64,000 nt of DNA from Streptomyces sp. PCS3-D2 (GTDB lineage: Bacteria > Actinomycetota > Actinomycetes > Streptomycetales > Streptomycetaceae): the NCBI RefSeq assembly GCF_000612545.2, contig NZ_CP097800.1, positions 3,759,001-3,823,000 of the forward strand. Direction: 5' to 3'. Position 1 is the first letter of the stretch. The number at the start of each line of letters is the position of its first letter. This document shows positions 1-64,000 of this stretch, piece by piece. Under the pieces are notes generated by a model, which was not told where the DNA came from, did no database searches, and worked only from the letters and a program-made list of their open reading frames with translations. Position numbers and translations under genes: made by a program.

Positions 1-1035
1 GACGCCCGCTCCGACCTGTACTCCGTGGGCATCATGCTGTTCCAGCTGCTGACGGGACGGCTGCCGTTCGACGCGGACTCGCCGCTCGCCATCGCGTACG
101 CCCACGTGCAGGAGGAGCCGGTCGCGCCGTCCTCCATCAACCGGTCGGTGACCCCGGCGATGGACGCGCTGGTGGCGCGGGCGCTGAAGAAGAACCCGAA
201 CGAGCGCTTCCCCACGGCAGCGGCCATGGGCGACGAGGTCGCGCGGGTGCTGGGCTCCGGGCAGACCGGGGCTCCGGTCATCGTGCCGGGCCAGGGGCCG
301 CTGAGCAGCGGCGCGGGGGTGTCCTCCGCCGTGTTCCCGCCGGTGGAGTCCGGTTTCCAGGCCCCGCCGCAGTCGGTGCAGCAGCCGTACCAGGCTCCGC
401 ACGCCCCGACGCCCGCCCCGCACGCCCCGACGCCCGCCCCGTACGCCCCGACGCCGGCCCCGCAGCCGCACGCGCAGGGCGGCTACGCCTACCCGCACGC
501 GGCCCCGCCGCAGCAGGGCTACGCGCCGCAGACGCCGCCCCCGTACACGATCTCCCCGGCGGGCGGGGCGGGCGCGTCCGGCTCCGGTGGCGGCGGCAAG
601 CGGAACACGCCCGTGGTCGTGGGGGCGATCGCGGTGGCGGTGCTGGCCGTCGGCGGCCTGATCGCGGCGATCTCGATGAACGGGGACGACAAGGGCGGCA
701 CCACCGCCGATCCGGGCAGCTCGGCGTCCGCGTCCGCGAAGGCCGGCTACAAGGGCCCCGACGTCACCCGCACGATCGACCCGAAGAAGTGCTCGGAGCC
801 CACGAAGCACTACAGCGAGGCAGGCAAGTACCAGGCGCCGGACCTCAAGTACAAGAACGTGTTGTCCGTGAAGGCCTGCATCCAGGCCTCGGGTGGCAAG
901 TACACGATCGTCGAGAAGGACGAGGCCGTGTACGGCAAGGACACGGTGCTCAGCCAGTCCCCGGCCGCCGGCGACAAGATCGACAAGGAGGGCACGGAGT
1001 ACACGCTCACCGTGTCCACCGGCAATCCGGAGTAG
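1..1035 (+). CDS. Ser/Thr protein kinase with PASTA domain, 5' truncated
   Basis: The reading frame is open from base 1, so the gene enters from the left edge and only 344 residues are seen. The first ~85 residues are the C-lobe of a Hanks-type kinase, beginning at the DARSDLYSVG helix (subdomain IX); the ATP site and catalytic loop lie outside. A Pro/Ala-rich linker follows, with three tandem HAPTPAP-like heptads, then one transmembrane segment (about residues 203-227) and an extracytoplasmic C-terminus with one PASTA-like domain (about 265-344). PASTA kinases sense muropeptides or cell-wall precursors and control division. An intrinsic terminator follows directly. It is a paralogue of the complete PASTA kinase at 39592. 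Confidence 0.93.
   Translation, partial: DARSDLYSVGIMLFQLLTGRLPFDADSPLAIAYAHVQEEPVAPSSINRSVTPAMDALVARALKKNPNERFPTAAAMGDEVARVLGSGQTGAPVIVPGQGPLSSGAGVSSAVFPPVESGFQAPPQSVQQPYQAPHAPTPAPHAPTPAPYAPTPAPQPHAQGGYAYPHAAPPQQGYAPQTPPPYTISPAGGAGASGSGGGGKRNTPVVVGAIAVAVLAVGGLIAAISMNGDDKGGTTADPGSSASASAKAGYKGPDVTRTIDPKKCSEPTKHYSEAGKYQAPDLKYKNVLSVKACIQASGGKYTIVEKDEAVYGKDTVLSQSPAAGDKIDKEGTEYTLTVSTGNPE
400..462 (+). repeat. Three tandem 21-bp repeats in kinase linker
   Basis: Three adjoining 21-bp units, CACGCCCCGACGCCCGCCCCG and two near copies, encode HAPTPAP, HAPTPAP and YAPTPAP. They lie in the cytoplasmic juxtamembrane linker of the kinase and are likely to vary in copy number between strains. Confidence 0.85.
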
Positions 1036-1090
1036 GCCCGCGGCAACCGCGGGACAACCGGCCCGCACGACGACCGCCCGCACGACACAC

Positions 1091-1133
1091 CGGCATCCCG
1101 AGCACCCACCAGGGCGCCCGGGATGCCGTTTTT
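1091..1133 (+). terminator. Intrinsic terminator after the PASTA kinase
   Basis: A perfect 10-bp stem (1091-1100 with 1119-1128, CGGCATCCCG) is followed by five T residues at 1129-1133. This is a classical rho-independent terminator for the kinase transcript. Confidence 0.9.
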
Positions 1134-1209
1134 GCCCCACTATGTAAATCTGAGCGCGTATCGCTGACCCCAGCGAGCACGCCGGCGCTCGGGACGGGAG
1201 GGGCTCCCC

Positions 1210-1770
1210 GTGATCCAAGGCTTCCGTCCTTCGCGCTGGCTGGCGTGCGCCGCGCTGGCCGCCGCCGCCCTCGCACCCGCCGCCTCCGCGTACGCAGGCC
1301 CGCCCGCCCCGGCCCACCCCGACCGCACCCCCGTCCACCGCACGCCCGTCCACCGTGTCGCACCGTCCACGGACCGGGCGGCGCACCTCGCGGCCGCCCG
1401 GACCGAGGAGGCCGACGGGGGCGACGACGCCCGCGAGGAGCTTGCGGGGAGCGCCGCCGGGGTCGGCCGCGAACGGCCCGGCCGGCCGGCCGGAGAGCCC
1501 GCCGACCCGGAGCTGCTGATCGCCTCCCGGCCGCTGCCGGTGCACCCCCGCACCGAGCCCACGCCGCCGGCGCCGCCCCCGCCCTCGCCGCCCGTGCCGC
1601 CACGCCCCACCGCCGCCCCGACAGCGCGTGACGCCGTCACCGCCCTCGGCACCGAACCCAATGACCGCGCCGCCGACCTGGCCGCGCACATACTGCCGCT
1701 GGGCACCGGATTCGCCCTGATGGGGCTGGGGCTGGGATATCTGGGCGTGCGGCTGCGGCGGGGAGCGTAG
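1210..1770 (+). CDS. Small secreted/membrane-anchored protein, function unknown
   Basis: 186 residues. I do not recognise the family. The N-terminus is a signal peptide (positively charged start, alanine-rich core to about residue 30, AYA-type cleavage site). The middle is low-complexity Pro/Ala/Glu. The C-terminus has the motif LPLGTG, a hydrophobic stretch and a short RLRRGA tail, which resembles a cell-wall sorting signal but is not a canonical LPxTG or LAxTG motif. GTG start with GGGAGGGG about six bases upstream. It stands alone between the kinase terminator and the PadR gene. A surface-exposed envelope protein is the most that can be inferred. Confidence 0.72.
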   Translation: MIQGFRPSRWLACAALAAAALAPAASAYAGPPAPAHPDRTPVHRTPVHRVAPSTDRAAHLAAARTEEADGGDDAREELAGSAAGVGRERPGRPAGEPADPELLIASRPLPVHPRTEPTPPAPPPPSPPVPPRPTAAPTARDAVTALGTEPNDRAADLAAHILPLGTGFALMGLGLGYLGVRLRRGA

Positions 1771-1818
1771 CGCCGTCCTCCTTCCGCCGTCCCCCTTCCG
1801 GCGTACGCCCCGGGATGG

Positions 1819-1847
1819 TTGCCCACCGTGAACATACTCGGTATATA
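1819..1847 (+). promoter_or_regulatory. Predicted promoter of the PadR-ABC operon
   Basis: TTGCCC (1819-1824) and TATATA (1842-1847) are separated by 17 bp, a good housekeeping-sigma arrangement. The expected transcription start falls on or within two bases of the A of the ATG at 1856, so the mRNA should be leaderless; indeed no ribosome-binding site precedes this ATG. Confidence 0.65.
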
Positions 1848-1859
1848 TACCGAGTATGT
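1832..1859. promoter_or_regulatory. 28-bp perfect palindrome, probable PadR operator
   Basis: Bases 1832-1859 read the same on both strands (half-site ACATACTCGGTATA). The palindrome covers the -10 element and extends over the ATG of the PadR gene. PadR proteins bind such inverted repeats as dimers, so negative autoregulation of this operon by promoter occlusion is likely. Confidence 0.85.
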
Positions 1860-2503
1860 CGATCCGTCACGGGCTGCTCGCCCTCCTGGAACGGGGCCCT
1901 CGGTACGGCTCCCAGCTGCGCACCGAGTTCGAATCCCGGACCGGCTCCACCTGGCCCCTCAACGTCGGGCAGGTCTACACGACCCTGGCCCGGCTCGAAC
2001 GCGACGGCCTCGTCGCACCCGACGGCGAGGACACCGCGGGGCACACGCTCTACGCCATCACCGACACCGGGCGCACCGAACTGCGCCAGTGGTACGAACG
2101 CCCCGTCGACCGCGCCAACCCGCCCCGGGACGAACTGTCCATCAAGCTCGCCATGGCCGTGGGCGCCCCGGGCGTGGACATCCGCGCCGTCATCCAGTCC
2201 CAGCGGCACGCCACCATCCGCGCGATGCAGGACTACACCCGGCTCAAGGCCACCGCCCTGGCGGCGGTCGAGAGCGGCCGGTCCGGCGAACGCGACGACG
2301 TCGCCTGGCTGCTCGTCCTGGAACAGCTCATCTTCCAGACCGAGGCCGAGGCGCGCTGGCTCGACCACTGCGAGGCCCGGCTCGTCCGGCTCTCCCTGCC
2401 GGCCGACCGGAGAGCCGCCGCGCCCGAACCGCCCCAGGCCGCCGCCGAGAACCCGGCCCCGACCACCGCCCGTTCCCGCACCGCCCGCACGCGGCGCGCC
2501 TGA
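1856..2503 (+). CDS. PadR family transcriptional regulator
   Basis: 215 residues. Residues 3-75 form the PadR winged helix (start SIRHGLLALLERGPRYGSQL, recognition region GQVYTTLARLERDGLV), followed by the C-terminal helical dimerisation domain. PadR repressors commonly control adjacent drug or lipid exporters and respond to the exported compound. The start codon lies inside the 28-bp palindrome, consistent with autorepression and a leaderless transcript. The ABC genes begin 24 bp downstream on the same strand and probably share its mRNA. The ligand is unknown. Confidence 0.93.
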   Translation: MSIRHGLLALLERGPRYGSQLRTEFESRTGSTWPLNVGQVYTTLARLERDGLVAPDGEDTAGHTLYAITDTGRTELRQWYERPVDRANPPRDELSIKLAMAVGAPGVDIRAVIQSQRHATIRAMQDYTRLKATALAAVESGRSGERDDVAWLLVLEQLIFQTEAEARWLDHCEARLVRLSLPADRRAAAPEPPQAAAENPAPTTARSRTARTRRA

Positions 2504-2527
2504 ACCGCCTTCCCAGGGGGATCCTCC

Positions 2528-3274
2528 ATGCCCGACCAGCGCCAACCCCGGCAACCCGTCCTGCAGTTGGAGCGGCTCGTCCGCACCCACGGCAGCGGCG
2601 CCACCGAAGTGCACGCCCTGCGCGGCATCGACCTCGCCGTCCACCCCGGCGAACTCGTCGCCGTCATGGGCCCCTCCGGCTCCGGCAAGTCCACGCTGCT
2701 CACCCTCGCCGGCGGCCTCGACGTCCCCACCAGCGGCCGAGTACTGGTCGAGGGCACCGACATCACCACGGCGAGCCGCACCCAGCTCGCCGCGCTGCGC
2801 CGCCGCAGCATCGGCTACGTCTTCCAGGACTACAACCTGATCCCGGCCCTCACCGCCGCGGAGAACGTCGCCCTGCCGCTCGAACTCGACGGGACCTCCG
2901 CCCGCAAGGCCCGCGGGGCGGCCCTCGCGGCGCTCACGGAGATGAACCTGGGCGTCCTCGCCGACCGCTTCCCCGACGAGATGTCCGGCGGCCAGCAGCA
3001 ACGCGTGGCCATCGCCCGCGCCCTCGTGGGCGACCGCCGCCTCGTCCTGGCCGACGAGCCCACCGGCGCCCTCGACTCCGAGACCGGCGAGTCCGTCCTC
3101 GGCCTGCTGCGCTCCCGCTGCGACGCGGGCGCGGCCGGGGTCCTCGTCACCCACGAGCCGCGCTTCGCCGCGTGGGCCGACCGCGTGGTCTTCCTCCGCG
3201 ACGGCACCGTGGTCGACGAGACCACGCGCAGCCACGCCGACTCCCTCCTGTCCGGGCAGGCGGGCGGCCAGTGA
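2528..3274 (+). CDS. ABC transporter ATP-binding protein (MacB/LolD type)
   Basis: 248 residues, normal for the family. Walker A is GPSGSGKST at about residue 48, the Q-loop lies in YVFQDYNLIPALTAAENVALP, the signature is MSGGQQQRVAIARAL and Walker B is LVLADEPTGALDSETG. This combination is typical of ATPases that power FtsX-type permeases. These extract lipids, antibiotics or peptides from the membrane and do not import solutes. Its stop codon overlaps the GTG start of the permease (GTGA), so the two are translationally coupled. Under control of the upstream PadR gene. Confidence 0.95.
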   Translation: MPDQRQPRQPVLQLERLVRTHGSGATEVHALRGIDLAVHPGELVAVMGPSGSGKSTLLTLAGGLDVPTSGRVLVEGTDITTASRTQLAALRRRSIGYVFQDYNLIPALTAAENVALPLELDGTSARKARGAALAALTEMNLGVLADRFPDEMSGGQQQRVAIARALVGDRRLVLADEPTGALDSETGESVLGLLRSRCDAGAAGVLVTHEPRFAAWADRVVFLRDGTVVDETTRSHADSLLSGQAGGQ

Positions 3275-6132
3275 TCTCCTCGCTCCAAGGCTGGTACCAC
3301 TCCTGGGTCGCCGCCGTGCGCATCGCGCGCCGTGACGCCTGGCGCGCCAAGGGCCGCAGTTCCCTGGTCCTCGCGATGATCGCCCTGCCGATCGTCGGCG
3401 TCAGCGCCGCCGACCTCACCCTGCGCAGCGCCGAGCTCTCCCCCGACCAGGCCGTCAGCCGCGTGGTCGGAGCCTCCGACGCCCGGGTCAGCACCTCGTA
3501 CGCGGGCAAGGCCATCTACCAACTGCCCGACGGGTCGCGCTACGTACCCGTCGGCGGCTACGACAGCGCCGACGTTCCGACGGAACCCGAGAAGAAGTCC
3601 CCGGAGCAGGTGGCCGCCGGGTTCCCGCCCGGAAGCAGGATCCTGAAGGACTCGGCCGGCTACGGCAAGGTCCGCACCCGGCACGGGCTGCTCGACACCG
3701 ACCTGCGCGAGATCGACCTGCACGACCCGCTGGCGAAGGGCCTGGTCACGCTCGACCGCGGCCGGCTGCCCGAGCAGGCGGGCGAGGTCGTCGCGACGAA
3801 CGCCTTCCTGGACAACTCCGGCCTGTTCGTCGGCTCCTCGGTCACCCCGCGCGGCGCCACCTCCGCCTACAAGATCGTCGGTGCGTACGAGTTGCCGAGC
3901 GAACTCGGCAAGGTGCAGGTCATCGGCCCGCCCGGGAGCCTGATCGGCCCCCTCGACCAGGCACTCCAGGCCTCCGGGGGCACCGGGTTGCACCCGGATG
4001 ATTCCTATCTGGTCACCGTGGGCGGTGAAGGTTTCACGTGGAACATGGTCCAGGCGGCCAACGCCAGGTCCCTGGTCGTCGTCTCCCGTGCCGTCGCCAA
4101 CCACCCGCCCGCCGACGCCGACGTACCCCTCTACCGCCAGGAACCCAAGGAGCAGTTCGAGCGGGGCTCCGGCAGCGCCACCGAAATGGCCATCCTGGCC
4201 ACGGTCGTGGGCCTCGCCATGCTGGAGATCTGCCTGCTCGCCGGACCGGCCTTCGCCGTCGGTGCCCGCCGCTCGCGCCGCCAGCTCGGCCTGGTGGGGG
4301 CCAATGGCGGGGACCGCCGTCACGTCCGTTCCATCGTGCTCTCCGGCGGTCTGGTCATCGGCGCCGCGGCCGCCGTCTCCGGTACCGCGATCGGCATCGC
4401 CCTGACCGTCGCCCTCCAGCCGGTGCTGGAGGAGCAGCTCGGCAACCGCTTCGGCGACCTGGACTTCCGCCCGCTCGAACTGGCCGGCATCGCCCTGCTC
4501 GCGGTGGTGACCGGACTGCTGTCCGCGATCGTCCCCGCGGTCACCGCCTCCCGGCAGACGGTGTTGGCCTCACTGACCGGCCGCCGCGGTGTGCGCAGGT
4601 CCAACCGGGTGCTGCCGGTGGTCGGCCTGGTCGCCGTCGCCGCCGGTGCCGGGATCGCCCTCTACGGCAGCGTGTCGGACCTGGGCTCCACCGTCGTGGC
4701 GGGCGGCAGCGCGCTCGCCGAGCTCGGCATCGTCGCCCTCACCCCGGTCCTGGTCGGCGTCTTCGGACGGCTCGGCCGCCGGCTGCCGCTCTCCCCGCGG
4801 CTCGCGCTGCGCGACGCCGTGCGCAACCGGGGCCGTACGGCGCCCGCCGTGGCAGCGGTGCTGGCCGCCGTCGCCGGCACCGTGGCGGTGGCCACGTACC
4901 AGCACAGCAGCGACATCCAGAGCCGGCACGAGTACGTCGCCGACCTCCCGCACGGCACCGGCTCGCTGCTGACCTCCGAGAACGGCGCCTACCGGGACGT
5001 GCCCGCCCTGCGCGAGTCCCTCACCAAGCAGCTCCCGGTCGCCCGCCGGGCGGACGTCGACCGGCTGGTCGTCGGCAAGCCGGGCTGCGAGCCGTTCTCC
5101 CGGGACCCGGCCTGCGGCCGCGCCGAGATCATCACCCCCAAGGACCAGCGGTGCCCGCTCTACGAAAGCCCCGACCCCGAGGCCTTCAGCGCGGAGGAGG
5201 CCCGCCGACTGCGCCAGGACTGGCGCTGCCAGGGCGCCACGCGGGGCACCCAGTACTCCACGGTCGTCGCTGACGAGAAGCTGCTGAGCGTGCTCGCGGT
5301 CACCGACCCGGGCTCCGTGTCCGCTCTCCGGCAGGGCCGGGCGGTCGCCTTCGACAAGAGGCAGGTCAAGGACGGCACACTCACCCTGCGGATCATCACC
5401 GGGCCGGACGAGGCCGAGGGCATCGCCGGTCCGGCGAGGGAACCGGTCGGCGTGGACAAGCTCATCCCCGTCCACCTGGTCCCGGAGGGCACCGAGGGAT
5501 GGGGCATCGAACTGGTCCTGCCCCCGGCTGCGGTGCAGGCCACGGGGCTGACCACGGCCCCGGTCGGCTCGTACTTCGCCCTCGACGGGACGCCGGCCTC
5601 CGAGCAGCTGCAGAGGATCGCCGCGGACATCGACCGGATGGGTGTGGACGCCTCTCTGCGGATCGAAGCGGGCTACCAGGGCAACGACAGCCTGGCCCTG
5701 CTCGCCCTGTCCGTGTTCGCCGGCCTGGTCACCATCGGCGCGGCCGGCATCGCCACCGGACTGTCCCAGGCCGACGCCGAAGCCGACCTGAAGACGCTGG
5801 CAGCGGTGGGCGCCCCGCCGCGGGTGCGCCGGACGCTGAGCGGCTTCCAGTGCGGGGTGGTGGCCCTGATGGGCGTCGTCCTGGGCTCGGCCGCCGGGAT
5901 CCTGCCCGCGATCGGCCTGCGTCTGACGCAGCGACGGGAACTGGAGGCGCTCGCCCAGCGCGCCGTCGAGGAGGGCTACTCCGCGGCGGGCGAGTCCGTG
6001 CCGTTCGTGCCGATCGCCGTGCCGTGGGAGACCCTCGCCGGACTGCTCGTCATCGTCCCGCTGGGCGCGGCCCTCCTGGCGGCGCTGGTCACCCGCTCCA
6101 GCGGCGCGCTGGCCCGCCGGGCCGCGGGCTGA
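3271..6132 (+). CDS. FtsX-like ABC transporter permease, two FtsX modules
   Basis: 953 residues from the GTG that overlaps the ATPase stop. One membrane segment near residue 30 is followed by a large extracytoplasmic domain. A first FtsX module of three to four helices follows (TVVGLAMLEICLLAGPAF onward), then a second extracytoplasmic domain, and a second helix set near the C-terminus (LLALSVFAGLVTIGAAG, LLVIVPLGAALLAALV). This is the duplicated architecture of Gram-positive exporter permeases. With the ATPase it should form a mechanotransmission exporter. Substrate unknown; PadR control suggests a toxic or membrane-active compound. Confidence 0.92.
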   Translation: MISSLQGWYHSWVAAVRIARRDAWRAKGRSSLVLAMIALPIVGVSAADLTLRSAELSPDQAVSRVVGASDARVSTSYAGKAIYQLPDGSRYVPVGGYDSADVPTEPEKKSPEQVAAGFPPGSRILKDSAGYGKVRTRHGLLDTDLREIDLHDPLAKGLVTLDRGRLPEQAGEVVATNAFLDNSGLFVGSSVTPRGATSAYKIVGAYELPSELGKVQVIGPPGSLIGPLDQALQASGGTGLHPDDSYLVTVGGEGFTWNMVQAANARSLVVVSRAVANHPPADADVPLYRQEPKEQFERGSGSATEMAILATVVGLAMLEICLLAGPAFAVGARRSRRQLGLVGANGGDRRHVRSIVLSGGLVIGAAAAVSGTAIGIALTVALQPVLEEQLGNRFGDLDFRPLELAGIALLAVVTGLLSAIVPAVTASRQTVLASLTGRRGVRRSNRVLPVVGLVAVAAGAGIALYGSVSDLGSTVVAGGSALAELGIVALTPVLVGVFGRLGRRLPLSPRLALRDAVRNRGRTAPAVAAVLAAVAGTVAVATYQHSSDIQSRHEYVADLPHGTGSLLTSENGAYRDVPALRESLTKQLPVARRADVDRLVVGKPGCEPFSRDPACGRAEIITPKDQRCPLYESPDPEAFSAEEARRLRQDWRCQGATRGTQYSTVVADEKLLSVLAVTDPGSVSALRQGRAVAFDKRQVKDGTLTLRIITGPDEAEGIAGPAREPVGVDKLIPVHLVPEGTEGWGIELVLPPAAVQATGLTTAPVGSYFALDGTPASEQLQRIAADIDRMGVDASLRIEAGYQGNDSLALLALSVFAGLVTIGAAGIATGLSQADAEADLKTLAAVGAPPRVRRTLSGFQCGVVALMGVVLGSAAGILPAIGLRLTQRRELEALAQRAVEEGYSAAGESVPFVPIAVPWETLAGLLVIVPLGAALLAALVTRSSGALARRAAG
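4031..4044. promoter_or_regulatory. Degenerate parS-like site (one mismatch)
   Basis: GTTTCACGTGGAAC differs at one position from the Streptomyces parS 14-mer GTTTCACGTGAAAC. It lies inside the permease gene. Streptomyces chromosomes carry many parS sites close to oriC, some imperfect, so this may be a weak ParB site. Confidence 0.5.
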
Positions 6133-6234
6133 GCAGGGGGGGGATTTCCCCGGTCCGGTGCCCCCGTACAGGGTGGATCACGACGGTACGGGGGCACACC
6201 GTGTGAGAACGAAGGTGTGCGAGAGAATGACGGC

Positions 6235-6774
6235 ATGGAGATGCCGAGGAGTGAACGGTCGCAGGACAGTCCCCCGCACGTCCTGATCGTGGGACAGGAC
6301 GGGTCGGCGGTCGGCGACGCCGATGACGAGTCGCGCGAGGTCCCGGTGACGGAAATGGTCGAACAGCCCGCCAAGGTCATGCGGATCGGCAGCATGATCA
6401 AGCAACTCCTTGAAGAGGTACGCGCCGCGCCCCTCGACGAGGCGAGCCGGGTCCGGCTCAAGGACATCCACGCAGCCTCCGTGAAGGAGCTGGAGGACGG
6501 CCTGGCCCCGGAGCTCGTGGAGGAACTGGAGCGCCTGTCCCTGCCGTTCACCGAGGAGACCATCCCCTCCGAGGCGGAACTGCGGATCGCACAAGCCCAG
6601 TTGGTGGGCTGGCTGGAGGGCCTCTTCCACGGCATCCAGACCGCACTGTTCGCGCAGCAGATGGCAGCGCGGGCCCAGTTGGAGCAGATGCGCCGCGCCC
6701 TCCCGGCGGGGGGTCCGCACGACGACGACGATGACGGCGGCCACGGCGCGATCCGTTCGGGCCCCTACCTCTAG
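6235..6774 (+). CDS. bpa: Bacterial proteasome activator Bpa/PafE
   Basis: 179 residues from the ATG at 6235 (a GTG at 6217 would add six residues but has poor ribosome-site spacing). The central region (VMRIGSMIKQLLEEVRAAPLDE to LEQMRRALP) is the four-helix core of the Bpa/PafE family. The extreme C-terminus is SGPYL, equivalent to the GQYL tail with which mycobacterial PafE docks in the alpha-ring pockets of the 20S proteasome. Bpa forms a dodecameric ring that opens the proteasome gate without ATP and delivers unfolded substrates. An Asp-rich flexible linker (HDDDDDGG) precedes the tail. Monocistronic, with a strong terminator after it. Confidence 0.93.
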   Translation: MEMPRSERSQDSPPHVLIVGQDGSAVGDADDESREVPVTEMVEQPAKVMRIGSMIKQLLEEVRAAPLDEASRVRLKDIHAASVKELEDGLAPELVEELERLSLPFTEETIPSEAELRIAQAQLVGWLEGLFHGIQTALFAQQMAARAQLEQMRRALPAGGPHDDDDDGGHGAIRSGPYL

Positions 6775-6803
6775 CCTCCGACCGTCCGCACGAAGCACGG
6801 GTC

Positions 6804-6833
6804 CGGGCCCGCGCCCCCAGGGGCGCGGGCCCG
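6804..6833 (+). terminator. GC-rich hairpin terminator after bpa
   Basis: A 14-bp perfect stem (6804-6817 with 6820-6833) with a minimal loop, followed shortly by CCGTTT. Positioned 30 bp after the bpa stop codon. Confidence 0.75.
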
Positions 6834-6926
6834 CCCGTTTCCCCGGCGCCGCCAGGACGAAGCACCGGCGGAAACAAGCACCGGGCAAGGGCGGCTCCTC
6901 GCCGGAAACACCGTCCGCGCATACTC

Positions 6927-7811
6927 ATGGGCATGAGCTACGACGCGATCGTGCTGGCCGGCGGCGCCGCGCGGCGACTCGGCGGGGCGGACAAGCCCGC
7001 GCTGAGCGTCGGCGGGCGAGCGCTCCTCGACCGCGTCCTCGACGCCTGCCCGGATGCCCTGCGCACCGTCGTGGTCGGCGGCAGGAGGCCCACCGCGCGC
7101 CCCGTGCAGTGGGCCCGCGAGGACCCGCCCGGGAGCGGCCCGGTGGCCGCGCTGGACGCCGGCCTGCGCGGGACCACCGCGGGGCTGGTCCTCGTACTCT
7201 CCGCGGACCTGCCGTTCCTGGACCGGGAGACCGTGGCGGCCCTGCTGGCCGCGCCCGACGAACACGGCACGGACGGGGCGATGCTGCGGGACCCCGGTGG
7301 GCGCGACCAGCCACTGGTCGCCGCCTACCGGGCCGAACCCCTGCGCCGCGAGGTCGCGCTGCTCGCCGCCGAACACGGCGGCCTCGCCGGGCTCCCGCTG
7401 CGCGCGCTCACTGCGGAACTGCGGCTGGCTCCCGTCGCGGCCCAGCCACTCGCCGCGTTCGACTGCGACACCTGGGAGGATCTCGCCGCCGCCCGCGCCC
7501 GGATCAGGGAGCATGGAACCGTGCTGGACCAATGGATCACCGCAGTCAAGAACGAGCTGGGCATCGACCTCGCCGTCGACACCACGACCCTGCTCGACCT
7601 CGCCCGGGACGCGGCCCACGGCGTCGCCCGGCCCGCCGCGCCCCTGACCACCTTCCTGGTGGGGTACGCCGCCGCCCACGCGGCCGCCACCGGCGCCGAC
7701 CCCGCGCAGGCCGTGGCCGAGGCCTCCCGCAGGGCCGCGGACCTGGCGCTGCGCTGGGCAGCCGAGGCGGAGGCCGATGGCGCCGCCCCCCGAGAGAACG
7801 GCTCGGCATGA
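6927..7811 (+). CDS. mobA: Molybdenum cofactor guanylyltransferase (MobA) fused to DUF6457
   Basis: 294 residues. Residues 4-190 are a nucleotidyltransferase with the MobA signature LAGGAARRLGGADKP (GTP/metal binding) and LVLVLSADLPFL. This enzyme transfers GMP to Mo-molybdopterin to give the guanine dinucleotide cofactor. Residues from about 195 to the end are a second domain of the actinobacterial DUF6457 type (VLDQWITAVKNELGIDL onward), an alanine-rich helical domain of unknown role. Start ATG chosen at 6927 (MGMSYDAIV). The stop overlaps the moeA start (ATGA), so they are coupled in one Moco operon. Confidence 0.9.
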   Translation: MGMSYDAIVLAGGAARRLGGADKPALSVGGRALLDRVLDACPDALRTVVVGGRRPTARPVQWAREDPPGSGPVAALDAGLRGTTAGLVLVLSADLPFLDRETVAALLAAPDEHGTDGAMLRDPGGRDQPLVAAYRAEPLRREVALLAAEHGGLAGLPLRALTAELRLAPVAAQPLAAFDCDTWEDLAAARARIREHGTVLDQWITAVKNELGIDLAVDTTTLLDLARDAAHGVARPAAPLTTFLVGYAAAHAAATGADPAQAVAEASRRAADLALRWAAEAEADGAAPRENGSA

Positions 7812-9103
7812 CCCCCGCGAACTCCGCCGAACAGGCCCTGGAGGAGGCCCTGGCCCTGGTCAGCCGCGCCCCCGGGGGCGGCGCCGGCGGCAGCCACCGG
7901 GCCGCCGCCTGGCCGCGCGCCCGGGACACTGCCGCCCACGCCGGGGCCGAGATGCGCGCCCGCAGCCATGACGTCCCCCTCGCGGACGCCCTCGGCGAGG
8001 TCCTCACCGCCTCCCTGGAGGCGCTGACCGACCTGCCGTCCTTCGACACCTCCGCCATGGACGGCTGGGCCGTGGCCGGCCCCGGCCCGTGGCACGTCAG
8101 CGAGGGCGACGGCGTACTGGCCGGCTCCGGCCTTCCAGAGCCCCTCGCCGACGGCGAGGCCGTCCGGATCGCCACCGGTGCCCGGATCCCCGCCGACACC
8201 ACCGCCGTCATCCGCAGCGAGCACTGCCGCGAGGCGGGCGGACAGCTCTTCGCCGGCCGGCCCGTCGTCACCGGCCAGGACATCCGCCCGCGCGGGCAGG
8301 AGTGCCGCTCGGGTGACCTGCTGCTGCCCGCCGGCTCGCTGGTCACGCCCGCGGTGCTCGGACTCGCCGCGGCCGCGGGCTACGACGAGCTGACCACTCG
8401 GCCCCGCCCCCGCGTGGAGATCCTGGTGCTCGGCGACGAACTGCTCACCGAGGGCCGCCCGCACGACGGGCTGATCCGTGACGCCCTGAGCCCGATGCTG
8501 GCCCCCTGGCTCACGCGCCTGGGGGCCGAGGTCATCGGCACCCGGACGCTCGGCGACGACCCGGCCGGTGCGGCCGCCCTGCTGAAGGCCGTCACCACCA
8601 CCACCGCCGACGTCCTGGTCACCACCGGCGGTACCGCATCCGGACCCGTCGACCACGTCCGCCCCGTACTGGAGAAGGCCGGAGCCCGGCTGCTCGTCGA
8701 CGGGGTGGCGGTGCGGCCCGGGCACCCCATGCTGCTGGCACGGATCGGCGACCGGGCGGACGGGCGGCATGTGGTCGGGCTGCCCGGAAACCCCCTCGCC
8801 GCCGTATCCGGGCTGCTGACCCTCGCCGAGCCGCTGCTGCGCGCCCTCGCGGGGCGCCGCCCGCGCCCGCGCTACACGGCGACCGTGCAGGGCGCCGTAC
8901 AGGGGCACCCCTACGACACCCGGCTGGTCCCGGTCCGGCTCGACGACGAGCAGGCCGTACCGCTGCGCTACCACGGCCCCGCGATGCTGCGCGGCGTGGC
9001 GGCCGCGGACGCGCTGGCCGTCGTACCACCGGGGGGCGCCCGGTCCGGACAGGAGCTTGAGGTCCTCGATCTGCCGTGGGCCTCTGGAGGATGTTTCACG
9101 TGA
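7808..9103 (+). CDS. moeA: Molybdopterin molybdenumtransferase MoeA
   Basis: 431 residues, usual length. MoeA inserts molybdate into adenylylated molybdopterin in the cytoplasm. Recognisable features are SFDTSAMDGWAV in domain III, a GQDIRPRGQECRSGD region, and the MoCF-binding motif TTGGTASGPVDHV in the central domain; the C-terminus carries the small beta-barrel domain IV. It begins with an ATGA overlap with mobA and ends with a GTGA overlap with the potassium channel gene. A parS site covers its last codons. Confidence 0.94.
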   Translation: MTPANSAEQALEEALALVSRAPGGGAGGSHRAAAWPRARDTAAHAGAEMRARSHDVPLADALGEVLTASLEALTDLPSFDTSAMDGWAVAGPGPWHVSEGDGVLAGSGLPEPLADGEAVRIATGARIPADTTAVIRSEHCREAGGQLFAGRPVVTGQDIRPRGQECRSGDLLLPAGSLVTPAVLGLAAAAGYDELTTRPRPRVEILVLGDELLTEGRPHDGLIRDALSPMLAPWLTRLGAEVIGTRTLGDDPAGAAALLKAVTTTTADVLVTTGGTASGPVDHVRPVLEKAGARLLVDGVAVRPGHPMLLARIGDRADGRHVVGLPGNPLAAVSGLLTLAEPLLRALAGRRPRPRYTATVQGAVQGHPYDTRLVPVRLDDEQAVPLRYHGPAMLRGVAAADALAVVPPGGARSGQELEVLDLPWASGGCFT

Positions 9104-9106
9104 AAC
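9093..9106. promoter_or_regulatory. Perfect parS site (ParB binding)
   Basis: GTTTCACGTGAAAC is an exact match to the 14-bp palindrome bound by ParB in Streptomyces. It sits across the moeA stop codon and the GTG start of the channel gene, so both coding sequences have accommodated it. ParB loads at parS sites clustered around oriC for chromosome segregation during sporulation. Confidence 0.92.
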
Positions 9107-10191
9107 TGCCCGGACAGGACGCCATGGCCCGCGGCGCGGACGAGAAGCTCGTCTCGCGGCGCATCAAGCTGCCCAAACGCATCGTCGAGCATCCGCTGCG
9201 GCAGGTCGCCAAGCGTCTCCTGATGGCCTTGTTCGTGCTCTTCCTCACGGTCTTCATCGTGTGGCTGGACCGCGACGGCTACCACGACAACGCCAACGAG
9301 ACGGTCGATCTCCTCGACTGCTTCTACTACGCGACGGTGACGCTGTCGACGACCGGCTATGGCGACATCGTCCCCTACAGCGACAGCGCGCGGCTGATCA
9401 ACATCCTGCTGATCACACCGCTGCGCGTGCTGTTCCTGATCATCCTCGTCGGTACCACCCTCGAAGTCCTGACGGAACGGACGAGGGAAGAGTGGCGGCT
9501 GAAGCGCTGGAGGAAGAACTTGCGCGAACACACGGTCGTCGTCGGCTTCGGCACGAAGGGCCGCTCGGCCCTCCAGACACTGCTGGCCACCGGCGTCTCC
9601 AGGGAGCAGGTGGTCATCGTCGACCCCAGCGCCAAGGTCATCGACATGGCCAACGCCGAGGGGTTCACGGGCGTGGTCGGCGACGCCACCCGCTCGGACG
9701 TACTGCTCCGTGCCGAGCTCCAGAAGGCCCGTCAGGTCGTCATCGCCACCCAGCGCGACGACACGGCGGTCCTGGTCACTCTGACGGCCCGGCAGCTCAA
9801 CCGCGGAGCGAAGATCGTCGCCGCGGTGCGCGAGGAGGAGAACGCCCCGCTGCTGCGCCAGTCCGGGGCGGATGCGGTCATCACGAGCGCCAGCGCGGCC
9901 GGCCGGCTGCTGGGCCTGTCGGTGCTCAGCCCGAGCGCGGGCACCGTGATGGAGGACCTGATCCAGCAGGGCAGCGGCCTGGACCTGATCGAACGGCCCG
10001 TCCGCAAGTCGGAGGTCGGCAAGTCGGTGCGCGACACCGACGACCTCGTCGTGAACGTGCTGCGCGGCCACCGGCTGCTCCCGTACGACGATCCGCACGC
10101 GAGCCCGCTCCAGCTGACGGACCGTCTCATCACCATCGTGCGAGCGATTCCGCCCACCGCTCCGAAGTCGACGTTGGGTCCTGCCGAGTAG
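9100..10191 (+). CDS. Two-helix potassium channel with RCK/TrkA-N domain
   Basis: 363 residues. I chose the GTG at 9100 because GGAGG lies nine bases upstream and it overlaps the moeA stop; an ATG at 9091 is directly on the ribosome site. One membrane helix (about 36-54), the pore loop with the K+ selectivity filter TTGYGD, and a second helix (about 105-125) are followed by a cytoplasmic Rossmann RCK domain (TVVVGFGTKGRSAL, VIVDPSA, GDATRSDVL). This is an MthK/Kch-like channel gated by a nucleotide or ion. Its job next to molybdenum cofactor genes is unclear; position conservation rather than function may keep it here. Confidence 0.92.
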   Translation: MKLPGQDAMARGADEKLVSRRIKLPKRIVEHPLRQVAKRLLMALFVLFLTVFIVWLDRDGYHDNANETVDLLDCFYYATVTLSTTGYGDIVPYSDSARLINILLITPLRVLFLIILVGTTLEVLTERTREEWRLKRWRKNLREHTVVVGFGTKGRSALQTLLATGVSREQVVIVDPSAKVIDMANAEGFTGVVGDATRSDVLLRAELQKARQVVIATQRDDTAVLVTLTARQLNRGAKIVAAVREEENAPLLRQSGADAVITSASAAGRLLGLSVLSPSAGTVMEDLIQQGSGLDLIERPVRKSEVGKSVRDTDDLVVNVLRGHRLLPYDDPHASPLQLTDRLITIVRAIPPTAPKSTLGPAE

Positions 10192-10217
10192 CCGCGCCGT
10201 GGCGTAGCCTCCGGGCC

Positions 10218-11195
10218 ATGCATGCGATCACCATCGAGCAGCCCGGCGGCCCCGAGGCCCTCGTCTGGGCCGACGTCCCCGATCCGGTACCGGGCGAGGG
10301 CGAGGTCCTCGTCGAGGTCGCGGCGAGCGCCGTGAACCGCGCCGACGTGCTCCAGCGGCAGGGCTTCTACGATCCGCCGTCCGGCGCCTCACGCCATCCG
10401 GGCCTGGAGTGCTCCGGGCGGATCGCCGCGCTCGGGGCGGGGGTGTCCGGCTGGTCGGTGGGCGACGAGGTCTGCGCCCTGCTGGCCGGCGGCGGATATG
10501 CGCAGCGGGTCGCCGTGCCGGCCGGCCAGCTGCTGCCGGTTCCGGCCGGAGTGGACCTGGTGACGGCGGCCGCGCTGCCGGAGGTCGTCACGACGGTGTG
10601 GTCCAACGTGTTCATGGTGGCCGGACTGCGCCCCGGCGAAACCCTGCTGGTGCACGGCGGGTCCAGCGGCATCGGAACCATGGCGATCCAGCTCGGCAAG
10701 GCCGTCGGCGCGACGGTCGCCGTCACGGCCGGTGGCCCGGAAAAACTGGCCCGCTGCAAGGAGCTGGGCGCGGACATCCTCATCGACTACCGCGAGCAGG
10801 ACTTCGTGGAGGCGCTGCGGGCCGCCACGGGCGGGGCCGGGGCGGACGTGATCCTCGACATCATGGGCGCCAAGTACCTCGCCCGGAACGTGGACGCCCT
10901 GGCCGTCAACGGCCGGCTCGCGGTGATCGGCCTGCAGGGCGGGATCAAGGCCGAACTGAACCTCGCCGCACTGCTGGCGAAGCGGGGCGCGATCACCGCC
11001 ACCTCGCTGCGGGCGCGGCCACTGGAGGAGAAGGCGGCGATCGTCGCCGCCGTCCGGGAGCACGTGTGGCCGCTGGTGGCCGCGGGGCGCGTCCGGCCGG
11101 TGGTGCACGCGTCGTTCCCGATGGCGCAGGCCGCCGAGGCTCACCGGGTCATGGAATCCAGCACCCACGTGGGCAAGCTGTTGCTCACGGTGTGA
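10218..11195 (+). CDS. NADPH:quinone oxidoreductase, zinc-free MDR family
   Basis: 325 residues. A medium-chain dehydrogenase/reductase of the quinone oxidoreductase (PIG3/QorA-like) type: N-terminal GroES fold with VNRADVLQRQGFYDPPSG, NADPH-binding Rossmann domain with HGGSSGIGTMAIQLGKAVGA. The zinc ligands of alcohol dehydrogenases are absent. It should reduce quinones or enoyl-type electrophiles with NADPH in the cytoplasm. Start ATG at 10218. It is convergent with the bkd operon. Confidence 0.9.
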   Translation: MHAITIEQPGGPEALVWADVPDPVPGEGEVLVEVAASAVNRADVLQRQGFYDPPSGASRHPGLECSGRIAALGAGVSGWSVGDEVCALLAGGGYAQRVAVPAGQLLPVPAGVDLVTAAALPEVVTTVWSNVFMVAGLRPGETLLVHGGSSGIGTMAIQLGKAVGATVAVTAGGPEKLARCKELGADILIDYREQDFVEALRAATGGAGADVILDIMGAKYLARNVDALAVNGRLAVIGLQGGIKAELNLAALLAKRGAITATSLRARPLEEKAAIVAAVREHVWPLVAAGRVRPVVHASFPMAQAAEAHRVMESSTHVGKLLLTV

Positions 11196-11327
11196 ACCCC
11201 GCGCGCCGCGAACGCCGGCGGGCCCGTCTCCCGGCCCCTCCGGGGTTCGCGGACCGGGGCGGGAGGCCGGGGGGCGGGGACGCGGGGGCCGGATCCCCGA
11301 TCTTCGAGCCCGCCCCCGGCACACTCC

Positions 11328-12698
11328 CTACAGGCTGCGCAGCAGCACCGCCGGGGCTTCCACGCAGTCGGCGACGTAGCGCAGGAAGCCGCCCGCCGTA
11401 CCGCCGTCGCAGACCCGGTGGTCGAAGGTCAGCGACAGCTGGACCACCTTGCGGACCGCCAACTGGCCTTCGTGGACCCACGGCTTGTCGATGATCCGGC
11501 CGACACCGAGCATCGCCGCCTCGGGGTGGTTGATGATCGGCGTGGAGCCGTCGACCCCGAACACCCCGTAGTTGTTCAGGGTGAAGGTGCCGCCCGTCAG
11601 GTCGGCCGGGGCCAGCCTGCCCGCGCGGGCGAGCTCGGTCAGCCGCGCGAACTCCGCCGACAGGGACTCCGGGTTGCGGTCCTGCGCGTCCCGGACGACC
11701 GGAACCACCAGGCCCCGTTCGGTCTGTGCGGCGAAGCCCAGGTGCACCGCCGGCAGCCGGACGATCTCCCTGGCCGCGAGGTCCACGGTGGAGTTCAGCT
11801 CCGGGTACCTGGCCAGCGCGGCCGTGCAGATCCGCGCCAGCAGCGCGAGCACGGAGATCTTGGGTCCGCCCACGGCGTTCATCGCGGCCCGGGCGGCCAT
11901 CAGCTCGGTGGCGTCGGCGTCGACCCAGCAGGTGGCGTCCGGGATCTCGGCGCGGCTGCGCGACAGCTTCTCGGCGACCGCACCGCGCAGCCCCTTCAGC
12001 GGGATCCGCTCGCCCTGCGCCGCCACCGGAGCCGTCGCGGGGGCGGCAGCCGGGGCGGGCGCCCGCAGCGCCGCGAGGGCCGCCTCGACGTCGGCCCGCA
12101 GGATCAGGCCCTCCGGCCCCGAACCGTGCAGCGCGCGCAGGTCCACCCCGCCGTCCCTGGCCAGCTTGCGCACCAGCGGCGAGATGACCGGCACCGGCCC
12201 GGCGGGGGCCGTGGGAGCGGCCGGAGCCACCGCGACCGGAGCCGGGGCGGAGGCCCGAGCCGGGGCGGAGGCGGGGGCGGGGGCGGAGGCCGGGGCGGGC
12301 GCCGACACCGCGGCGGTGACGGGTCGCACCCGCCGCCGACGCGCCGGGCGCGAGTGGTCCGAGCCGTAGCCGATCAGCGGCCGGGGCGCCTCGCCGGAAC
12401 CCTCGGCCTCCGCTCCCTCCGCACCCTCCGCGGCCCCGGCGGGCAGCGACTGCGCGCCCACCGCGACGGTGATCAGCGGGGCGCCGACCGGCAGCTCCTC
12501 GCCCTCCTCGCCGAAGCGGGCGGTGACCACACCGCCGTACGGGCAGGGCACCTCCACCATCGCCTTGGCCGTCTCGACCTCGACGACCGGCTGGTCGATG
12601 GCGACGACGTCGCCCACCGCCACCAGCCACCGCACGATCTCGGCCTCGGTCAGGCCCTCGCCGAGGTCGGGCAGCTTGAATTCCATTACCTGCGCCAT
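11328..12698 (-). CDS. bkdC: Branched-chain 2-oxoacid dehydrogenase E2 (lipoyl acyltransferase)
   Basis: 456 residues. One N-terminal lipoyl domain (lysine in VVEVETAKAMVEVP), an Ala/Pro hinge (about 140-190), the peripheral subunit-binding domain (ISPLVRKLARDGGVDLRALHGSGPEG), and the C-terminal catalytic trimer domain with the DHRVCDGG active-site motif. It transfers isobutyryl, isovaleryl or 2-methylbutyryl groups to CoA. These acyl-CoAs feed valine/leucine/isoleucine degradation and supply branched fatty-acid starters. The ATG shares a base with the E1beta stop (TGATG). No E3 gene is present here. Confidence 0.95.
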   Translation of the reverse strand: MAQVMEFKLPDLGEGLTEAEIVRWLVAVGDVVAIDQPVVEVETAKAMVEVPCPYGGVVTARFGEEGEELPVGAPLITVAVGAQSLPAGAAEGAEGAEAEGSGEAPRPLIGYGSDHSRPARRRRVRPVTAAVSAPAPASAPAPASAPARASAPAPVAVAPAAPTAPAGPVPVISPLVRKLARDGGVDLRALHGSGPEGLILRADVEAALAALRAPAPAAAPATAPVAAQGERIPLKGLRGAVAEKLSRSRAEIPDATCWVDADATELMAARAAMNAVGGPKISVLALLARICTAALARYPELNSTVDLAAREIVRLPAVHLGFAAQTERGLVVPVVRDAQDRNPESLSAEFARLTELARAGRLAPADLTGGTFTLNNYGVFGVDGSTPIINHPEAAMLGVGRIIDKPWVHEGQLAVRKVVQLSLTFDHRVCDGGTAGGFLRYVADCVEAPAVLLRSL

Positions 12699-13717
12699 CA
12701 GTTCTCCCACTGCAGGCGGGCCACGGCGTCCAGGATCCGTTCCACTCCGGGCAGGTGGTGCTTCTCCAGCATCGGCGGCGGATAGGGGATGTCGAAGCCC
12801 GTGACCCGGAGCACCGGGGCCTCCAGGTGGTGGAAGCACCGCTCCGTGACGCGGGCGGCGATCTCCGCACCCGGCCCGCCGAAGCCGCCGGCCTCGTGGA
12901 CGACGACCGCTCGACCGGTGCGGCGTACGGATTCCACGACCGTCTCCTCGTCGAAGGGGACCAGGGAGCGCAGGTCCACGACCTCCAGGTCCCAGCCCTC
13001 CTCGCGGGCCGCCTCGGCCGCCTCCAGGCAGACCGGCAGCGAAGGCCCGTAGGTGATCAGGGTGGCGCTCGTGCCCGTGCGCCGGACCAGAGCCTTCCCG
13101 ATGCCCGGGACGGTGGCCGGCGCCTCGGGCGACCAGTCCGCCTTCGACCAGTACAGCCGCTTCGGCTCCAGGAAGACCACCGGGTCGTCGCTCGCGATCG
13201 ACGCGCGCAGCAGCCCGTACGCGTCCTCGACGGTCGCCGGAGTGACCACCGTCAGGCCCGGGGTGGCCACGTAGTAGGCCTCCGAGGAGTCGCAGTGGTG
13301 CTCCACACCGCCGATCCCGCCGCCGTAGGGCACGCGGATGGTGATCGGCAGCGGCATGGCGCCGCGGGTGCGGTTGCGCATCTTCGCCACGTGCGAGATC
13401 AGCTGCTCGAAGGCCGGGTAGGCGAAGGCGTCGAACTGCATCTCCACGACGGGCCGCAGCCCGTACATGGCCATGCCGACGGCCGTGCCCAGGATCCCGG
13501 CCTCCGCGAGCGGGGTGTCCGTGCAGCGGTCCTCGCCGAACTCCTTCGCGAGGCCGTCCGTGATCCGGAAGACACCGCCGAGCGTCCCGACGTCCTCGCC
13601 CATCACGTGGACCGTCGGGTCCTCCGCCATCGCGTCGCGCATGGCCCGGGTCAGGGCCTGCGCCATCGTCGCGGGCTTGGCCCCCGTCTTCGCGGACTTC
13701 GCCGCCACCGTCGTCAC
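12698..13717 (-). CDS. bkdB: Branched-chain 2-oxoacid dehydrogenase E1 beta
   Basis: 339 residues from a GTG overlapping the E1alpha stop (GTGA). The transketolase pyrimidine domain (MAQALTRAMRDAMAEDPTV, GEDVGTLGGVFRIT) is followed by the C-terminal transketolase domain (PFDEETVVESVRRTGRAVVVHE). It forms the alpha2beta2 E1 heterotetramer that binds thiamine diphosphate and decarboxylates the branched 2-oxoacids. Middle gene of the minus-strand operon E1alpha-E1beta-E2. Confidence 0.95.
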   Translation of the reverse strand: MTTVAAKSAKTGAKPATMAQALTRAMRDAMAEDPTVHVMGEDVGTLGGVFRITDGLAKEFGEDRCTDTPLAEAGILGTAVGMAMYGLRPVVEMQFDAFAYPAFEQLISHVAKMRNRTRGAMPLPITIRVPYGGGIGGVEHHCDSSEAYYVATPGLTVVTPATVEDAYGLLRASIASDDPVVFLEPKRLYWSKADWSPEAPATVPGIGKALVRRTGTSATLITYGPSLPVCLEAAEAAREEGWDLEVVDLRSLVPFDEETVVESVRRTGRAVVVHEAGGFGGPGAEIAARVTERCFHHLEAPVLRVTGFDIPYPPPMLEKHHLPGVERILDAVARLQWEN

Positions 13718-14850
13718 GCCTGGTCCTCGGCTTCCAGCTCGGCACGGAGCATCTCCGCCTGCTCGCGCAGGCGGCCGGTCTGCTCCGCGTAGACGTGCGC
13801 GAACAGGTCCATCGGGTCCACCACCGGATCGGCGTTCATCCCGTCGCGCAGGGACGCCGCCATCGCCTCGGCCTCGTCGCGCGCGGCCGTGATGCCCGCC
13901 TCGTCGAGGATCCCGCGCGCGGTCAGCTCGCGCTCCAGCAGGTCGATCGGGTCGTGCGCCTTCCACGCCTCGACCTCGGCGTCACCGCGGTAGCGCGTCG
14001 CGTCGTCGGCGTTGGTGTGCGCCTCCATGCGGTAGGTGACGGCCTCGATCAGGGTCGGGCCGCCGCCGGCCCGGGCCCGCCGGACGGCCTCGGCCAGCAC
14101 CTCGTGCATCGCCGCGATGTCGTTGCCGTCGACCAGCCGACCCGGGATGCCGTACCCGACGCCCTTGTGGGCCAGCGTCGGGGCGGCGGTCTGCTTGGCG
14201 AGCGGGACGGAGATCGCGAAGCCGTTGTTCTGCACGAGGAAGACCACCGGGGCCTGCCAGACGGCGGCGAAGTTCAGCGCCTCGTGGAAGTCGCCCTCAC
14301 TGGTGCCGCCGTCACCGACCATGGCGAGTGCGACGACGTCGTCGCCGCGCAGCCGCGCCGCGTGCGCCAGGCCCACCGCGTGCGGCAGCTGGGTGGCGAG
14401 CGGGGTCGAGAGCGGGGCTATCCGGTGCTCACGCGGGTCGTAGCCGGTGTGCCAATCGCCGCGCAGCAGGGTGAGCGCCTGTACGGGGTCCAGTCCGCGC
14501 GCCACGGCCGCCAGGGTGTCGCGGTAGCTCGGGAAGAGCCAGTCCTGCTCCTCAAGGACCATGGCCGCCGCGATCTCGCAGGCCTCCTGGCCGACGGTGG
14601 AGGGGTAGACGGCGAGCCGGCCCTGCTTGGTGAGCGCCGTGGCCTGGGCGTTGTAGCGACGTCCGCGCACCAGTTCGGCGTAGCACCGCAGCATCAGCGC
14701 GGGGTCGAGCCGGTCGGCCGCCTCGGTGCCCAGCACCCGGTAGGGCTCGGCGTCCGGGAGCAGCGGCGCGGCGTCCGTGCGGGGCCTCCAGGCGGGCGGC
14801 GGGGTGGAACGGTGGGACGCACCGGCACCGGGCAGCTCTTGGACCGTCAT
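13714..14850 (-). CDS. bkdA: Branched-chain 2-oxoacid dehydrogenase E1 alpha
   Basis: 378 residues. The thiamine diphosphate motif is GDGGTSEGDF with the closing NN in FLVQNNGFAIS, and the usual Ser-rich phosphorylation loop region follows (HTNADDATRYR). It performs the decarboxylation step of the BCKDH complex. The ATG at 14850 is chosen because GGAGG lies 11 bases upstream; a GTG at 14862 is on top of the ribosome site. First gene of the operon, divergent from an Lrp-type regulator, with a PaaR-like operator in its promoter. Confidence 0.94.
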   Translation of the reverse strand: MTVQELPGAGASHRSTPPPAWRPRTDAAPLLPDAEPYRVLGTEAADRLDPALMLRCYAELVRGRRYNAQATALTKQGRLAVYPSTVGQEACEIAAAMVLEEQDWLFPSYRDTLAAVARGLDPVQALTLLRGDWHTGYDPREHRIAPLSTPLATQLPHAVGLAHAARLRGDDVVALAMVGDGGTSEGDFHEALNFAAVWQAPVVFLVQNNGFAISVPLAKQTAAPTLAHKGVGYGIPGRLVDGNDIAAMHEVLAEAVRRARAGGGPTLIEAVTYRMEAHTNADDATRYRGDAEVEAWKAHDPIDLLERELTARGILDEAGITAARDEAEAMAASLRDGMNADPVVDPMDLFAHVYAEQTGRLREQAEMLRAELEAEDQA

Positions 14851-14908
14851 GGCGGCGTACACCTCCTCGTGGGAAGCGGGCAGGGGGTGCCCCGGGTGTG
14901 AGGCCCCT

Positions 14909-14938
14909 CACCTACCGATTGTTCGGTTGTCCGCGCAA
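14909..14938 (-). promoter_or_regulatory. Predicted bkd promoter with PaaR-like operator in the spacer
   Basis: On the minus strand TTGCGC (14938-14933) and TAGGTG (14914-14909) are separated by 18 bp. The spacer is filled by ACCGATTGTTCGGT (14914-14927, plus strand), one base from the motif found before paaN and paaA. Any protein bound there would block the bkd promoter, so bkd may share a repressor with the phenylacetate genes. Confidence 0.6.
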
Positions 14939-15028
14939 TTTGGCTACATGCGACTCCAGGCTGTGGACAAACTGGCGCCGGGGACCTGGGATGGACGCAG
15001 GACGTCCAGGAGAGGGAGGCATCGGGCC

Positions 15029-15598
15029 ATGCCAGATGAACAAATGGCCGCAGCGGGTTCCGCACCGGTCCCACCGGGTGCCGCACCGGGAGCCCCCGCG
15101 GTCCCGCCGGTCGCACCGCGCCCCCTGGACCCGATCGACCGGTCGATCATGCGGCTGCTCCAGGCGGACGGCCGGGCGTCCGTGCGGTCGGTGGCCGAGC
15201 AGGTGCACGTCTCGCGCGCGAACGCGTACGCGCGGATCAACCGGCTCATCGACGACGGGGTGATCCGCGGGTTCACGGCCCGCGTCAACCACGAGCGGGC
15301 GGGCCAGGGCGCCTCGGCCTACATCACCCTGAAGATCGTCCAGAACTCCTGGCGCACGGTCCGCGAGCAGCTGCGCGAACTCCCCGGCGCCGCGCACATC
15401 GCCCTGGTCAGCGGAGACTTCGACGTGCTGCTCCTGGTGCACACCCCGGACAACCGGACCCTGCGCGAACTGGTCCTCACCCGCCTGCAGGCCATCCCGG
15501 AAGTCCTCTCCACGCGCACCCTGCTGGTCTTCGAGGAGACGGACCTGCTCGACCCGGGCCCCGGCCCGGCCGGGGGCCCCGCGATCGCGGAGGAGTAG
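15029..15598 (+). CDS. Lrp/AsnC family transcriptional regulator (BkdR-like)
   Basis: 189 residues. A Pro/Ala-rich N-terminal tail (about 35 residues) precedes the AsnC-type HTH (LDPIDRSIMRLLQADGRASVRSVAEQVHVSRANAYARINRL) and the RAM ligand-binding domain (ALVSGDFDVLLLVHTPDNRTL). ATG chosen with GGGAGG about ten bases upstream. It is divergent from the bkd operon, the usual arrangement for an Lrp-type activator or repressor that senses branched-chain amino acids and controls the adjacent dehydrogenase. Confidence 0.93.
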   Translation: MPDEQMAAAGSAPVPPGAAPGAPAVPPVAPRPLDPIDRSIMRLLQADGRASVRSVAEQVHVSRANAYARINRLIDDGVIRGFTARVNHERAGQGASAYITLKIVQNSWRTVREQLRELPGAAHIALVSGDFDVLLLVHTPDNRTLRELVLTRLQAIPEVLSTRTLLVFEETDLLDPGPGPAGGPAIAEE

Positions 15599-15633
15599 GC
15601 CCTACGGGTGAGCGGGGTGCCCGGTCACGCGAC

Positions 15634-15672
15634 GGCGCCCCGGGGAGCCCGTGCGGACCGTCCCGGGGCGCC
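15634..15672. terminator. Bidirectional hairpin between Lrp and TetR genes
   Basis: An 11-bp perfect inverted repeat (GGCGCCCCGGG at 15634-15644, complement at 15662-15672) with a 17-nt loop lies between the convergent Lrp-type and TetR genes. No T-run; a GC hairpin terminator of the kind common in Streptomyces. Confidence 0.65.
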
Positions 15673-15714
15673 GGCGCCGGCACCGCGCCCGGCGCTCGGT
15701 GGGCCGGTGTCGGG

Positions 15715-16302
15715 TCAGCGGGCCGTGCGCAGGCCGTCGAAGGCCATATGGACGACGGCGTCGGCCAGTTGCCCGGGACCCGTGCCCGAGTGCGGCCGGT
15801 ACCACTCGACCAACGAGTTCACCATGCCGAACAGGAGTCGGGTGGCGAGCCGGATGTCCACGTCCGCCCGCAGGTCGCCGTCCTCGGCGGCGGCCTTGAG
15901 CAGGTCCGCGACCTGGTGGTCGAACTCGCGGCGGCGCTCCAGTGCCCAGCGCTCGGTGCGGGTGTTGCCCCGCACCCGCAGCAGCAGCGTCACGTAGGGC
16001 AGCTCGGACACCAGGACCTCGACGGTGCGCCGCGTGACGTACTCGACGCGTTCGACGGCCCGGCCGCGGGTCGCCCCCGGCTCCTCCAGCACCGCGAAGA
16101 GACCGTCGAGGGCGCGGCTGACCGCCCGCCGCAGGAGCTCCTCCTTGCCCGTGACGTGGTGGTAGATCGAGGACTTCGAGATGCCGGCCGCCTTGGAGAG
16201 GTGCTCCATCGAGGTGCCGTCGTAGCCGCGCTCGTTGAAGACCTGGACGGCCACGGACAGCAGGGTCTCGGGGGTGTAGGTGTCGCGTTTGGCCGTGGTC
16301 AC
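15715..16302 (-). CDS. paaR: TetR family repressor, PaaR-like
   Basis: 195 residues from a GTG that overlaps the stop of the upstream dehydrogenase (GTGA). HTH at the N-terminus (PETLLSVAVQVFNERGYDGTSMEHLSKAAGISKSSIYHHVTGKEELL), then the TetR ligand domain. In actinobacteria PaaR represses phenylacetate genes and is relieved by phenylacetyl-CoA. The operators before paaN/hydroxyacyl-CoA dehydrogenase and before paaA match the published corynebacterial PaaR core ACCGNNCGNNCGGT. Co-transcription with a gene that has this operator implies autoregulation. Confidence 0.82.
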   Translation of the reverse strand: MTTAKRDTYTPETLLSVAVQVFNERGYDGTSMEHLSKAAGISKSSIYHHVTGKEELLRRAVSRALDGLFAVLEEPGATRGRAVERVEYVTRRTVEVLVSELPYVTLLLRVRGNTRTERWALERRREFDHQVADLLKAAAEDGDLRADVDIRLATRLLFGMVNSLVEWYRPHSGTGPGQLADAVVHMAFDGLRTAR

Positions 16303-17810
16303 CGCGCGCCCTCCTGGTCGCCCGCCGCGTATCCCAGCTTGAACAGCGCCAGCGAGGGCGCGTACCGGCCGCCGGGGCAGCGCTCGTCGAGGTGGTGCAG
16401 CAGGTCGTAGGCCCAGTCCGGGCCGAGTCGGCCGTGCCATGCGGAAGGGCCCAGCGGGTAGTTGACGCCGAGCCGCATCGCGGTGTCGATGTCCTCGGCG
16501 GAGGCCACGCCGCGGGCGACGGCGTCGGCGGTGAGGTCGATCAGCATGGCGACGGTCCGGGCGACGATCATGCCGGGGACGTCACCGATCACGGAGACCT
16601 GCTTGCCCAGCTTCTGGAAGAGGCCGATCGCCTCGGCGAGGGTGCGCTCGCTGGTGTCCGCGCTGGCGGACAGGGCGATCCGGGTGGCGCCCCGGTAGTC
16701 GAGCGCGAGGTCGAAGTAGACGACGTCCGTGAACTCGACGGAGGTCTTGCCGTCGGCGAGGACCAGCTGGCCCTCGCCGGGCAACTGGAGGTACGGGCCG
16801 CCGTGCTCGGTGGCCGTGACCGCGATCCCGGCCTCCTCCAGCAGGTCGGCGAGCTCGGCGGCCGGACCGAGGTCACCGACGACGGTCACCTTGTCCGGGG
16901 CCTCCTCGGGCCCGGCGGTGTGCGGCTGAGCGACGGGCGCGTCCGGGCCGTACGGGTACCAGCCGTGCCCCGACTTGCGGCCCAGCCGGCCCGACTGCAC
17001 CAGCCGCCGCTGCGCCAGGGACGGCGTGAACTTGGGGCTGCGGAAGAAGGACTCCCACACCGAGCGGGTCACGGCCTCGTTGACGTCCTGGCCGATCAGG
17101 TCGGTCAGGGCGAAGGGGCCCATCTTGAAGCCGCCGCTCTCGCGGAGCACGGCGTCGATGGTGGCCGGGTCGGCGCCCTGCTCCTCGTACACCGCGAAGG
17201 CCTCGGCGTAGAAGGGGCGGGCGATCCGGTTGACGATGAAACCCGGGGTGTCGGCGCACCGGACGGGCGTCTTCCCCCAGCCGAGGACCGTACGGTGGGC
17301 GCGCTCGGCGGCATCCGGGTCGGTCGCGGAGCCACTGACCACCTCGACGAGCGGGAGCAGCGGGGCCGGGTTGAAGAAGTGCAGGCCGAGGAAGCGGCCG
17401 GGGTGCGCGAGCCCGGCGGCGAGCTCGGTGACGGAGAGGGAGGAGGTGTTCGTGGCGAGCAGCGCGTCCGGCCCGACCACCTCTTCGAGGGCGGCGAAGA
17501 GCGTCTGCTTGATCCCGACGTTCTCCACGACCGCCTCGATGACGAGGGCGGCCCCGGCGAGGTCCGCGAGGGCGCCCGCGGCCGTGATCCGGCCAACCGT
17601 CTCCTCGGCCTCGGCCGGAGCCAGACGGCCCTTCGCGGCCATCCGCTCGACACGGTCCTGCACCATGCCGACGCCGTCGGCGGCGAGTGCGGCGTCGATG
17701 TCGTAGATCAGCACGCGGTGACCTGCGAGAAGGGCGACCTGGGCGATGCCCTGGCCCATGGTGCCCGCGCCGACGACCGCCACAGTGCGGGACCGCTCGA
17801 TTGCTGTCAT
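16299..17810 (-). CDS. paaH: 3-hydroxyacyl-CoA dehydrogenase, PaaH-like
   Basis: 503 residues. NAD-binding motif VVGAGTMGQGIAQVALLAGH, the catalytic His-containing GLHFFNPAPLLPLVEVV, and a duplicated C-terminal 3HCDH domain (GFIVNRIARPFYAEAF, then a second domain GVNYPLGPSAWHGRLG). The length and duplication match PaaH/3-hydroxybutyryl-CoA dehydrogenases. It should oxidise 3-hydroxyadipyl-CoA in the lower phenylacetate pathway. ATG with GGAGG eight bases upstream. Divergent from paaN across a PaaR-type operator; followed by the overlapping TetR gene. Confidence 0.9.
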   Translation of the reverse strand: MTAIERSRTVAVVGAGTMGQGIAQVALLAGHRVLIYDIDAALAADGVGMVQDRVERMAAKGRLAPAEAEETVGRITAAGALADLAGAALVIEAVVENVGIKQTLFAALEEVVGPDALLATNTSSLSVTELAAGLAHPGRFLGLHFFNPAPLLPLVEVVSGSATDPDAAERAHRTVLGWGKTPVRCADTPGFIVNRIARPFYAEAFAVYEEQGADPATIDAVLRESGGFKMGPFALTDLIGQDVNEAVTRSVWESFFRSPKFTPSLAQRRLVQSGRLGRKSGHGWYPYGPDAPVAQPHTAGPEEAPDKVTVVGDLGPAAELADLLEEAGIAVTATEHGGPYLQLPGEGQLVLADGKTSVEFTDVVYFDLALDYRGATRIALSASADTSERTLAEAIGLFQKLGKQVSVIGDVPGMIVARTVAMLIDLTADAVARGVASAEDIDTAMRLGVNYPLGPSAWHGRLGPDWAYDLLHHLDERCPGGRYAPSLALFKLGYAAGDQEGAR

Positions 17811-17865
17811 GTCCTGATCCTCCCGCACCGACTTGTCCACAGGTCCGCCGGGCCCTCTTGTCCCG

Positions 17866-17879
17866 ACCGATCGTTCGGT
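17866..17879. promoter_or_regulatory. PaaR-type operator between paaH-like gene and paaN
   Basis: ACCGATCGTTCGGT, an inverted repeat (ACCGA-N4-TCGGT) fitting ACCGNNCGNNCGGT, sits midway between the two divergent genes, next to a TACTCTAAC stretch that may be the paaN -10 region. Its exact reverse complement occurs before paaA. Confidence 0.8.
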
Positions 17880-17934
17880 TACTCTAACTCCAGTCTGCTC
17901 TCCTTCGCCCGGCTCAACGAGGAGTTGGTCCCTG

Positions 17935-19617
17935 ATGGCCGCCGAGCTCACCGTCCCCCAGCTGTCCGCCAAGCACCGGCCCACCTTGGACCAGGCCCTG
18001 TCGGCGATCCGCAGCCGTGCCTACTGGTCCCCGCATCCCGAGCACCCCAAGGCGTACGGCGAGACCGCCCCGGCCGACGGGCTCGCCGCCTTCGAGGCGC
18101 TCCGCGGTACCCGTATCGACCTCGGCCAGCCCGGCACCGACGGCTGGACGGGCGCCGAAAAGTCCCCGTACGGCCCGGAGCTGGGCGTGGAGTACCCGCA
18201 TGTGGACCCGGACGTGCTGCTGCCCGCGATGAAGGCCGGCATGGCCGCCTGGCGCGACGCCGGGCCGGAGGCGCGCGCCCTGGTCTGCATCGAGATCCTG
18301 GCCCGCATCTCGGCCCGCACCCACGAGTTCGCGCACGCGGTCATGCACACCAGCGGCCAGGCCTTCATGATGGCCTTCCAGGCGGGCGGCCCCCACGCGC
18401 AGGACCGCGGCCTGGAGGCCGTGGCCTACGCCTACGAGGAGCAGACCCGCGTCCCGGGGCAGGCCGACTGGTCGAAGCCGCAGGGCAAGAAGGACCCGCT
18501 GGAGCTCGGCAAGACCTTCACCGCGGTCCCGCGGGGCATCGCCCTCATGATCGGCTGCAACACCTTCCCGACCTGGAACGGCTACCCGGGCCTGTTCGCC
18601 TCGCTGGCCACCGGCAACCCGGTGCTGGTCAAGCCGCACCCGCGGGCCGTCCTGCCGCTCGCCCTGACCGTGCAGGTGGCGCGGGAGGTCCTCGCGGAGG
18701 CGGGCTTCGACCCGAACCTGGTCGCGCTCGCGGTCGAGCGTCCGGGCGAGGGCATCGCCAAGGACCTCGCCGTCCGCCCCGAGATCAAGCTGATCGACTA
18801 CACCGGCTCCACTGAATTCGGAGACTGGCTGGAGGCCAACGCCCGGCAGGCGCAGGTCTACACGGAGAAGGCGGGCGTCAACACCGTCGTCCTGGACTCC
18901 ACCGACAACTACAAGGGGATGCTGGCCAACCTGGCCTTCTCCCTGTCGCTCTACAGCGGCCAGATGTGCACCACCCCGCAGAACCTGCTGATCCCGCGCG
19001 ACGGCATCGCCACGGACGCCGGCCACAAGTCCTACGACGAGGTCGTCGCCGACCTCGCGGCCTCGGTCGGCGGCCTGCTGGGCGACGACGCCCGGGCCAA
19101 CGCGCTGCTGGGCGCGCTGGTCAACCCGGACGTCAAGGCCCGCCTGGAGGCGGCGGCCGGGCTCGGCGAGGTCGCGCTGGCCTCCCGCGAGGTCACCAAC
19201 CCCGAGTTCCCCGACGCGGTCGTCCGTACGCCGGTGATGGTCAAGTTGGACGCCGCCAAGCCGGACCCGGAGGCGCCGTTCCTCTCGGAGTGCTTCGGCC
19301 CGGTCTCCTTCGCGGTGGCCGTGGACTCCACCGCGGACGGGCTGGAGCTGCTGCGCCGGACCGTGCGCGAGAAGGGCGCCATGACCGTAGGCGCCTACAC
19401 CACCTCCGCGGACACCGAGCGGGCCGTCGAGGAGGTCTGCCTGGAGGAGTCCGCGCAGCTCTCCCTGAACCTGACCGGCGGGGTCTACGTCAACCAGACG
19501 GCGGCCTTCTCCGACTTCCACGGCTCCGGTGGCAACCCCGCGGCCAACGCCGCGCTGTGCGACGGCGCCTTCGTCTCGAACCGCTTCCGCGTGGTGGAGG
19601 TCCGCCGCCAGGCGTAG
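17935..19617 (+). CDS. paaN: Phenylacetate degradation protein PaaN (aldehyde dehydrogenase type)
   Basis: 560 residues, start ATG with GAGGAG upstream. It has an aldehyde dehydrogenase fold with the catalytic cysteine in YSGQMCTTPQN and the glutamate-containing DYTGSTEFGDWLEAN region. PaaN proteins act after oxepin-CoA ring opening and oxidise the semialdehyde. Unlike E. coli PaaZ (about 680 residues) there is no C-terminal MaoC-type hydratase domain, so the oxepin-CoA hydrolase activity must come from another protein not seen in this window. Controlled by the operator at 17866. Confidence 0.92.
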   Translation: MAAELTVPQLSAKHRPTLDQALSAIRSRAYWSPHPEHPKAYGETAPADGLAAFEALRGTRIDLGQPGTDGWTGAEKSPYGPELGVEYPHVDPDVLLPAMKAGMAAWRDAGPEARALVCIEILARISARTHEFAHAVMHTSGQAFMMAFQAGGPHAQDRGLEAVAYAYEEQTRVPGQADWSKPQGKKDPLELGKTFTAVPRGIALMIGCNTFPTWNGYPGLFASLATGNPVLVKPHPRAVLPLALTVQVAREVLAEAGFDPNLVALAVERPGEGIAKDLAVRPEIKLIDYTGSTEFGDWLEANARQAQVYTEKAGVNTVVLDSTDNYKGMLANLAFSLSLYSGQMCTTPQNLLIPRDGIATDAGHKSYDEVVADLAASVGGLLGDDARANALLGALVNPDVKARLEAAAGLGEVALASREVTNPEFPDAVVRTPVMVKLDAAKPDPEAPFLSECFGPVSFAVAVDSTADGLELLRRTVREKGAMTVGAYTTSADTERAVEEVCLEESAQLSLNLTGGVYVNQTAAFSDFHGSGGNPAANAALCDGAFVSNRFRVVEVRRQA

Positions 19618-19738
19618 TCGCCGTGCGTGGCCGCCGGGCGTCGTCACCCGGCGGCGTCCGCGCGAGCCGTCCGCGCGAGCCGTCCGCGCAGGACGTCAAG
19701 ACCTCGTCGGCCGGGGCCGGGCCGTCACGGCGCAACCG

Positions 19739-20524
19739 CTAAGGCGTGGCGCCGTCCTGCCCGGGGGCGACCGCCCGGGGGCCGCCCCAGTGGAAGAGGG
19801 CCATGGCCACGCTGGTGGCGAGGTTGTAGCTGGAGACCTGGGGGCGCATCGGCAGCGACACCAGGTGGTCGGCCCGCGCGCGCAGCTCGGGAGAGATCCC
19901 GTGCCGCTCCGAGCCGAAGGCCAGCAGTGCGTCGTCCGGGAGGGTGAGGCCGCGGATGTCCTCGCCCTCCGGGTCGAGCGCGTAGAGCGGCCCCGGCGGC
20001 AGTTCTTCCAGCGCGAGGCGCTCGACGGTGGTGGCGTAGTGCAGCCCGGCCCCGGCCCGGACCACGTTCGGGTGCCAGGGGTCGAGGTCGCCGCGGGTCA
20101 CCACGCCGGTGGCGCCGAAGCCGGCCGCGAGGCGGACGACGGCTCCGACGTTGCCGAGGTTGCGGGGGTTGTCGAGGACGACGACGGGCGCGGGCCTGGG
20201 CAGCCGGCCGAGGTCCGCCAGGCCCGCCGCCCGGTCGGGCCGTACCGCCAGCGCTGCGACACCGGTGGGGTGGACGCGGGGCAGCAGATCCCTGAGCACG
20301 GCCGGCCGCGCCAGGCGGACCACGTCGGCCTCGACGTCGGGAGCCAGCTCGCGGGCCAGTTCCCGTACGGCGCCGGGGTCGTCGGCGACCACCCTGCGCA
20401 CATCGGCCCCGAAGCGCAGCGCGTGCTTCAGCGCGTGGAACCCGTCGAGGAGCACCAGGCCCTCTCGCCCGGCGTCCTCCCGCCACTGCCGCACCGTCTC
20501 GTCCGCACCTGCCCGCTCGTCCAT
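19739..20524 (-). CDS. TrmH/SpoU family RNA 2'-O-methyltransferase
   Basis: 261 residues. N-terminal substrate-binding part, then the SPOUT knot with motif 1 (VVLDNPRNLGNVGAVVRLAAGFGATGVV), motif 2 (LLAFGSERHGISPEL) and motif 3 (LPMRPQVSSYNLATSVAMALF), which bind S-adenosylmethionine in the trefoil knot. It should methylate a ribose in tRNA or rRNA; the target cannot be told from sequence. Convergent with paaN, separate from the neighbouring genes in function. Confidence 0.9.
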   Translation of the reverse strand: MDERAGADETVRQWREDAGREGLVLLDGFHALKHALRFGADVRRVVADDPGAVRELARELAPDVEADVVRLARPAVLRDLLPRVHPTGVAALAVRPDRAAGLADLGRLPRPAPVVVLDNPRNLGNVGAVVRLAAGFGATGVVTRGDLDPWHPNVVRAGAGLHYATTVERLALEELPPGPLYALDPEGEDIRGLTLPDDALLAFGSERHGISPELRARADHLVSLPMRPQVSSYNLATSVAMALFHWGGPRAVAPGQDGATP

Positions 20525-20617
20525 CCCCCGACCCTACGGCCCGCGACGCCCGGTCCCGGCCCCGCCGGGGTCCGGGGTGCGGGGGCCGGTGCACGGAGGC
20601 GGTGCCGCACGGCACGC

Positions 20618-21844
20618 TCAGCGCGGCGCCGCACCAGCCTCCGGCTCGGGCTCGGCCCGCGGCTCCGGCTCAGCCCGCGGCTCCGGCTCGGCGCGGGCTC
20701 CCGGCACCGCACCGGGCGGGCGGACCCCGAGGCCGCGCCCGGCAGCGCGGCTCCGGGAGGCAACCCGCGCGCCGAGCCACACCAGGAACCCGGTCGGCAG
20801 GAAGACGGCATCGGCGGCGATCATCGCCAGCGAGAAGAACGGCAGCCCCAGCAGCACCGCGATCCCCGCGTGCTCCACCATCATCACGGCCAGCAGCACG
20901 TTCTTGATCCGCCGGTTGAAGAGCGTGAACGGAAAGGCCACCTGTACCGCCACCGTGCCGTACGACAGCAGCATCACCAGCGTCCCGCTGCCCGCCAGCA
21001 GCTCGGACAGCGCAGGCCAGGGGGTGAAGTAGTCCAGCCCCAGGGGGTAGTAGAGCGCCGTCCCGTCCTGCCACCGCGAGCCCTGGATCTTGTACCAGCC
21101 GGCGGTCGCGTAGATCAGGCAGACCTCCGCCATGATCACCACCATGGTGGCGTTGTGCACGAGGTTCGCCAGGACGTCCAGGACCGCCCGCCCCTCGCCC
21201 CCGGGCAGGTATCGGTCGGCCAGCCACCACAGACCGCAGCACACCCACAGCGCGGCGAACGCTGCGAGCCAGCCGTCGCTGAACCGCCCGGCGGCCGCCC
21301 CGTAGCCGAAGACCGCCCCGAGCGCCCCCCACAGCAGGGGCCCGGCCGCTCCCGCCGTCGCGGTGCCCCGCCTGCGCGCCCGGCGGGCGTCCAGCGACCA
21401 CACCTGCGCGCACCGGGTCAGCACCAGGTAGATCGCGACCAGGTGGATGACGTTGTCCCCGCCGTCCCCCATGAACACGCTGCGGTTCTGCAGGGACAAC
21501 ACGCCGATCATGAACACCACGGACGTCGCCCGGGTCCGCCAGCCCAGCAGCAGGCCGGCGCTCGCCAGCACGGCCACGGCGTAGACGGTCTCGAACCACA
21601 GGGCCGACCCGGACCACGTCAGGACGGTGAACGCGCCGTTGGAGTCGATCAGCCGCTGTGCCAGCTCCTGGCTCCACGGCCCGTCCGGACCGTAGAGCTC
21701 GGCGCGGTGGGGGAACTCCCGCAGCAGGAAGAAGAGCCAGGTGCCGGCGAAGCCGATGCGCACGACGGCGCTCTGGTAGGGGCCCAGTGCCTGCCCGCTG
21801 ACCGCGGCGACGGCCCGGGCCAGCGCGGCGCGGACCCGTCTCAC
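20618..21844 (-). CDS. HTTM domain membrane protein
   Basis: 408 residues from a GTG overlapping the upstream stop (GTGA). Multiple membrane helices with the HTTM (horizontally transferred transmembrane) pattern related to vitamin K-dependent gamma-carboxylase: GDGGDNVIHLVAIYLVLTR, AGWYKIQGSRWQDGTALYYPLGLDYFTPWP. Function in bacteria is unproven. The C-terminus is a tail of RAEPEP repeats (near 20655-20690) and so is variable in length. Always paired here with the DUF5819 gene upstream; the two probably form one membrane complex. Confidence 0.87.
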   Translation of the reverse strand: MRRVRAALARAVAAVSGQALGPYQSAVVRIGFAGTWLFFLLREFPHRAELYGPDGPWSQELAQRLIDSNGAFTVLTWSGSALWFETVYAVAVLASAGLLLGWRTRATSVVFMIGVLSLQNRSVFMGDGGDNVIHLVAIYLVLTRCAQVWSLDARRARRRGTATAGAAGPLLWGALGAVFGYGAAAGRFSDGWLAAFAALWVCCGLWWLADRYLPGGEGRAVLDVLANLVHNATMVVIMAEVCLIYATAGWYKIQGSRWQDGTALYYPLGLDYFTPWPALSELLAGSGTLVMLLSYGTVAVQVAFPFTLFNRRIKNVLLAVMMVEHAGIAVLLGLPFFSLAMIAADAVFLPTGFLVWLGARVASRSRAAGRGLGVRPPGAVPGARAEPEPRAEPEPRAEPEPEAGAAPR

Positions 21845-22503
21845 ACCTTCCACCACGGCAGCTCCCGGTAGTAGGTCTGGGTGTCGGTGGTCTCGGTGCT
21901 CCACTTCGGCGCCGGCACGGCGGTCGTTGCCGAGCGCAGCTGGATCCGCAGGATGCGCCCGCCCTCGTGGTGCGGGGCGATCCGGTTCACGGTGATCCGC
22001 CGCAGGTACTCCTCGGAGAGCTCGCCACGCTCGCCGACGGGCTGTTCGTTCTCGTCGTGGGAGCCGGTGTAGAAGTCCCAGGCCCGGCGCAGCTCGTTCT
22101 GGGCGGTGTGGCTCGGCAGCAGGCTGTGCCGGATCGCGGCGGCGTCCTCGGCGCTCAGGTCCCGCCATCCGGTGGTGATCAGCTCGTCGCCGGCGGTCCG
22201 CACCTCGGCGCGCGCCTCCACGGCGATGTTCTGTTGGAGCGGGTTGGGCGCGAAGAGCTTCCAGTTCTGTTCGAATTCGGGGTAGATCCAGCCGTCGACC
22301 GTCCGGGCGTGCTGCTTGCTCAGCGTGTTGGAGGGGGCCACGTGCAGGAAGACCAGCGCGAGGTGCGTGCACGCGGCAAGACCGGCGGCGCCCAGCGCCA
22401 GGGCGGTCACGACCCGGTACGGGGTGGACAGACCGGCGATTCCGGGCGGCCTCGGGAGTGGCGGAGCGGCCTCTTCGGCGAGCTCGTGCCCGTTCGAATC
22501 CAT
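21841..22503 (-). CDS. DUF5819 family protein
   Basis: 220 residues. One N-terminal transmembrane helix (VVTALALGAAGLAACTHLALVFLHVAP), then an exported domain with WIYPEFEQNWKLFAPNPLQQN, the hallmark of DUF5819. It is translationally coupled to the HTTM gene, and this pair recurs in actinobacteria. Role unknown. The ATG at 22503 is taken because it begins the conserved part; the ribosome site is weak. Divergent from paaA. Confidence 0.85.
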   Translation of the reverse strand: MDSNGHELAEEAAPPLPRPPGIAGLSTPYRVVTALALGAAGLAACTHLALVFLHVAPSNTLSKQHARTVDGWIYPEFEQNWKLFAPNPLQQNIAVEARAEVRTAGDELITTGWRDLSAEDAAAIRHSLLPSHTAQNELRRAWDFYTGSHDENEQPVGERGELSEEYLRRITVNRIAPHHEGGRILRIQLRSATTAVPAPKWSTETTDTQTYYRELPWWKV

Positions 22504-22587
22504 CCCGCCCCGATCGTCCGGCGTCCACAGGGTTGACCACAGAGGTTGACACCCTACGGGCCGCAGTCTCACCATTGAAGCGACAGA

Positions 22588-22601
22588 ACCGAACGATCGG
22601 T
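22588..22601. promoter_or_regulatory. PaaR-type operator before paaA
   Basis: ACCGAACGATCGGT, the exact reverse complement of the site at 17866, lies about 40 bp before the paaA start in the gap between the divergent DUF5819 and paaA genes. Confidence 0.8.
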
Positions 22602-22639
22602 CGGTCGGGCGGACGGCAGACTCTCACAAGGGGCCGTAC

Positions 22640-23689
22640 ATGGTGGCAGTGACCCCGGAGACGGGCCCGGACACGGCCCTGGGGACAGACGGGACGGACG
22701 GAACGGGCATGACGGCTGACCTGGGCGCACAGCTCGCGGCTGCGTTCGATGCCGCGGTGGCGGCGGACGAGCGCGTGGAGCCGCGCGACTGGATGCCCGA
22801 GCAGTACCGCGCCTCCCTGGTCCGGCAGATGGCGCAGCACGCCCACTCGGAGATCATCGGCATGCAGCCCGAGGCGAACTGGATCACCCGTGCGCCCTCG
22901 CTGCGCCGCAAGGCGATCCTGATGGCCAAGGTGCAGGACGAGGCGGGTCACGGCCTGTACCTCTACAGCGCGGCCGAGACCCTCGGCACCAGCCGCGACG
23001 AGCTCCTCGACAAGCTCCACTCGGGGAAGCAGAAGTACTCCTCGATCTTCAACTACCCCACCCTGACCTGGGCGGACGTCGGCGCCATCGGCTGGCTCGT
23101 GGACGGCGCGGCGATCACCAACCAGGTGCCGATCTGCCGCTGCTCCTACGGCCCCTACGCCCGCGCCATGGTACGGATCTGCAAGGAGGAGTCCTTCCAC
23201 CAGCGGCAGGGCTTCGAGCTCCTCATGGCCCTCTCCCAGGGCACTGAGGCCCAGCACGCCATGGCGCAGGACGCGGTCGACCGGTGGTGGTGGCCCTCGC
23301 TGATGATGTTCGGCCCGCCGGACGACGAGTCGGCGCACTCGGCGCAGTCCATGGCCTGGCGCATCAAGCGCCACTCGAACGACGAGCTGCGCCAGCGGTT
23401 CGTGGACATCGCCGTCCCCCAGGCCGAGTCCCTCGGCCTGACCCTGCCCGACCCGGACCTGAAGTGGAACGAGGAGCGCGGCCACCACGACTTCGGCGCC
23501 ATCGACTGGTCTGAGTTCTGGGACGTGCTCAAGGGCAACGGCCCCTGCAACGAGCAGCGGATCGGCCAGCGGCGCCGGGCCCACGAGGAAGGCGCCTGGG
23601 TGCGCGACGCGGCCGCCGCGTACGCGGGGAAGCAGGCGGCACAGCAATCGGCGAAGTCCGCCGGACAGGACGAGGAGGCACGGGTATGA
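22640..23689 (+). CDS. paaA: 1,2-phenylacetyl-CoA epoxidase subunit PaaA (di-iron oxygenase)
   Basis: 349 residues. Catalytic subunit of the multicomponent epoxidase that converts phenylacetyl-CoA to the 1,2-epoxide. Di-iron carboxylate motifs are visible ([17 protein letters not shown] and [14 protein letters not shown], both ExxH). The conserved signature [18 protein letters not shown] lies near the C-terminus, followed by an Ala/Gln-rich tail. First gene of paaABCDE; start ATG with AAGGGG upstream. The next gene overlaps by four bases (ATGA). Confidence 0.96.
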
Positions 23690-23970
23690 CGCAGAACTGG
23701 CCCCTGTGGGAGGTGTTCGTGCGCTCACGCCGCGGCCTCTCGCACACGCACGCGGGAAGCCTGCACGCCCCCGACGCGGAGATGGCCCTGCGCAACGCCC
23801 GCGACCTCTACACCCGGCGCAACGAGGGCATCTCGATCTGGGTGGTCCCCTCCACCGCGATCACCGCTTCCTCGCCGGACGAGCGGGACCCCTTCTTCGC
23901 ACCGTCCGCCGACAAGCCGTACCGGCACCCCACCTTCTACGACATCCCGGAGGGAGTGAGCCACCTGTGA
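23686..23970 (+). CDS. paaB: 1,2-phenylacetyl-CoA epoxidase subunit PaaB
   Basis: 94 residues. Small structural subunit of the epoxidase complex that bridges PaaA-PaaC modules. Typical PaaB pattern [31 protein letters not shown] and IWVVPS. Overlaps paaA and paaC by four bases each. Confidence 0.96.
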
Positions 23971-24704
23971 CCGGCACCGGCACCGACACCGCCACCGTCA
24001 ACGCGGCGGCCCTCGCCCTCGGCGACGACGCACTGATCCTCTCCCACCGCCTCGGCGAATGGGCGGGACACGCCCCCGTCCTGGAGGAGGAGGTCGCCCT
24101 CGCCAACATCGCGCTCGACCTGCTCGGCCAGGCCCGCGTCCTGCTCTCCATGGTCGGAGACGAGGACGAGCTGGCCTTCCTGCGCGAGGAGCGGTCCTTC
24201 CGCAACCTCCAGCTGGTCGAGCAGCCGAACGGCGACTTCGCCCACACCATCGCCCGCCAGCTCTACTTCTCCGTCCACCAGCACGAGCTCTATGCGGAAC
24301 TCGCCCGCGGGGACGGCCCGTTCGCACCGCTCGCGGCCAAGGCCGTCAAGGAGACGGCGTATCACCGCGACCACGCCGAGCAGTGGACGCTGCGGCTCGG
24401 CGACGGCACCGAGGAGAGCGGCGCCCGCATGCAGGCCGCGCTGACGGCCCTGTGGAAGTACACCGGGGAGCTCTTCCAGCCGGTGGAGGGACTCGACGGT
24501 GTGGACTGGGCCGCCCTGGAGGAGCGGTGGCTGGCCGCGCTGGCCGACGTCGTCGGGCGGGCCGGGCTCACCCTCCCCGAAGGGCCGCGCACCGGGGCCT
24601 GGGCAGCCGGAGCCGGCCGCCAGGGCCTGCACACCGAGTCCTTCGGCCGGATGCTGGCCGAGATGCAGCACCTGCACCGCAGCCATCCGGGGGCATCATG
24701 GTGA
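23967..24704 (+). CDS. paaC: 1,2-phenylacetyl-CoA epoxidase subunit PaaC
   Basis: 245 residues from a GTG overlapping the paaB stop. Ferritin-like structural partner of PaaA with LILSHRLGEWAGHAPVLEEEVALANIALDLLGQAR and KAVKETAYHRDHAEQWTLRLGDGT. PaaC lacks a working di-iron site in characterised complexes and stabilises PaaA. The following paaD start lies within its last codons. Confidence 0.95.
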   Translation: MTGTGTDTATVNAAALALGDDALILSHRLGEWAGHAPVLEEEVALANIALDLLGQARVLLSMVGDEDELAFLREERSFRNLQLVEQPNGDFAHTIARQLYFSVHQHELYAELARGDGPFAPLAAKAVKETAYHRDHAEQWTLRLGDGTEESGARMQAALTALWKYTGELFQPVEGLDGVDWAALEERWLAALADVVGRAGLTLPEGPRTGAWAAGAGRQGLHTESFGRMLAEMQHLHRSHPGASW

Positions 24705-25204
24705 CCGCCGACGTCACGACGACCCGGCTGGAGGCGGAGCTGGCCGAGCTGGCCGGATCCGTCCCGGACCCCGAGCTGCCGGTGCTCACCCTCGGCGAGC
24801 TCGGCGTGGTGCGCGGGGTACGGGTGCACGAGGACGGCCACGCCGAGGTCACCCTCACCCCGACCTACACCGGCTGCCCCGCGATCGAGGCCATGTCCGC
24901 TGACATCGAACGGGTCTTGAGCGGCCACGGCATCCCCGAGGTACGGGTGACCACCGTGCTGGCGCCTGCCTGGTCCACGGACGACATCAGTGCCGAGGGC
25001 CGGCGCAAGCTGGCCGAGTTCGGCATCGCCCCGCCCCGGCCGCACGCGGCCGGCGGTCCCGTCCCGGTGACGCTGTCCGTCCGCTGCCCGAACTGCGGAT
25101 CGACCGAGACGGAGCTGCTGAGCCGCTTCTCCTCCACCGCGTGCAAGGCGCTGCGCCGCTGCACCGCCTGCCGCGAACCGTTCGACCACTTCAAGGAGCT
25201 GTAG
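24698..25204 (+). CDS. paaD: PaaD, MIP18-type iron-sulfur assembly subunit
   Basis: 168 residues. N-terminal MIP18/DUF59 domain (SVPDPELPVLTLGELGVVRGV, TPTYTGCPAIEAM with the conserved Cys), and a C-terminal zinc-ribbon-like part with two CxxC pairs (CPNCGS and CTAC). It is thought to mature the iron-sulfur cluster or help assemble the epoxidase complex. Ends exactly before the paaE start. Confidence 0.93.
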   Translation: MVTADVTTTRLEAELAELAGSVPDPELPVLTLGELGVVRGVRVHEDGHAEVTLTPTYTGCPAIEAMSADIERVLSGHGIPEVRVTTVLAPAWSTDDISAEGRRKLAEFGIAPPRPHAAGGPVPVTLSVRCPNCGSTETELLSRFSSTACKALRRCTACREPFDHFKEL

Positions 25205-26314
25205 ATGGCCGCCCCCCGCCACGGCGCGTTCCACCCGCTGACGGTGGCGGAAGTCGACCGGCTCACCGACGACTCGGTGGCGCTGACCCTGCGCGTTCCC
25301 CAGGAGCTGCGCGAGGACTACCGGCACGCCCCCGGCCAGCACCTGACACTGCGCCGCACCGCCCGCGAGGGCGGCACCGAGGTCCGCCGCACCTACTCGA
25401 TCTGCTCGCCCGCGCCTGCGGCCGACGGACCGGGCCCCGCCCTGCTGCGGGTCGGCGTGCGGCTGGTGGAGGGAGGCGAGTTCTCCACCTTCGCGCACAA
25501 GGAGATCGCGGCCGGTGACGTGCTGGACGTCATGGTCCCGGCCGGGCGCTTCGTGCTGGACCCCGCCACGGCCCCCGCCTCCGGGCACTACGCCGCGATC
25601 GTCGGCGGGAGCGGGATCACCCCCGTCCTGTCCATCGCGGCGAGCCTGCTGGCCGCGCGGGCCGACGCCCGCTTCTGCCTCGTGCGCAGCGACCGTACGG
25701 CCGCCTCCACGATGTTCCTGGAGGAGGTCGCCGACCTCAAGGACCGCTACCCGTCGCGGTTCCAGCTGGTCACCGTCCTCTCCCGGGAGGAGCAGGAGGC
25801 GGGTCTGCCCTCCGGCCGGCTGGACGAGGAGCGGCTGTCCTCCCTGCTGCCCGCGCTGCTGCCGGTGGCGGAGGTCACGGGCTGGTTCCTGTGCGGGCCC
25901 TACGGCCTGGTGCAGGGGGCGGAGCGCGCGCTGGGCTCGCTCGGCGTCGCCCGCACCCGGGTCCACGAGGAGATCTTCCACGTCGAGGACAGCACCCCCG
26001 CACCGGCCCGCACGGCGGCGTCGGCGGCGGCGGCCGCGCACAGCCGGGTCACCGCACGGCTCGACGGCCGCTCCGGCACCTGGCCCGTCCAGGACGGCGA
26101 GTCGCTGCTGGACGCGGTGCTCCGCAACCGTGCGGACGCCCCGTACGCCTGCAAGGGCGGCGTGTGCGGCACCTGCCGGGCGTTCGTGGTGTCGGGCGAG
26201 GTCCGGATGGACCGCAACTTCGCCCTGGAGGCCGAGGAGACCGACGCCGGTTTCGTCCTGGCCTGCCAGTCGCACCCGGTCACCGAGGAAGTGGAGATCG
26301 ACTTCGACCGCTGA
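25205..26314 (+). CDS. paaE: PaaE, phenylacetyl-CoA epoxidase reductase
   Basis: 369 residues. FNR-type FAD domain (RRTYSICSP), NAD(P)H domain (YAAIVGGSGITPVLSIAASLL), an Ala-rich linker (about 262-280), and a plant-type [2Fe-2S] ferredoxin domain with CKGGVCGTC and a last ligand in LACQSHP. It passes electrons from NADPH to the PaaA di-iron centre. Last gene of the paaABCDE operon; paaG, paaJ and paaK are not in the window. Confidence 0.95.
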   Translation: MAAPRHGAFHPLTVAEVDRLTDDSVALTLRVPQELREDYRHAPGQHLTLRRTAREGGTEVRRTYSICSPAPAADGPGPALLRVGVRLVEGGEFSTFAHKEIAAGDVLDVMVPAGRFVLDPATAPASGHYAAIVGGSGITPVLSIAASLLAARADARFCLVRSDRTAASTMFLEEVADLKDRYPSRFQLVTVLSREEQEAGLPSGRLDEERLSSLLPALLPVAEVTGWFLCGPYGLVQGAERALGSLGVARTRVHEEIFHVEDSTPAPARTAASAAAAAHSRVTARLDGRSGTWPVQDGESLLDAVLRNRADAPYACKGGVCGTCRAFVVSGEVRMDRNFALEAEETDAGFVLACQSHPVTEEVEIDFDR

Positions 26315-26393
26315 GGGATGCCCCTCGACGCCGAGGGGTGCCCCCGAGCCCGCCGACCACACGACCGCCCTGCCGCCCTCCCTGTCCATTTCC

Positions 26394-26423
26394 AGGAACC
26401 TGTTCTATCTTGACGCCCCGTCA
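26394..26423 (+). promoter_or_regulatory. KstR-like site and TGACG inverted repeat before acyl-CoA dehydrogenase
   Basis: AGGAACCTGTTCTA (26394-26407) matches all but the first base of the KstR consensus TNNAACNNGTTNNA. Directly after it is TGACGCCCCGTCA (26411-26423), a 5-3-5 inverted repeat. Both lie 20-50 bp before the start codon and are good candidates for TetR-family lipid-catabolism repressors. Confidence 0.6.
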
Positions 26424-26445
26424 GGACAGAACGGGAGGACAGGCA

Positions 26446-27588
26446 GTGGACTTCACCTTCACCGAGGAGCAGCGCGCCGTCGTCGAGGCGGCCCGGGCCG
26501 CGTTCGCGGATGTCGCACCCGACAGCGTGCCCAGCCCCGCCCTCACCCCGGGCTCCGTCGCCGACGACTTCGACCGTCCGCTGTGGGCCAGGCTCGCCGG
26601 CTCCGACCTGCTCGGCCTCGTCCTCGCCGAGGAGCACGGGGGCGCGGGCCTGGACGCCATCGCCCTGTGTCTCGTGCTGCGCGAGGCCGCCCGGGTACTG
26701 GCCCGGGTCCCGCTCCTGGAGCACTGCGCCACCGCCATGGCCGTCCAGGCCCACGGCAGCCCCGAACTGACCGCCGCCCTGCTGCCCGGCGCCGGACGCG
26801 GCACGCTGGTCCTCACCGCGGCCGCACACGGCCGCTCCGGCCACGATCCGGCCGAACTCGCCGTCACCGCACGGCCCGACGGCGATGCCTGGCTCCTGGA
26901 GGGCACCCAGACCGCCGTCCCCTGGGCGCACACCGCCGACTGGATCGCCGTACCGGCCCACACCGGTGAGGGCGAGGCCGTCCTCGCGGTGATCCCGCGC
27001 ACCGCCGGGGGACTCGCCCTCGCCGAGCAGGTCTCCACCAGCGGGGAGCGGTTCGCCGAACTCGCCCTGGATGGCGTCCGGGTGGAGCCGACCCACTTGA
27101 TCGACGATCCGCAGGCCTGGGAGCGGCTCCGCCAGCTCCTCACCACCGGCACCTGCGCCCTGGCCCTCGGGCTGGGCGAGCGCGTCCTCGGCATGACGAG
27201 CCAATACACCGGAAAGCGCGAGCAGTTCGGTTTCCCGGTGGCCACCTTCCAGGCGGTCGCCGTCCAGGCCGCCGACCGCTACATCGACCTGCGCGCCATG
27301 GAGGTCACCCTGTGGCAGGCCGCCTGGCGGCTCGATGCCGCCACGGGCGGCGCCGGCGGTCCGCTGCCGAGCGCAGGTGACGTGGCGGTCGCCAAGATCT
27401 GGGCCTCGGAGGGCGTGCGCAGGGTCGTCCAGACGGCCCAGCACCTGCACGGCGGCTTCGGAGCCGACACCGACTACCCGCTGCACCGCTATCACGCCTG
27501 GGCCAAGCAGCTGGAGCTCCAGCTGGGCCCGGCTGCCGCACACGAGGAGGCCCTCGGCGATCTGCTCGCCGCATACCCCCTCGCCTGA
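26446..27588 (+). CDS. Acyl-CoA dehydrogenase family protein
   Basis: 380 residues. Start GTG with GGGAGG seven bases upstream. FAD-dependent dehydrogenase fold: N-terminal helical domain (FTFTEEQRAVVEAARAAFADV), middle beta domain, and C-terminal domain with REQFGFPVATFQAVAVQAAD and QTAQHLHGGFGADTDYPLHRY. The divergent middle domain and short length suggest one half of the heteromeric actinobacterial type that acts on steroid side chains or unusual acyl-CoAs, which fits the KstR-like site upstream. No partner subunit is adjacent. Confidence 0.85.
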   Translation: MDFTFTEEQRAVVEAARAAFADVAPDSVPSPALTPGSVADDFDRPLWARLAGSDLLGLVLAEEHGGAGLDAIALCLVLREAARVLARVPLLEHCATAMAVQAHGSPELTAALLPGAGRGTLVLTAAAHGRSGHDPAELAVTARPDGDAWLLEGTQTAVPWAHTADWIAVPAHTGEGEAVLAVIPRTAGGLALAEQVSTSGERFAELALDGVRVEPTHLIDDPQAWERLRQLLTTGTCALALGLGERVLGMTSQYTGKREQFGFPVATFQAVAVQAADRYIDLRAMEVTLWQAAWRLDAATGGAGGPLPSAGDVAVAKIWASEGVRRVVQTAQHLHGGFGADTDYPLHRYHAWAKQLELQLGPAAAHEEALGDLLAAYPLA

Positions 27589-27628
27589 AACCCCGGCCCC
27601 GGACTCCCGCCCGGCTCCCGCGCGGGTC

Positions 27629-27973
27629 TCAGAGAACGAAGGCCGGGCTTCCGCTGTCCGTCACCAGCGGGCGCCCGGCACCGTCCCAGGCCTGCATCCC
27701 GCCGTCGACGTTCACGGCGTCGATGTCCTGACGCACCAGATACTGGGTCACCTGCGCGGAACGCCCGCCGACCCGGCACATCACGTACACGCGGCGGCCG
27801 TCCTCGACGGCCTCCGTCAACTCGCCGAAGCGGGCCACGAAGTCGCTCATCGGGATGTGCAGAGCGCCCTCGACGTGCCCGGCCGCCCATTCGTCGTCCT
27901 CACGGACGTCGAGGACAAAGCCTTCGGAGGGCACCGCGGCGGCATCCACCGAGGGAAGCGGTCCGAAGTTCAT
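27629..27973 (-). CDS. Single-domain rhodanese-like protein
   Basis: 114 residues, one rhodanese domain (FVLDVREDDEWAAGHVEGALHIPMSDF) with active-site loop CRVGGRS carrying the catalytic cysteine. Likely a cytoplasmic sulfurtransferase. ATG with GAAGG nine bases upstream. It is convergent with the acyl-CoA dehydrogenase and stands apart from the J-domain gene. Confidence 0.92.
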   Translation of the reverse strand: MNFGPLPSVDAAAVPSEGFVLDVREDDEWAAGHVEGALHIPMSDFVARFGELTEAVEDGRRVYVMCRVGGRSAQVTQYLVRQDIDAVNVDGGMQAWDGAGRPLVTDSGSPAFVL

Positions 27974-28057
27974 AACTGTCGCCTTCTCTCTTCACCGGTC
28001 TGCTGCCAACCTATCCGACCCGCGGCCCCGGCCACGTCCGTGCGGCGAGCCCAGCCC

Positions 28058-28921
28058 TCACCCGGCGGCGCGTTCGGCCGCCAGCTGTGCCTCGCGCTCC
28101 GAGACCTGCGCCAGCAGCTGCTCCGCGATCTCCTCCAGCAACCGGTCCGGGTCGTCGGGAGCCATGCGCAGCATCGACCCGATCGCGCTCTCCTCCAGTT
28201 CCTTCGCCACGAGCGACAGCAGTTCCTTGCGGCGCGCCAGCCACTCCAGCCGGGCGTACAGCTCCTCGCTCTCGCCGGGCGCGGCCGCCTCGGGCGCCGG
28301 CCCGGCCGCCCACTCCTCGGCCAGCTCGCGCAGCAGCCCTTCGTCGCTCCGGCCGTACGCGGCGTTGACCCGCGCGATGAAGGCGTCGCGGCGCTCCCGC
28401 TCCCCCTCCTCCTGGGCCAGGTCGGGATGGGCCTGGCGGACCAGCTCGCGGTAGAGGCGGCGGACCTCCTCGGAGGGCCGCACCCGCTCCGGCGGCCGCA
28501 CGGGCCGGTCCGTGAGCATGGCGGCTGCATCGTCGGAGATGCCCTCGGATCCCATCCAGTCGTGGAACAGCTCGTCCACCCCGGGCATCGGCATGACCAG
28601 CGAGCGCGCGTCCTGGGCCCGCCGGAGGTCCTCGGCATCACCGGTGCGCGCCGCCCTCGCCTCAGCGATCAGCGCGTCCAGCTCGTCGAGCCGGGTGTAC
28701 ATGGGGCCGAGCTTCTGGTGGTGCAGGCGGGAGAAGTTCTCCACCTCCACGCGGAAGGTCTCCACCGCGATCTCGAACTCGATCAGCGCCTGTTCGGCGG
28801 CCCGCACGGCCCGCTCCAGGCGCGCCTCGGGGCGCTCCTCGGCGTTCTCCCCACCGGTGGCGGAGGAGTCGCCGGATCCACCGGGGACTGTCTGCTCAGG
28901 CTGCTCGGTCTGCTCGCTCAC
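28058..28921 (-). CDS. J-domain-containing protein
   Basis: 287 residues. An N-terminal acidic tail, a long coiled-coil part (about 30-100), and a J domain around residues 145-195 with the HPD motif (LYRELVRQAHPDLAQEEGERERRDAFIARVNAAY), then a second helical region. J domains stimulate Hsp70/DnaK ATPase; no DnaJ zinc or substrate domains are present, so it is a specialised co-chaperone. The client is unknown. The parS palindrome lies directly upstream. Confidence 0.85.
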   Translation of the reverse strand: MSEQTEQPEQTVPGGSGDSSATGGENAEERPEARLERAVRAAEQALIEFEIAVETFRVEVENFSRLHHQKLGPMYTRLDELDALIAEARAARTGDAEDLRRAQDARSLVMPMPGVDELFHDWMGSEGISDDAAAMLTDRPVRPPERVRPSEEVRRLYRELVRQAHPDLAQEEGERERRDAFIARVNAAYGRSDEGLLRELAEEWAAGPAPEAAAPGESEELYARLEWLARRKELLSLVAKELEESAIGSMLRMAPDDPDRLLEEIAEQLLAQVSEREAQLAAERAAG

Positions 28922-28945
28922 CCGGCCAGGGTACGGCCCGTCCGC

Positions 28946-28977
28946 ACGGGCGATGTTTCACGTGAAACATCGCCCGT
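28946..28977. promoter_or_regulatory. Perfect parS site inside a 32-bp palindrome
   Basis: GTTTCACGTGAAAC at 28955-28968 is an exact parS. It is embedded in a perfect 32-bp palindrome (28946-28977, outer arms ACGGGCGAT/ATCGCCCGT) lying between the 3' end of the DUF2252 gene and the J-domain gene. The same palindrome can fold into a long hairpin and may also end the DUF2252 transcript. Confidence 0.92.
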
Positions 28978-28997
28978 TGCGCAGCGTCCCGCGCGCC

Positions 28998-30425
28998 CTA
29001 CACTCCGCTCTCCGCGGCGATCCGGCCGGTTCGCACCGCGGCGACCAGGTCGGCGTGATCGGCCTCGGTCCGGTCGGCGTAGGCCACGGCGAAGTCCGCC
29101 ATCGCCTCGTCCAGTTCCTCGTTCTTCCCGCAATACCCCGCCAGCAGCCGGGGATCGACGCTGTGCGCGTGCGCCCGGGCCAGCAGGGCACCGGTCATCC
29201 GCCCGTAGTCGTCGATCTGGTCGGGGGCCAGCGCCGCCGGGTCCACGCTGCCCTTGCGGTTGCGGAACTGACGGACCTGGTACGGGCGCCCCTCCACCGT
29301 GGTCCAGCCCAGCATGATGTCGGAGACCACCTGCATCCGCTTCTGCCCCGTCACCACCCGGCGGCCCTCGTGCGCCTCCGGGGGCGAGGTGAAGCCCAGT
29401 CCCGGCAGGTGCGGGAGCAACACCGAGGGCCGGGCCTCCTTCACCTGGAGGACCAGCGGCTCTCCCCGGTGGTCCAGCAGCAGGACCACGTAGGAGCGGG
29501 TGCCGACGCTCCCGGTGCCCACCACGCGGAAGGCCACGTCCTGGATCGCGTACCGGGCCAGCAGCGGCAGCCGGTCGCCCTGAAGGGTCTGCAGGTACGG
29601 ACCGAGCGAGGCCGCAACGGCCGCCGCCTCCCCGTCCGTGACCCGGCGCAGCACGGGCAGCGCGTCGACGAAGCGGCGTCCGCCGTCCGGTCCTATCTCG
29701 GTCGACTTGGTGGCGAACCGCGCGGAGGTGTTCTTACGGGCCTTCTCCGATACCCGCTCCAGCGTGCCGAGCAGATCGTGCGCGTCGGCGTGCGAGACCA
29801 GTTCCTCGTCCGCGATGGCGTTCCACGCGTCGAGCGCGGGCAGCTTGGCCAACAGACGCATGGTCCGCCGATAGGCGCCCACGGAGTCCAGCGCGGCCTC
29901 GCGGCAGGTCGTCTCGTCCGCCCCGGCCGCCCGGCCGGCCAGCACCAGCGAGGCCGCCAGGCGCTTCACGTCCCACTCCCACGGACCGAACACGGTCTCG
30001 TCGAAGTCGTTCAGGTCGATCACGAGCCGGCCGCGCGCGTCCCCGTAGAGACCGAAGTTCGCCGCGTGCGCGTCGCCGCAGATCTGCGCCCCGACGCCCG
30101 TCACCGGACCGCCGGACAGGTCGTGCGCCATCAGCCCGGCCGCCCCGCGCAGGAACGCGAAGGGGTTCGCAGCCATCCGGCCGACCCGTATGGGCGTCAG
30201 CTCGGCCACCCGCCCCGCGTTGGACTCCTCCACCGCCCGCACCGCGTCCGGCCGCCCGGCCGGCATCGTGAAGCCCGCCTGCGCCGCCCGCGGCACGCGC
30301 GCCCGCAGCGCCTTGCCCGCCTCCTTCGGCGAGTCCGCCGCCCTGCGCGGCGCGAACCCCGCCACGTCCGGAATCCGCTGTCCCGCTGTCGCCGCCATCG
30401 GCGCCGCCCCCACCCGTTCGTTCAT
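28998..30425 (-). CDS. DUF2252 family protein
   Basis: 475 residues, typical length. DUF2252 proteins have a kinase-like (aminoglycoside phosphotransferase-like) fold: GAQICGDAHAANFGLY matches the catalytic HGD-like loop and VIDLNDFDETVFGPWEWDVKRLAASL the metal-binding DxD region. Substrate unknown. The start may be the ATG at 30425 or the one at 30398 (MAATAGQRIPDV), which has a richer purine stretch upstream. Downstream of a response regulator, no clear operon. Confidence 0.88.
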   Translation of the reverse strand: MNERVGAAPMAATAGQRIPDVAGFAPRRAADSPKEAGKALRARVPRAAQAGFTMPAGRPDAVRAVEESNAGRVAELTPIRVGRMAANPFAFLRGAAGLMAHDLSGGPVTGVGAQICGDAHAANFGLYGDARGRLVIDLNDFDETVFGPWEWDVKRLAASLVLAGRAAGADETTCREAALDSVGAYRRTMRLLAKLPALDAWNAIADEELVSHADAHDLLGTLERVSEKARKNTSARFATKSTEIGPDGGRRFVDALPVLRRVTDGEAAAVAASLGPYLQTLQGDRLPLLARYAIQDVAFRVVGTGSVGTRSYVVLLLDHRGEPLVLQVKEARPSVLLPHLPGLGFTSPPEAHEGRRVVTGQKRMQVVSDIMLGWTTVEGRPYQVRQFRNRKGSVDPAALAPDQIDDYGRMTGALLARAHAHSVDPRLLAGYCGKNEELDEAMADFAVAYADRTEADHADLVAAVRTGRIAAESGV

Positions 30426-30482
30426 GTGATCGCTTCGAGAACGGGCTGACCGTACCGACAGCCCGGCGTCCCTGGCCAGCGG

Positions 30483-31142
30483 CTACAGCCCGGCGTCCCT
30501 GGCCAGCAGGGCCGCCTGGACCCGGTTCTCGCAGCCCAGCTTCGCCAGGATCCGGCTCACGTACGTCTTCACGGTGGCCTCGCTCATGTGCAGGCGCCGA
30601 CCTGCGTCCGCGTTGGACAGCCCTTCCCCGAGCAGCGCCAGCACGCACCGCTCCCGCTCGCTCAGCTCGGCGACCTGTCGACGGGCCTCCGCACCCCGCG
30701 CGGCGGCCTTCCCGGACGCCAGCTGGTCCACCACATGCCGGGTGGCCCCGGGCGAGAGGTAGGCGTCCCCCGCCGCGGCCGCCCGGACCGCCCCGATCAA
30801 CTCACCCGGCGCCGAGTCCTTCAGCAGGAATCCCGCCCCGCCCTGGCCCAGCGCCCGCAGGACGTTCTCCTTCTCGCCGAAGGTGGTCAGGATCAGGGCC
30901 CGCACCTCCGGAACGGCCCGGCGCAGCTCGCCCAGCGCAGTCAGGCCGTCCATCACCGGCATCTGGATGTCGAGCAGCAGCACCTGGGGGGCGTGCGAGC
31001 GGGCCAGTTCCACGGCCTCCCGGCCGTTCGCCGCCTCCGCGACGACCTCGATGTCCGGCGCCGAGGTGAGGATCATCCTGATCCCGGCCCTGATCAGCGG
31101 CTCGTCGTCGGCGATCACCACTCTGATCACTTCGGCTGTCAC
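30483..31142 (-). CDS. NarL/LuxR-type response regulator
   Basis: 219 residues. Receiver domain with acidic pocket (VVIADDEPLIRAG), phosphoacceptor aspartate in VLLLDIQMPVMDG and lysine in LLKDSAPGE. C-terminal LuxR HTH (ELSERERCVLALLGEGLSNADAGRRLHMSEATVKTYVSRILAKLGC). Start GTG with AGGAG seven bases upstream, nine bases after the kinase stop. It is the cognate regulator of the histidine kinase encoded just upstream. Target genes are not apparent. Confidence 0.95.
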   Translation of the reverse strand: MTAEVIRVVIADDEPLIRAGIRMILTSAPDIEVVAEAANGREAVELARSHAPQVLLLDIQMPVMDGLTALGELRRAVPEVRALILTTFGEKENVLRALGQGGAGFLLKDSAPGELIGAVRAAAAGDAYLSPGATRHVVDQLASGKAAARGAEARRQVAELSERERCVLALLGEGLSNADAGRRLHMSEATVKTYVSRILAKLGCENRVQAALLARDAGL

Positions 31143-31151
31143 ACCGTGCTC

Positions 31152-32849
31152 CTACTGCTTGACCTCGTACGTCTGCTTGTCCACGAGCTTGCCGTCCTGG
31201 AAGCAGAACCGGAACACCAGGTCCGTGGTCAGCGACTTGGGCTCCTGATCGGCCAGCAGCACCAGGCACTGCGCGCCCTCCGGCCGGGGCGGCCCCTTCC
31301 GGTCAGCGCCCGCGGTCAGGAAGCTCTCGCCGCTCGGCAGCCGGTCGCGGACCGCCGTCTCGCTCTCGCCCACGTGCACGGCGTCGTACTCGTCCCGGCT
31401 GATCATCGAGTCACTCGCCGTGTCTATCAGCATCACCATCGCGGCGACCAGCACGATCACCAGCACCACCACCGCCGCGAAGGCGATCCCGCAGCCCACC
31501 GCGACGGCGCCGGTGCGGCTGGGCACCCGTACGGCCAGCTCCCGGTCCACCGCCGCCCAGTCCATGGGCGGCTGCTCGCCGCGCCGCCCCCGGGCCTGGG
31601 GCTGCGTGCCCTTCCGCGCCTGCGCCCACTGTCCGAAGTCGTCGGCCACGTCCTGGGCGCCGGCCGGCTCAGCGCCGTAGGGCAGCACCCCGGCCACCCG
31701 GAAGCCGCCGCCCTCGGCGGGACCCGCGTGCACCATGCCGCCGACCAGCCGGGCCCGCTCGCGCAGCCCCGTCAGGCCCTGCCCACCCGACACCACGTCC
31801 TCGCCCGGCCCGGCTGACGGCCCGTTGGCGATCTCCACCACCAGCGAGTCGTCCTCGTACCGCAGCTCCACCGTGATCGGCGCCCCCGGAGCATGCTTGT
31901 ACGCGTTCGTCAGGGCCTCCTGCACGATCCTGTACGCGGCGTGGTCGCAGGCCGCGACCAGCGGCCTCGGCCGCCCCGCGGTGGTCAGCCGCACCTCGGT
32001 CCCGGCGCCCCGCGCCGCCTCGACGACGCCCGCGATCCCGGCCACCCCGCGGGCCGCGGGCTGGGCCTCGTCCACCGGCGCGGGCGCCTCCACGCCGTCG
32101 CGCAGGATGCCGACGACCTCGCGCAGTTCGTGCATCGCGGACACCGAGGCCTGCCGCAGTACGCCCACAGCGTCCCGCTGACGGTCGGTGAGCTCGGGAT
32201 CGACCTCCAGCGCACCCGTGTGCACGGAGATCAAGGCCAGTTGGTGTCCGAGGCTGTCGTGCATGTCCTGGGCGATGCGCTGCCGTTCGCGCAGCCGCGC
32301 CTGCCCGGCGACCATGGCCCGCTCCCGCAGCAGCTGGCCGTTGCGCTCGTGCAGCGCCGCGAGCAGGGTGCGGCGCTGCGACCAGTACCGGCTGGCCAGC
32401 CCCGGCATCACCGTGACGGCCAGGAACATCAGCGTGGAGAACACGATCACCAGCAGTGGGCGCATCAGCGACCACTGGTCCAGGACGCTGAGGGCGATCG
32501 ACGCGACGAAGGCCAGTGTGAAGGCGCCCAGCGCCCGGCCCACGCCGACGATCCGCCGCCCGGCCGACCAGCCCAGCAGCGGAAGGACGAAGACCAGCCC
32601 CGGGAGGACGGCGCTGAGCGCCGACCCCGCCACGAGCGTCGCCGCCGGCAGCCGACGGCGCAGCAGGGCCAGCGCCAGCACGACGACGGCGCCCAGCAGC
32701 ATCCGCTGCCCGGGGCCCTCGTCGAGTTCCTCGACGCCCAGTCCGAGGATGGCCAGCACACCGGCCAGGGCGAGGTCCCCCGCCAGCATCCGCCGTGTCC
32801 ACGGCTCGGGGCCCCGCAGCCAGTCCCAGCCCGCACGTGTCTTCGCCAT
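31152..32849 (-). CDS. Sensor histidine kinase with extra C-terminal membrane anchor and exported domain
   Basis: 565 residues from ATG 32849; GTG 32858 or ATG 32876 are possible. Four to five N-terminal helices (about 20-140) precede a HisKA_3 dimerisation domain with the phosphoacceptor His197 (DMHDSLGHQ) and a HATPase_c domain ending near GGQGLTGLRERARLVGG. After the ATPase domain a disordered linker is followed by a strongly hydrophobic helix (about 446-474) and some 90 residues that should be outside the cell, with two cysteines (QCLVLL and FCFQDG). This second sensor-like domain is unusual. It phosphorylates the adjacent response regulator. Confidence 0.92.
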   Translation of the reverse strand: MAKTRAGWDWLRGPEPWTRRMLAGDLALAGVLAILGLGVEELDEGPGQRMLLGAVVVLALALLRRRLPAATLVAGSALSAVLPGLVFVLPLLGWSAGRRIVGVGRALGAFTLAFVASIALSVLDQWSLMRPLLVIVFSTLMFLAVTVMPGLASRYWSQRRTLLAALHERNGQLLRERAMVAGQARLRERQRIAQDMHDSLGHQLALISVHTGALEVDPELTDRQRDAVGVLRQASVSAMHELREVVGILRDGVEAPAPVDEAQPAARGVAGIAGVVEAARGAGTEVRLTTAGRPRPLVAACDHAAYRIVQEALTNAYKHAPGAPITVELRYEDDSLVVEIANGPSAGPGEDVVSGGQGLTGLRERARLVGGMVHAGPAEGGGFRVAGVLPYGAEPAGAQDVADDFGQWAQARKGTQPQARGRRGEQPPMDWAAVDRELAVRVPSRTGAVAVGCGIAFAAVVVLVIVLVAAMVMLIDTASDSMISRDEYDAVHVGESETAVRDRLPSGESFLTAGADRKGPPRPEGAQCLVLLADQEPKSLTTDLVFRFCFQDGKLVDKQTYEVKQ

Positions 32850-33009
32850 CGCATCCACGTGGCCGACCCTAGACATCCGCCGAGCGCCCCGGCCGTCCTC
32901 TTTCGTCTCGTCCGCCATGACGAAGGTCGGAAATCGGCGCCCGCGGCCGGGTCGGTACGCCCCCTCGGGAGGAGTCTTCGTGACCGACGCCACAGCCCGT
33001 GCCGTGAAT

Positions 33010-33044
33010 CCCGAACGCTGGATCCCGAACGCTGGATCCCGAAC
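33010..33044. repeat. Tandem 14-bp repeats upstream of the histidine kinase
   Basis: CCCGAACGCTGGAT occurs twice head to tail and is followed by a partial third copy. It sits in the roughly 325-bp gap (32850-33174) between the histidine kinase start and the tRNA-Leu gene. The rest of this gap contains no convincing ORF. The repeats may be regulator sites or neutral. Confidence 0.7.
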
Positions 33045-33174
33045 CCCGGCCGTCGGCCGTCGGCACACCGCGTCACGTGTACCCGGCCGCGAACGAGCGG
33101 GAACAACCGGGAGTGACCGGGAACAAAGCGAGACGGCCGCCACCGCTCTCGCGGTGACGACCGTCTCGTCGAAG

Positions 33175-33257
33175 TGGGCGAGGGGGGATTTGAACCCCCA
33201 CGTCCCGAAGGACACTGGCACCTGAAGCCAGCGCGTCTGCCGTTCCGCCACTCGCCC
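33175..33257 (-). tRNA. tRNA-Leu (anticodon CAG)
   Basis: Minus strand. The acceptor stem GGGCGAG/CTCGCCC is perfect. The D-arm region is TGGCGGAACGGCAGACGC, the anticodon stem CTGGC/GCCAG encloses TTCAGGT (anticodon CAG), there is a long class II variable arm (TGTCCTTCGGGACG) and a T-arm GGGGG-TTCAAAT-CCCCC. Discriminator is A; CCA is not encoded. No integrated element abuts it. Confidence 0.97.
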
Positions 33258-33549
33258 GAGCAGCGTCCCAGTGGCCTTCCCTTTCGGGCCGTTCCCCTGG
33301 CGACGTCGAAACATTAGCACGTAGAACGGGGTGAGTTCACATCGCTTTCCCCGGGGGCATACGCACCCGTGCGGACAGCCCCTCCCGCACTCCGCTCCCC
33401 GTGCGGGACACTGTTCCCCGAGCGCCCCTACGATCCCTTGTGAGGACCAACACTCGTCCTCACAGGAGCGATGGGGAACCACCCGAATCCGCCACGCGTG
33501 GATACGATCAGTAAGCAGTACAGGGCCACAACGACGGAGGAGGTGCCCC

Positions 33550-34368
33550 ATGGGAGTTCTGAAGCGGTTCGAGCAGCGACTCGAAGGTCTGGTGAACGGC
33601 ACCTTCGCCAAGGTCTTCAAGTCCGAGGTCCAGCCGGTGGAGATCGCCGGAGCCCTCCAGCGGGAGTGCGACAACAACGCCACGATCTGGAACCGTGAGC
33701 GGACCGTCGTCCCCAACGACTTCATCGTGGAGCTCAGCGCCGGCGACTACGACCGCCTGAGCCCCTATTCCGGACAGCTCGGCGACGAGCTCGCCGGCCT
33801 CGTCCGCGACTACGCCAAGCAGCAGCGGTACAGCTTCATGGGCCCCATCAAGGTCCACCTGGAGAAGGCCGAGGACCTCGACACCGGGCTCTACCGGGTC
33901 CGCAGTCGCACCCTCGCCTCCAGCACCTCGCAGCCGCAGGGCGCGGCCCCGTCCCCGGCGAGCGGCTACGGCTACCCGCCGGTCGCCGCACCGCCCATGC
34001 CCGCCGGCCCGCCCCCGGGCGGACCCGGTGCCCACCGGCCCGCCCCGGGCGGTCCCGGCGGCGCGGCCCCGGCGGGATCCGGCGGGCCCCGGCGGCACTG
34101 GATCGAGATCAACGGCACCCGCCACCAGATCTCGCGCCCCACGCTCGTACTCGGCCGAAGCACCGAAGCCGACGTGCGGATCGACGACCCCGGCGTATCG
34201 CGCCGGCACTGTGAGATCCGGACCGGAACGCCCTCGACGATCCAGGATCTCGGGTCCACCAACGGCATCGTGGTGGACGGGCAGCACACCACCCGCGCTA
34301 CGCTCCGCGACGGCTCGCGGATCGTCGTGGGCAGCACCACCATCATTTACCGGCAAGCCGAAGGGTGA
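33550..34368 (+). CDS. fhaA: FhaA: DUF3662 and FHA domain protein
   Basis: 272 residues. Residues 1-115 are the DUF3662 domain typical of FhaA (MGVLKRFEQRLEGLVNGTFAKVFKSEVQPVEIA), then a Pro/Gly/Ala linker, then a C-terminal FHA domain (LGRSTEADVRIDDPGVSRRHCEIR, QDLGSTNGIVVDG) that binds phosphothreonine. In mycobacteria FhaA binds phosphorylated MviN and modulates peptidoglycan export at poles and septa. Preceded by GGAGGAGG; first gene of the fhaA-fhaB-PP2C-rodA-pbpA-pknB cluster. Confidence 0.96.
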   Translation: MGVLKRFEQRLEGLVNGTFAKVFKSEVQPVEIAGALQRECDNNATIWNRERTVVPNDFIVELSAGDYDRLSPYSGQLGDELAGLVRDYAKQQRYSFMGPIKVHLEKAEDLDTGLYRVRSRTLASSTSQPQGAAPSPASGYGYPPVAAPPMPAGPPPGGPGAHRPAPGGPGGAAPAGSGGPRRHWIEINGTRHQISRPTLVLGRSTEADVRIDDPGVSRRHCEIRTGTPSTIQDLGSTNGIVVDGQHTTRATLRDGSRIVVGSTTIIYRQAEG

Positions 34369-34378
34369 AGCGGGGGCA

Positions 34379-34879
34379 ATGTCAGAGCTGACCCTGACGG
34401 TCATGCGGTTGGGTTTCCTGGCCGTTCTGTGGCTGTTCGTCATCGTGGCCGTCCAGGTCATCCGCAGTGATCTCTTCGGTACGAGAGTGACCCAGCGCGG
34501 CTCCTCCCGCCGCGGCGGCGCCGGCGGCGCCCCGCAGCAGGGCGGCCGCCAGGCCGCGCCTCCGCAGCAGCGCCAGCGTCGCGGTGCGCCCACCAAGCTC
34601 GTCGTCTCCGAGGGCATCCTCACGGGTACCACCGTGGCCCTCGCCGGGCAGACGATCACCCTGGGCCGCGCCCACGACTCCACGATCGTGCTGGACGACG
34701 ACTACGCGTCCAGCCGCCATGCCAGGATCTACCCCGACCGTGACGGCCAGTGGATCGTCGAGGATCTCGGGTCCACCAACGGCACCTATCTCGACCGGAC
34801 CCGGCTGACCACCCCGACGCCCATTCCGCCGGGCGCGCCGATCCGCATCGGCAAGACCGTCATCGAGCTGCGGAAGTAG
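34379..34879 (+). CDS. fhaB: FhaB: membrane-anchored FHA domain protein
   Basis: 166 residues. One N-terminal transmembrane helix (VMRLGFLAVLWLFVIVAVQVI), a Gly/Gln/Arg-rich linker, and a C-terminal FHA domain (TLGRAHDSTIVLDDDYASSRHARI, EDLGSTNGTYLDRTRL). It recruits phosphorylated partners of the PASTA kinase to the division or growth machinery (FipA/FhaB family). The start 10 bp after fhaA suggests co-transcription. Confidence 0.95.
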   Translation: MSELTLTVMRLGFLAVLWLFVIVAVQVIRSDLFGTRVTQRGSSRRGGAGGAPQQGGRQAAPPQQRQRRGAPTKLVVSEGILTGTTVALAGQTITLGRAHDSTIVLDDDYASSRHARIYPDRDGQWIVEDLGSTNGTYLDRTRLTTPTPIPPGAPIRIGKTVIELRK

Positions 34880-34972
34880 TACGAGAATGAGCGAGCGGAG
34901 CGAGCGCGCGGCGGTGATCCGTGCCACCGAGGACACGGACACGGGCGCGCTCCCGACCGGAGGGTGGGCAGT

Positions 34973-36481
34973 GTGGCTCGAGACCGGTTGTACCCGGAGG
35001 AAGCTTCGTCGACAGGGCAGGTGCACATGAGTCTGTCCCTGCGGTTCGCAGCCGGATCCCACAAGGGCATGATCCGCGAGGGGAACGAGGACTCCGGTTA
35101 CGCCGGCCCGCGTCTCCTGGCGATCGCCGACGGCATGGGCGGGCAGGCCGCCGGCGAGGTGGCGAGCTCCGAGGTGATCTCCACCCTCGTGCAGCTCGAC
35201 GACGACGTCCCGGGCTCCGACATCCTCACCTCGCTCGCCACCGCCGTGCAGCGTGCCAACGACCAGCTGCGCGTCATGGTCGAGGAGGACCCCCAGCTGG
35301 AGGGCATGGGCACCACCCTCACCGCCCTGCTGTGGACCGGCCAGCGCCTCGGCCTCGTACATGTCGGCGACTCCCGCGCCTACCTGCTGCGCGACGGCGT
35401 TCTCACGCAGATCACCCAGGACCACACCTGGGTGCAGCGCCTGGTCGACGAGGGCCGCATCACGGAGGAGGAGGCGACGACCCACCCGCAGCGCTCCCTC
35501 CTGATGCGCGCGCTGGGCAGCGGCGACATCGTCGAGCCCGACCTCTCCATCCGCGAGGTCCGCGCCGGCGACCGCTACCTCATCTGCTCCGACGGGCTCT
35601 CCGGCGTGGTCTCCCACCAGACGCTGGAGGAGACCCTCGCCGACTACCACGGCCCCCGCGAGACCGTGCAGTCGCTGATCCAGCTCGCGCTGCGCGGCGG
35701 CGGGCCCGACAACATCACCTGCATCGTCGCCGACGTCCTCGACACCGACAGCGGCGACACCCTCGCCGCCCAGGTCAGCGACACCCCCGTGGTCGTCGGC
35801 GCGGTAGCCGAGAACCAGCACCAGCTCTTCGACAACAACAACGCCATGCAGACCCCGGCCGGCCGCGCCTCCGGGCTCGGCCGCCAGGCCCCGCCGCCCA
35901 CGGGCTCCTTCGGCCCCCCCGGCAGCGGCGACGCCGCCTACGGCTACGGCGACCCCGGCCAGGGCGGCGGCTACGGATCCTTCGGCGAGGCCGAGGGATA
36001 CGACGGCGGCTCCGGCTACGACGACACCTACGACCACCCCCGCAGGCGCCGCAGCAAAGGGCGCAAGTGGACCACCCGCACACTGACCCTGCTCGTCGTC
36101 GCCGGTGTCATCGGCGGCGGCCTCTACGCCGGCTGGCGCTGGACCCAGACCCAGTTCTACGTCGGTGTGAAGGGCGAGCACGTCGCACTCTTCCGCGGCA
36201 TCAGCCCGAAGCTCGGCCCGCTGGAGCTCTCCAAGGTGGAGATCGACCGCCCCGACATCGAACTGAAGTACCTGCCGCCCTTCAAGCGCAAGCTGGTCGA
36301 GGCCACCATCAGCGAGGGAAGCCTCGATGGTGCCCGCAAGAAGCTGGACGACCTCGGCGTCCAGGTCTCCGCGTGCAAGAAGGACGAGGAGCGCAGAGGC
36401 GCCGAGGCGCAGAACAGCCAGACACCCGGCCCCAGCCTGACTCCCGAGGAGCAGCAGCTGGTCGGCCTGTGCGGAAAGTAG
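34973..36481 (+). CDS. pstP: PP2C family Ser/Thr phosphatase PstP, membrane-bound
   Basis: 502 residues from the GTG at 34973, with GGAGGG eight bases upstream; GTG 34964 or ATG 35027 (MSLSLRF) are alternatives. The PP2C domain spans about residues 20-260 with metal-binding motifs EGNEDSG, ADGMGGQ, SDGLSG and GGPDNIT. A Gly/Tyr-rich linker, one transmembrane helix (about 369-387) and an extracytoplasmic tail of about 115 residues follow. It dephosphorylates targets of the PknB-type kinase, restoring the resting state of cell-wall synthesis. Confidence 0.95.
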   Translation: MARDRLYPEEASSTGQVHMSLSLRFAAGSHKGMIREGNEDSGYAGPRLLAIADGMGGQAAGEVASSEVISTLVQLDDDVPGSDILTSLATAVQRANDQLRVMVEEDPQLEGMGTTLTALLWTGQRLGLVHVGDSRAYLLRDGVLTQITQDHTWVQRLVDEGRITEEEATTHPQRSLLMRALGSGDIVEPDLSIREVRAGDRYLICSDGLSGVVSHQTLEETLADYHGPRETVQSLIQLALRGGGPDNITCIVADVLDTDSGDTLAAQVSDTPVVVGAVAENQHQLFDNNNAMQTPAGRASGLGRQAPPPTGSFGPPGSGDAAYGYGDPGQGGGYGSFGEAEGYDGGSGYDDTYDHPRRRRSKGRKWTTRTLTLLVVAGVIGGGLYAGWRWTQTQFYVGVKGEHVALFRGISPKLGPLELSKVEIDRPDIELKYLPPFKRKLVEATISEGSLDGARKKLDDLGVQVSACKKDEERRGAEAQNSQTPGPSLTPEEQQLVGLCGK

Positions 36482-36509
36482 CCCGCGGGCGCAGGGGGCC
36501 TGCCACACC

Positions 36510-37934
36510 ATGAGCGTTGTCACCAATACGACCACCATCGGCGCCATCGAGCTGCCGAGCCGGCGGAACACCGAGCTCCTGCTGCTCGCCTTCGCCGTGG
36601 TCATCCCGATCTTCGCCTACGCCAACGTGGGTCTGGCGATCCACGGCGAGCTGCCGCCCGGCATGGTCGTGTACGGGGGCGGCTTCGCCGTGCTCGCCGG
36701 CATAGCGCACTTCGTCGTACGCCGGTACGCGAAGTACGCCGACCCGCTGCTGCTGCCGCTCGCCACGCTGCTCAACGGCCTCGGTGTCGTCCTGATCTGG
36801 CGGCTGGACCAGTCCGAGCGGCTGCAGAACCTCGCCAAGCGCAGCTACGGCGCCTTCTCGCCCTCCGCACCCCGCCAGATGATGTACACGGCCCTGGCGA
36901 TCGCCCTGTTCGCCGCCGTCCTGCTGATCCTCAAGGACCACCGCGTCCTGCAGCGGTTCACGTACATCTCCATGGCCGGCGCGCTGGTGCTGCTGATCCT
37001 GCCCGTCGTCCCGGGCCTGGGCGCCGACGTCTTCGGCGCCAAGATCTGGATCAGCGTCGGCGGCTTCTCGATCCAGCCCGGTGAGTTCGCGAAGATCGTC
37101 ATCGCGATCTTCTTCGCCGGCTACCTGATGGTGAAGCGCGATGCGCTCGCGCTGGCCAGCCGCCGCTTTATGGGCCTGTACCTGCCGCGCGGCCGCGACC
37201 TCGGTCCGATCCTGATGATCTGGGCGATGAGCCTGCTGGTCCTGGTCTTCGAGAACGACCTGGGTACCTCGCTGCTCTTCTTTGGCATGTTCGTGATCAT
37301 GCTGTACGTGGCCACCGAGCGCACCAGCTGGATCGTCATCGGCTTGCTGATGTCGGTCGGCGGCGCGGTCGTCGTGGCCTCCTTCGCGAGCCACGTCCAG
37401 GCCCGTGTCAACGCCTGGCTCGACCCCTTCGGCTGCTACGCCACCTCGGGTGCCTGCGAGCAGGTCGGCCAGTCGATCATGAGCTTCGGCTCCGGCGGGG
37501 TCCTCGGTGCCGGATGGGGCCAGGGCAACTCCGACCTCATCGGCTTCGCCGCCAACTCCGACTTCATCTTCTCCACCGTCGGCGAAGAGCTCGGTCTCTC
37601 CGGCGTGATGGCCTTCCTGCTGGTCTACGGGCTCATCATCGAGCGGGGCGTCCGCACGGCCCTGGCCGCGCGCGACCCCTTCGGCAAGCTCTTCGCCATC
37701 GGCCTGTCCGGCGCCTTCGCGCTCCAGATCTTCGTCGTCGCCGGCGGAGTCATGGGGCTCATCCCCCTCACCGGCATGACGATGCCCTTCCTGGCGTCCG
37801 GTGGCTCCTCCGTCCTCGCGAACTGGATCCTCATCGCCGTCCTCATCCGGATCAGCGACACCGCCCGCCGACCGGCCCCGGCCCCGGCCCCGTCCCCCGA
37901 CTCCGAGATGACCCAGGTGGTCCGCCCGTCATGA
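36510..37934 (+). CDS. rodA: FtsW/RodA/SpoVE family SEDS glycosyltransferase
   Basis: 474 residues with about ten to twelve membrane helices. Conserved SEDS segments are visible (ISVGGFSIQPGEFAKIVIAIFFAGYL, FENDLGTSLLFFGMF, WGQGNSDLIGFAANSDFIFSTVGEELG, LTGMTMPFLASGGSS). SEDS proteins polymerise lipid II into glycan strands. Here the partner transpeptidase is the PbpA gene that overlaps its stop (ATGA). Non-essential sporulation- or growth-related paralogue of FtsW in Streptomyces is the likely role. Confidence 0.95.
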   Translation: MSVVTNTTTIGAIELPSRRNTELLLLAFAVVIPIFAYANVGLAIHGELPPGMVVYGGGFAVLAGIAHFVVRRYAKYADPLLLPLATLLNGLGVVLIWRLDQSERLQNLAKRSYGAFSPSAPRQMMYTALAIALFAAVLLILKDHRVLQRFTYISMAGALVLLILPVVPGLGADVFGAKIWISVGGFSIQPGEFAKIVIAIFFAGYLMVKRDALALASRRFMGLYLPRGRDLGPILMIWAMSLLVLVFENDLGTSLLFFGMFVIMLYVATERTSWIVIGLLMSVGGAVVVASFASHVQARVNAWLDPFGCYATSGACEQVGQSIMSFGSGGVLGAGWGQGNSDLIGFAANSDFIFSTVGEELGLSGVMAFLLVYGLIIERGVRTALAARDPFGKLFAIGLSGAFALQIFVVAGGVMGLIPLTGMTMPFLASGGSSVLANWILIAVLIRISDTARRPAPAPAPSPDSEMTQVVRPS

Positions 37935-39397
37935 ACAAGCCCCTGCGCCGCATCTCGCTGTTCTGCGGGCTGCTCGTCCTCGCGCTGCTGATCCGGACCA
38001 ACTGGCTGCAGTACGTCCAGGCCGAGGAACTCAGCACGCGCAAGGAGAACCGACGGGTCCAGATCGCCCAGTACGCGACCGAGCGCGGCAACATCATCGT
38101 CCAGGGCGAGCCCATCACCGGCTCCACGGTCACCGACGGCAGCGACTACAAGTACAAGCGCACCTACCAGGACGGGGAGCTCTGGTCCCCGGTCACCGGG
38201 TATGCCTCGCAGGCCTTCGGCGCCACCCAGCTCGAATCGCTTGAGGACGGCATCCTCACCGGCAACGACGACCGGCTGTTCTTCGACCGCACCATCGGCA
38301 TGTTCACCGGCGAGAAGAAGCAGGGCGGCAACGTCGTCACCACGCTCAACCGCGCCGCGCAGAAGGCTGCCTTCGACAAGCTCGGCAGCAAGAAGGGCGC
38401 GGTCGCCGCGATCGACCCGCGCACCGGTGCCATCCTCGCCCTGGTCTCCACGCCCTCGTACGACCCCTCGCGCTTCGCCGGCAACTCCAAGAACGACGAG
38501 AAGGCCTGGGTCGAGCTGAAGGACAGCGAGGACAAGAAGCTCGTCAACCGCGCCCTGCGCGAGACCTACCCGCCCGGCTCCACCTTCAAGGTGGTCACCG
38601 CCGCGGCCGCCCTGGAGCACGGGGTGGTCAAGGAGGTCAACGACCCGACGGACACCCCCGAGCCGTACATCCTGCCGGGCACCCAGACCCAGCTGCCCAA
38701 CTCCCACACCGGGTGCGAGAAGGCCAGCCTGAACGAGGCGCTGCGCATCTCCTGCAACTCCGTCTTCGCGAACCTCGGCGACAAGGTCACCCGCGACAAG
38801 ATGGTGGAGACCGCCGAGAAGTTCGGCTTCAACAACGACAAGATCGACACCCCGGTCCGCGCCTTCGCCAGCGTCTACGACAAGAAGATGGGTCGGGACG
38901 GCAACGCCCAGAGCGCGATCGGGCAGTTCAACACCGCCGCCACCCCGCTGCAGATGGCCATGGTCACCGCGGCGATCGCCAACGACGGCAAGCTGATGAA
39001 GCCCTACATGGTCGACAACCTCACGGCCCCCAACCTGGACATCATCGAGAAGCACGAGCCGCAGGAGATGAGCCGGCCGCTGTCCGCGGGCAACGCGCAG
39101 AAGGTCCAGCAGATGATGGTCAACGTCGTCGAGCAGGGCACCGGCCAGAAGGCCAAGATCAAGGGTGTGACGGTCGGCGGCAAGACCGGTACCGCCCAGC
39201 ACGGCGAGGGCAACAAGAAGCGCCCGTACGCCTGGTTCATCTCCTACGCCGAGAACGCCGACGGCACCTCGCCCGTCGCCGTCGCCGTCGTCATCGAGGA
39301 CAGCGAAGGCACCGCCCGTGACGACATCAGCGGTGGCGGTCTCGCCGCCCCCGTCGCCAAGGCGGTCATGGAAGCGGTGCTCAACAGCCAAGGGTGA
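37931..39397 (+). CDS. pbpA: Class B penicillin-binding protein PbpA
   Basis: 488 residues. One N-terminal membrane anchor (SLFCGLLVLALLIRTNWLQYVQA), PBP dimerisation region (ATERGNIIVQGEPI), and the transpeptidase domain with Ser217 of the STFK motif, the SCN motif at 274-276 and KTGT at 418-421. It cross-links peptidoglycan with the RodA/FtsW partner encoded upstream. The tract between its stop and pknB contains a BldD-box-like element. Confidence 0.96.
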   Translation: MNKPLRRISLFCGLLVLALLIRTNWLQYVQAEELSTRKENRRVQIAQYATERGNIIVQGEPITGSTVTDGSDYKYKRTYQDGELWSPVTGYASQAFGATQLESLEDGILTGNDDRLFFDRTIGMFTGEKKQGGNVVTTLNRAAQKAAFDKLGSKKGAVAAIDPRTGAILALVSTPSYDPSRFAGNSKNDEKAWVELKDSEDKKLVNRALRETYPPGSTFKVVTAAAALEHGVVKEVNDPTDTPEPYILPGTQTQLPNSHTGCEKASLNEALRISCNSVFANLGDKVTRDKMVETAEKFGFNNDKIDTPVRAFASVYDKKMGRDGNAQSAIGQFNTAATPLQMAMVTAAIANDGKLMKPYMVDNLTAPNLDIIEKHEPQEMSRPLSAGNAQKVQQMMVNVVEQGTGQKAKIKGVTVGGKTGTAQHGEGNKKRPYAWFISYAENADGTSPVAVAVVIEDSEGTARDDISGGGLAAPVAKAVMEAVLNSQG

Positions 39398-39421
39398 CCA
39401 GGGGGATCACGGGCCGGAGAC

Positions 39422-39435
39422 GTGACGCACATCAC
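39422..39435. promoter_or_regulatory. BldD-box-like inverted repeat before pknB
   Basis: GTGAC-N5-ATCAC region: GTGA (39422-39425) and TCAC (39432-39435) are inverted halves six bases apart. The pbpA-pknB gap (39398-39591) also carries AT-poor promoter candidates. GTGA/TCAC half-sites are the core of BldD boxes, which mark developmentally controlled genes in Streptomyces. Weak evidence on its own. Confidence 0.4.
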
Positions 39436-39591
39436 TGAACCGGCCCTGGATCCGAGCGTACGGTACCGGTCCAGTATCAGCCTGTGGCTACGAACCGATC
39501 ACGGACGATCGGCCGGTAGCCTTTGCGCGAACAGCACACCGCCGGACCACACACAGGTGCGGTCGGGACTGACGGAGAGGGCTGCAACGTT

Positions 39592-41622
39592 ATGGAAGAG
39601 CCGCGTCGCCTCGGCGGCCGGTACGAGCTGAGCCACGTGCTCGGCCGCGGTGGCATGGCAGAGGTCTACCTCGCCCACGACACCCGGCTCGGCCGTACCG
39701 TCGCCGTCAAGACCCTGCGTGCCGACCTCGCCCGCGACCCGTCCTTCCAGGCCCGGTTCCGGCGCGAGGCCCAGTCGGCCGCGTCGCTGAACCACCCGGC
39801 GATCGTCGCCGTGTACGACACCGGCGAGGACTACGTCGACAACATCTCCATCCCGTACATCGTGATGGAGTACGTCGACGGTTCCACGCTGCGCGAGCTG
39901 CTGCATTCGGGCCGCAAGCTGCTTCCTGAGCGCACGCTGGAGATGTGCATCGGCATCCTCCAGGCCCTGGAGTACTCGCACCGCGCCGGCATCGTGCACC
40001 GTGACATCAAGCCCGCCAACGTGATGCTGACCCGCACCGGCCAGGTCAAGGTCATGGACTTCGGCATCGCCCGCGCCATGGGCGACTCGGGCATGACCAT
40101 GACACAGACGGCGGCCGTGATCGGCACCGCCCAGTACCTCTCCCCGGAGCAGGCCAAGGGCGAGCAGGTCGACGCGCGCTCCGACCTGTACTCCGCGGGC
40201 TGCCTCCTCTACGAGCTGCTCTGCGTGCGGCCCCCGTTCGTCGGCGACTCCCCGGTGGCCGTCGCCTACCAGCACGTGCGGGAGGAGCCGCAGCCCCCGT
40301 CGAACTTCGACCCCGAGATCACGCCCGAGATGGACGCCATCGTCCTCAAGGCACTGGTCAAGGACCCCGACTACCGCTACCAGTCGGCCGACGAGATGCG
40401 GGCCGACATCGAGGCCTGCCTCGACGGCCAGCCCGTCGCCGCCACCGCCGCCATGGGCGCGGCCGGCTACGGCTACCCGCACGACCAGGGCCACGGCTAC
40501 GGCCCGCAGGGCTACGACCAGCCCACCACCGCCCTGCGCACCGCCGACCCCGGCGCCCAGACGTCGATGATGCCGCCCATGCCACCGGGTGACGGCGGCT
40601 ACGGCTATGGCGACCAGGGCTACGACCAGGGTCCGAACCGCCGCCAGAGCCAGAAGAAGAGCAGGGCGTCCACCGTCCTGCTCGTGGCGGCCGGCATCCT
40701 CGTCCTGGTCGGCGCGATCCTCATCGGCCGCTCCCTGTTCGGGGACACCGCCGACAACCGGCCCAACGTGCCCAAGCTCATCGGCCAGACCCTGGAACAG
40801 GCGACCAAGAGCGGCGAGAACTCCAAGCTCAAGGTGGTCAAGGGCGGCGAAGCGCCCTGCGAGGACCAGCCCAAGGGCAACGTCTGCAAGCAGGACCCGG
40901 AGCCCGCCACCAAGGTCGAAGAGGGCTCCACGGTCACGGTGACCATCTCCTCGGGCGCCCCGAAGATCTCCGTCCTCGACGTGCTCAACATGAAGTACGA
41001 GGAGGCCGAGAAGGCGCTGAAGGACAAGGGCTTCCAGGTCGACCGCAAGACGCAGGAGTCCAACCGCACCCCGGGGACCGTCCTGGAGCAGAACCCGAAG
41101 GCCGGTTCCGAGGCCGAGAAGAACAGCGTGATCACGCTGACGGTGGCCAAGGAGCCGTCCAAGTCCGAGGTCCCCGACCTCACGGGCAAGACCAAGGACG
41201 AGGCGGAGAAGGCCCTCAAGGCGGTCAACCTGCGGCTCGGCAGCGTCACGGAGTCCGACCAGCCGGGAGCCGCTCCGGGCACGGTCATCGGCCAGCAGTT
41301 CGCGGCGGGCCAGGAGCTCGAACAGAACAAGGCCGTGGGCATCACCATCGCCAAGGCCTCGCAGGCGACGGTCGTCCCGAACTTCTCCGGCCGGACCCTG
41401 GGCCAGTACAAGAACGACCTGCAGCGAGCCAACCTGCGGCTTGGCATCGTCGCCGGCCCGTCGGACGACAACGCGCTCGTGGTGAGCACCAGCCCGGAGC
41501 CCGGTACCCCCGGCGCGTCGGGACAGGCCGTCAACGTGGCCACGATCGCCGGACAGCAGGACGGCGGGAACAACAACGGCGGTCTCTTCGGAGGCCTGAC
41601 CGGTGGCGGAGGCCGCCGCTAG
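39592..41622 (+). CDS. pknB: PknB-type Ser/Thr kinase with four PASTA domains
   Basis: 676 residues. Kinase domain about 10-275: glycine loop VLGRGGMAEVYLA, catalytic lysine VAVKTL, HRDIKPANVML, DFGIARAM and the activation-segment end GTAQYLSPEQ. A Gly/Tyr/Gln linker and one transmembrane helix (about 359-382) lead to four PASTA domains outside the cell. PASTA domains bind muropeptides or lipid II and couple wall status to phosphorylation of division and wall proteins. A strong hairpin terminator follows. Confidence 0.97.
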   Translation: MEEPRRLGGRYELSHVLGRGGMAEVYLAHDTRLGRTVAVKTLRADLARDPSFQARFRREAQSAASLNHPAIVAVYDTGEDYVDNISIPYIVMEYVDGSTLRELLHSGRKLLPERTLEMCIGILQALEYSHRAGIVHRDIKPANVMLTRTGQVKVMDFGIARAMGDSGMTMTQTAAVIGTAQYLSPEQAKGEQVDARSDLYSAGCLLYELLCVRPPFVGDSPVAVAYQHVREEPQPPSNFDPEITPEMDAIVLKALVKDPDYRYQSADEMRADIEACLDGQPVAATAAMGAAGYGYPHDQGHGYGPQGYDQPTTALRTADPGAQTSMMPPMPPGDGGYGYGDQGYDQGPNRRQSQKKSRASTVLLVAAGILVLVGAILIGRSLFGDTADNRPNVPKLIGQTLEQATKSGENSKLKVVKGGEAPCEDQPKGNVCKQDPEPATKVEEGSTVTVTISSGAPKISVLDVLNMKYEEAEKALKDKGFQVDRKTQESNRTPGTVLEQNPKAGSEAEKNSVITLTVAKEPSKSEVPDLTGKTKDEAEKALKAVNLRLGSVTESDQPGAAPGTVIGQQFAAGQELEQNKAVGITIAKASQATVVPNFSGRTLGQYKNDLQRANLRLGIVAGPSDDNALVVSTSPEPGTPGASGQAVNVATIAGQQDGGNNNGGLFGGLTGGGGRR

Positions 41623-41663
41623 GCGCGGCCCCTCGGCCGCCGGTCCGGCGACCAGGTCCGTGT

Positions 41664-41709
41664 GAAAAGGTCCGGCCCCTCTCGGATACGAGAGGGGCCG
41701 GACCTTTTC
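41664..41709. terminator. 21-bp stem bidirectional terminator
   Basis: A perfect 21-bp stem (41664-41684 with 41689-41709) closed by a GATA loop, with AAAA on the left arm and TTTT on the right arm, so it can stop transcription of both pknB and the convergent sortase operon. Confidence 0.92.
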
Positions 41710-41846
41710 GCACGCCCACACCCCCGGCGGCGACAGACGGGCGTCTGCGGGCCTGTCCGGGGCCTCTGGGATTCCTGGGACTCCCTGGAACTCCCGGGGC
41801 TCCCGCGGGGCCCTCCAGGCCCTCTGGGGGCCGTGCAGGCCCCGGC

Positions 41847-42572
41847 TCAGCGCAGCTCCGCCGGGGGCGTGCGCCGGGCGTCGACCTTCTCCGTCCGGAC
41901 CAGCTCGCCCCACACGATGTACCGGTACTTCGAGGTGTAGACCGGGGTGCAGGTGGTGAGCGTGATGTACCGGCCCGGAGCGGTCTTGCCGGACTCCTTG
42001 GGGACCGCGTTGATCACGTCGGTGTTGTACTTCGAGGTCTGGCGCAGCTCTGCGAAAACCCGGTAGACGTACCAGGTGTCCCGGGTCTCGAAGACGACCG
42101 CGTCGCCGTTCTTCACCTTGTCGATGTTGTGGAACTTCGCCCCGTGCCCGTCGCGGTGCGCGGCCAGCGAGAAGTTCCCCTTCTCGTCCCACGGCAGCGC
42201 CGACTTCACGGGATCCGTGTAGTACCCGGCCACGCCGTCGTCGAGGATGTCCGGCGCCGTGCCCGCCTTGACGAGCACCTCGCCGTTCCGCATCGCCGGC
42301 ACGTGCAGGAAGCCGACTCCGCCCCGGGTGTCGAGCGCACCCGGTCCGGCCTGCTCGGGGGCCGGGTTCAGCCACTGCTGCCGGATCTCGTTCCCGCGCG
42401 CGGCGGCCTGCCGGTCCGCGAGGACGTTCGTCCACCACAGCGAGTAGGCCACGAACAGCCCCAGCACCAGGCCCGCCGTGATGAGAACCTCGCCCAGCAG
42501 GCTCAGGAACCCGGCGAGCACACTGCGGCTGCCGGCGGGCGGGGCCGCGGCACGGCGGCTGGCACGAGACAC
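41847..42572 (-). CDS. Class E sortase (second of three)
   Basis: 241 residues from a GTG with AAGGAAG nine bases upstream. N-terminal membrane helix (about 22-45), then the sortase fold with catalytic His in LAAHRDGHGAKF, Cys in TTCTPVYTSKYR and the Arg of the same segment. Class E sortases of actinobacteria recognise LAxTG and attach proteins such as chaplins to peptidoglycan. Follows the other sortase gene with a 14-bp gap. The 41710-41846 gap before it holds only GC-rich simple repeats. Confidence 0.92.
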   Translation of the reverse strand: MSRASRRAAAPPAGSRSVLAGFLSLLGEVLITAGLVLGLFVAYSLWWTNVLADRQAAARGNEIRQQWLNPAPEQAGPGALDTRGGVGFLHVPAMRNGEVLVKAGTAPDILDDGVAGYYTDPVKSALPWDEKGNFSLAAHRDGHGAKFHNIDKVKNGDAVVFETRDTWYVYRVFAELRQTSKYNTDVINAVPKESGKTAPGRYITLTTCTPVYTSKYRYIVWGELVRTEKVDARRTPPAELR

Positions 42573-42586
42573 TGCGTGATTCTTCC

Positions 42587-43423
42587 TTAGCTGGTCAGCG
42601 CGGGCGGCGGGCCCTGGCTGCGCGGTCGTTCGTCGGTCATCCTGCCCCATACGATCATCCGGTAGGTGCTGGTGAACTCCGGGGTGCAGGTGGTCAGCGT
42701 GATGTACCGGCCCTCGGAGGTGAAGCCGGAGCCCTCCGGCACGGGTTTGATCACTCCGATGTTCGTCGGCGGTGTCTGCGCGAGCGACGAGGTCATCTCG
42801 TACGTGTAGTAGGCGTCCCGGGTCTCGACCACGACGGGGTCCCCGGGCACCAGCCGGTTGATGTAGCGGAACGGCTCGCCGTGGGTGTTGCGGTGTCCGG
42901 CCACCGCGAAGTTGCCCTGCTTGTCGGCCGGCATCGCGGTCTTCAGCGCGCCCTCGCCGTAGTGCCCGACCATGCCCCGGTCCAGGACCTTCGGCTTGCT
43001 GATGCCCTCGGCCACCGGGACCTTCACGTCCAGCTTGGGGATGTGGAGGATGGCGAAGCCCTGGCCCGGCTCGAAGGCCGTCACCGGCGGGGCCGTCCCG
43101 CCGCCGTCCGGTTGCCGCTCCCAGGTCTGCAGCAGCGAGCCTGCGGCGCCGTTCGCCGTCCGCTCCGCCACCACGTTCGTGTACCAGAGCTGATAGGCGA
43201 CGAACAGCAGCATCACCAGGCCCGCCGTGATGAAGAGCTCCCCGCCCAGCCGGCTCGCGATGACCACCGGGCCGCCCGACGCCGGCCGCTTGCGCCGCCG
43301 TCCGCCCCGCCGCCGTCCGCCCCGCCGCCGGGTGTTCCCGGCGGCCCGTTTCGCGGCCTCCTGAGCTGCCCTGCGTCGCGCGGCCCGGCCCTCCGTGGGC
43401 GCGGACGGCGCGACCGTCGTCAC
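42587..43423 (-). CDS. Class E sortase (first of three)
   Basis: 278 residues, GTG start overlapping the pabA stop (GTGA). A long Arg-rich cytoplasmic N-terminus (RRRGGRRRGGRRRKR) precedes the membrane helix (about 60-82). Catalytic residues lie in VAGHRNTHGEPF (His), TTCTPEFTSTYR (Cys, Arg). In S. coelicolor two class E sortases at this place, SrtE1 and SrtE2, anchor long chaplins and are needed for aerial hyphae; this pair is the likely equivalent. Part of a minus-strand run: small membrane protein, pabA, sortase, sortase. Confidence 0.93.
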   Translation of the reverse strand: MTTVAPSAPTEGRAARRRAAQEAAKRAAGNTRRRGGRRRGGRRRKRPASGGPVVIASRLGGELFITAGLVMLLFVAYQLWYTNVVAERTANGAAGSLLQTWERQPDGGGTAPPVTAFEPGQGFAILHIPKLDVKVPVAEGISKPKVLDRGMVGHYGEGALKTAMPADKQGNFAVAGHRNTHGEPFRYINRLVPGDPVVVETRDAYYTYEMTSSLAQTPPTNIGVIKPVPEGSGFTSEGRYITLTTCTPEFTSTYRMIVWGRMTDERPRSQGPPPALTS

Positions 43424-44058
43424 GCGACGGCCTTGCCCACCACCGGGGCCAGCCCCACCGAGCGCTCCACCGCGCCGGCGTCACCGCACCGGACCAGCCA
43501 GTTCGCGAGCATCCGGTGGCCCCATTCGGTCAGCACCGACTCGGGGTGGAACTGCACGCCCTCGACGTCGTGCTCCCGGTGGCGCAGGCCCATGATGATC
43601 CCGTCCTCGGTCCGCGCCGTGACCTCCAGCACGTCGGGCAGGGTCGCGGGCTCGGCCGCGAGGGAGTGGTACCGGGTCGCGGTGAAGGGCGAGGGCAGTC
43701 CCTCGAAGACGCCGAGCCCGCCGTGCACCACGGGCGAGGTCTTGCCGTGCAGCAGCTCCGGGGCCCGGCCCACCACGCCTCCGTAGGCCACCGCCATCGA
43801 CTGCATGCCCAGGCACACGCCGAAGACGGGGACGCCGGTGCCGGCGCAGTGCCGGACCATGTCGACGCAGACGCCGGCCTGCTCGGGCGTGCCCGGTCCG
43901 GGGGAGAGCAGCACCCCGTCGAAGCCGTCCTGCGCGTGTGCGAGGGCGACCTCGTCGTTGCGCAGGACCTCGCACTGGGCTCCCAGCTGGTAGAGGTACT
44001 GGACCAGGTTGAAGACGAAGCTGTCGTAGTTGTCCACGACCAGAATGCGTGCGCTCAC
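43420..44058 (-). CDS. pabA: Aminodeoxychorismate/anthranilate synthase glutaminase subunit (PabA/TrpG)
   Basis: 212 residues. Class I glutamine amidotransferase with oxyanion strand GPGTPEQAG, nucleophile cysteine in GVCLGMQSMA and the His/Glu pair in GVQFHPESVLTEWG. It supplies ammonia for 4-amino-4-deoxychorismate (folate) or anthranilate; no synthase subunit is adjacent, so the target is not decided here. GTG overlaps the stop of the small membrane protein gene. Confidence 0.92.
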   Translation of the reverse strand: MSARILVVDNYDSFVFNLVQYLYQLGAQCEVLRNDEVALAHAQDGFDGVLLSPGPGTPEQAGVCVDMVRHCAGTGVPVFGVCLGMQSMAVAYGGVVGRAPELLHGKTSPVVHGGLGVFEGLPSPFTATRYHSLAAEPATLPDVLEVTARTEDGIIMGLRHREHDVEGVQFHPESVLTEWGHRMLANWLVRCGDAGAVERSVGLAPVVGKAVA

Positions 44059-44255
44059 GGACTGGCTCCCGATCCCTCGTCCACCGTCACATCGTTGAAC
44101 GGAAGGAGTGGCTCGGCCCACGGGAAGACGTACTGGAACAGCACGAAGACCACGGCGAGGACCAGTACGAGGGAGATCAGGGCGCGCACCCACGCGTTGC
44201 CCGGCAGATGCCGCCAGATCCAGCCGTACATGCCGCCTGATTCCTTTTCGTCCAT
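44055..44255 (-). CDS. Small single-pass membrane protein
   Basis: 66 residues. Cytoplasmic start MDEKESGGMYGWIWRHLPGNAWVRA, one membrane helix (LISLVLVLAVVFVLFQYVFPW), and a short acidic exterior with LLPFNDVTVDE. This conserved ORF precedes pabA in Streptomyces and is coupled to it (GTGA). Function unknown; the position suggests a role with the division or wall proteins of the neighbourhood. Confidence 0.85.
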   Translation of the reverse strand: MDEKESGGMYGWIWRHLPGNAWVRALISLVLVLAVVFVLFQYVFPWAEPLLPFNDVTVDEGSGASP

Positions 44256-44320
44256 ATTCGTTCAACGCACCGCGGGGGCGGTACGCGAACAGACTAAAGG
44301 CAGCGGCCCGGCGGAGAGGG

Positions 44321-45082
44321 TCACCTGGACGAACCCCCCGGCCCGCTCTGCGCCGCGGGGTGCGTTCCGGTCAGTTCCGCCCAGACCACCAGCCGGTGGC
44401 TGTGTCCCCACTCGGGGTCGCAGGTGGTCAGCGTCAGGTACCGGCCCGGCGCCGTGAAGGGGGACCCGCCGGGGACCGGGTCGACCACTCCGACGTCGGT
44501 GGGCAGGATGCGCAGGGGCCCGGCCCGGATCGTGTACGTGTACCGGGTGCCCGCGTCCTTGAGGATCACCTCGTCCCCCGGGCGCAGCTTCGGGAAGTCC
44601 TTGAAGGGGTCTCCCCAGGTGCGGCGGTGGCCGGCCACGGAGAAGTTCCCGACGGCCCCGAGGGGGGCGGTGGCGGTGTAGTGGCCCAGGCCCTTCTTCA
44701 GCAGCTCGGGGTCCGTGCCCTCCAGGACCGGCCGGACCCAGTCCGGGCCGAAGCGCGGTACGTACATCTCGGCGAAGGCCCGGCCCGCGGGGTGGCGGGG
44801 CGGGGGCTCGGCTGCGGTGGACTCCGGCGGCAGCGGGGCGGCCCCGGGCGCGGCGGCCGGCGCCGCCCGCGGTGCGCCGGCCGCCCAGCTGTCGCGCAGC
44901 CGGGCCATCTCGCCGGCCGCGGCCCGGTCCGCGGTGACCCCGGTCCACAGCAGGACGTAGGCGACGAAGAGCACGATCAGCGCGCCGGCCGTCAGGCACG
45001 CCTCGCTGAACGTCCGTACCGCCAGCCGCAGTACGGCGTCGGAACGGACCCGGTCACGGGGTGGCGCCCACCGGCTTCGCAT
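44321..45082 (-). CDS. Class E sortase (third of three)
   Basis: 253 residues. Membrane helix about 28-50 (LTAGALIVLFVAYVLLWTGV), Ala/Pro-rich spacer, sortase domain with VAGHRRTWGDPF (His), TTCDPEWGHSHR (Cys, Arg). More divergent than the other two: the segment after the cysteine is DPEWGHSHR instead of TPxYTSxYR, so its sorting signal may differ. Its start overlaps the DUF881 gene by 29 bp. Confidence 0.9.
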   Translation of the reverse strand: MRSRWAPPRDRVRSDAVLRLAVRTFSEACLTAGALIVLFVAYVLLWTGVTADRAAAGEMARLRDSWAAGAPRAAPAAAPGAAPLPPESTAAEPPPRHPAGRAFAEMYVPRFGPDWVRPVLEGTDPELLKKGLGHYTATAPLGAVGNFSVAGHRRTWGDPFKDFPKLRPGDEVILKDAGTRYTYTIRAGPLRILPTDVGVVDPVPGGSPFTAPGRYLTLTTCDPEWGHSHRLVVWAELTGTHPAAQSGPGGSSR

Positions 45083-45827
45083 AGTGGAGGTCCACTGTGC
45101 CGGAGTAGGCGGGAAGTGTCAGCGCCTTGTGCTCGTCCACTTTCCAGCCCAGGCCGTAGGCGTTCACGTACGCCTGGTAGTTCTGCAGGGCCGGGGAGGC
45201 GGCGAGGGCCTTCTTGAGCGCCGCCGGGTCGCCGACGGCGGAGATCTTGTACGGGGGCGAGTAGACGCGGCCCTGGAGGATCAGGGTGTTGCCCACACAG
45301 CGCACCGCGCTGGTGGAGATGAGCCGCTGGTCCATGACCTGGATGCCCTGGGCGCCGCCCTGCCACAGGGCGTTCACCACGGCCTGGAGGTCCTGCTGGT
45401 GGATCACCAGGTCGTTGGGCTGCGGCTCGGGCACGTTGGGAATGCGGGCGGTGGCGTTGGGAGGGGCGTCGTTGAGGGTGACGGTCAGGCCCTTGCCGGA
45501 GAGCTCCTCGGTGCCCGAGGCGGCCCGCAGGGCGGCCAGCTCGGCGTCCTGTGCCCGGCTGCTGCCGTTGTCGCGGGCGGCGAGGGCGTCCACGCGGCGG
45601 CGGGCCGCTCCGGTGCTCTCCTCCAGCTCCGCGTTGTCCTGGCTGCGCTCCTCGATGAGATCGGACAGTTTCAGGAGGGAGGCGTCCGTCCGGATGTTCG
45701 TACCCTTGGAAGTGTTGAAACTGGTGACGAAGAGCAGCCCGGCCAGGGCGAAGACGGCGGCCGTCAGCAACCGGACCGGCCTGGCCCGGCGGCGGGTACC
45801 CGCGGAGGAGTCGTCTGAATTGCTCAA
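45054..45827 (-). CDS. DUF881 family membrane protein
   Basis: 257 residues. I prefer the TTG at 45827 (LSNSDDSSAG) because AAGGAGAAGG lies just before it; a GTG at 45851 is the longer option. Cytoplasmic basic start, one membrane helix (LLTAAVFALAGLLFVTSF), a coiled-coil stretch (about 60-100) and the exported DUF881 domain (GLTVTLNDAPPNA, LVIHQQDLQAVVNALWQGGAQGIQVMDQRL). DUF881 proteins resemble YlxW/YlxX near division genes and are found beside crgA in actinobacteria, so a role at the septum is plausible. Divergent from crgA. Confidence 0.88.
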   Translation of the reverse strand: MSNSDDSSAGTRRRARPVRLLTAAVFALAGLLFVTSFNTSKGTNIRTDASLLKLSDLIEERSQDNAELEESTGAARRRVDALAARDNGSSRAQDAELAALRAASGTEELSGKGLTVTLNDAPPNATARIPNVPEPQPNDLVIHQQDLQAVVNALWQGGAQGIQVMDQRLISTSAVRCVGNTLILQGRVYSPPYKISAVGDPAALKKALAASPALQNYQAYVNAYGLGWKVDEHKALTLPAYSGTVDLHYAKPVGATP

Positions 45828-45918
45828 CGTACCCTTCTCCTTCAACGCCACAGGTCCACTACGCTAACGGACGCCCGGGGCAGGCAAGGTCCCCAGCGCA
45901 TCGACAGGAGAGCCCCTC

Positions 45919-46173
45919 GTGCCGAAGTCACGTATCCGCAAGAAGGACGACTACACCCCGCCGCCCACGCGGCAGCCGCAGAGCATCCGGTTGACGAACC
46001 GCAGCTGGGTGGCCCCGGTCATGCTGGCGTTCTTCCTGATCGGTCTCGCGTGGATCGTCGTCTTCTACGTGACCGAGACCCAGCTGCCGGTCGAGGCGCT
46101 GGGCAACTGGAACATCGTGGTCGGGTTCGGCTTCATCGCGGCGGGATTCGGCGTTTCCACGCAGTGGAAGTAG
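45919..46173 (+). CDS. crgA: Cell division protein CrgA
   Basis: 84 residues, GTG start with AGGAGAG upstream. Two membrane helices ([21 protein letters not shown] and [15 protein letters not shown]) and the basic N-terminus [16 protein letters not shown] are diagnostic. In Streptomyces CrgA controls FtsZ ring formation and the timing of sporulation septation; in mycobacteria it links FtsZ, FtsI and the wall machinery. Flanked downstream by a DnaA-box cluster. Confidence 0.97.
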
Positions 46174-46206
46174 CACCCGGCCGTCCCTGACGGAAGCTCT
46201 CCCCAG

Positions 46207-46273
46207 GAGTTATCCACAGCGTCATCCACAGCTGAGGAAAAGGCAGAAGATCTGTGGATAACTCTGTGGAGAG
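46207..46273. promoter_or_regulatory. Cluster of DnaA boxes between crgA and rhomboid gene
   Basis: TTATCCACA (46210-46218), TCATCCACA (46222-46230) and inverted TGTGGATAA (46253-46261), plus a poorer TGTGGAGAG (46265-46273), lie in 64 bp. The outer boxes also form a 13-bp inverted repeat (46207-46219 with 46252-46264), so the DNA could fold into a hairpin between these convergent genes. DnaA-box clusters outside oriC are known in S. coelicolor and titrate DnaA. Confidence 0.75.
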
Positions 46274-46288
46274 TTGACGCCGGTGTGA

Positions 46289-47164
46289 TCAGGTGAGTTC
46301 CGCCGTACGGAGCATGATCAGCGCTGCTGCCAGCAGGAACACCGCCGCACAGGTGCCCCACTGGACGAGTGCGCGATGCCGGGCGGCGGTCGGCGTGAGC
46401 ATGCCGAGCCCGACCAGCGCGCCGGTGACCAGACCGCCCACGTGGGCCTGCCAGGACACGTTGAGGGCACCGCCGAAGGGGAAGAAGGTCAGCACCAGCA
46501 TCAGCACGACCATGACGATCACCGGCCGCATCTCGTACCGCAGCCTCCGCACCAGCACCACCGTGGCGCCGAGCAGGCCGAAGACCGCCCCGGAGGCGCC
46601 GAGGGTCGGGGTGTTCGGCGGGGTCAGCAGGTAGACGAGGACGCTGCCGCCCAGGCCCGAGAGCAGGTAGACGGCGAGGTAGCGGGCGCGGCCCAGGGCC
46701 GCCTCCAGAGGGCCTCCGATCACCCACAGGCCGATCATGTTGCCGGTGATGTGCCACCACTCGACGTGCAGGAACACCGAGGTCAGCAGCCGGTGGTACT
46801 GGCCGGTGGAGACCCCTTCCAACGGAGCGCCGAAGTACTCGACGTAGCGGCCGAGCAGTTCGAGCTGGATCACGATCGCGGGTGCTGCGAGGCCGGCGAG
46901 GAACACCGCCGCGTTGATCCCGATGAGGATCTTGGTGACCAGGTGGGGATCGTCGGCGACCACCCCGCCCGCGAGGGTGCGCGGCGCGTTCGCGGCGGGC
47001 CGGTGCCCGGTCCCGGAGCCCTCGCGTACGCACTCGGGGCACTGGAAGCCCACCGAGGCGCTGATCATGCACTCGGGGCAGATGGGGCGCTCGCAGCGGG
47101 TGCAGCTGATCCCCGTGTCGCGGTCCGGGTGGCGGTAGCAGCCCGGCAGACGGTCGGTGTCCAT
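46289..47164 (-). CDS. Rhomboid family intramembrane serine protease with N-terminal zinc finger
   Basis: 291 residues. Residues 9-50 form a B-box-like zinc-binding region (CYRHPDRDTGISCTRCERPICPECM and CPECV). Six to seven membrane helices follow with the rhomboid dyad: Ser in GASGAVFGLLG and His in QAHVGGLVTG, plus the HVEWWHITGNM motif. It cleaves membrane proteins within the bilayer; substrates unknown. The conserved order with crgA and the cyclophilin is typical of Streptomyces. Confidence 0.94.
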   Translation of the reverse strand: MDTDRLPGCYRHPDRDTGISCTRCERPICPECMISASVGFQCPECVREGSGTGHRPAANAPRTLAGGVVADDPHLVTKILIGINAAVFLAGLAAPAIVIQLELLGRYVEYFGAPLEGVSTGQYHRLLTSVFLHVEWWHITGNMIGLWVIGGPLEAALGRARYLAVYLLSGLGGSVLVYLLTPPNTPTLGASGAVFGLLGATVVLVRRLRYEMRPVIVMVVLMLVLTFFPFGGALNVSWQAHVGGLVTGALVGLGMLTPTAARHRALVQWGTCAAVFLLAAALIMLRTAELT

Positions 47165-47210
47165 CGGTCCCCTCGGTCGGCGGCAGGGCAGGCGGTGCGA
47201 CCCCGCCGGT

Positions 47211-47240
47211 CCGGTACGTATCCGGTTCCGGTACGTATCC
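47211..47240. repeat. Direct repeats CCGGTACGTATCC upstream of the rhomboid gene
   Basis: A 13-bp sequence is repeated exactly at 47211-47223 and 47228-47240, 17 bp apart start to start, in the promoter-side gap of the minus-strand rhomboid gene. Possible tandem binding sites for an activator or repressor. Confidence 0.7.
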
Positions 47241-47297
47241 AGGACGGACGGGCGGGGCGGAAAGGTTCCCGGGGGCCTGGCGGAGCGGGCGGAGGGG

Positions 47298-47825
47298 TCA
47301 GCGCTTCTCGACGACGACGGACTTGATGATCACGTCGTCCAGCGGCCGCTCGGTGCGCGGGTTGGTGGCACTGGCGGCGATGGCGTCCACGACCTTGCGG
47401 CTCGCCGGGTCGGCGACCTCGCCGAAGATGGTGTGCTTGCGCGTCAGCCAGGCGGTCGGGGCGACGGTGATGAAGAACTGCGAGCCGTTGGTGCCCGGGC
47501 CGGCGTTGGCCATGGCGAGCAGGTAGGGCTTGGTGAAGGCCAGATCGGGGTGGAACTCGTCCGCGAAGGCGTAGCCCGGGCCGCCGGTTCCGTTGCCGAG
47601 CGGGTCGCCGCCCTGGATCATGAAGCCGCTGATGACGCGGTGGAAGACGGTGCCGTCGTAGAGCGGGTCGGTGGTCTTCTGGCCGTCCGTGGGACGGGTC
47701 CACTCGCGGGCGCCCGTGGCGAGCTCGACGAAGTTCCGAACGGTCTTCGGAGCGAAGTTCTCCAGCAGCTCGATCTCGATGTCGCCGCGGGTGGTCTTCA
47801 GGGTGGCGTAGAGCTTCTCGGCCAC
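47298..47825 (-). CDS. Cyclophilin-type peptidyl-prolyl cis-trans isomerase
   Basis: 175 residues from a GTG with GGAAGG eight bases upstream. Cyclophilin core with the catalytic arginine in [25 protein letters not shown] and [23 protein letters not shown]. Cytoplasmic isomerase (no signal peptide) that assists folding at Xaa-Pro bonds. Same place as in other Streptomyces, upstream of the rhomboid gene on the same strand. Confidence 0.95.
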
Positions 47826-47999
47826 GGATCTGCCTTCCATAGTCATCACTGTCGGTCCAGATGGTCGCACGGAGCGCTCCGCGGCACTGAAATCGTCCAC
47901 CCGTATGCCCTGTCGCGCATGCCGCTCGGCGCTGTGGCAGGCATGATCCGACAAAGGGTGGAAAGGTGAACTGTGTCCGCCACCGAGGAGGAGGATCCC

Positions 48000-48689
48000 G
48001 TGACCGGCAAGGACAGCGCGCGCCTGGCAGCCGAGAGCGCCAGGGAGAGCGTGCGGTACGCGGCTGAAATGGTGGCGCCGTACGCGGAATCCGCCAGGGA
48101 CGCTGCGGTGCACTACGCGCACGAGGCCAACGAACGGCTGACGCCGATGATGTCCCAGGCTGCCACCGGCGCGGCGCGCCAGGCCCGGATGACCTACGAC
48201 TGCCATCTGCACCCGCGGCTGAAGGCGGCGCGGGCGCACGTGCCGCCGCCCGTGGACCGGGCTGCGACGAAGGCGGTCCACCAGACGCTGCTGGCGGCCC
48301 GTCAGGCGGCCGACTACACGCAGCCGAAGATCGAGAGCGCGATCGCAGCCGCCACGCCCGTGGCCGAGGAGGCCGCGTCGCGTTCGACGGCCGCCCTGGC
48401 GGCGCTGCGCGGCCAGGTGACCGCCAAGGAAGTGCAACGGCTGGTACGCAAGCACGAGCGGGCACGGCGCCGCGGCAAGGTGCTGCGCGGAGCCGCGCTC
48501 GTCGGCCTGGTCGCCGCCGGCGCATACCTGGCGTGGCGGTGGTGGGACCAGCAGTCGAACCCGGACTGGCTGGTCGAGCCGCCCGCGGCGACCGAGCTGT
48601 CGGACCGCGATGCCGCACCGGCGAGCTTCGACGACGAGCTGGCGGAGAAGGAGCGCGAGGCGGGGTCGGGAACCGACCCGCTCGCGTAG
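48000..48689 (+). CDS. DUF5324 family protein
   Basis: 229 residues from the GTG at 48000, with GAGGAGGAGG about six bases upstream; a GTG at 47973 would add nine residues. Long amphipathic, alanine-rich helices ([36 protein letters not shown]) like those of apolipoprotein- or YtxH-like proteins, then one C-terminal membrane helix ([19 protein letters not shown]) and an acidic tail. Probably attached to the membrane surface; role unknown. Followed by a 27-bp hairpin terminator. Confidence 0.85.
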
Positions 48690-48695
48690 CGGCTT

Positions 48696-48751
48696 CGCGC
48701 GGAAGGGGCGGCGGCCGGACCCGAGGGTCCGGCCGCCGCCCCTTCCGCGCG
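48696..48751. terminator. 27-bp stem bidirectional terminator
   Basis: A perfect inverted repeat of 27 bp (48696-48722 with 48725-48751) separated by two bases lies between the convergent DUF5324 and LysM genes, one of the longest GC hairpins in the window. Confidence 0.9.
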
Positions 48752-48754
48752 TGC

Positions 48755-49303
48755 TCAGGTGGGGAGGGTCAGGACCATGCCCGGGCTGACGCGGTCCGGG
48801 GTGTCTCCGATGACGCCCCGGTTCATCGCGTAGAGCTCGCGCCAGCGGGCCTCGTTGCCGAGCTCACGGTGGGCGATCCCGGCCAGCGAGTCACCGGCCC
48901 GGACGGTGTACGTGCGGTGCCCGGCCGAGACGGGAGGCCTGGCCACCGGAGCCGCGGGCACCGCCTTGTGCGCGGCCGAGTGCGGTGTGGGGGTGTGCGC
49001 GGCGCCGCGCGCCGTCGAGAGCGGCGCAGGCTTCGGCCTCGTGGCCGGCCTGGGGGCGGCCGGCACGGCCTTGTGGGCCGCCGAAGCGGGCGTGGGGGTC
49101 GCGGGGGTCGCGGGGGAGGGCCGGGCGGGCGCGGCCGCCGCCATGCGTTCGGCGGCGGCCTTGGTGGCCGCCGCGGCGTCGGCCGCCGAGCCCGCCGGGG
49201 GCCGCGCCGCCGGGTCCGGCTGCTGGACCACCTGTTCCCGTGCCTTCGCGGCCGCCTCGTCGGCCTTGTGCCTGTCGGACTTCAGGAAGTCGAAGAGTCC
49301 CAT
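48755..49303 (-). CDS. LysM domain protein
   Basis: 182 residues. Start [20 protein letters not shown] (ATG 49303, with GGAGG nine bases upstream), a long Ala/Pro linker with two copies of [11 protein letters not shown], and a C-terminal LysM domain ([50 protein letters not shown]). There is no signal peptide, so it may act inside the cell or leave by another route. Similar to BON/LysM cytoplasmic proteins. Confidence 0.88.
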
Positions 49304-49494
49304 GTGCATACGCCTCCGGCGTGCTGGTCCCCCCTGGTTCGGTGCCCTTCCCCACTGTCTGCCACCCGGCGCCGGCCGGCCCCGTGGCGGGGCCGTCCGG
49401 GGGACGTGGGCCCCCGCACCCCCATGGGAACACGTCGGGAAGGAAGCGGGAAAGCACGCCGCGAACATCGTGGGACACGATGGAGGAGAATTCT

Positions 49495-50397
49495 GTGATC
49501 ATCAAACAGGCCGCGGAGCGGGTCGTACTGGTCGGGCCCGGGCCCGGGCTCCTGGACGCCGCGGTCACGGCGGGTTTGGACGTCTGGGTGGTGTCGGACA
49601 CCGGCTCCGGCCCCCCGCACCCGCAGCCCCCCGCCGGCCTGCCCGCGCACCAGCTCCTGCGGGTCGACTTCGCAGACCCGCTCGCGCTGCGGGACGTGCT
49701 GGCGCGTGCGGTCGCCGAGCACGGCATCGGCCACGTCCTGTACCTCGCGAGCGACCTGGAGAGGGGGCTCGGGAGCGGCGCCGCCGCCGCCGAGGACCTG
49801 CTGCGGGAACTGTCGCCGGCGGTCGGGCAGCCGACGGGCCGGCTGCCCGACGCGGTGGCGATCCGGCGCATCCTCAACCAGAGCCGGACCTCCGCGGTCC
49901 GCGCGGAAGAGGCCCGTTCCATCGCCGAGGCGCGCACCCTGGCCGAGGACTTCCCCCTTCCGGTGGTCATCAAGTCAGCTGACAAGGCGGGCTGTTGGTG
50001 GACCGTACCGGTGCACGACCGCTCCGGACTCGACCAGTGGGCCGAACGGGCCGTCACCGCACGGCATTCCGCCCCCTACCTCGTCGAGGAGCTCCTGACG
50101 GGAGCCAAGTTCCAGGTGGAAACGCTCACGGTGGACGGCATGCACCTGGTCGCCGGGATCACTCCGGAGGGGAACGCGGCGCCACTGCCCGACGGCGAGC
50201 AGGCGGGCGTTCGCGCGACCGTGCGCGCCCTGCTCGACCTGGCCGGGTACGAACGGGGCACCACGAGGACGGACGTGCTGGTCGGAGCCAGGGGATCGCG
50301 GATCGCGGCGGCCACCGAACCCGACCGGGAACGGACCGGGAACGGCCGTTCCCGCCCGGCCGTCACGAGCGGTATCGAGAGGGGAACGGACCGGTAA
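49495..50397 (+). CDS. Degenerate ATP-grasp-like protein
   Basis: 300 residues from a GTG with GGAGGAG seven bases upstream. The N-terminal Rossmann-like part (VVLVGPGPGLLDAAVTAGLDVWVVSD) and the ATP-grasp central part (LPLPVVIKSADKAG-type lysine strand; YLVEELLTGAKFQVETLTVDG) are clear. The last third, which normally supplies the ExN magnesium ligands, is replaced by RTDVLVGARGSRIAAATEPD and a disordered tail. It resembles the ligases at 57867 and 62580 only in fold and is likely inactive or has a new use. Begins the accessory region; followed by the peptide gene. Confidence 0.75.
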   Translation: MIIKQAAERVVLVGPGPGLLDAAVTAGLDVWVVSDTGSGPPHPQPPAGLPAHQLLRVDFADPLALRDVLARAVAEHGIGHVLYLASDLERGLGSGAAAAEDLLRELSPAVGQPTGRLPDAVAIRRILNQSRTSAVRAEEARSIAEARTLAEDFPLPVVIKSADKAGCWWTVPVHDRSGLDQWAERAVTARHSAPYLVEELLTGAKFQVETLTVDGMHLVAGITPEGNAAPLPDGEQAGVRATVRALLDLAGYERGTTRTDVLVGARGSRIAAATEPDRERTGNGRSRPAVTSGIERGTDR

Positions 50398-50487
50398 TCG
50401 CCTCGACGAGTCTTTGTCCTGTCGAGAGCGGCCACCGCACCACACGGGAACCGCGCACCGGGCACCACACACCAGGGGGTTCAGAAC

Positions 50488-50652
50488 ATGCGCAGCAAGC
50501 TGGTCGGACTGATCGGGATCATCGCGGCGGCCCTGGTGATCGGCACCGGCGTGACGGTCGGTACGGCGGACGCCGGCCAGCCCTCCGGGTACGAGGTGCT
50601 CGCGGACGACCGGGGTCCCGGCCTCCCCTCCCCGGGCCCCACCGGCAAGTGA
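50488..50652 (+). CDS. Small exported peptide (54 aa), possible signal or precursor
   Basis: Too short for ordinary ORF lists. ATG with AGGGGG eight bases upstream, TGA at 50650. Residues 1-29 form a signal peptide (MRSK start, LVGLIGIIAAALVIGTGVTV core, cleavage likely after TADA). The predicted mature form is about 25 residues, GQPSGYEVLADDRGPGLPSP then GPTGK, without cysteines. A 16-bp hairpin terminator lies 21 bp after the stop. It lies between a degenerate ATP-grasp gene and a TPR-containing regulator, so a secreted pheromone for that regulator or a modified-peptide precursor are the two options. Confidence 0.7.
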   Translation: MRSKLVGLIGIIAAALVIGTGVTVGTADAGQPSGYEVLADDRGPGLPSPGPTGK

Positions 50653-50673
50653 CCGGCCTGTAGCGCACGAGAC

Positions 50674-50714
50674 GGAAGTGCCCCGCACCACACATCCCGG
50701 TGCGGGGCACTTCC
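50674..50714. terminator. 16-bp stem bidirectional terminator
   Basis: GGAAGTGCCCCGCACC (50674-50689) and its exact complement (50699-50714) enclose a 9-nt loop between the convergent small-peptide and SARP genes. Confidence 0.88.
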
Positions 50715-50724
50715 ACGTGCGGGG

Positions 50725-53700
50725 TCAGTAGGCCCTGCGATGCGCCGGCAAATCCATGAAGTCGAACAACTCCTCGGCGGCCGCCCGGTATTCGGCCGAC
50801 GCCGCGGAATCGCCGAACACCTCGGCCGCATGGGCGAGGCCGACGAGCGCGAAGGCCTCCTCGGCCCGGAAGCTCATCGACGAGGCGATCGTGCGGGCAT
50901 GGGAGTGCATCGCCATGGCCGCCTCGTGTTCCCCCCATCTCATGTGCAGCTGGCCGACGATGTTCTCGACCTTGGCGAGCCGGATCGGTGCTCCGCTCGC
51001 CCGCCCGAGGACCAGCGCCCGCTCGGCGAACGTCCGGGCCTGCGAGGTGTCGCCCCGTTCCATGGCGACCCGGGCGGACAGCGCGAACACCAGGGCGACG
51101 TCGCCCGGCGACCGGGTCTCGTCGCACAGGTCGCGGGCCCGCTTCAGGCCCGCGTCCGCGTCCGCGTACTCGCCGAGGCCCACCTGGGCGAAGGCCAGAT
51201 CGGTCAGGGCCATGATCTCGTTGCCCCGGCCGTGGGCGATCTCCAGCGCCTCACGGGCTGCGTCGGCCGCCTCCGGATAGCGTCCCCACCGCTCGTACAG
51301 GGTGCTGAGGATGGTCAGCGTCTCGGCGGCCGTCGCGGGGCCGCTCAGCTCCTTGGCCAGGCGGACGGCCCGCTCCAGGATGGGCAGGGCCTCCGCGTAC
51401 CGCCCGAGCATCGTCATCAGCAGCCCGATGGTCGACTCGCTGTGCCCCTCGGTGTGCCGGTCCCCGGCGCGGATCGCCGTGTCGCGCGCCTCCGTGGCGA
51501 CCTCCAGTCCTTCCTCGAACCGCCCCAGCTTCCAGCAGGCGGCTCCCAGGTTGGACAGGCTGATGCCGAGGAGCGAGAGGTCGTCGAGCCGCCGGGAGGC
51601 GGCCACCGCGAGATGCCCGACGCTCCAGAACGCGTCGAGCTGCCCCTGTGCGTACAGGTGGAAGCCGACGTTTCGGCTCAGGCAGGCCGCGTACCGGTCG
51701 TGACCGGACCGCTCGGCGAGGGCCACCGCCGCGAGCAGTCCCGCCTGCTCGCGGACGAACCAGTTCAGGGCCTGCTCGGCATCCCTGAAGCCGGGCCGTT
51801 CGCCCTCGTACGGCGCGATGCCGCTCGGCCTGCGCTCACGGCCCGGGAACAGCACCTCGCAGGCCGCGTCCGAGGCCGTCATGTAGTAGCTGAGCAGCCG
51901 CTCGACCGCCGCCGCGTCGTCGTCCGCCGTCGCCGGACCCCGCAGGCTCTGGGCGAAACTGCGCACCAGATCGTGGAAGGTGTAGAGACCGATGTCGGGC
52001 TGACGCACCAGGTGGACGTCGAGCAGGAACTCCAGCGCGTCCTCGGCGTCACGGACCGACGTCCCCAGGAGCGCGGCCGCCGAGTAGACGTCGGTGCCCG
52101 CGCACGGGTACAGGCTGAGGATGCGGAACGCGGTCCGGTACTCCTCGTCCATGGCCAGGTAGGACAGGCGCAGGGTTGCCGCCACGCTGCGCTCGCCCGA
52201 GCTCAGCTCGTCCATCCGGCGCGTCTCGTCGCGCAGCCGCTCGACCAGGTACCGCACCGTCCAGCGCGGCCTGTTGCGCAGCCGGGCCGTCGCGATGCGC
52301 AGGGCGAGCGGCAGGTGGCCGCAGAGCCGGGCCAGTTCGGCGGACGCCTCGGGCTCGGCCGCCACCCTGGCCTCGCCGAGCGTCTCGGTCATCAGGCTGG
52401 TGCTGTCCTCGGGCTCCATCATCCCGATGGACACCCACTCGACGCCGTCGAGGTCGAGGAGCCGGCCGCGGCTCGTGATCAGCGTCAGGCTGCCGGGCGA
52501 GACCGGCAGGAGCGGCCGGATCTGCGCGGCGTCGACGGCGTTGTCGAGCAGCAGCAGCATCCGCCGCCCGTCCAGCTTCGTCCGCCACAGTGCGCTGCGC
52601 CCCTCCAGGTCCTCCGGGATGCGGTCGCCCGGGGTGCCCAGGGTGCGCAGGAGGCTGTCGAGGGCGGCGGCGGCCGACACCGGCTTGCCGCCGGGAGTGA
52701 ATCCGTGCAGGTCGATGTGGAGCTGCCCGTCGGGGTACCGGTCGGCCAGCTGGTGGGCGGCCCGCACCGCGAGGGTGGTCTTGCCCATGCCGCCCATGCC
52801 GTCGACGGCGACGACGCGGGCGTACCGGTCGCCGCCCCGGCCGCTGCCCCGGGCGTAGTCGAACAGCTCGGCCAGTTCGCGGGTGCGGCCCGTGAAGTCC
52901 GGCAGGTCGTAGGGCAGCGTGCACGGGGCGTCCCCGGAGGTGGCCGCGGCGTGCGGCGGCGCCTGCGGCTGTCCGGGAACCCGCTCCGCCGGGGCCTGCG
53001 GCCCGACGGCGGGTACGGGGACCGGGAAGGCCGGTTCCGGTGCCGCCGCCGGTGCGGGACCATCCGGTTCGGGCACCGCGCCGGCTGGTGCCGCGGGCTC
53101 GGCGGCCGGGCGTTCCGGAGCGGCCAGTTCGGGGCTGTCCCGCAGGATCGCCTCGTACAACCTGGCCAGCCGCGGGCCCGGATCGATCCCGAGCTCGTCC
53201 ACGAGCAGCTCGCGGACCTCCCCGTACTCCTTGAGCGCCTCCGCCTGCCGCCCCGACCGGTAGAGGGCCAGCATCAGCTGCCCGCGGAGCGTCTCCCGCA
53301 GCGGGTGCTGCGTGATCAGCGCGCGCAGGCCGGAGATGAGATCGCCGGACTCCCCCAGGGCGAGGCTGAGGTCGAAGAACTGGTCCGCCGCGGCCAGCCT
53401 GCGCTCTTCCAGCGCGGTCGCCGCGGCTTCGATCACCCGGCCGCCCGTACCGGACAGGACCGAGCCCCGCCACAGCGCGAGGGCGCTCCGCAGCGCCTCG
53501 GCGGCCGCCGGGCGGCGACCCTCCCGCAGGGCCTGGCCGGCCTTCCCGGTCAGCGCGTCGAACTCCAGGAGGTCAACCTGGTCGTCCGTCACCACCGCCC
53601 GGTAGCCGGGCCCGTCGGTCGCGATCACCTCGGTGCCGGCCGGTATGCGCCTGCGCAGGTCCGCGACGGCCTTGCGCACCTGGTGCGCGGCGGTCACCGG

Positions 53701-53922
53701 CGGGTCCTGCTCCCAGGTCGCCTCGACGAGCCGGGCGACCGGCACCACCCGGCCGGATTCCAGCAGCAGCATGCAGAGGACGCGTTCCTGAATCGCTCCC
53801 CCCAGCCTCAGCCGCGCCTGTCCGAACCACCCCTCAAGGGATCCGAGCACGTTGAACCGCAGCAGAGTCCCCCCTGCCCCGTCCGTTGGTCTCTCACCTG
53901 ACTCCGCATCCGCCCCAGGCAT
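50725..53922 (-). CDS. SARP-NB-ARC-TPR transcriptional regulator (AfsR-like)
   Basis: 1065 residues, start ATG with GAGGGGGG upstream. Domains in order: OmpR-like winged helix (about 20-105, FNVLGSLEGWFGQARLRLGG), bacterial transcriptional activator domain (about 110-265), an Ala/Pro linker, NB-ARC ATPase with Walker A GMGGMGKTTLAVRAA, LLLLDNAVDAAQI and GHLPLALRIATARL (about 340-640), and a C-terminal TPR array (about 740-1060). AfsR/SARP proteins switch on antibiotic genes by binding direct repeats at -35 regions. Position beside an ATP-grasp operon marks it as the probable pathway activator. Confidence 0.95.
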   Translation of the reverse strand: MPGADAESGERPTDGAGGTLLRFNVLGSLEGWFGQARLRLGGAIQERVLCMLLLESGRVVPVARLVEATWEQDPPVTAAHQVRKAVADLRRRIPAGTEVIATDGPGYRAVVTDDQVDLLEFDALTGKAGQALREGRRPAAAEALRSALALWRGSVLSGTGGRVIEAAATALEERRLAAADQFFDLSLALGESGDLISGLRALITQHPLRETLRGQLMLALYRSGRQAEALKEYGEVRELLVDELGIDPGPRLARLYEAILRDSPELAAPERPAAEPAAPAGAVPEPDGPAPAAAPEPAFPVPVPAVGPQAPAERVPGQPQAPPHAAATSGDAPCTLPYDLPDFTGRTRELAELFDYARGSGRGGDRYARVVAVDGMGGMGKTTLAVRAAHQLADRYPDGQLHIDLHGFTPGGKPVSAAAALDSLLRTLGTPGDRIPEDLEGRSALWRTKLDGRRMLLLLDNAVDAAQIRPLLPVSPGSLTLITSRGRLLDLDGVEWVSIGMMEPEDSTSLMTETLGEARVAAEPEASAELARLCGHLPLALRIATARLRNRPRWTVRYLVERLRDETRRMDELSSGERSVAATLRLSYLAMDEEYRTAFRILSLYPCAGTDVYSAAALLGTSVRDAEDALEFLLDVHLVRQPDIGLYTFHDLVRSFAQSLRGPATADDDAAAVERLLSYYMTASDAACEVLFPGRERRPSGIAPYEGERPGFRDAEQALNWFVREQAGLLAAVALAERSGHDRYAACLSRNVGFHLYAQGQLDAFWSVGHLAVAASRRLDDLSLLGISLSNLGAACWKLGRFEEGLEVATEARDTAIRAGDRHTEGHSESTIGLLMTMLGRYAEALPILERAVRLAKELSGPATAAETLTILSTLYERWGRYPEAADAAREALEIAHGRGNEIMALTDLAFAQVGLGEYADADAGLKRARDLCDETRSPGDVALVFALSARVAMERGDTSQARTFAERALVLGRASGAPIRLAKVENIVGQLHMRWGEHEAAMAMHSHARTIASSMSFRAEEAFALVGLAHAAEVFGDSAASAEYRAAAEELFDFMDLPAHRRAY

Positions 53923-54093
53923 GGGACATCCACCCCCCTCAACAGACCCCTGGCCAGGCCATGTCAACCGGATCATAGGGGTTACTCCTCGCTGGCGGTA
54001 AGCATCCGGTAGCAGATCAGGAAGCACGGCACGGACAGTTCACGGGCCGGCCTCGACGGGCCGCGGACAGAGCGAGTGCCAAAGGAGACGGGT

Positions 54094-55542
54094 GTGGGAA
54101 GACTGGAGCGACCGCTGGCCCCCGATGCCGGACCGGTCACCGCGTTCGCCCGGGAGTTGCGCAGTCTGCGTGCCGCGGCGGGCAGCCCCGGCTACCGCGA
54201 CATGGCCATGCGGGCCCGGTTCTCCGCGTCGGTGCTCTCCGACGCGGCCGCCGGATACCGGCTCCCCACCCTCCAGGTGGCCCTCGCCTTCGCCGAGGCC
54301 TGCGGCGGTGACCGCGCCACCTGGGAACGCCGGTGGCACGAGGCGGCCCGCCCCGTGCCCGAGGACGGCAACCCCCGCCCCGCGGCCAAGGCCGTACAGC
54401 AGCACCAGGAGAACGAACTGCGCGCCGCCGACGTACGAGCCGTACTGCCCCCGCCGGCCCAGCTGCCGATGGAGCCCCGCGCCCTGGTGGGACGCGTCGA
54501 GCTGATCCAGCAGGCCAGGTCGCTGACCGCGCCCGCGCACGGCGGCCAGCCGGCCGCGGTCCCCCTGCTGATCAGCGGTCAGGTCGGTGCGGGCAAGTCC
54601 GCCTTCGCCCTGCGGCTGGCCCACGAACTGGCGACGGCCCTGCCCGACGGACAGCTCTACGCGAACCTCGACCCCGCCGCGGACGGCCGCAAGGACGCCG
54701 CGGGTATCGCGGGCGGTTTCCTCGAAGCGCTCGGTATCCCGGCCGACCGGATCCCGAACGACCCCGGGCAGAGAATGGGCTTGTACCGGTCTGTGCTCGA
54801 CCGCCGCAGGATCCTCGTGCTGCTCGACAACGTGCAGCACGAACGCCAGGTGCGCGAGCTCCTGACCGCCGCGCCCGAGAGCCGCGTCGTGATCACCAGC
54901 CGCTCCCGGCTGCTCGGCCTCGACGGGGTGTGCCGGCTGCGGATGCCCGTCCTGGACCGCGACGAGTCCATGCACCTGCTCGCCCAGTCGCTGGGCGCGG
55001 ACCGGGTCGGCACCGATCCGCGCTCCTGCCTGCGGCTGGCCGAGGCCTGCGGAGACCTGCCGCTGGCCCTGAACCTGGCCGCGCGGCGGCTCGCGGCCCG
55101 TCCGGAGTGGATGCTCCAGGACGCGGTGTCCGACCTGGTCGGCGAGGGGCCCGGGGAACCGGGCCGGTTCCTGGGCCGGCTGCAGGTGGGCGACGACGCC
55201 CTCGTCACCCGCCTGGACAGCGCCTACCGCCAGCTGACCCCGTGGGCCCGCCTGGTGCTGAGGCAGTTCGCCGGGTCGGACGGACCGCCCTCGGTGGACA
55301 ACGTCGTGTACGAGTCCGCGGACGCGCTCGCCGTCCTGGTGGAGCGCTCCGCGCAGCCGGTCGAGGACCTCCTCGAACGCCTCCTGGACGCGGGCCTGCT
55401 GGACCACTCCGACGTGCCCGGGGAGTACGGGCTCACGCCCATGGCCCGGGCCTTCGCGCTGACCCAGCCGGACCCGACGGACGAGTCCCCGGCCGGGGCG
55501 CCGCGGTCGGCGGCGCAGGTGCCCGCACGGGCGGCGCGGTAG
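54094..55542 (+). CDS. HTH and NB-ARC regulator
   Basis: 482 residues from GTG 54094 (AAAGGAG six bases upstream; GTG 54076 is longer). N-terminal helix-turn-helix (VTAFARELRSLRAAAGSPGYRDMAMRARFSASVLSDAAAGYRLPTLQVALAFAEACGG), then an NB-ARC-type ATPase with Walker A SGQVGAGKSAFALRLAHEL, Walker B LVLLDNVQHE, VVITSRSRLLGLDG and CGDLPLALNLAARRL, and no TPR array. It starts 172 bp from and divergent to the SARP gene, so the pair may share control of the locus. Confidence 0.88.
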   Translation: MGRLERPLAPDAGPVTAFARELRSLRAAAGSPGYRDMAMRARFSASVLSDAAAGYRLPTLQVALAFAEACGGDRATWERRWHEAARPVPEDGNPRPAAKAVQQHQENELRAADVRAVLPPPAQLPMEPRALVGRVELIQQARSLTAPAHGGQPAAVPLLISGQVGAGKSAFALRLAHELATALPDGQLYANLDPAADGRKDAAGIAGGFLEALGIPADRIPNDPGQRMGLYRSVLDRRRILVLLDNVQHERQVRELLTAAPESRVVITSRSRLLGLDGVCRLRMPVLDRDESMHLLAQSLGADRVGTDPRSCLRLAEACGDLPLALNLAARRLAARPEWMLQDAVSDLVGEGPGEPGRFLGRLQVGDDALVTRLDSAYRQLTPWARLVLRQFAGSDGPPSVDNVVYESADALAVLVERSAQPVEDLLERLLDAGLLDHSDVPGEYGLTPMARAFALTQPDPTDESPAGAPRSAAQVPARAAR

Positions 55543-55614
55543 GCCGGCGCCCGCGGTCCGCGCCGCAGGCCGCGCCGCGGACCTGGCCGCCCGGTCCGCG
55601 GGACCGCGCCGTTC

Positions 55615-56673
55615 TCAGCCGGCGGCTCCCGCCGGGGGCGGCGTCCGCGCCCCGTGGGTGATCGTCACGTACAGGTACTCGTCGAGGATCTTGGCCAGGG
55701 ACACGTGCGGCCTGCCCAGATCGGCGCAGACGGAAGCCTCGGGCAACCCTCCGGCCTCGGCGAGCACTGCGCGCGCCCAGGCACCGCCGGTCCGCAGATG
55801 GCGGGCGAAGGCGTCGCCGTCCCGGGCGCCGTGGAGTCGCTCCGCGATGGCCGCGTCCCAGGGCATGACCGAGGCGGGGCGCAGCGCGTACAGCGCCTTG
55901 GAGGCGGCGGTCGGGCCGAGGCTGCGGCGGCCGACCGGTACGGCCGCCAGCTCCGCGTAGGCCTTCGCGAGCCGGGAGATCTCGCGGGGGCCGAGCGCCG
56001 CCAGCGGCGCGTCCGGCACCCCCCGGTGGCGCTCCCACCAGGCCGCGAGTCCCGCCCCGAAGGCGTCGGGCTCGCCCTCGCGCGGGTAACGGATGCGGCA
56101 TCCCCAGGAGTTGAGCCAGCGGTGCAGGGCGGTGCGGTGCGCGGCGGCGGAGACGTCGAGGGCGCCGGTCTCCTCGCGCAGTGCCAGCCAGCTGCGGTCC
56201 ACGCCGGCGAATCCGTTGAACACCTCCGCCGCGGCATGCAGCCGGGCCAGCGTGGGCGGTGACGGGACCGGGGCCGGGCCCGCCGGGTCCCCCGCCGCGG
56301 TCCCCGCCGGGGGTCGGTCGAGGTGTTCGCGGGCCACCCTCGCCGGCACCACCATCCGCCAGGCCTCGGTGACCAGTTCCGTCAGCTCCTCGCGGTCCAG
56401 GGCGGCGAGGTGGGCCTGCGCCCAGTGGAAGCGCAGATCCGACTCCCGGGGCAGGAAGAACTTCGCGGGTTCGGCGGCGACGAGCGCCGCCCGCTCCTCC
56501 TTGGGGAAGGCGAAGCCCAGTTCGCTCTCGTCCCGGGAGAGCGCGAGATAGACGATCCTGCCGATCCGGAACTTCACCCGGTCCCGGACGAGATGCTCCT
56601 GGGTGCGCGGCAGGGCGAGCGCCAGCCGACGCACGTCGTCCACCGTGACCGCGGCCCGCTCCGTCGGTGTCAC
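55615..56673 (-). CDS. MmcQ/YjbR-like domain fused to an unknown C-terminal domain
   Basis: 352 residues, GTG start preceded by a G-run. Residues about 9-125 are an MmcQ/YjbR DNA-binding-like domain (VDDVRRLALALPRTQEHLVRDRVKFRIGRIVYLALSRDE). The C-terminal ~200 residues (LARLHAAAEVFNGFAGVDRSWLAL to LAKILDEYLYVTITHG) look like a DUF6308-type domain with SKALYALRPASVMPWD. I do not know its function. Starts 13 bp after the flavin oxidase gene, so it is the last gene of the minus-strand operon. Confidence 0.7.
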   Translation of the reverse strand: MTPTERAAVTVDDVRRLALALPRTQEHLVRDRVKFRIGRIVYLALSRDESELGFAFPKEERAALVAAEPAKFFLPRESDLRFHWAQAHLAALDREELTELVTEAWRMVVPARVAREHLDRPPAGTAAGDPAGPAPVPSPPTLARLHAAAEVFNGFAGVDRSWLALREETGALDVSAAAHRTALHRWLNSWGCRIRYPREGEPDAFGAGLAAWWERHRGVPDAPLAALGPREISRLAKAYAELAAVPVGRRSLGPTAASKALYALRPASVMPWDAAIAERLHGARDGDAFARHLRTGGAWARAVLAEAGGLPEASVCADLGRPHVSLAKILDEYLYVTITHGARTPPPAGAAG

Positions 56674-56686
56674 GCCGGCCCCCCGC

Positions 56687-57829
56687 TCACAGGCCCGCGA
56701 GCTGCGGGGCGTGGACGTCCAGCGGCCCGTCGAGCGCGCCGACACCGATCGGTGCGGGGCTGCGGCCGCCCAGCCGGTCGGCGAGCGACCTTGCGATGAG
56801 CGGCGCGAACTTGAAGGACGTCCCGCCGCAGGCCGCGTACGCGTATCCCGCGCCGCCGAGGGCGACGACCAACGGGCCGCCGGTGGGCGCGAACGCCGAG
56901 TAGTAGGCGTCCTTGGCGGTGGCGACCCAGGCCGGCCCGAAGCCGGGGAGGACGTCCCCGAACTCCTTCTCCAGCTTGCGCTGCCAGTACGGGTCGGTGG
57001 CGTAGTCGGTGATCGCGTCCACCGCCCGGCAGGCGGTGGCCGAGGTGAGCTTGAGGGCCGTGCCCGCCACCGGGGGGATCAGCCAGGCTCCGCCCCTCGT
57101 ACCGAGGGCGGGCACGGCCGGGGTGGCGGCCCAGGCGGCCGCCTGCCGCCGCGGCACCCTGCAATACAGGAGGGACTGCCGGTAGAGCGTGAGCTGTTCG
57201 GACATGCCCGCCGGCAGCAGGTCCCGCGACCAGGGGCCGACCGCCATGAGGACCGCGTCGCCGTGCAGCACCTGCCCGTCCACCAGCCGTACGGTGCCGC
57301 TGTCGGCGTCGACGGCGGTCACGGGCCGGTGTTCGATCAGCTCGATGCCGCGCTGCCACTTCAGCCAGCCGACGCATGCCGCGAGGACCCGTTCGGCCAG
57401 CAGGACGCCCGCCTCGGTCTCCAGCACCCCGCCGAGGCCGCCGTCCAGGTGCAGGTTCGGGTAGCGGTCGGCGAGGCCGGCCGAGGTCAGCTCCGTCGCC
57501 CTCCCCCCGGCCCTGACGATCATGGCTGCCCCGTCCGCGGCCGCCGCCGGCGGCACGACGGTGAGTGCACCGACCTGCTCGTAGAAGCGCGTCACGAGGA
57601 GCTCTTCCAGCTCGATCCACCGCCGGTGTGCCCGCAGGGCGGCGCCGGTGGTCTGCGGGTCCGCGGGATGCAGGGCCCGCAGGATCCGGTGCTGGTCGAA
57701 AGAGGTGGCCCGGCTGTGCGGGATGGGCCCCTGGTCGACGATCGTGACCCGGTGTCCGTCGAGCACGCACTCGACCGCCGTCAGCAGCGCGATCACGCCC
57801 GCGCCCACTACCGTTACCCTCGCCGACAT
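56687..57829 (-). CDS. FAD-dependent amine oxidase (DAO/sarcosine oxidase family)
   Basis: 380 residues, ATG after a strong AAGGAGGAGGG. FAD-binding N-terminus VTVVGAGVIALLTAVECVLDGHRVTIVD (third glycine of GxGxxG is Ala), an amine-oxidase substrate domain, and the C-terminal GGAGYAYAACGGTSFKFAPLIARSLADRLGG of monomeric sarcosine or N-methyltryptophan oxidases. The cysteine that binds FAD covalently in those enzymes is not evident (DAYYSAFAPTGGPLVV), so the flavin may be non-covalent. It should oxidise a secondary amine or amino acid to an imine with hydrogen peroxide release, as a tailoring step. Confidence 0.88.
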   Translation of the reverse strand: MSARVTVVGAGVIALLTAVECVLDGHRVTIVDQGPIPHSRATSFDQHRILRALHPADPQTTGAALRAHRRWIELEELLVTRFYEQVGALTVVPPAAAADGAAMIVRAGGRATELTSAGLADRYPNLHLDGGLGGVLETEAGVLLAERVLAACVGWLKWQRGIELIEHRPVTAVDADSGTVRLVDGQVLHGDAVLMAVGPWSRDLLPAGMSEQLTLYRQSLLYCRVPRRQAAAWAATPAVPALGTRGGAWLIPPVAGTALKLTSATACRAVDAITDYATDPYWQRKLEKEFGDVLPGFGPAWVATAKDAYYSAFAPTGGPLVVALGGAGYAYAACGGTSFKFAPLIARSLADRLGGRSPAPIGVGALDGPLDVHAPQLAGL

Positions 57830-57866
57830 CACCCTCCTCCTTTCTTGGTGTCCGGTTCCCGACGCG

Positions 57867-59129
57867 TCAGCTGTCGAGGACGATGGTGGTCAGCGCCTCG
57901 GCCTTGGCGAGGGACTCCTCGCAGCTCAGGAAGTCGTCGCCGGCGCAGATCAGGTTGGCGTAGCGGCTGAGGTAGCCGTCCGGCGGCAGCAGCAGCTCCG
58001 TGCCGGCGGGCACCATCACGTTGGCCTCCAGCAGCCCCGGCACGTCCGTGACGGCGGGTGCGTCGATCGACCGGACCGTGCCGTTCCGTGGCGGGTAGAG
58101 GAAGCGGATGCCGACCGTGCGGGACAGCGTCGGCTCCCGTTCCGGCAGGGTGCCCGAGGCGATCTCCGCGGCCAGTTCGCCCGGCTCGACGCCGGTGGCC
58201 AGGCTGCCCAGGTAGGGGATCAGGTCGCCGCCGAGGCGGGCGTTCACTTCGATGATCACCGGACCTCGGGTGGTGAGCTTCACCTCCGTGTGTGTGATCC
58301 CGTAGCCGATGCCCAGCTCCCGGTGTGCGGCCCGCAGCACGCGCAGCAGCTCCTGGTCGGCGAGCAGCGGGTCGGTGGCGCTGACGGTGTGCCCGGTCTC
58401 CTCGAAGTAGGGCGCGAGGCCGACTTCTTTGCGGGCGAGGAAGAGCGGGCTCCAGACGCCGTCGAAGACCGTGCCGTCGATGCTGATCTCGGGGCCCATG
58501 ACGCACTCCTCGACCAGCACCCCGCCCTCGTAGTCGCTGTTCCCGCCGCGGCTGGCGGCGTCCGCGACCTCGAAGGCGGCACGGACCCCCTCGGGGCCGT
58601 CGACCTTGATGACGCCGATGCTGGCGCCCATGCCGCGGGGCTTCAGGACGACCGGGTAGCCGAAGGCGTCGGCCGTCGCGAGCGCCTCGTCCGCTCCCGT
58701 CACGTAGGCGAAGTGCGGCTGGGGCAGCCCGGCGGCGGTCAGCAGCTGCCGGGTGTTGTGCTTGTTGCGGCAGTTGTCCGCCCCCTGGAAGGTCAGTCCG
58801 GGCAGGCCGAGCCGCTCGGCTATGAGGGCCGTGGTCACGACGAGCGTCTCGTCGTAGCTGAACACGCCGACCACGCGGTGCTCGGCGGCGACCGCTTCGG
58901 CAGCCTTGATCAGGCCTTCCGTGTCGGGCACGAGGCGTTGCGGGTCGAGCAGCTCCACGGTGGTGGAGCCCAGTACGTGGTCGCGCTGCCAGGTCGGTTC
59001 GGCCGCGTCCAGGATCCAGATCGGGCGCCGGCGGGCCGCGCCCGCGAGCAGGTACTCGCGGTAGGCGCGCTGTCCGCTGCCGACCAGGATCACCACGCCG
59101 TCATCGGTCGTGTGGGCGTCATCGGTCAT
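57867..59129 (-). CDS. ATP-grasp carboxylate-amine ligase B
   Basis: 420 residues. Complete ATP-grasp fold: N-terminal pre-ATP domain (VVILVGSGQRAYREYLLAGAARRRPIWILD), ATP lysine strand YPVVLKPRGMGASIGV, adenine-binding VLVEECVMGPEISIDGTVFDG, and the magnesium site HTEVKLTTRGPVIIEVNARLGGDLIPYLGSLATG with Glu and Asn in place. Related to L-amino acid ligases that make dipeptides by acyl-phosphate formation. ATG with GAGGTG upstream; a GTG (59138) overlapping the YbaK stop is possible. Confidence 0.92.
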   Translation of the reverse strand: MTDDAHTTDDGVVILVGSGQRAYREYLLAGAARRRPIWILDAAEPTWQRDHVLGSTTVELLDPQRLVPDTEGLIKAAEAVAAEHRVVGVFSYDETLVVTTALIAERLGLPGLTFQGADNCRNKHNTRQLLTAAGLPQPHFAYVTGADEALATADAFGYPVVLKPRGMGASIGVIKVDGPEGVRAAFEVADAASRGGNSDYEGGVLVEECVMGPEISIDGTVFDGVWSPLFLARKEVGLAPYFEETGHTVSATDPLLADQELLRVLRAAHRELGIGYGITHTEVKLTTRGPVIIEVNARLGGDLIPYLGSLATGVEPGELAAEIASGTLPEREPTLSRTVGIRFLYPPRNGTVRSIDAPAVTDVPGLLEANVMVPAGTELLLPPDGYLSRYANLICAGDDFLSCEESLAKAEALTTIVLDS

Positions 59130-59134
59130 GTCCG

Positions 59135-59638
59135 TCACCTCGCGGAGTTGGTCAGGACCCGGTCCCCGGCCGTCGCGATCGCGGCCAGCACGGGCTTGGC
59201 GATGGCGAGGTAGTCGGAGGTGGACAGGGCCACGGAGCGGTCCAGGCGGGCCGCGTTGAAGTAGATCTCTTCGGTGAGTGCCAGGCCCTCGTCCACGACG
59301 AGGTGGAGGTCGGGGTGGAAACTGAGCGGCATCACGGTGCCGCAGACGCTGCCGGCCAGCCGTTCGGCGATCTCCGGGGTGGCGAAGGCGGTGCGGCCTC
59401 CGCCGAACAGCGCGGCGACCGCGGCCAGGTCGACCTGGCGGTCTCCGGGGACCACCGCGAGCACGTACTTGCCGACCCGCTTGGTGATGCTGACGCGGAC
59501 GATGATGCACTTGGCGGCCTGCTCCAGCGGGTGCCCGCGCAGCACGCTGGCGAGGTCCGTGCGGCCCTCGGCCGGGTGGTCGATCAGGCGGTAGCGGGCC
59601 TGGTGCAGGTCGAGCAGGTCGAGCAGCGTCCGGTACAT
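59135..59638 (-). CDS. YbaK/ProX-type aminoacyl-tRNA deacylase
   Basis: 167 residues. YbaK/EbsC-family fold with the conserved lysine at 43 (AAKCIIVRVSITKRVGKYVLAVVPGDRQVDL) and the GxVxP loop (CGTVMPLSF, residues 99-107), plus VDEGLALTEEIYFNAARLDRSVALST. These proteins hydrolyse wrongly charged tRNAs such as Cys- or Ala-tRNA(Pro). Here it is in a natural-product operon between ligase and SBP genes with base-sharing overlap, so the likely role is self-protection against charging of a product analogue; direct use of aminoacyl-tRNA is an alternative. Confidence 0.87.
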   Translation of the reverse strand: MYRTLLDLLDLHQARYRLIDHPAEGRTDLASVLRGHPLEQAAKCIIVRVSITKRVGKYVLAVVPGDRQVDLAAVAALFGGGRTAFATPEIAERLAGSVCGTVMPLSFHPDLHLVVDEGLALTEEIYFNAARLDRSVALSTSDYLAIAKPVLAAIATAGDRVLTNSAR

Positions 59639-61434
59639 CAGTGGGCCTCCGCCTCTTCCGCGGCCGTGCCGGCGTAGTGCCAGTCCTCGGGGTTGATCAG
59701 TCCGAAGGGGTTGATCGGGGCGACGCCCTGGAGGCCCTTGGCGACCTCCAGCAGGCGGAAGGGGAAGTTGGGCATCCAGATCACCGGAACCTGCTGTGCG
59801 ATGTAGTCCTGGTAGGCGTACAGGTCCTCCAGGTCGTCGCTGACCACGGTCCGGGCGATCAGCTCGTCCGCCTTCGGGTCGCTGTAGCTGCCGAAGTTGA
59901 CGGAGGATCCGCTGGAGTAGAGCGCCTCACCGGTGGGGTAGAAGCCCGGGCCGTAGCCCCAGCCGCCGTTCCAGTCGCTGAACTCCCACAGGCACGGGCT
60001 GTCGGGACCGGGGGTGCAGGTGGTGTCCTCCAGGACCAGGACGCTCGCCTCGACCTCGGTCAGCACGATCTCGATGCCGGCCCGTGCGGCGTCGGCGGCG
60101 AACTTTCGCATGACCTCGGTGAGGGTCTCGTGCCCCGCGGCGTAGCGCATCGAGAACCGCAGCGGAGTGCCGGCCGGGATGCCTTCGCCCGCCTCACCGG
60201 GGCCGGTGCCCTCACGGACGCAGACGCCCGGCGTGGAGCTGATGTCCCACCCGTTCCCGGTCAGGAAGGTCCGGGCCGCCTCGACGTCGAAGGGGTACGG
60301 GTCGTCGTGCGCGGCGGGGGAGAGCAGTGGGCTGTCGGGCAGCGCCGGGATGGGCCCGGTGGTCGGGTAGCCGTAGCCCTTGTAGACGTCGCGGATGGCG
60401 CCCCGGGAGTCGAGGCAGGACTGCAGTGCCTGGCGGAAGTAGAGCTGCTTGAAGATTTTTCCGGCAACGGTGGGGTTGTTGAAGTTGATCGGGAAGTAAT
60501 GGATTTTGTAGGTGAGCTGGGGGACGAGGTCGTAGTGCTCGCCGAGCGGGTTCGGCCCGCCGGCCAGCAGGTCCTCGGCCGGCTCCGTGACCTCGTCGAA
60601 GGGCAGGAATCCGACCTGTACGCCGTCGACCGCCTCGGGTCCGCGGCGCAGCATCTCGTACTGCTCGGTGTCCGAGCCGGTGGGAATCAGCCGGAACTCG
60701 TCCAGGTAGGGCTTGTTGGGGCCGCTGTAGCTCTCGTTGGGCGTCAGGACCGCTTCGCCCGACACCCCGTCGATGGTGTAACGCGTCAGCTTCCAGGGGC
60801 CGTTGACCACACCCCAGACGGGGCTGGTGTCCCAGCTCTTGCGCTCGTCGTTGCAGGCCCTCAGGTAGGCGTAGACCGCCGAGGCCTGGGACGGGTCGTG
60901 GGTGGCGTCGGCCGGCCGGTCGTCGCCGGTGCGGTCCCACGCCCTGGGCAGCGGGGTGATGGTGCTGAACTGGTTCATCAGGACCCAGTTGTGCGAGTAG
61001 GCGCGGTCGAAGGTGAAGCTCACCTTGTCCTCGGCGACCTTCTCGTAGCCGGTCAGGTTGTCCGGGAAGAAGCCCGGCGTGTATCCGCCGAAGCTGTCCT
61101 TCTCAGCCTCCAGCAGGTGCATCCACAGCATCACGTTGTCGGCGTTGACGGTCTCGCCGTTCGACCACCGGTAGGGCTTGACGGTGATGGTCGCCGTGCG
61201 GCCGTCCTCGCTCCACACCGGGGGCTCGGCGAGGCTGCGCTCGTAGTCGACCGTCGGCTGGCCGCCGGAGCCGTACCAGTAGAGCGGGCGGTACATCAGT
61301 GTCTGGAACTCGTGCAGGTTGGCCACCCCGTAGTACTCGCCGGGGGTGAAGGGGAAGATGAAGACCGGGCTGAATCCGCTGGTGCAGGCCCAGGTCACGC
61401 TCCCCCCGCGGAGCGGGGTCGTGGGCGGGGTCAT
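59638..61434 (-). CDS. SBP_5-family peptide-binding protein without export signal
   Basis: 598 residues. Family 5 (DppA/OppA-like) fold: LMYRPLYWYGSGGQPTVDY, WSEDGRTATITVKPYRWSNGETVNADNV, YKIHYFPINFNNPTVAGKIFKQLYFRQALQSCLD. The ATG overlaps the previous stop (ATGA) and no longer ORF exists. The N-terminus MTPPTTPLRGGSVTWACTSG has no hydrophobic stretch and no lipobox, so it should stay in the cytoplasm. No permease or ATPase genes are adjacent. It may bind or process the pathway peptide inside the cell, or be an enzyme built on the SBP fold. Confidence 0.88.
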   Translation of the reverse strand: MTPPTTPLRGGSVTWACTSGFSPVFIFPFTPGEYYGVANLHEFQTLMYRPLYWYGSGGQPTVDYERSLAEPPVWSEDGRTATITVKPYRWSNGETVNADNVMLWMHLLEAEKDSFGGYTPGFFPDNLTGYEKVAEDKVSFTFDRAYSHNWVLMNQFSTITPLPRAWDRTGDDRPADATHDPSQASAVYAYLRACNDERKSWDTSPVWGVVNGPWKLTRYTIDGVSGEAVLTPNESYSGPNKPYLDEFRLIPTGSDTEQYEMLRRGPEAVDGVQVGFLPFDEVTEPAEDLLAGGPNPLGEHYDLVPQLTYKIHYFPINFNNPTVAGKIFKQLYFRQALQSCLDSRGAIRDVYKGYGYPTTGPIPALPDSPLLSPAAHDDPYPFDVEAARTFLTGNGWDISSTPGVCVREGTGPGEAGEGIPAGTPLRFSMRYAAGHETLTEVMRKFAADAARAGIEIVLTEVEASVLVLEDTTCTPGPDSPCLWEFSDWNGGWGYGPGFYPTGEALYSSGSSVNFGSYSDPKADELIARTVVSDDLEDLYAYQDYIAQQVPVIWMPNFPFRLLEVAKGLQGVAPINPFGLINPEDWHYAGTAAEEAEAH

Positions 61435-61766
61435 GTCCGTACTTCCTCCAATGCGGATTCACCGCTGTCCGAGTGGGCCCCGTAGCGCTCCCAGCGCTCG
61501 TTGAGCCGGATCCGTCCGTCGTCGAGGAACTCGGGGGTGCTCCAGCACCTGCCCGCGATCACTTCACCGCTCGCGAGGACCATCGTGTAGGCGAATTCGA
61601 GGTTGCCGTCGGGCTCCACGCGCCCGTTGAGCGAACCGCGGCGGACGGGCCCCCCGTCGAAGTCGGCCCAGAGCAGGTCCCCTTCCTGGCGGTAGTGGCC
61701 GACGGGGGCGTCCTCGTCCTTCGGGTATCCGGTGTTGCGGAAACTCCTGCCGTCGTAGTCGATCAC
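61431..61766 (-). CDS. Small beta-rich protein of the family often annotated N-acetylglutamate synthase
   Basis: 111 residues from the GTG that overlaps the hydrolase stop (GTGA); the longer frame to 61793 is unlikely. Pattern VIDYDGRSFRNTGYPKDE, LLWADFDGGPVRRGSLNGRV, GRCWSTPEFLDDGRIRLNERWERY is typical of a small lipocalin-like family found next to many metabolic genes. It has none of the GNAT motifs, so the usual database name is doubtful. Both ends overlap neighbours by four bases, so it belongs to the operon. Confidence 0.75.
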   Translation of the reverse strand: MIDYDGRSFRNTGYPKDEDAPVGHYRQEGDLLWADFDGGPVRRGSLNGRVEPDGNLEFAYTMVLASGEVIAGRCWSTPEFLDDGRIRLNERWERYGAHSDSGESALEEVRT

Positions 61767-62587
61767 GTGGCCCGTATCTCCTGACTGCAGCACTTGACCG
61801 CGCCGCCGGCCTTCAGCAGTTCCGACATGTCCACGCCGTGGGGCTCGAATCCGCGGGCCCTCAGCTCATCGATCAGGCCGGTCGCGGTCTCCGTCAGGAC
61901 CACGTTCAGTCCGTCGCTCACCGCGTTGAGGCCGAAGGCCTCGGCATCCTCCCGGGTCGCGAGGATCGCGTCCGGGTACAGCTCCCGCAGCACGGCCCGG
62001 CTCTCGTCGGAGAAGGCGGCGGGGTAGTACATCACCAGGTCGTCGTCGAGGACGCACAGCGCGGTGTCCAGGTGGTAGAAGCGGGGGTCGGTCAGGGCCA
62101 GGCCGACCACGGGCAGGCCGAAGAACGCGCGGAGCTCCTCGAACGCGCCGGGGTCGCTGCGGAATCCCGCGCCGGCCAGGATCCGCCGGCCGGCCGGGGC
62201 GAAGTCGCCCTCGCCCTCGTTGACGCGGTCCGGGACCTTGATGTCGGTGTAGCCGTGTTCCTCGAACCAGGCCCGGTAGGCGTCGGCCTCGGCCGCCCGT
62301 TCCTGGTGGCGGAACTTCGCGATCAGGACCTTCCCGTCGACCACGGTGGCGCCGTTGGCCGAGAACACCATGTCCGGCAGGCCGGGCACCGGGTCGATGT
62401 ACGAGACCTCGTGGCCCAGGCCGAGGAACAGGTCCCGGACCCGCTCCCACTGGGCCAGAGCCAGAGCCGCGTCCATCGGCTTGTCCGGGTTCATCCACGG
62501 GTTGATCGCGTAGCTCACCTCGAAGTGGGTGGGCCGGCACATCAGGTAGTGGCGCCTGGTGGCGGTGCGCCGGACGGTCTCAGCCAT
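61763..62587 (-). CDS. Dimethylargininase-like (DDAH) amidinohydrolase
   Basis: 274 residues. Guanidino-group-modifying fold with the DDAH-type residues FSANGATVVDG, NEGEGDF (Glu124-Asp128), YHLDTALCVL (His172) and a C-terminal KCCSQEIR with Cys266/Cys267 as candidate nucleophile. Such enzymes hydrolyse N-methylarginine to citrulline, or arginine-like substrates to the ureido form. In this operon it probably makes or trims a citrulline-like building block. Overlaps the ATP-grasp gene upstream by 8 bp. Confidence 0.9.
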   Translation of the reverse strand: MAETVRRTATRRHYLMCRPTHFEVSYAINPWMNPDKPMDAALALAQWERVRDLFLGLGHEVSYIDPVPGLPDMVFSANGATVVDGKVLIAKFRHQERAAEADAYRAWFEEHGYTDIKVPDRVNEGEGDFAPAGRRILAGAGFRSDPGAFEELRAFFGLPVVGLALTDPRFYHLDTALCVLDDDLVMYYPAAFSDESRAVLRELYPDAILATREDAEAFGLNAVSDGLNVVLTETATGLIDELRARGFEPHGVDMSELLKAGGAVKCCSQEIRAT

Positions 62588-63833
62588 GCTCGGGCCTCAT
62601 CTCGGTACGGATGCGGCCGGCCGCGACGTGTGCGGCGGTCAGCGCCTCGGTCAAGGAGGTGCCGGTGGCCCCGATGAAGCCGAGGATGTTGTTGCCCGCG
62701 GGCGGCCGCTTGATGACGCTGCCCGGGGTGGCGGTGATCTTGAGGAAGAACAGCGCCGGGTCCTCGGCCACCTCGCTCGGCACGTCGATCGACTCGACCG
62801 TGCCGGCGCCGCTGATCAGGCACATCGCGGCGGTGTGCACCTCGGTCGGCGCGTAGTGGGAGACGTCGGGCCGGATGCCGCGGGCCACGTCCGACACGCA
62901 TTGGATGGGGTCGTGGCCGGCGCTGATGCGGGCCATGTGGTCGAGCCCGCCGCCTCCGGGGCGGATCGCGATCTCCAGGATGAAGGGCCTGCCCTGGTGG
63001 AAGCGCACCTCGGCGTGGAGCACCGACCGGCGCAGTCCCTGCGCGTGGGCCGCGTCCCGGACCACCTCGTGGACGGCGGCGACCTGCTCCGGGGTCAGCG
63101 AACTCGGCGCGTGGTGGACGTCGTCGTCGAAGGTTCCGCTCTCGACGGTGATCCGGTCCACGATGGAGCCGAGGTACACCTCCTCGTCCCAGGCCAGCGC
63201 CTCGATGAGGTGCTCGTGCCCGTCGAGGTAGCCCTCGACGATGATCCCGTGCGGACCGAGGTCCAGGCCGTCGGCCTCCATCAGCGCCCAGGTCATGGTC
63301 TCGATGCCCGAGGTGGCGTCCGCGAAGCGGGCGCGCATCTCCTCGGGGTCGTCGACCTTGAAGACGAAGTTGCTGGCGGCGCCGAGGGTCGGCTTGAGGA
63401 TCAGCGGGTAGCCGAGCTCCTCGCCGGCGGCCAGGGCCGCCTCGACGTCGGGGGCGTAGCGGAACCCGGGGTGCGCCGCGCTGCCGCGCTCGTGCGCCTG
63501 GCGCATGAGCAGCTTGTTGCGGCTGGTGCGGGCGGCCTCGAAGCCGATGCTCGGCAGTCCGAGCGCCTCGGCGACGACCGCCACCGTGACGACCCCGGAC
63601 TCGGAGAAGGTCAGGACCCCCTCGAAGTCCTCCTCCGCGTGCCAGGCCTTGGCGGCCGTGACGATGTCCTCGATGTGCTTGGATCCGGCGATCCGGTAGC
63701 GGTCCGCGTCCCAGAAGTCCTCGGTTCCGATGCCGTTCAGTACGAAGACCCGGGCGCCGCGTTCCTCGATCTGCTGGTAGCGGGAGACGTAGTAGGTGGC
63801 GTTCTGGCTGGCCTCGATGGCGAGCAGCTTCAT
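62580..63833 (-). CDS. ATP-grasp carboxylate-amine ligase A
   Basis: 417 residues, ATG with GAGGAGG eight bases upstream. N-terminal domain MKLLAIEASQNATYYVSRYQ, ATP strand YPLILKPTLGAASNFVFKVD, IVEGYLDGHEHLIEALAWDEEVYLG and HAEVRFHQGRPFILEIAIRPGGGGLDHMA. The Asn of the usual E-x-N magnesium pair is Ala here (EIA), which occurs in some ligase subfamilies. It is distinct from ligase B (57867), so two different amide bonds may be made. Confidence 0.9.
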   Translation of the reverse strand: MKLLAIEASQNATYYVSRYQQIEERGARVFVLNGIGTEDFWDADRYRIAGSKHIEDIVTAAKAWHAEEDFEGVLTFSESGVVTVAVVAEALGLPSIGFEAARTSRNKLLMRQAHERGSAAHPGFRYAPDVEAALAAGEELGYPLILKPTLGAASNFVFKVDDPEEMRARFADATSGIETMTWALMEADGLDLGPHGIIVEGYLDGHEHLIEALAWDEEVYLGSIVDRITVESGTFDDDVHHAPSSLTPEQVAAVHEVVRDAAHAQGLRRSVLHAEVRFHQGRPFILEIAIRPGGGGLDHMARISAGHDPIQCVSDVARGIRPDVSHYAPTEVHTAAMCLISGAGTVESIDVPSEVAEDPALFFLKITATPGSVIKRPPAGNNILGFIGATGTSLTEALTAAHVAAGRIRTEMRPEHG

Positions 63834-63847
63834 GTCCGGTCCTCCTC

Positions 63848-64000
63848 TCAGACCCTGGCCGGGACGGACTCGCGGGCCTCGGCCCCGGCCGTGACGGGCT
63901 CGGCGGCCTCGGCGGCCGCGACGGGCTCGGACTCTTCGGCGGCCTCGGCGGCCTTGGCGGCGGCCTCGGCGGCGGCGACCTCACGGTCGTGCTTGCGCAG
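63848..64000 (-). CDS. C-terminal end of an unknown protein, truncated by the window edge
   Basis: Only the last 50 residues are in the window (LRKHDREVAAAEAAAKAAEA to ESVPARV). They form an alanine/glutamate-rich charged tail, such as the cytoplasmic end of a transporter or a linker; nothing catalytic can be seen. The stop codon is 14 bp before ligase A, and its ribosome site overlaps the tail, so it is the next gene of the same operon. Confidence 0.6.
   Translation of the reverse strand: MRKHDREVAAAEAAAKAAEAAEESEPVAAAEAAEPVTAGAEARESVPARV

Follow-up and report, generated by a model that had tools for sequence, protein, structure and literature searches.

A probable hydrazine-peptide operon with an apparently cytoplasmic importer-type binding protein in Streptomyces sp. 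PCS3-D2

What might be made by a tight run of genes that joins two ATP-grasp ligases to a substrate-binding protein devoid of a signal peptide? The question arises from the end of a 64,000-nt stretch of Streptomyces sp. PCS3-D2 DNA (GCF_000612545.2, NZ_CP097800.1, positions 3,759,001-3,823,000), hereafter the window, where a sequence-only reading had described nine minus-strand genes, several overlapping and none more than 37 bp from its neighbour. Our gene calls and spacing agree: from 55615 to the window end all nine genes lie on the minus strand, with successive gaps of 13, 37, 5, -1, -4, -4, -8 and 14 bp when the oxidase gene is started at 57829. The gene caller's start for that gene, 57808, was rejected, since it cuts a Rossmann motif that 57829 keeps. 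The ninth gene, for an MFS transporter, begins beyond the window and is truncated at 64000. The window edge halves the cluster, and a further 4.5 kb of the operon lies on the same chromosome, up to 68547 in window numbering (3827547 on the contig, C1, whose coordinates are those of the window plus 3759000), with the rest of the MFS gene followed by MetRS-like, cupin and N-hydroxylase genes. This trio heads the same gene run, with spacing of at most 52 bp, and judging from strand and spacing the 12 genes from 68547 to 55615 probably form a single operon. No promoter or terminator turned up when 401 bp spanning the 336-bp divergent region were scanned. The genes are listed below (g61 to g64 lie outside the window and are given in window numbering).

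g51, 54094..55542, plus strand, HTH and NB-ARC regulator (Pfam), convergent with the operon
g52, 55615..56673, minus strand, YjbR domain and a C-terminal part (PF04237, E 7e-10)
g53, 56687..57829, minus strand, FAD-dependent DAO/glycine-oxidase-like oxidase (Pfam DAO, 8e-28)
g54, 57867..59129, minus strand, putative L-amino-acid ligase B, ATP-grasp (PF13535 and PF18603, scored on an extended version of this frame)
g55, 59135..59638, minus strand, YbaK-type trans-editing deacylase (PF04073, 2e-19)
g56, 59638..61434, minus strand, SBP_5 protein lacking a signal peptide, predicted cytoplasmic (PF00496, 3e-31)
g57, 61431..61766, minus strand, 111-aa protein without Pfam family
g58, 61763..62587, minus strand, DDAH/arginine-dihydrolase-type guanidine hydrolase (NF045659, 427 bits, cut-off 300)
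g59, 62580..63833, minus strand, putative L-amino-acid ligase A, ATP-grasp (PF13535, PF18603)
g60, 63848..64000 in the window, whole gene 63848-65179, minus strand, MFS transporter, proposed exporter (PF07690, 1e-35)
g61, 65197-66816, minus strand, MetRS-like protein (PF09334, 1e-68)
g62, 66813-67181, minus strand, cupin (PF07883, 3e-14)
g63, 67234-68547, minus strand, N-hydroxylase (PF13434, 3e-85, 286.7 bits)
g64, 68884-69750, plus strand, second DDAH-type gene (PF19420, 3e-5)

Within the window, Pfam families comprised ATP-grasp_4 with LAL_C2 (twice), DDAH_eukar/ADI, SBP_bac_5, tRNA_edit of the YbaK type, DAO and YjbR, besides one small family-less protein. The part beyond the edge changes how this set is read. 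Trios of an N-hydroxylase, a cupin and a MetRS-like protein form hydrazines, according to the accessible text of two reports (PMC8664883, PMC11705231), the first of which gives H50, H52, E56 and H90 as putative metal residues of PyrN. In our alignment they fall on H48, H50, E54 and H88 of the cupin, each two positions lower, and they are kept in 44/44 cupins; the class I signatures HxGH and KxSxS are intact in all 43 MetRS-like proteins. By its PF13434 score g63 belongs with the Lys/Orn-type flavin N-hydroxylases, although the four alignment columns inspected in its nucleotide-binding motifs are somewhat variable. Gene content and residues thus mark g61 to g63 as a putative ATP-dependent hydrazine synthetase system, predicted to form an N-N bond. 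A separate MetRS match at C1 1261513 in the same genome is presumably the housekeeping enzyme, distinct from g61. The sequence-only reading had seen neither NRPS nor tRNA-dependent synthase; for the synthase this holds within the window only, as the class I aminoacyl-tRNA-synthetase-like g61 lies just outside, and the window cut explains the miss.

The known hydrazine synthetase pathways named in the accessible part of PMC11705231 are those of s56-p1 (Spb38/39/40), triacsin (Tri26/27/28), actinopyridazinone (Apy9-11) and albofungin (Afn8/9/18). N-hydroxylase, cupin and MetRS-like protein are common to these and to our operon, a likeness in gene type; cupin and MetRS are on separate genes here, as in albofungin and the listed pairs, and several of the pathways have an FAD oxidase of the D-amino-acid-oxidase type, Spb39 being described there as such a homologue. 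By that description we propose that g53 cleaves a hydrazine. The earlier assignment of g53 as a flavin amine oxidase was right as to the oxidase, but the generic amine substrate gives way to a hydrazine, which is more probable given the hydrazine synthetase system encoded in the unseen half. What sets the operon apart from those pathways is the company of the trio: a DDAH-type hydrolase, L-amino-acid ligases and g57, joined in the orthologous set by a cytoplasmic SBP.

We compared 79 loci from named genomes, 48 with an SBP_5 orthologue and 31 with a distant SBP. By tblastn, MetRS-like protein, cupin and N-hydroxylase were each found in 43 of the 48 orthologous loci, the same five misses throughout being short contigs, and the trio occurred in none of the 31 others; of 15 weaker cupin matches with 3.3 kb of sequence available, 14 were accompanied by a MetRS-like or N-hydroxylase match. 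If DDAH and the two ligases instead made a guanidino or ureido peptide and the hydrazine genes served a separate pathway, one would expect the family signatures that DDAH and ligases do keep, and DDAH does adjoin ligase A in many loci. We give that reading very little chance, as the trio heads the same gene run with the close spacing noted above and is present in all 43 orthologous loci other than short contigs.

Conservation of the remaining genes is uneven. A match to g57 was found in 47/48 orthologous loci and one to g52 in 25/48 (tblastn), and the g52 C-terminal part stands alone in other clusters. The YbaK deacylase, which PF04073 bears out as such, had a match in 8/48, no more than 27/48 loci had a DAO-type oxidase call, and the g51 regulator, possibly a cluster regulator, had a homologue in 13/48. 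Neither a meaningful Pfam match (0/17 members of the g57 family) nor a PDB match was found for g57. Its family is co-located with hydrazine clusters in the genus, and g57 is a regular partner that marks them.

Both ligases score above the Pfam cut-offs for ATP-grasp_4 and LAL_C2, an architecture shared with BacD and BL00235. Similarity to these is low, the nearest PDB entry to ligase A being BL00235 (3vot, E 3e-26), with BacD at E 2e-13. The two ligases stand far apart in the tree, and relatives contain a third ligase group. Pfam, PDB match and tree thus uphold the earlier reading of two distinct ATP-grasp amide ligases: g59 and g54 are probably different L-amino-acid-ligase-type enzymes, with amide-bond activity predicted from sequence.

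The dimethylargininase-like hydrolase is likewise borne out. Indeed, g58 exceeds the NF045659 cut-off, whereas arginine dihydrolase NF052232 falls short of its own (194 vs 450 bits), and His172 and Cys266 are kept in 40/40 relatives. It resembles ArgZ and the Mtb-type dimethylargininase in sequence family and in these His and Cys residues; the difference is that g58 is part of a biosynthetic operon. Family score and catalytic residues suggest a guanidine-hydrolase-type enzyme, predicted to hydrolyse arginine or methylarginine. By hand count DDAH is present in 34 of 37 loci with ligase A and in 0 of 9 without; shared ancestry enters into the Fisher p (2e-7), since the association rests on nine Amycolatopsis loci. 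A 741-aa ligase A-DDAH fusion in L049/L084 (one genome twice) was treated as a frameshift, because the segment that links the two parts seems to be out of frame. The second DDAH-type gene, g64, shares 58-76% identity with DDAH proteins from other cluster subtypes.

Could g58 be an arginine dihydrolase that merely supplies ornithine to the N-hydroxylase? The closest solved relative of g58 is ArgZ (Sll1336, E 7e-48), g63 is nearest, among solved structures, to ornithine hydroxylase, and N78, equivalent to ArgZ Asn71, which we take to decide between ornithine and citrulline, is kept in 40/40 relatives. However, the nine Amycolatopsis loci have the N-hydroxylase and no DDAH match in the stretch searched, and the genome holds four further DDAH-type genes; we regard ornithine supply as unlikely to be its only task.

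It is improbable that the product is one of the hydrazine-derived compounds already known, for instance s56-p1, a triacsin, azaserine or pyridazomycin. The N-hydroxylase/cupin/MetRS logic is in common, and an ATP-grasp protein is encoded in the azaserine cluster too, namely AzsJ, considered not to be involved by the authors of that report (PMC10445470, accessible text). Against this, s56-p1 arises from a cluster with an amino-group carrier protein (PMC13266690, accessible text), no gene for which was recognised among the cluster genes read, and the azaserine and triacsin clusters, as far as their available descriptions go, have in common genes for a carrier protein, an N-acetyltransferase and an AMP-dependent synthetase, none of which were seen here. 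On that gene content we rejected orthology with the s56-p1, triacsin or azaserine clusters; the pyridazomycin N-hydroxylase is listed as unknown in the accessible part of PMC7347517, and the rejection does not extend to that compound. The earlier statement that no characterised pathway has this gene set agrees with the open-licence literature so far as it was accessible, where our searches turned up no orthologue of the cluster whose product is known.

We thus propose that the locus is most likely a hydrazine-peptide cluster, in which an N-N amino acid would be made and then joined by ATP-grasp ligation to further residues, one probably arginine-derived. The sequence-only reading, a guanidino or ureido amino acid joined by amide bonds, was correct in seeing an amide or peptide cluster without NRPS and missed the central hydrazine chemistry; the product may still include a guanidino or ureido residue, for which the likeliest place is that of ligase A's partner. 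By analogy with hydrazine synthetases already known, g63 would hydroxylate ornithine or lysine at the side-chain amine, g61 would adenylate a second amino acid and esterify the N-OH with it, the ester would rearrange to the N-N bond on the zinc cupin g62, and the oxidase g53 would cleave one side of the hydrazine. Ligases A and B may then add further amino acids, the arginine-derived partner of ligase A being made or modified by g58; g55 may clear mis-acylated by-products or mis-charged tRNA, and g60 may export the product. In the cytoplasm, g56 may bind a peptide or hydrazine intermediate or product, serving sequestration, hand-over or self-protection. Taken as a whole, with the 12-gene operon yielding a small non-ribosomal peptide of which a hydrazine amino acid is a constituent or a precursor, we consider this scheme likely. 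It builds on gene content, conserved residues, co-occurrence and the SBP without signal peptide, which are seen directly in the sequences.

The most peculiar part is g56. It is a family 5 protein (PF00496, 109.5 bits, cut-off 32.4) and 30-40% identical to 31 actinobacterial relatives, yet it lacks the signal peptide or lipobox of an ABC-importer SBP. Its open frame has 606 aa and the family match spans 598, leaving no room for a signal peptide, as the earlier reading had it; a hydrophobic N-terminal stretch is absent in 48/48 orthologues and present in 30 of the 31 paralogues. That g56 is an ordinary importer part with a missed start is made improbable by the stop upstream of it and by the 48 orthologues, and Pfam revealed no permease or ATPase gene among the operon's 12 genes. 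In the tree a single branch (SH-aLRT 100) separates the cytoplasmic orthologues from the rest, and position 415 holds Cys in 29/30 secreted vs 0/48 cytoplasmic proteins, so that the 405/415 pair, which probably forms a disulfide in the secreted SBPs, is broken. The second pair, 473/481, does not speak for the cytoplasm, being kept in 28/48 cytoplasmic and 21-22/30 secreted proteins. Together, the N-terminus, the single clade and the lost cysteine indicate that an importer-type binding protein was apparently recruited to the cytoplasm for biosynthesis. When the literature was searched for biosynthetic clusters with a cytoplasmic SBP, only unrelated reports were returned.

Family 5 SBPs bind peptides, and g56 could accordingly be a self-protection protein that sequesters the finished toxic peptide and takes no part in synthesis, a possible if rather doubtful role. 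It is co-oriented with ligase and exporter, and, as expected of a resistance part, it is not universal: six same-genus genomes (one, L171, a 7-kb contig) have a cupin of at least 53% identity beside MetRS-like and ligase genes and no SBP match at 1e-80. However, across 42 loci SBP distances correlate with those of the MetRS-like protein (r 0.86) and the cupin (r 0.83), correlations that are not independent of ancestry, and the SBP is retained across subtypes that differ in ligases and tailoring genes, which makes it more likely that it sees the common hydrazine part than the variable end product. We tentatively suggest, at somewhat under an even chance, that a single capture brought in a peptide-binding protein of the periplasmic type, which shed its signal peptide and a disulfide cysteine and turned into a dedicated cytoplasmic chaperone for a reactive hydrazine intermediate or peptide in NRPS-independent assembly, a binding-protein counterpart of the carrier protein. 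Among the loci seen, the orthologous SBP is spread over 13 actinomycete genera.

These observations link hydrazine synthetases with ATP-grasp peptide ligases in clusters for which we found no described product, and suggest that a class of peptides with N-N bonds could be searched for in culture-collection strains such as Streptomyces avidinii. They also provide, in g57, a small partner of no known family that marks hydrazine clusters and, in g56, a clear-cut example from evolution of an importer's binding protein that has apparently become a component of biosynthesis in the cytoplasm.

The nine minus-strand genes that the sequence-only reading had placed in 55615-64000, no more than 37 bp apart, were all recovered by gene calling, and Pfam bore out the domains it had named for them. 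On contig C1 of the genome (G000) the window spans 3759001-3823000. The start of the operon lies beyond the window: when the same contig was read further, four genes were found upstream of ligase A, and past them a divergent gene:

63848-65179, minus strand: MFS transporter, 14 bp from ligase A
65197-66816, minus strand: MetRS-like protein, 17 bp from the MFS gene
66813-67181, minus strand: cupin, overlapping the MetRS-like gene by 4 bp
67234-68547, minus strand: N-hydroxylase, 52 bp from the cupin gene
336 bp past the N-hydroxylase, divergent: second gene of the DDAH (guanidine hydrolase) type

From strand and spacing, we infer that the twelve minus-strand genes (68547 to 55615) would form one operon. 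Five DDAH-type genes occur on this contig of the genome (G000 C1: 1016675, 1151032, 3820766, 3827938 and 5421901); the four other than the operon copy are 62-67% identical to it, one being the divergent neighbour. A run of genes that resemble a transposase, a GntR-type regulator and an FtsK-like protein, followed by small genes (locus stretches L010 11500-20000 and L011 1-2230), has a tRNA-Ile at its far end (L011 2151-2227) and looks like an integrative conjugative element beginning about 6 kb from the operon.

The N-hydroxylase, cupin and MetRS-like protein correspond to a known hydrazine synthetase system. As described in PMC8664883 and PMC11705231, an amino acid is adenylated by the MetRS-like part and then attacked by an N-hydroxy amine, and the ester is converted to the N-N bond through rearrangement by the zinc cupin. 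Alignment carried the residues reported for PyrN, at a constant offset, onto H48, H50, E54 and H88 of the operon cupin; these are kept in 44 of 44 cupins, and class I signatures in 43 of 43 MetRS-like proteins (in each case our own and those of the listed orthologous loci with a called gene). The closest solved structures to the cupin are 4rd7 (6e-46) and plu4264 (1e-32), while RHS1 (5uqp), assayed as N-N forming according to PMC8664883, matched at 1e-9. Of 15 loci covered around weaker cupin matches in the genus (3.3 kb each), 14 carry a MetRS-like or N-hydroxylase match. To judge from the description of Spb39 in the review PMC11705231, the DAO oxidase of the window shares a broad family with this enzyme, by which the first hydrazine of the s56-p1 pathway is cleaved. 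Two PDB entries named methionine-tRNA ligase, 9l8v and 9vq4, outscored the other listed MetRS entries against the MetRS-like profile, and may be hydrazine-synthetase-type proteins.

Our literature searches, which covered open-licence papers, brought up no described cluster with this gene set; a subscription paper could hold one. The same review (PMC11705231) draws its table of stand-alone pairs, in which Kit1-Kit2 of Kitasatospora gansuensis appears, from a 2024 mining study, and that study may contain a relative.

The SBP, encoded within the operon and lacking a signal peptide, was matched in 46 of 296 Streptomyces genomes at E 1e-80; identity was at least 58% in nine, one of them our own, and at most 37% in the remaining ones. 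Because an orthologue-level match (1176 bits) occurred in its own genome only among 396 genomes across the phylum, four others reaching at most 483 bits, the distribution of the family is patchy. Scanning one genome from each of 84,980 species by pattern gave at least 85 relatives, from which 79 distinct loci were kept, 48 at 49-94% identity and 31 at 30-40%. By tblastn, the N-hydroxylase, cupin and MetRS-like genes were each found in 43 of the 48 listed orthologous loci, the five exceptions being the same for all three (L060, L062, L069, L072 and L086, on short contigs or contig ends). The 111-aa protein g57 was found in 47 and DDAH in 35, and none of these five genes in any of the 31 listed distant loci, one of which had a ligase match. 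Unannotated gene lengths suggest importer operons beside many of these 31. Among the hosts of the 48 are Streptomyces, Amycolatopsis, Saccharothrix, Kribbella, Actinomadura, Planomonospora, Actinosynnema, Hamadaea, Winogradskya, Dactylosporangium, Labedaea, Kitasatospora and Actinocrispum. The SBP of Hamadaea tsunoensis (L054), 77% identical to ours and nearer than most Streptomyces subtypes, probably reflects transfer between families.

Upstream of the match, the open frame of each of the 48 listed orthologues is free of any hydrophobic stretch (best 14-residue mean at most 0.96; four of the frames span fewer than 14 residues). Such a stretch was present in 30 of the 31 listed paralogues (1.66-2.98), the last, whose match starts at residue 109, not being judgeable. 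In a quick, unrooted tree of 78 sequences with some long branches, a single branch (SH-aLRT 100) separates the 48 cytoplasmic proteins (our own and 47 orthologues) from all the others. Cys405 occurs in 30 of 30 secreted and 48 of 48 cytoplasmic proteins, Cys415 in 29 of 30 and 0 of 48, and Cys17 was gained in 46 of the 48. The 405-415 pair is presumably a disulfide in the secreted proteins, and the cytoplasmic pattern would be in keeping with a reducing compartment. A further pair, 473/481, does not favour this reading, being still present in 28 of 48 cytoplasmic proteins (21 and 22 of 30 in the secreted set). At forty positions, the residue conserved in at least 95% of the cytoplasmic clade occurs in no more than 20% of the proteins outside it. 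Over 42 loci, SBP distances correlated with those of the remaining core proteins (r 0.79-0.86, permutation p 0.001), partly reflecting shared organism ancestry. Six genus genomes (L166-L171) with a cupin at 53% or more beside MetRS-like and ligase genes lack an SBP match at 1e-80, which argues against a strict requirement for the SBP.

For g57, 17 aligned members matched nothing in the PDB, and their best Pfam match (E 0.11) was not meaningful. In the 296 genomes, 22 places score at least 114 bits against its profile, and the remainder at most 72.5; 16 have a cupin match within 7 kb, four more adjoin cupin and MetRS-like genes on inspection, and two (G028, G130) lie on split contigs with the cupin on another contig. 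Since all are thus cupin neighbours or on split contigs, the presence of g57 marks a hydrazine cluster, whether or not ligases are part of it. Minimal clusters (L174-L178) hold a cupin, a short MetRS-like protein (about 430-460 aa), an oxidase reading like DAO, an FAD-linked oxidase or N-hydroxylase, and g57, with no ligase or SBP match among their called genes. Second loci in two genus genomes (L172, L173) have two ligases and g57 alongside an N-hydroxylase and a cupin (42-43%), together with proteins that we read as a B12-binding radical-SAM enzyme and as acyl-CoA-dehydrogenase-like; no MetRS-like gene was among the called genes in their 20 kb.

In a 91-ligase tree, the sequences divide by their distance from A and from B into A-like, B-like and third groups. 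Where ligase A is present, DDAH accompanies it in 34 of 37 loci, against 0 of 9 loci that lack ligase A (Fisher 2e-7), an association that is suggestive only, all nine being Amycolatopsis. As the N-hydroxylase is kept where DDAH is absent, DDAH is placed with ligase A and not with the hydrazine step.

Gene sets around the common core vary among the listed orthologous loci. Our own subtype has YbaK, ligase B and DAO; another has DAO, a TauD-family protein (related to arginine and enduracididine hydroxylases, yet below their cut-offs) and a supposed further ATP-grasp enzyme, which is our guess and has no family match. A third has ketosynthase III and an FkbH-like protein (both in 11 of 48 listed loci) and an acyl carrier protein, the latter two names being our reading and the FkbH-like protein having no Pfam match; these genes lie directly upstream of the N-hydroxylase in L059, L061, L065, L067, L068, L075 and others. 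The last, in 15 of 48 listed loci, has methylaspartate mutase and an asparagine-synthetase-A-like protein, seen in hydrazine clusters of Amycolatopsis (L070, L073, L074, L076, L077, L079, L081, L082, L126) and also in L087-L089, L091 and L116, suggesting that 3-methylaspartate may be a building block in the clusters with the mutase.
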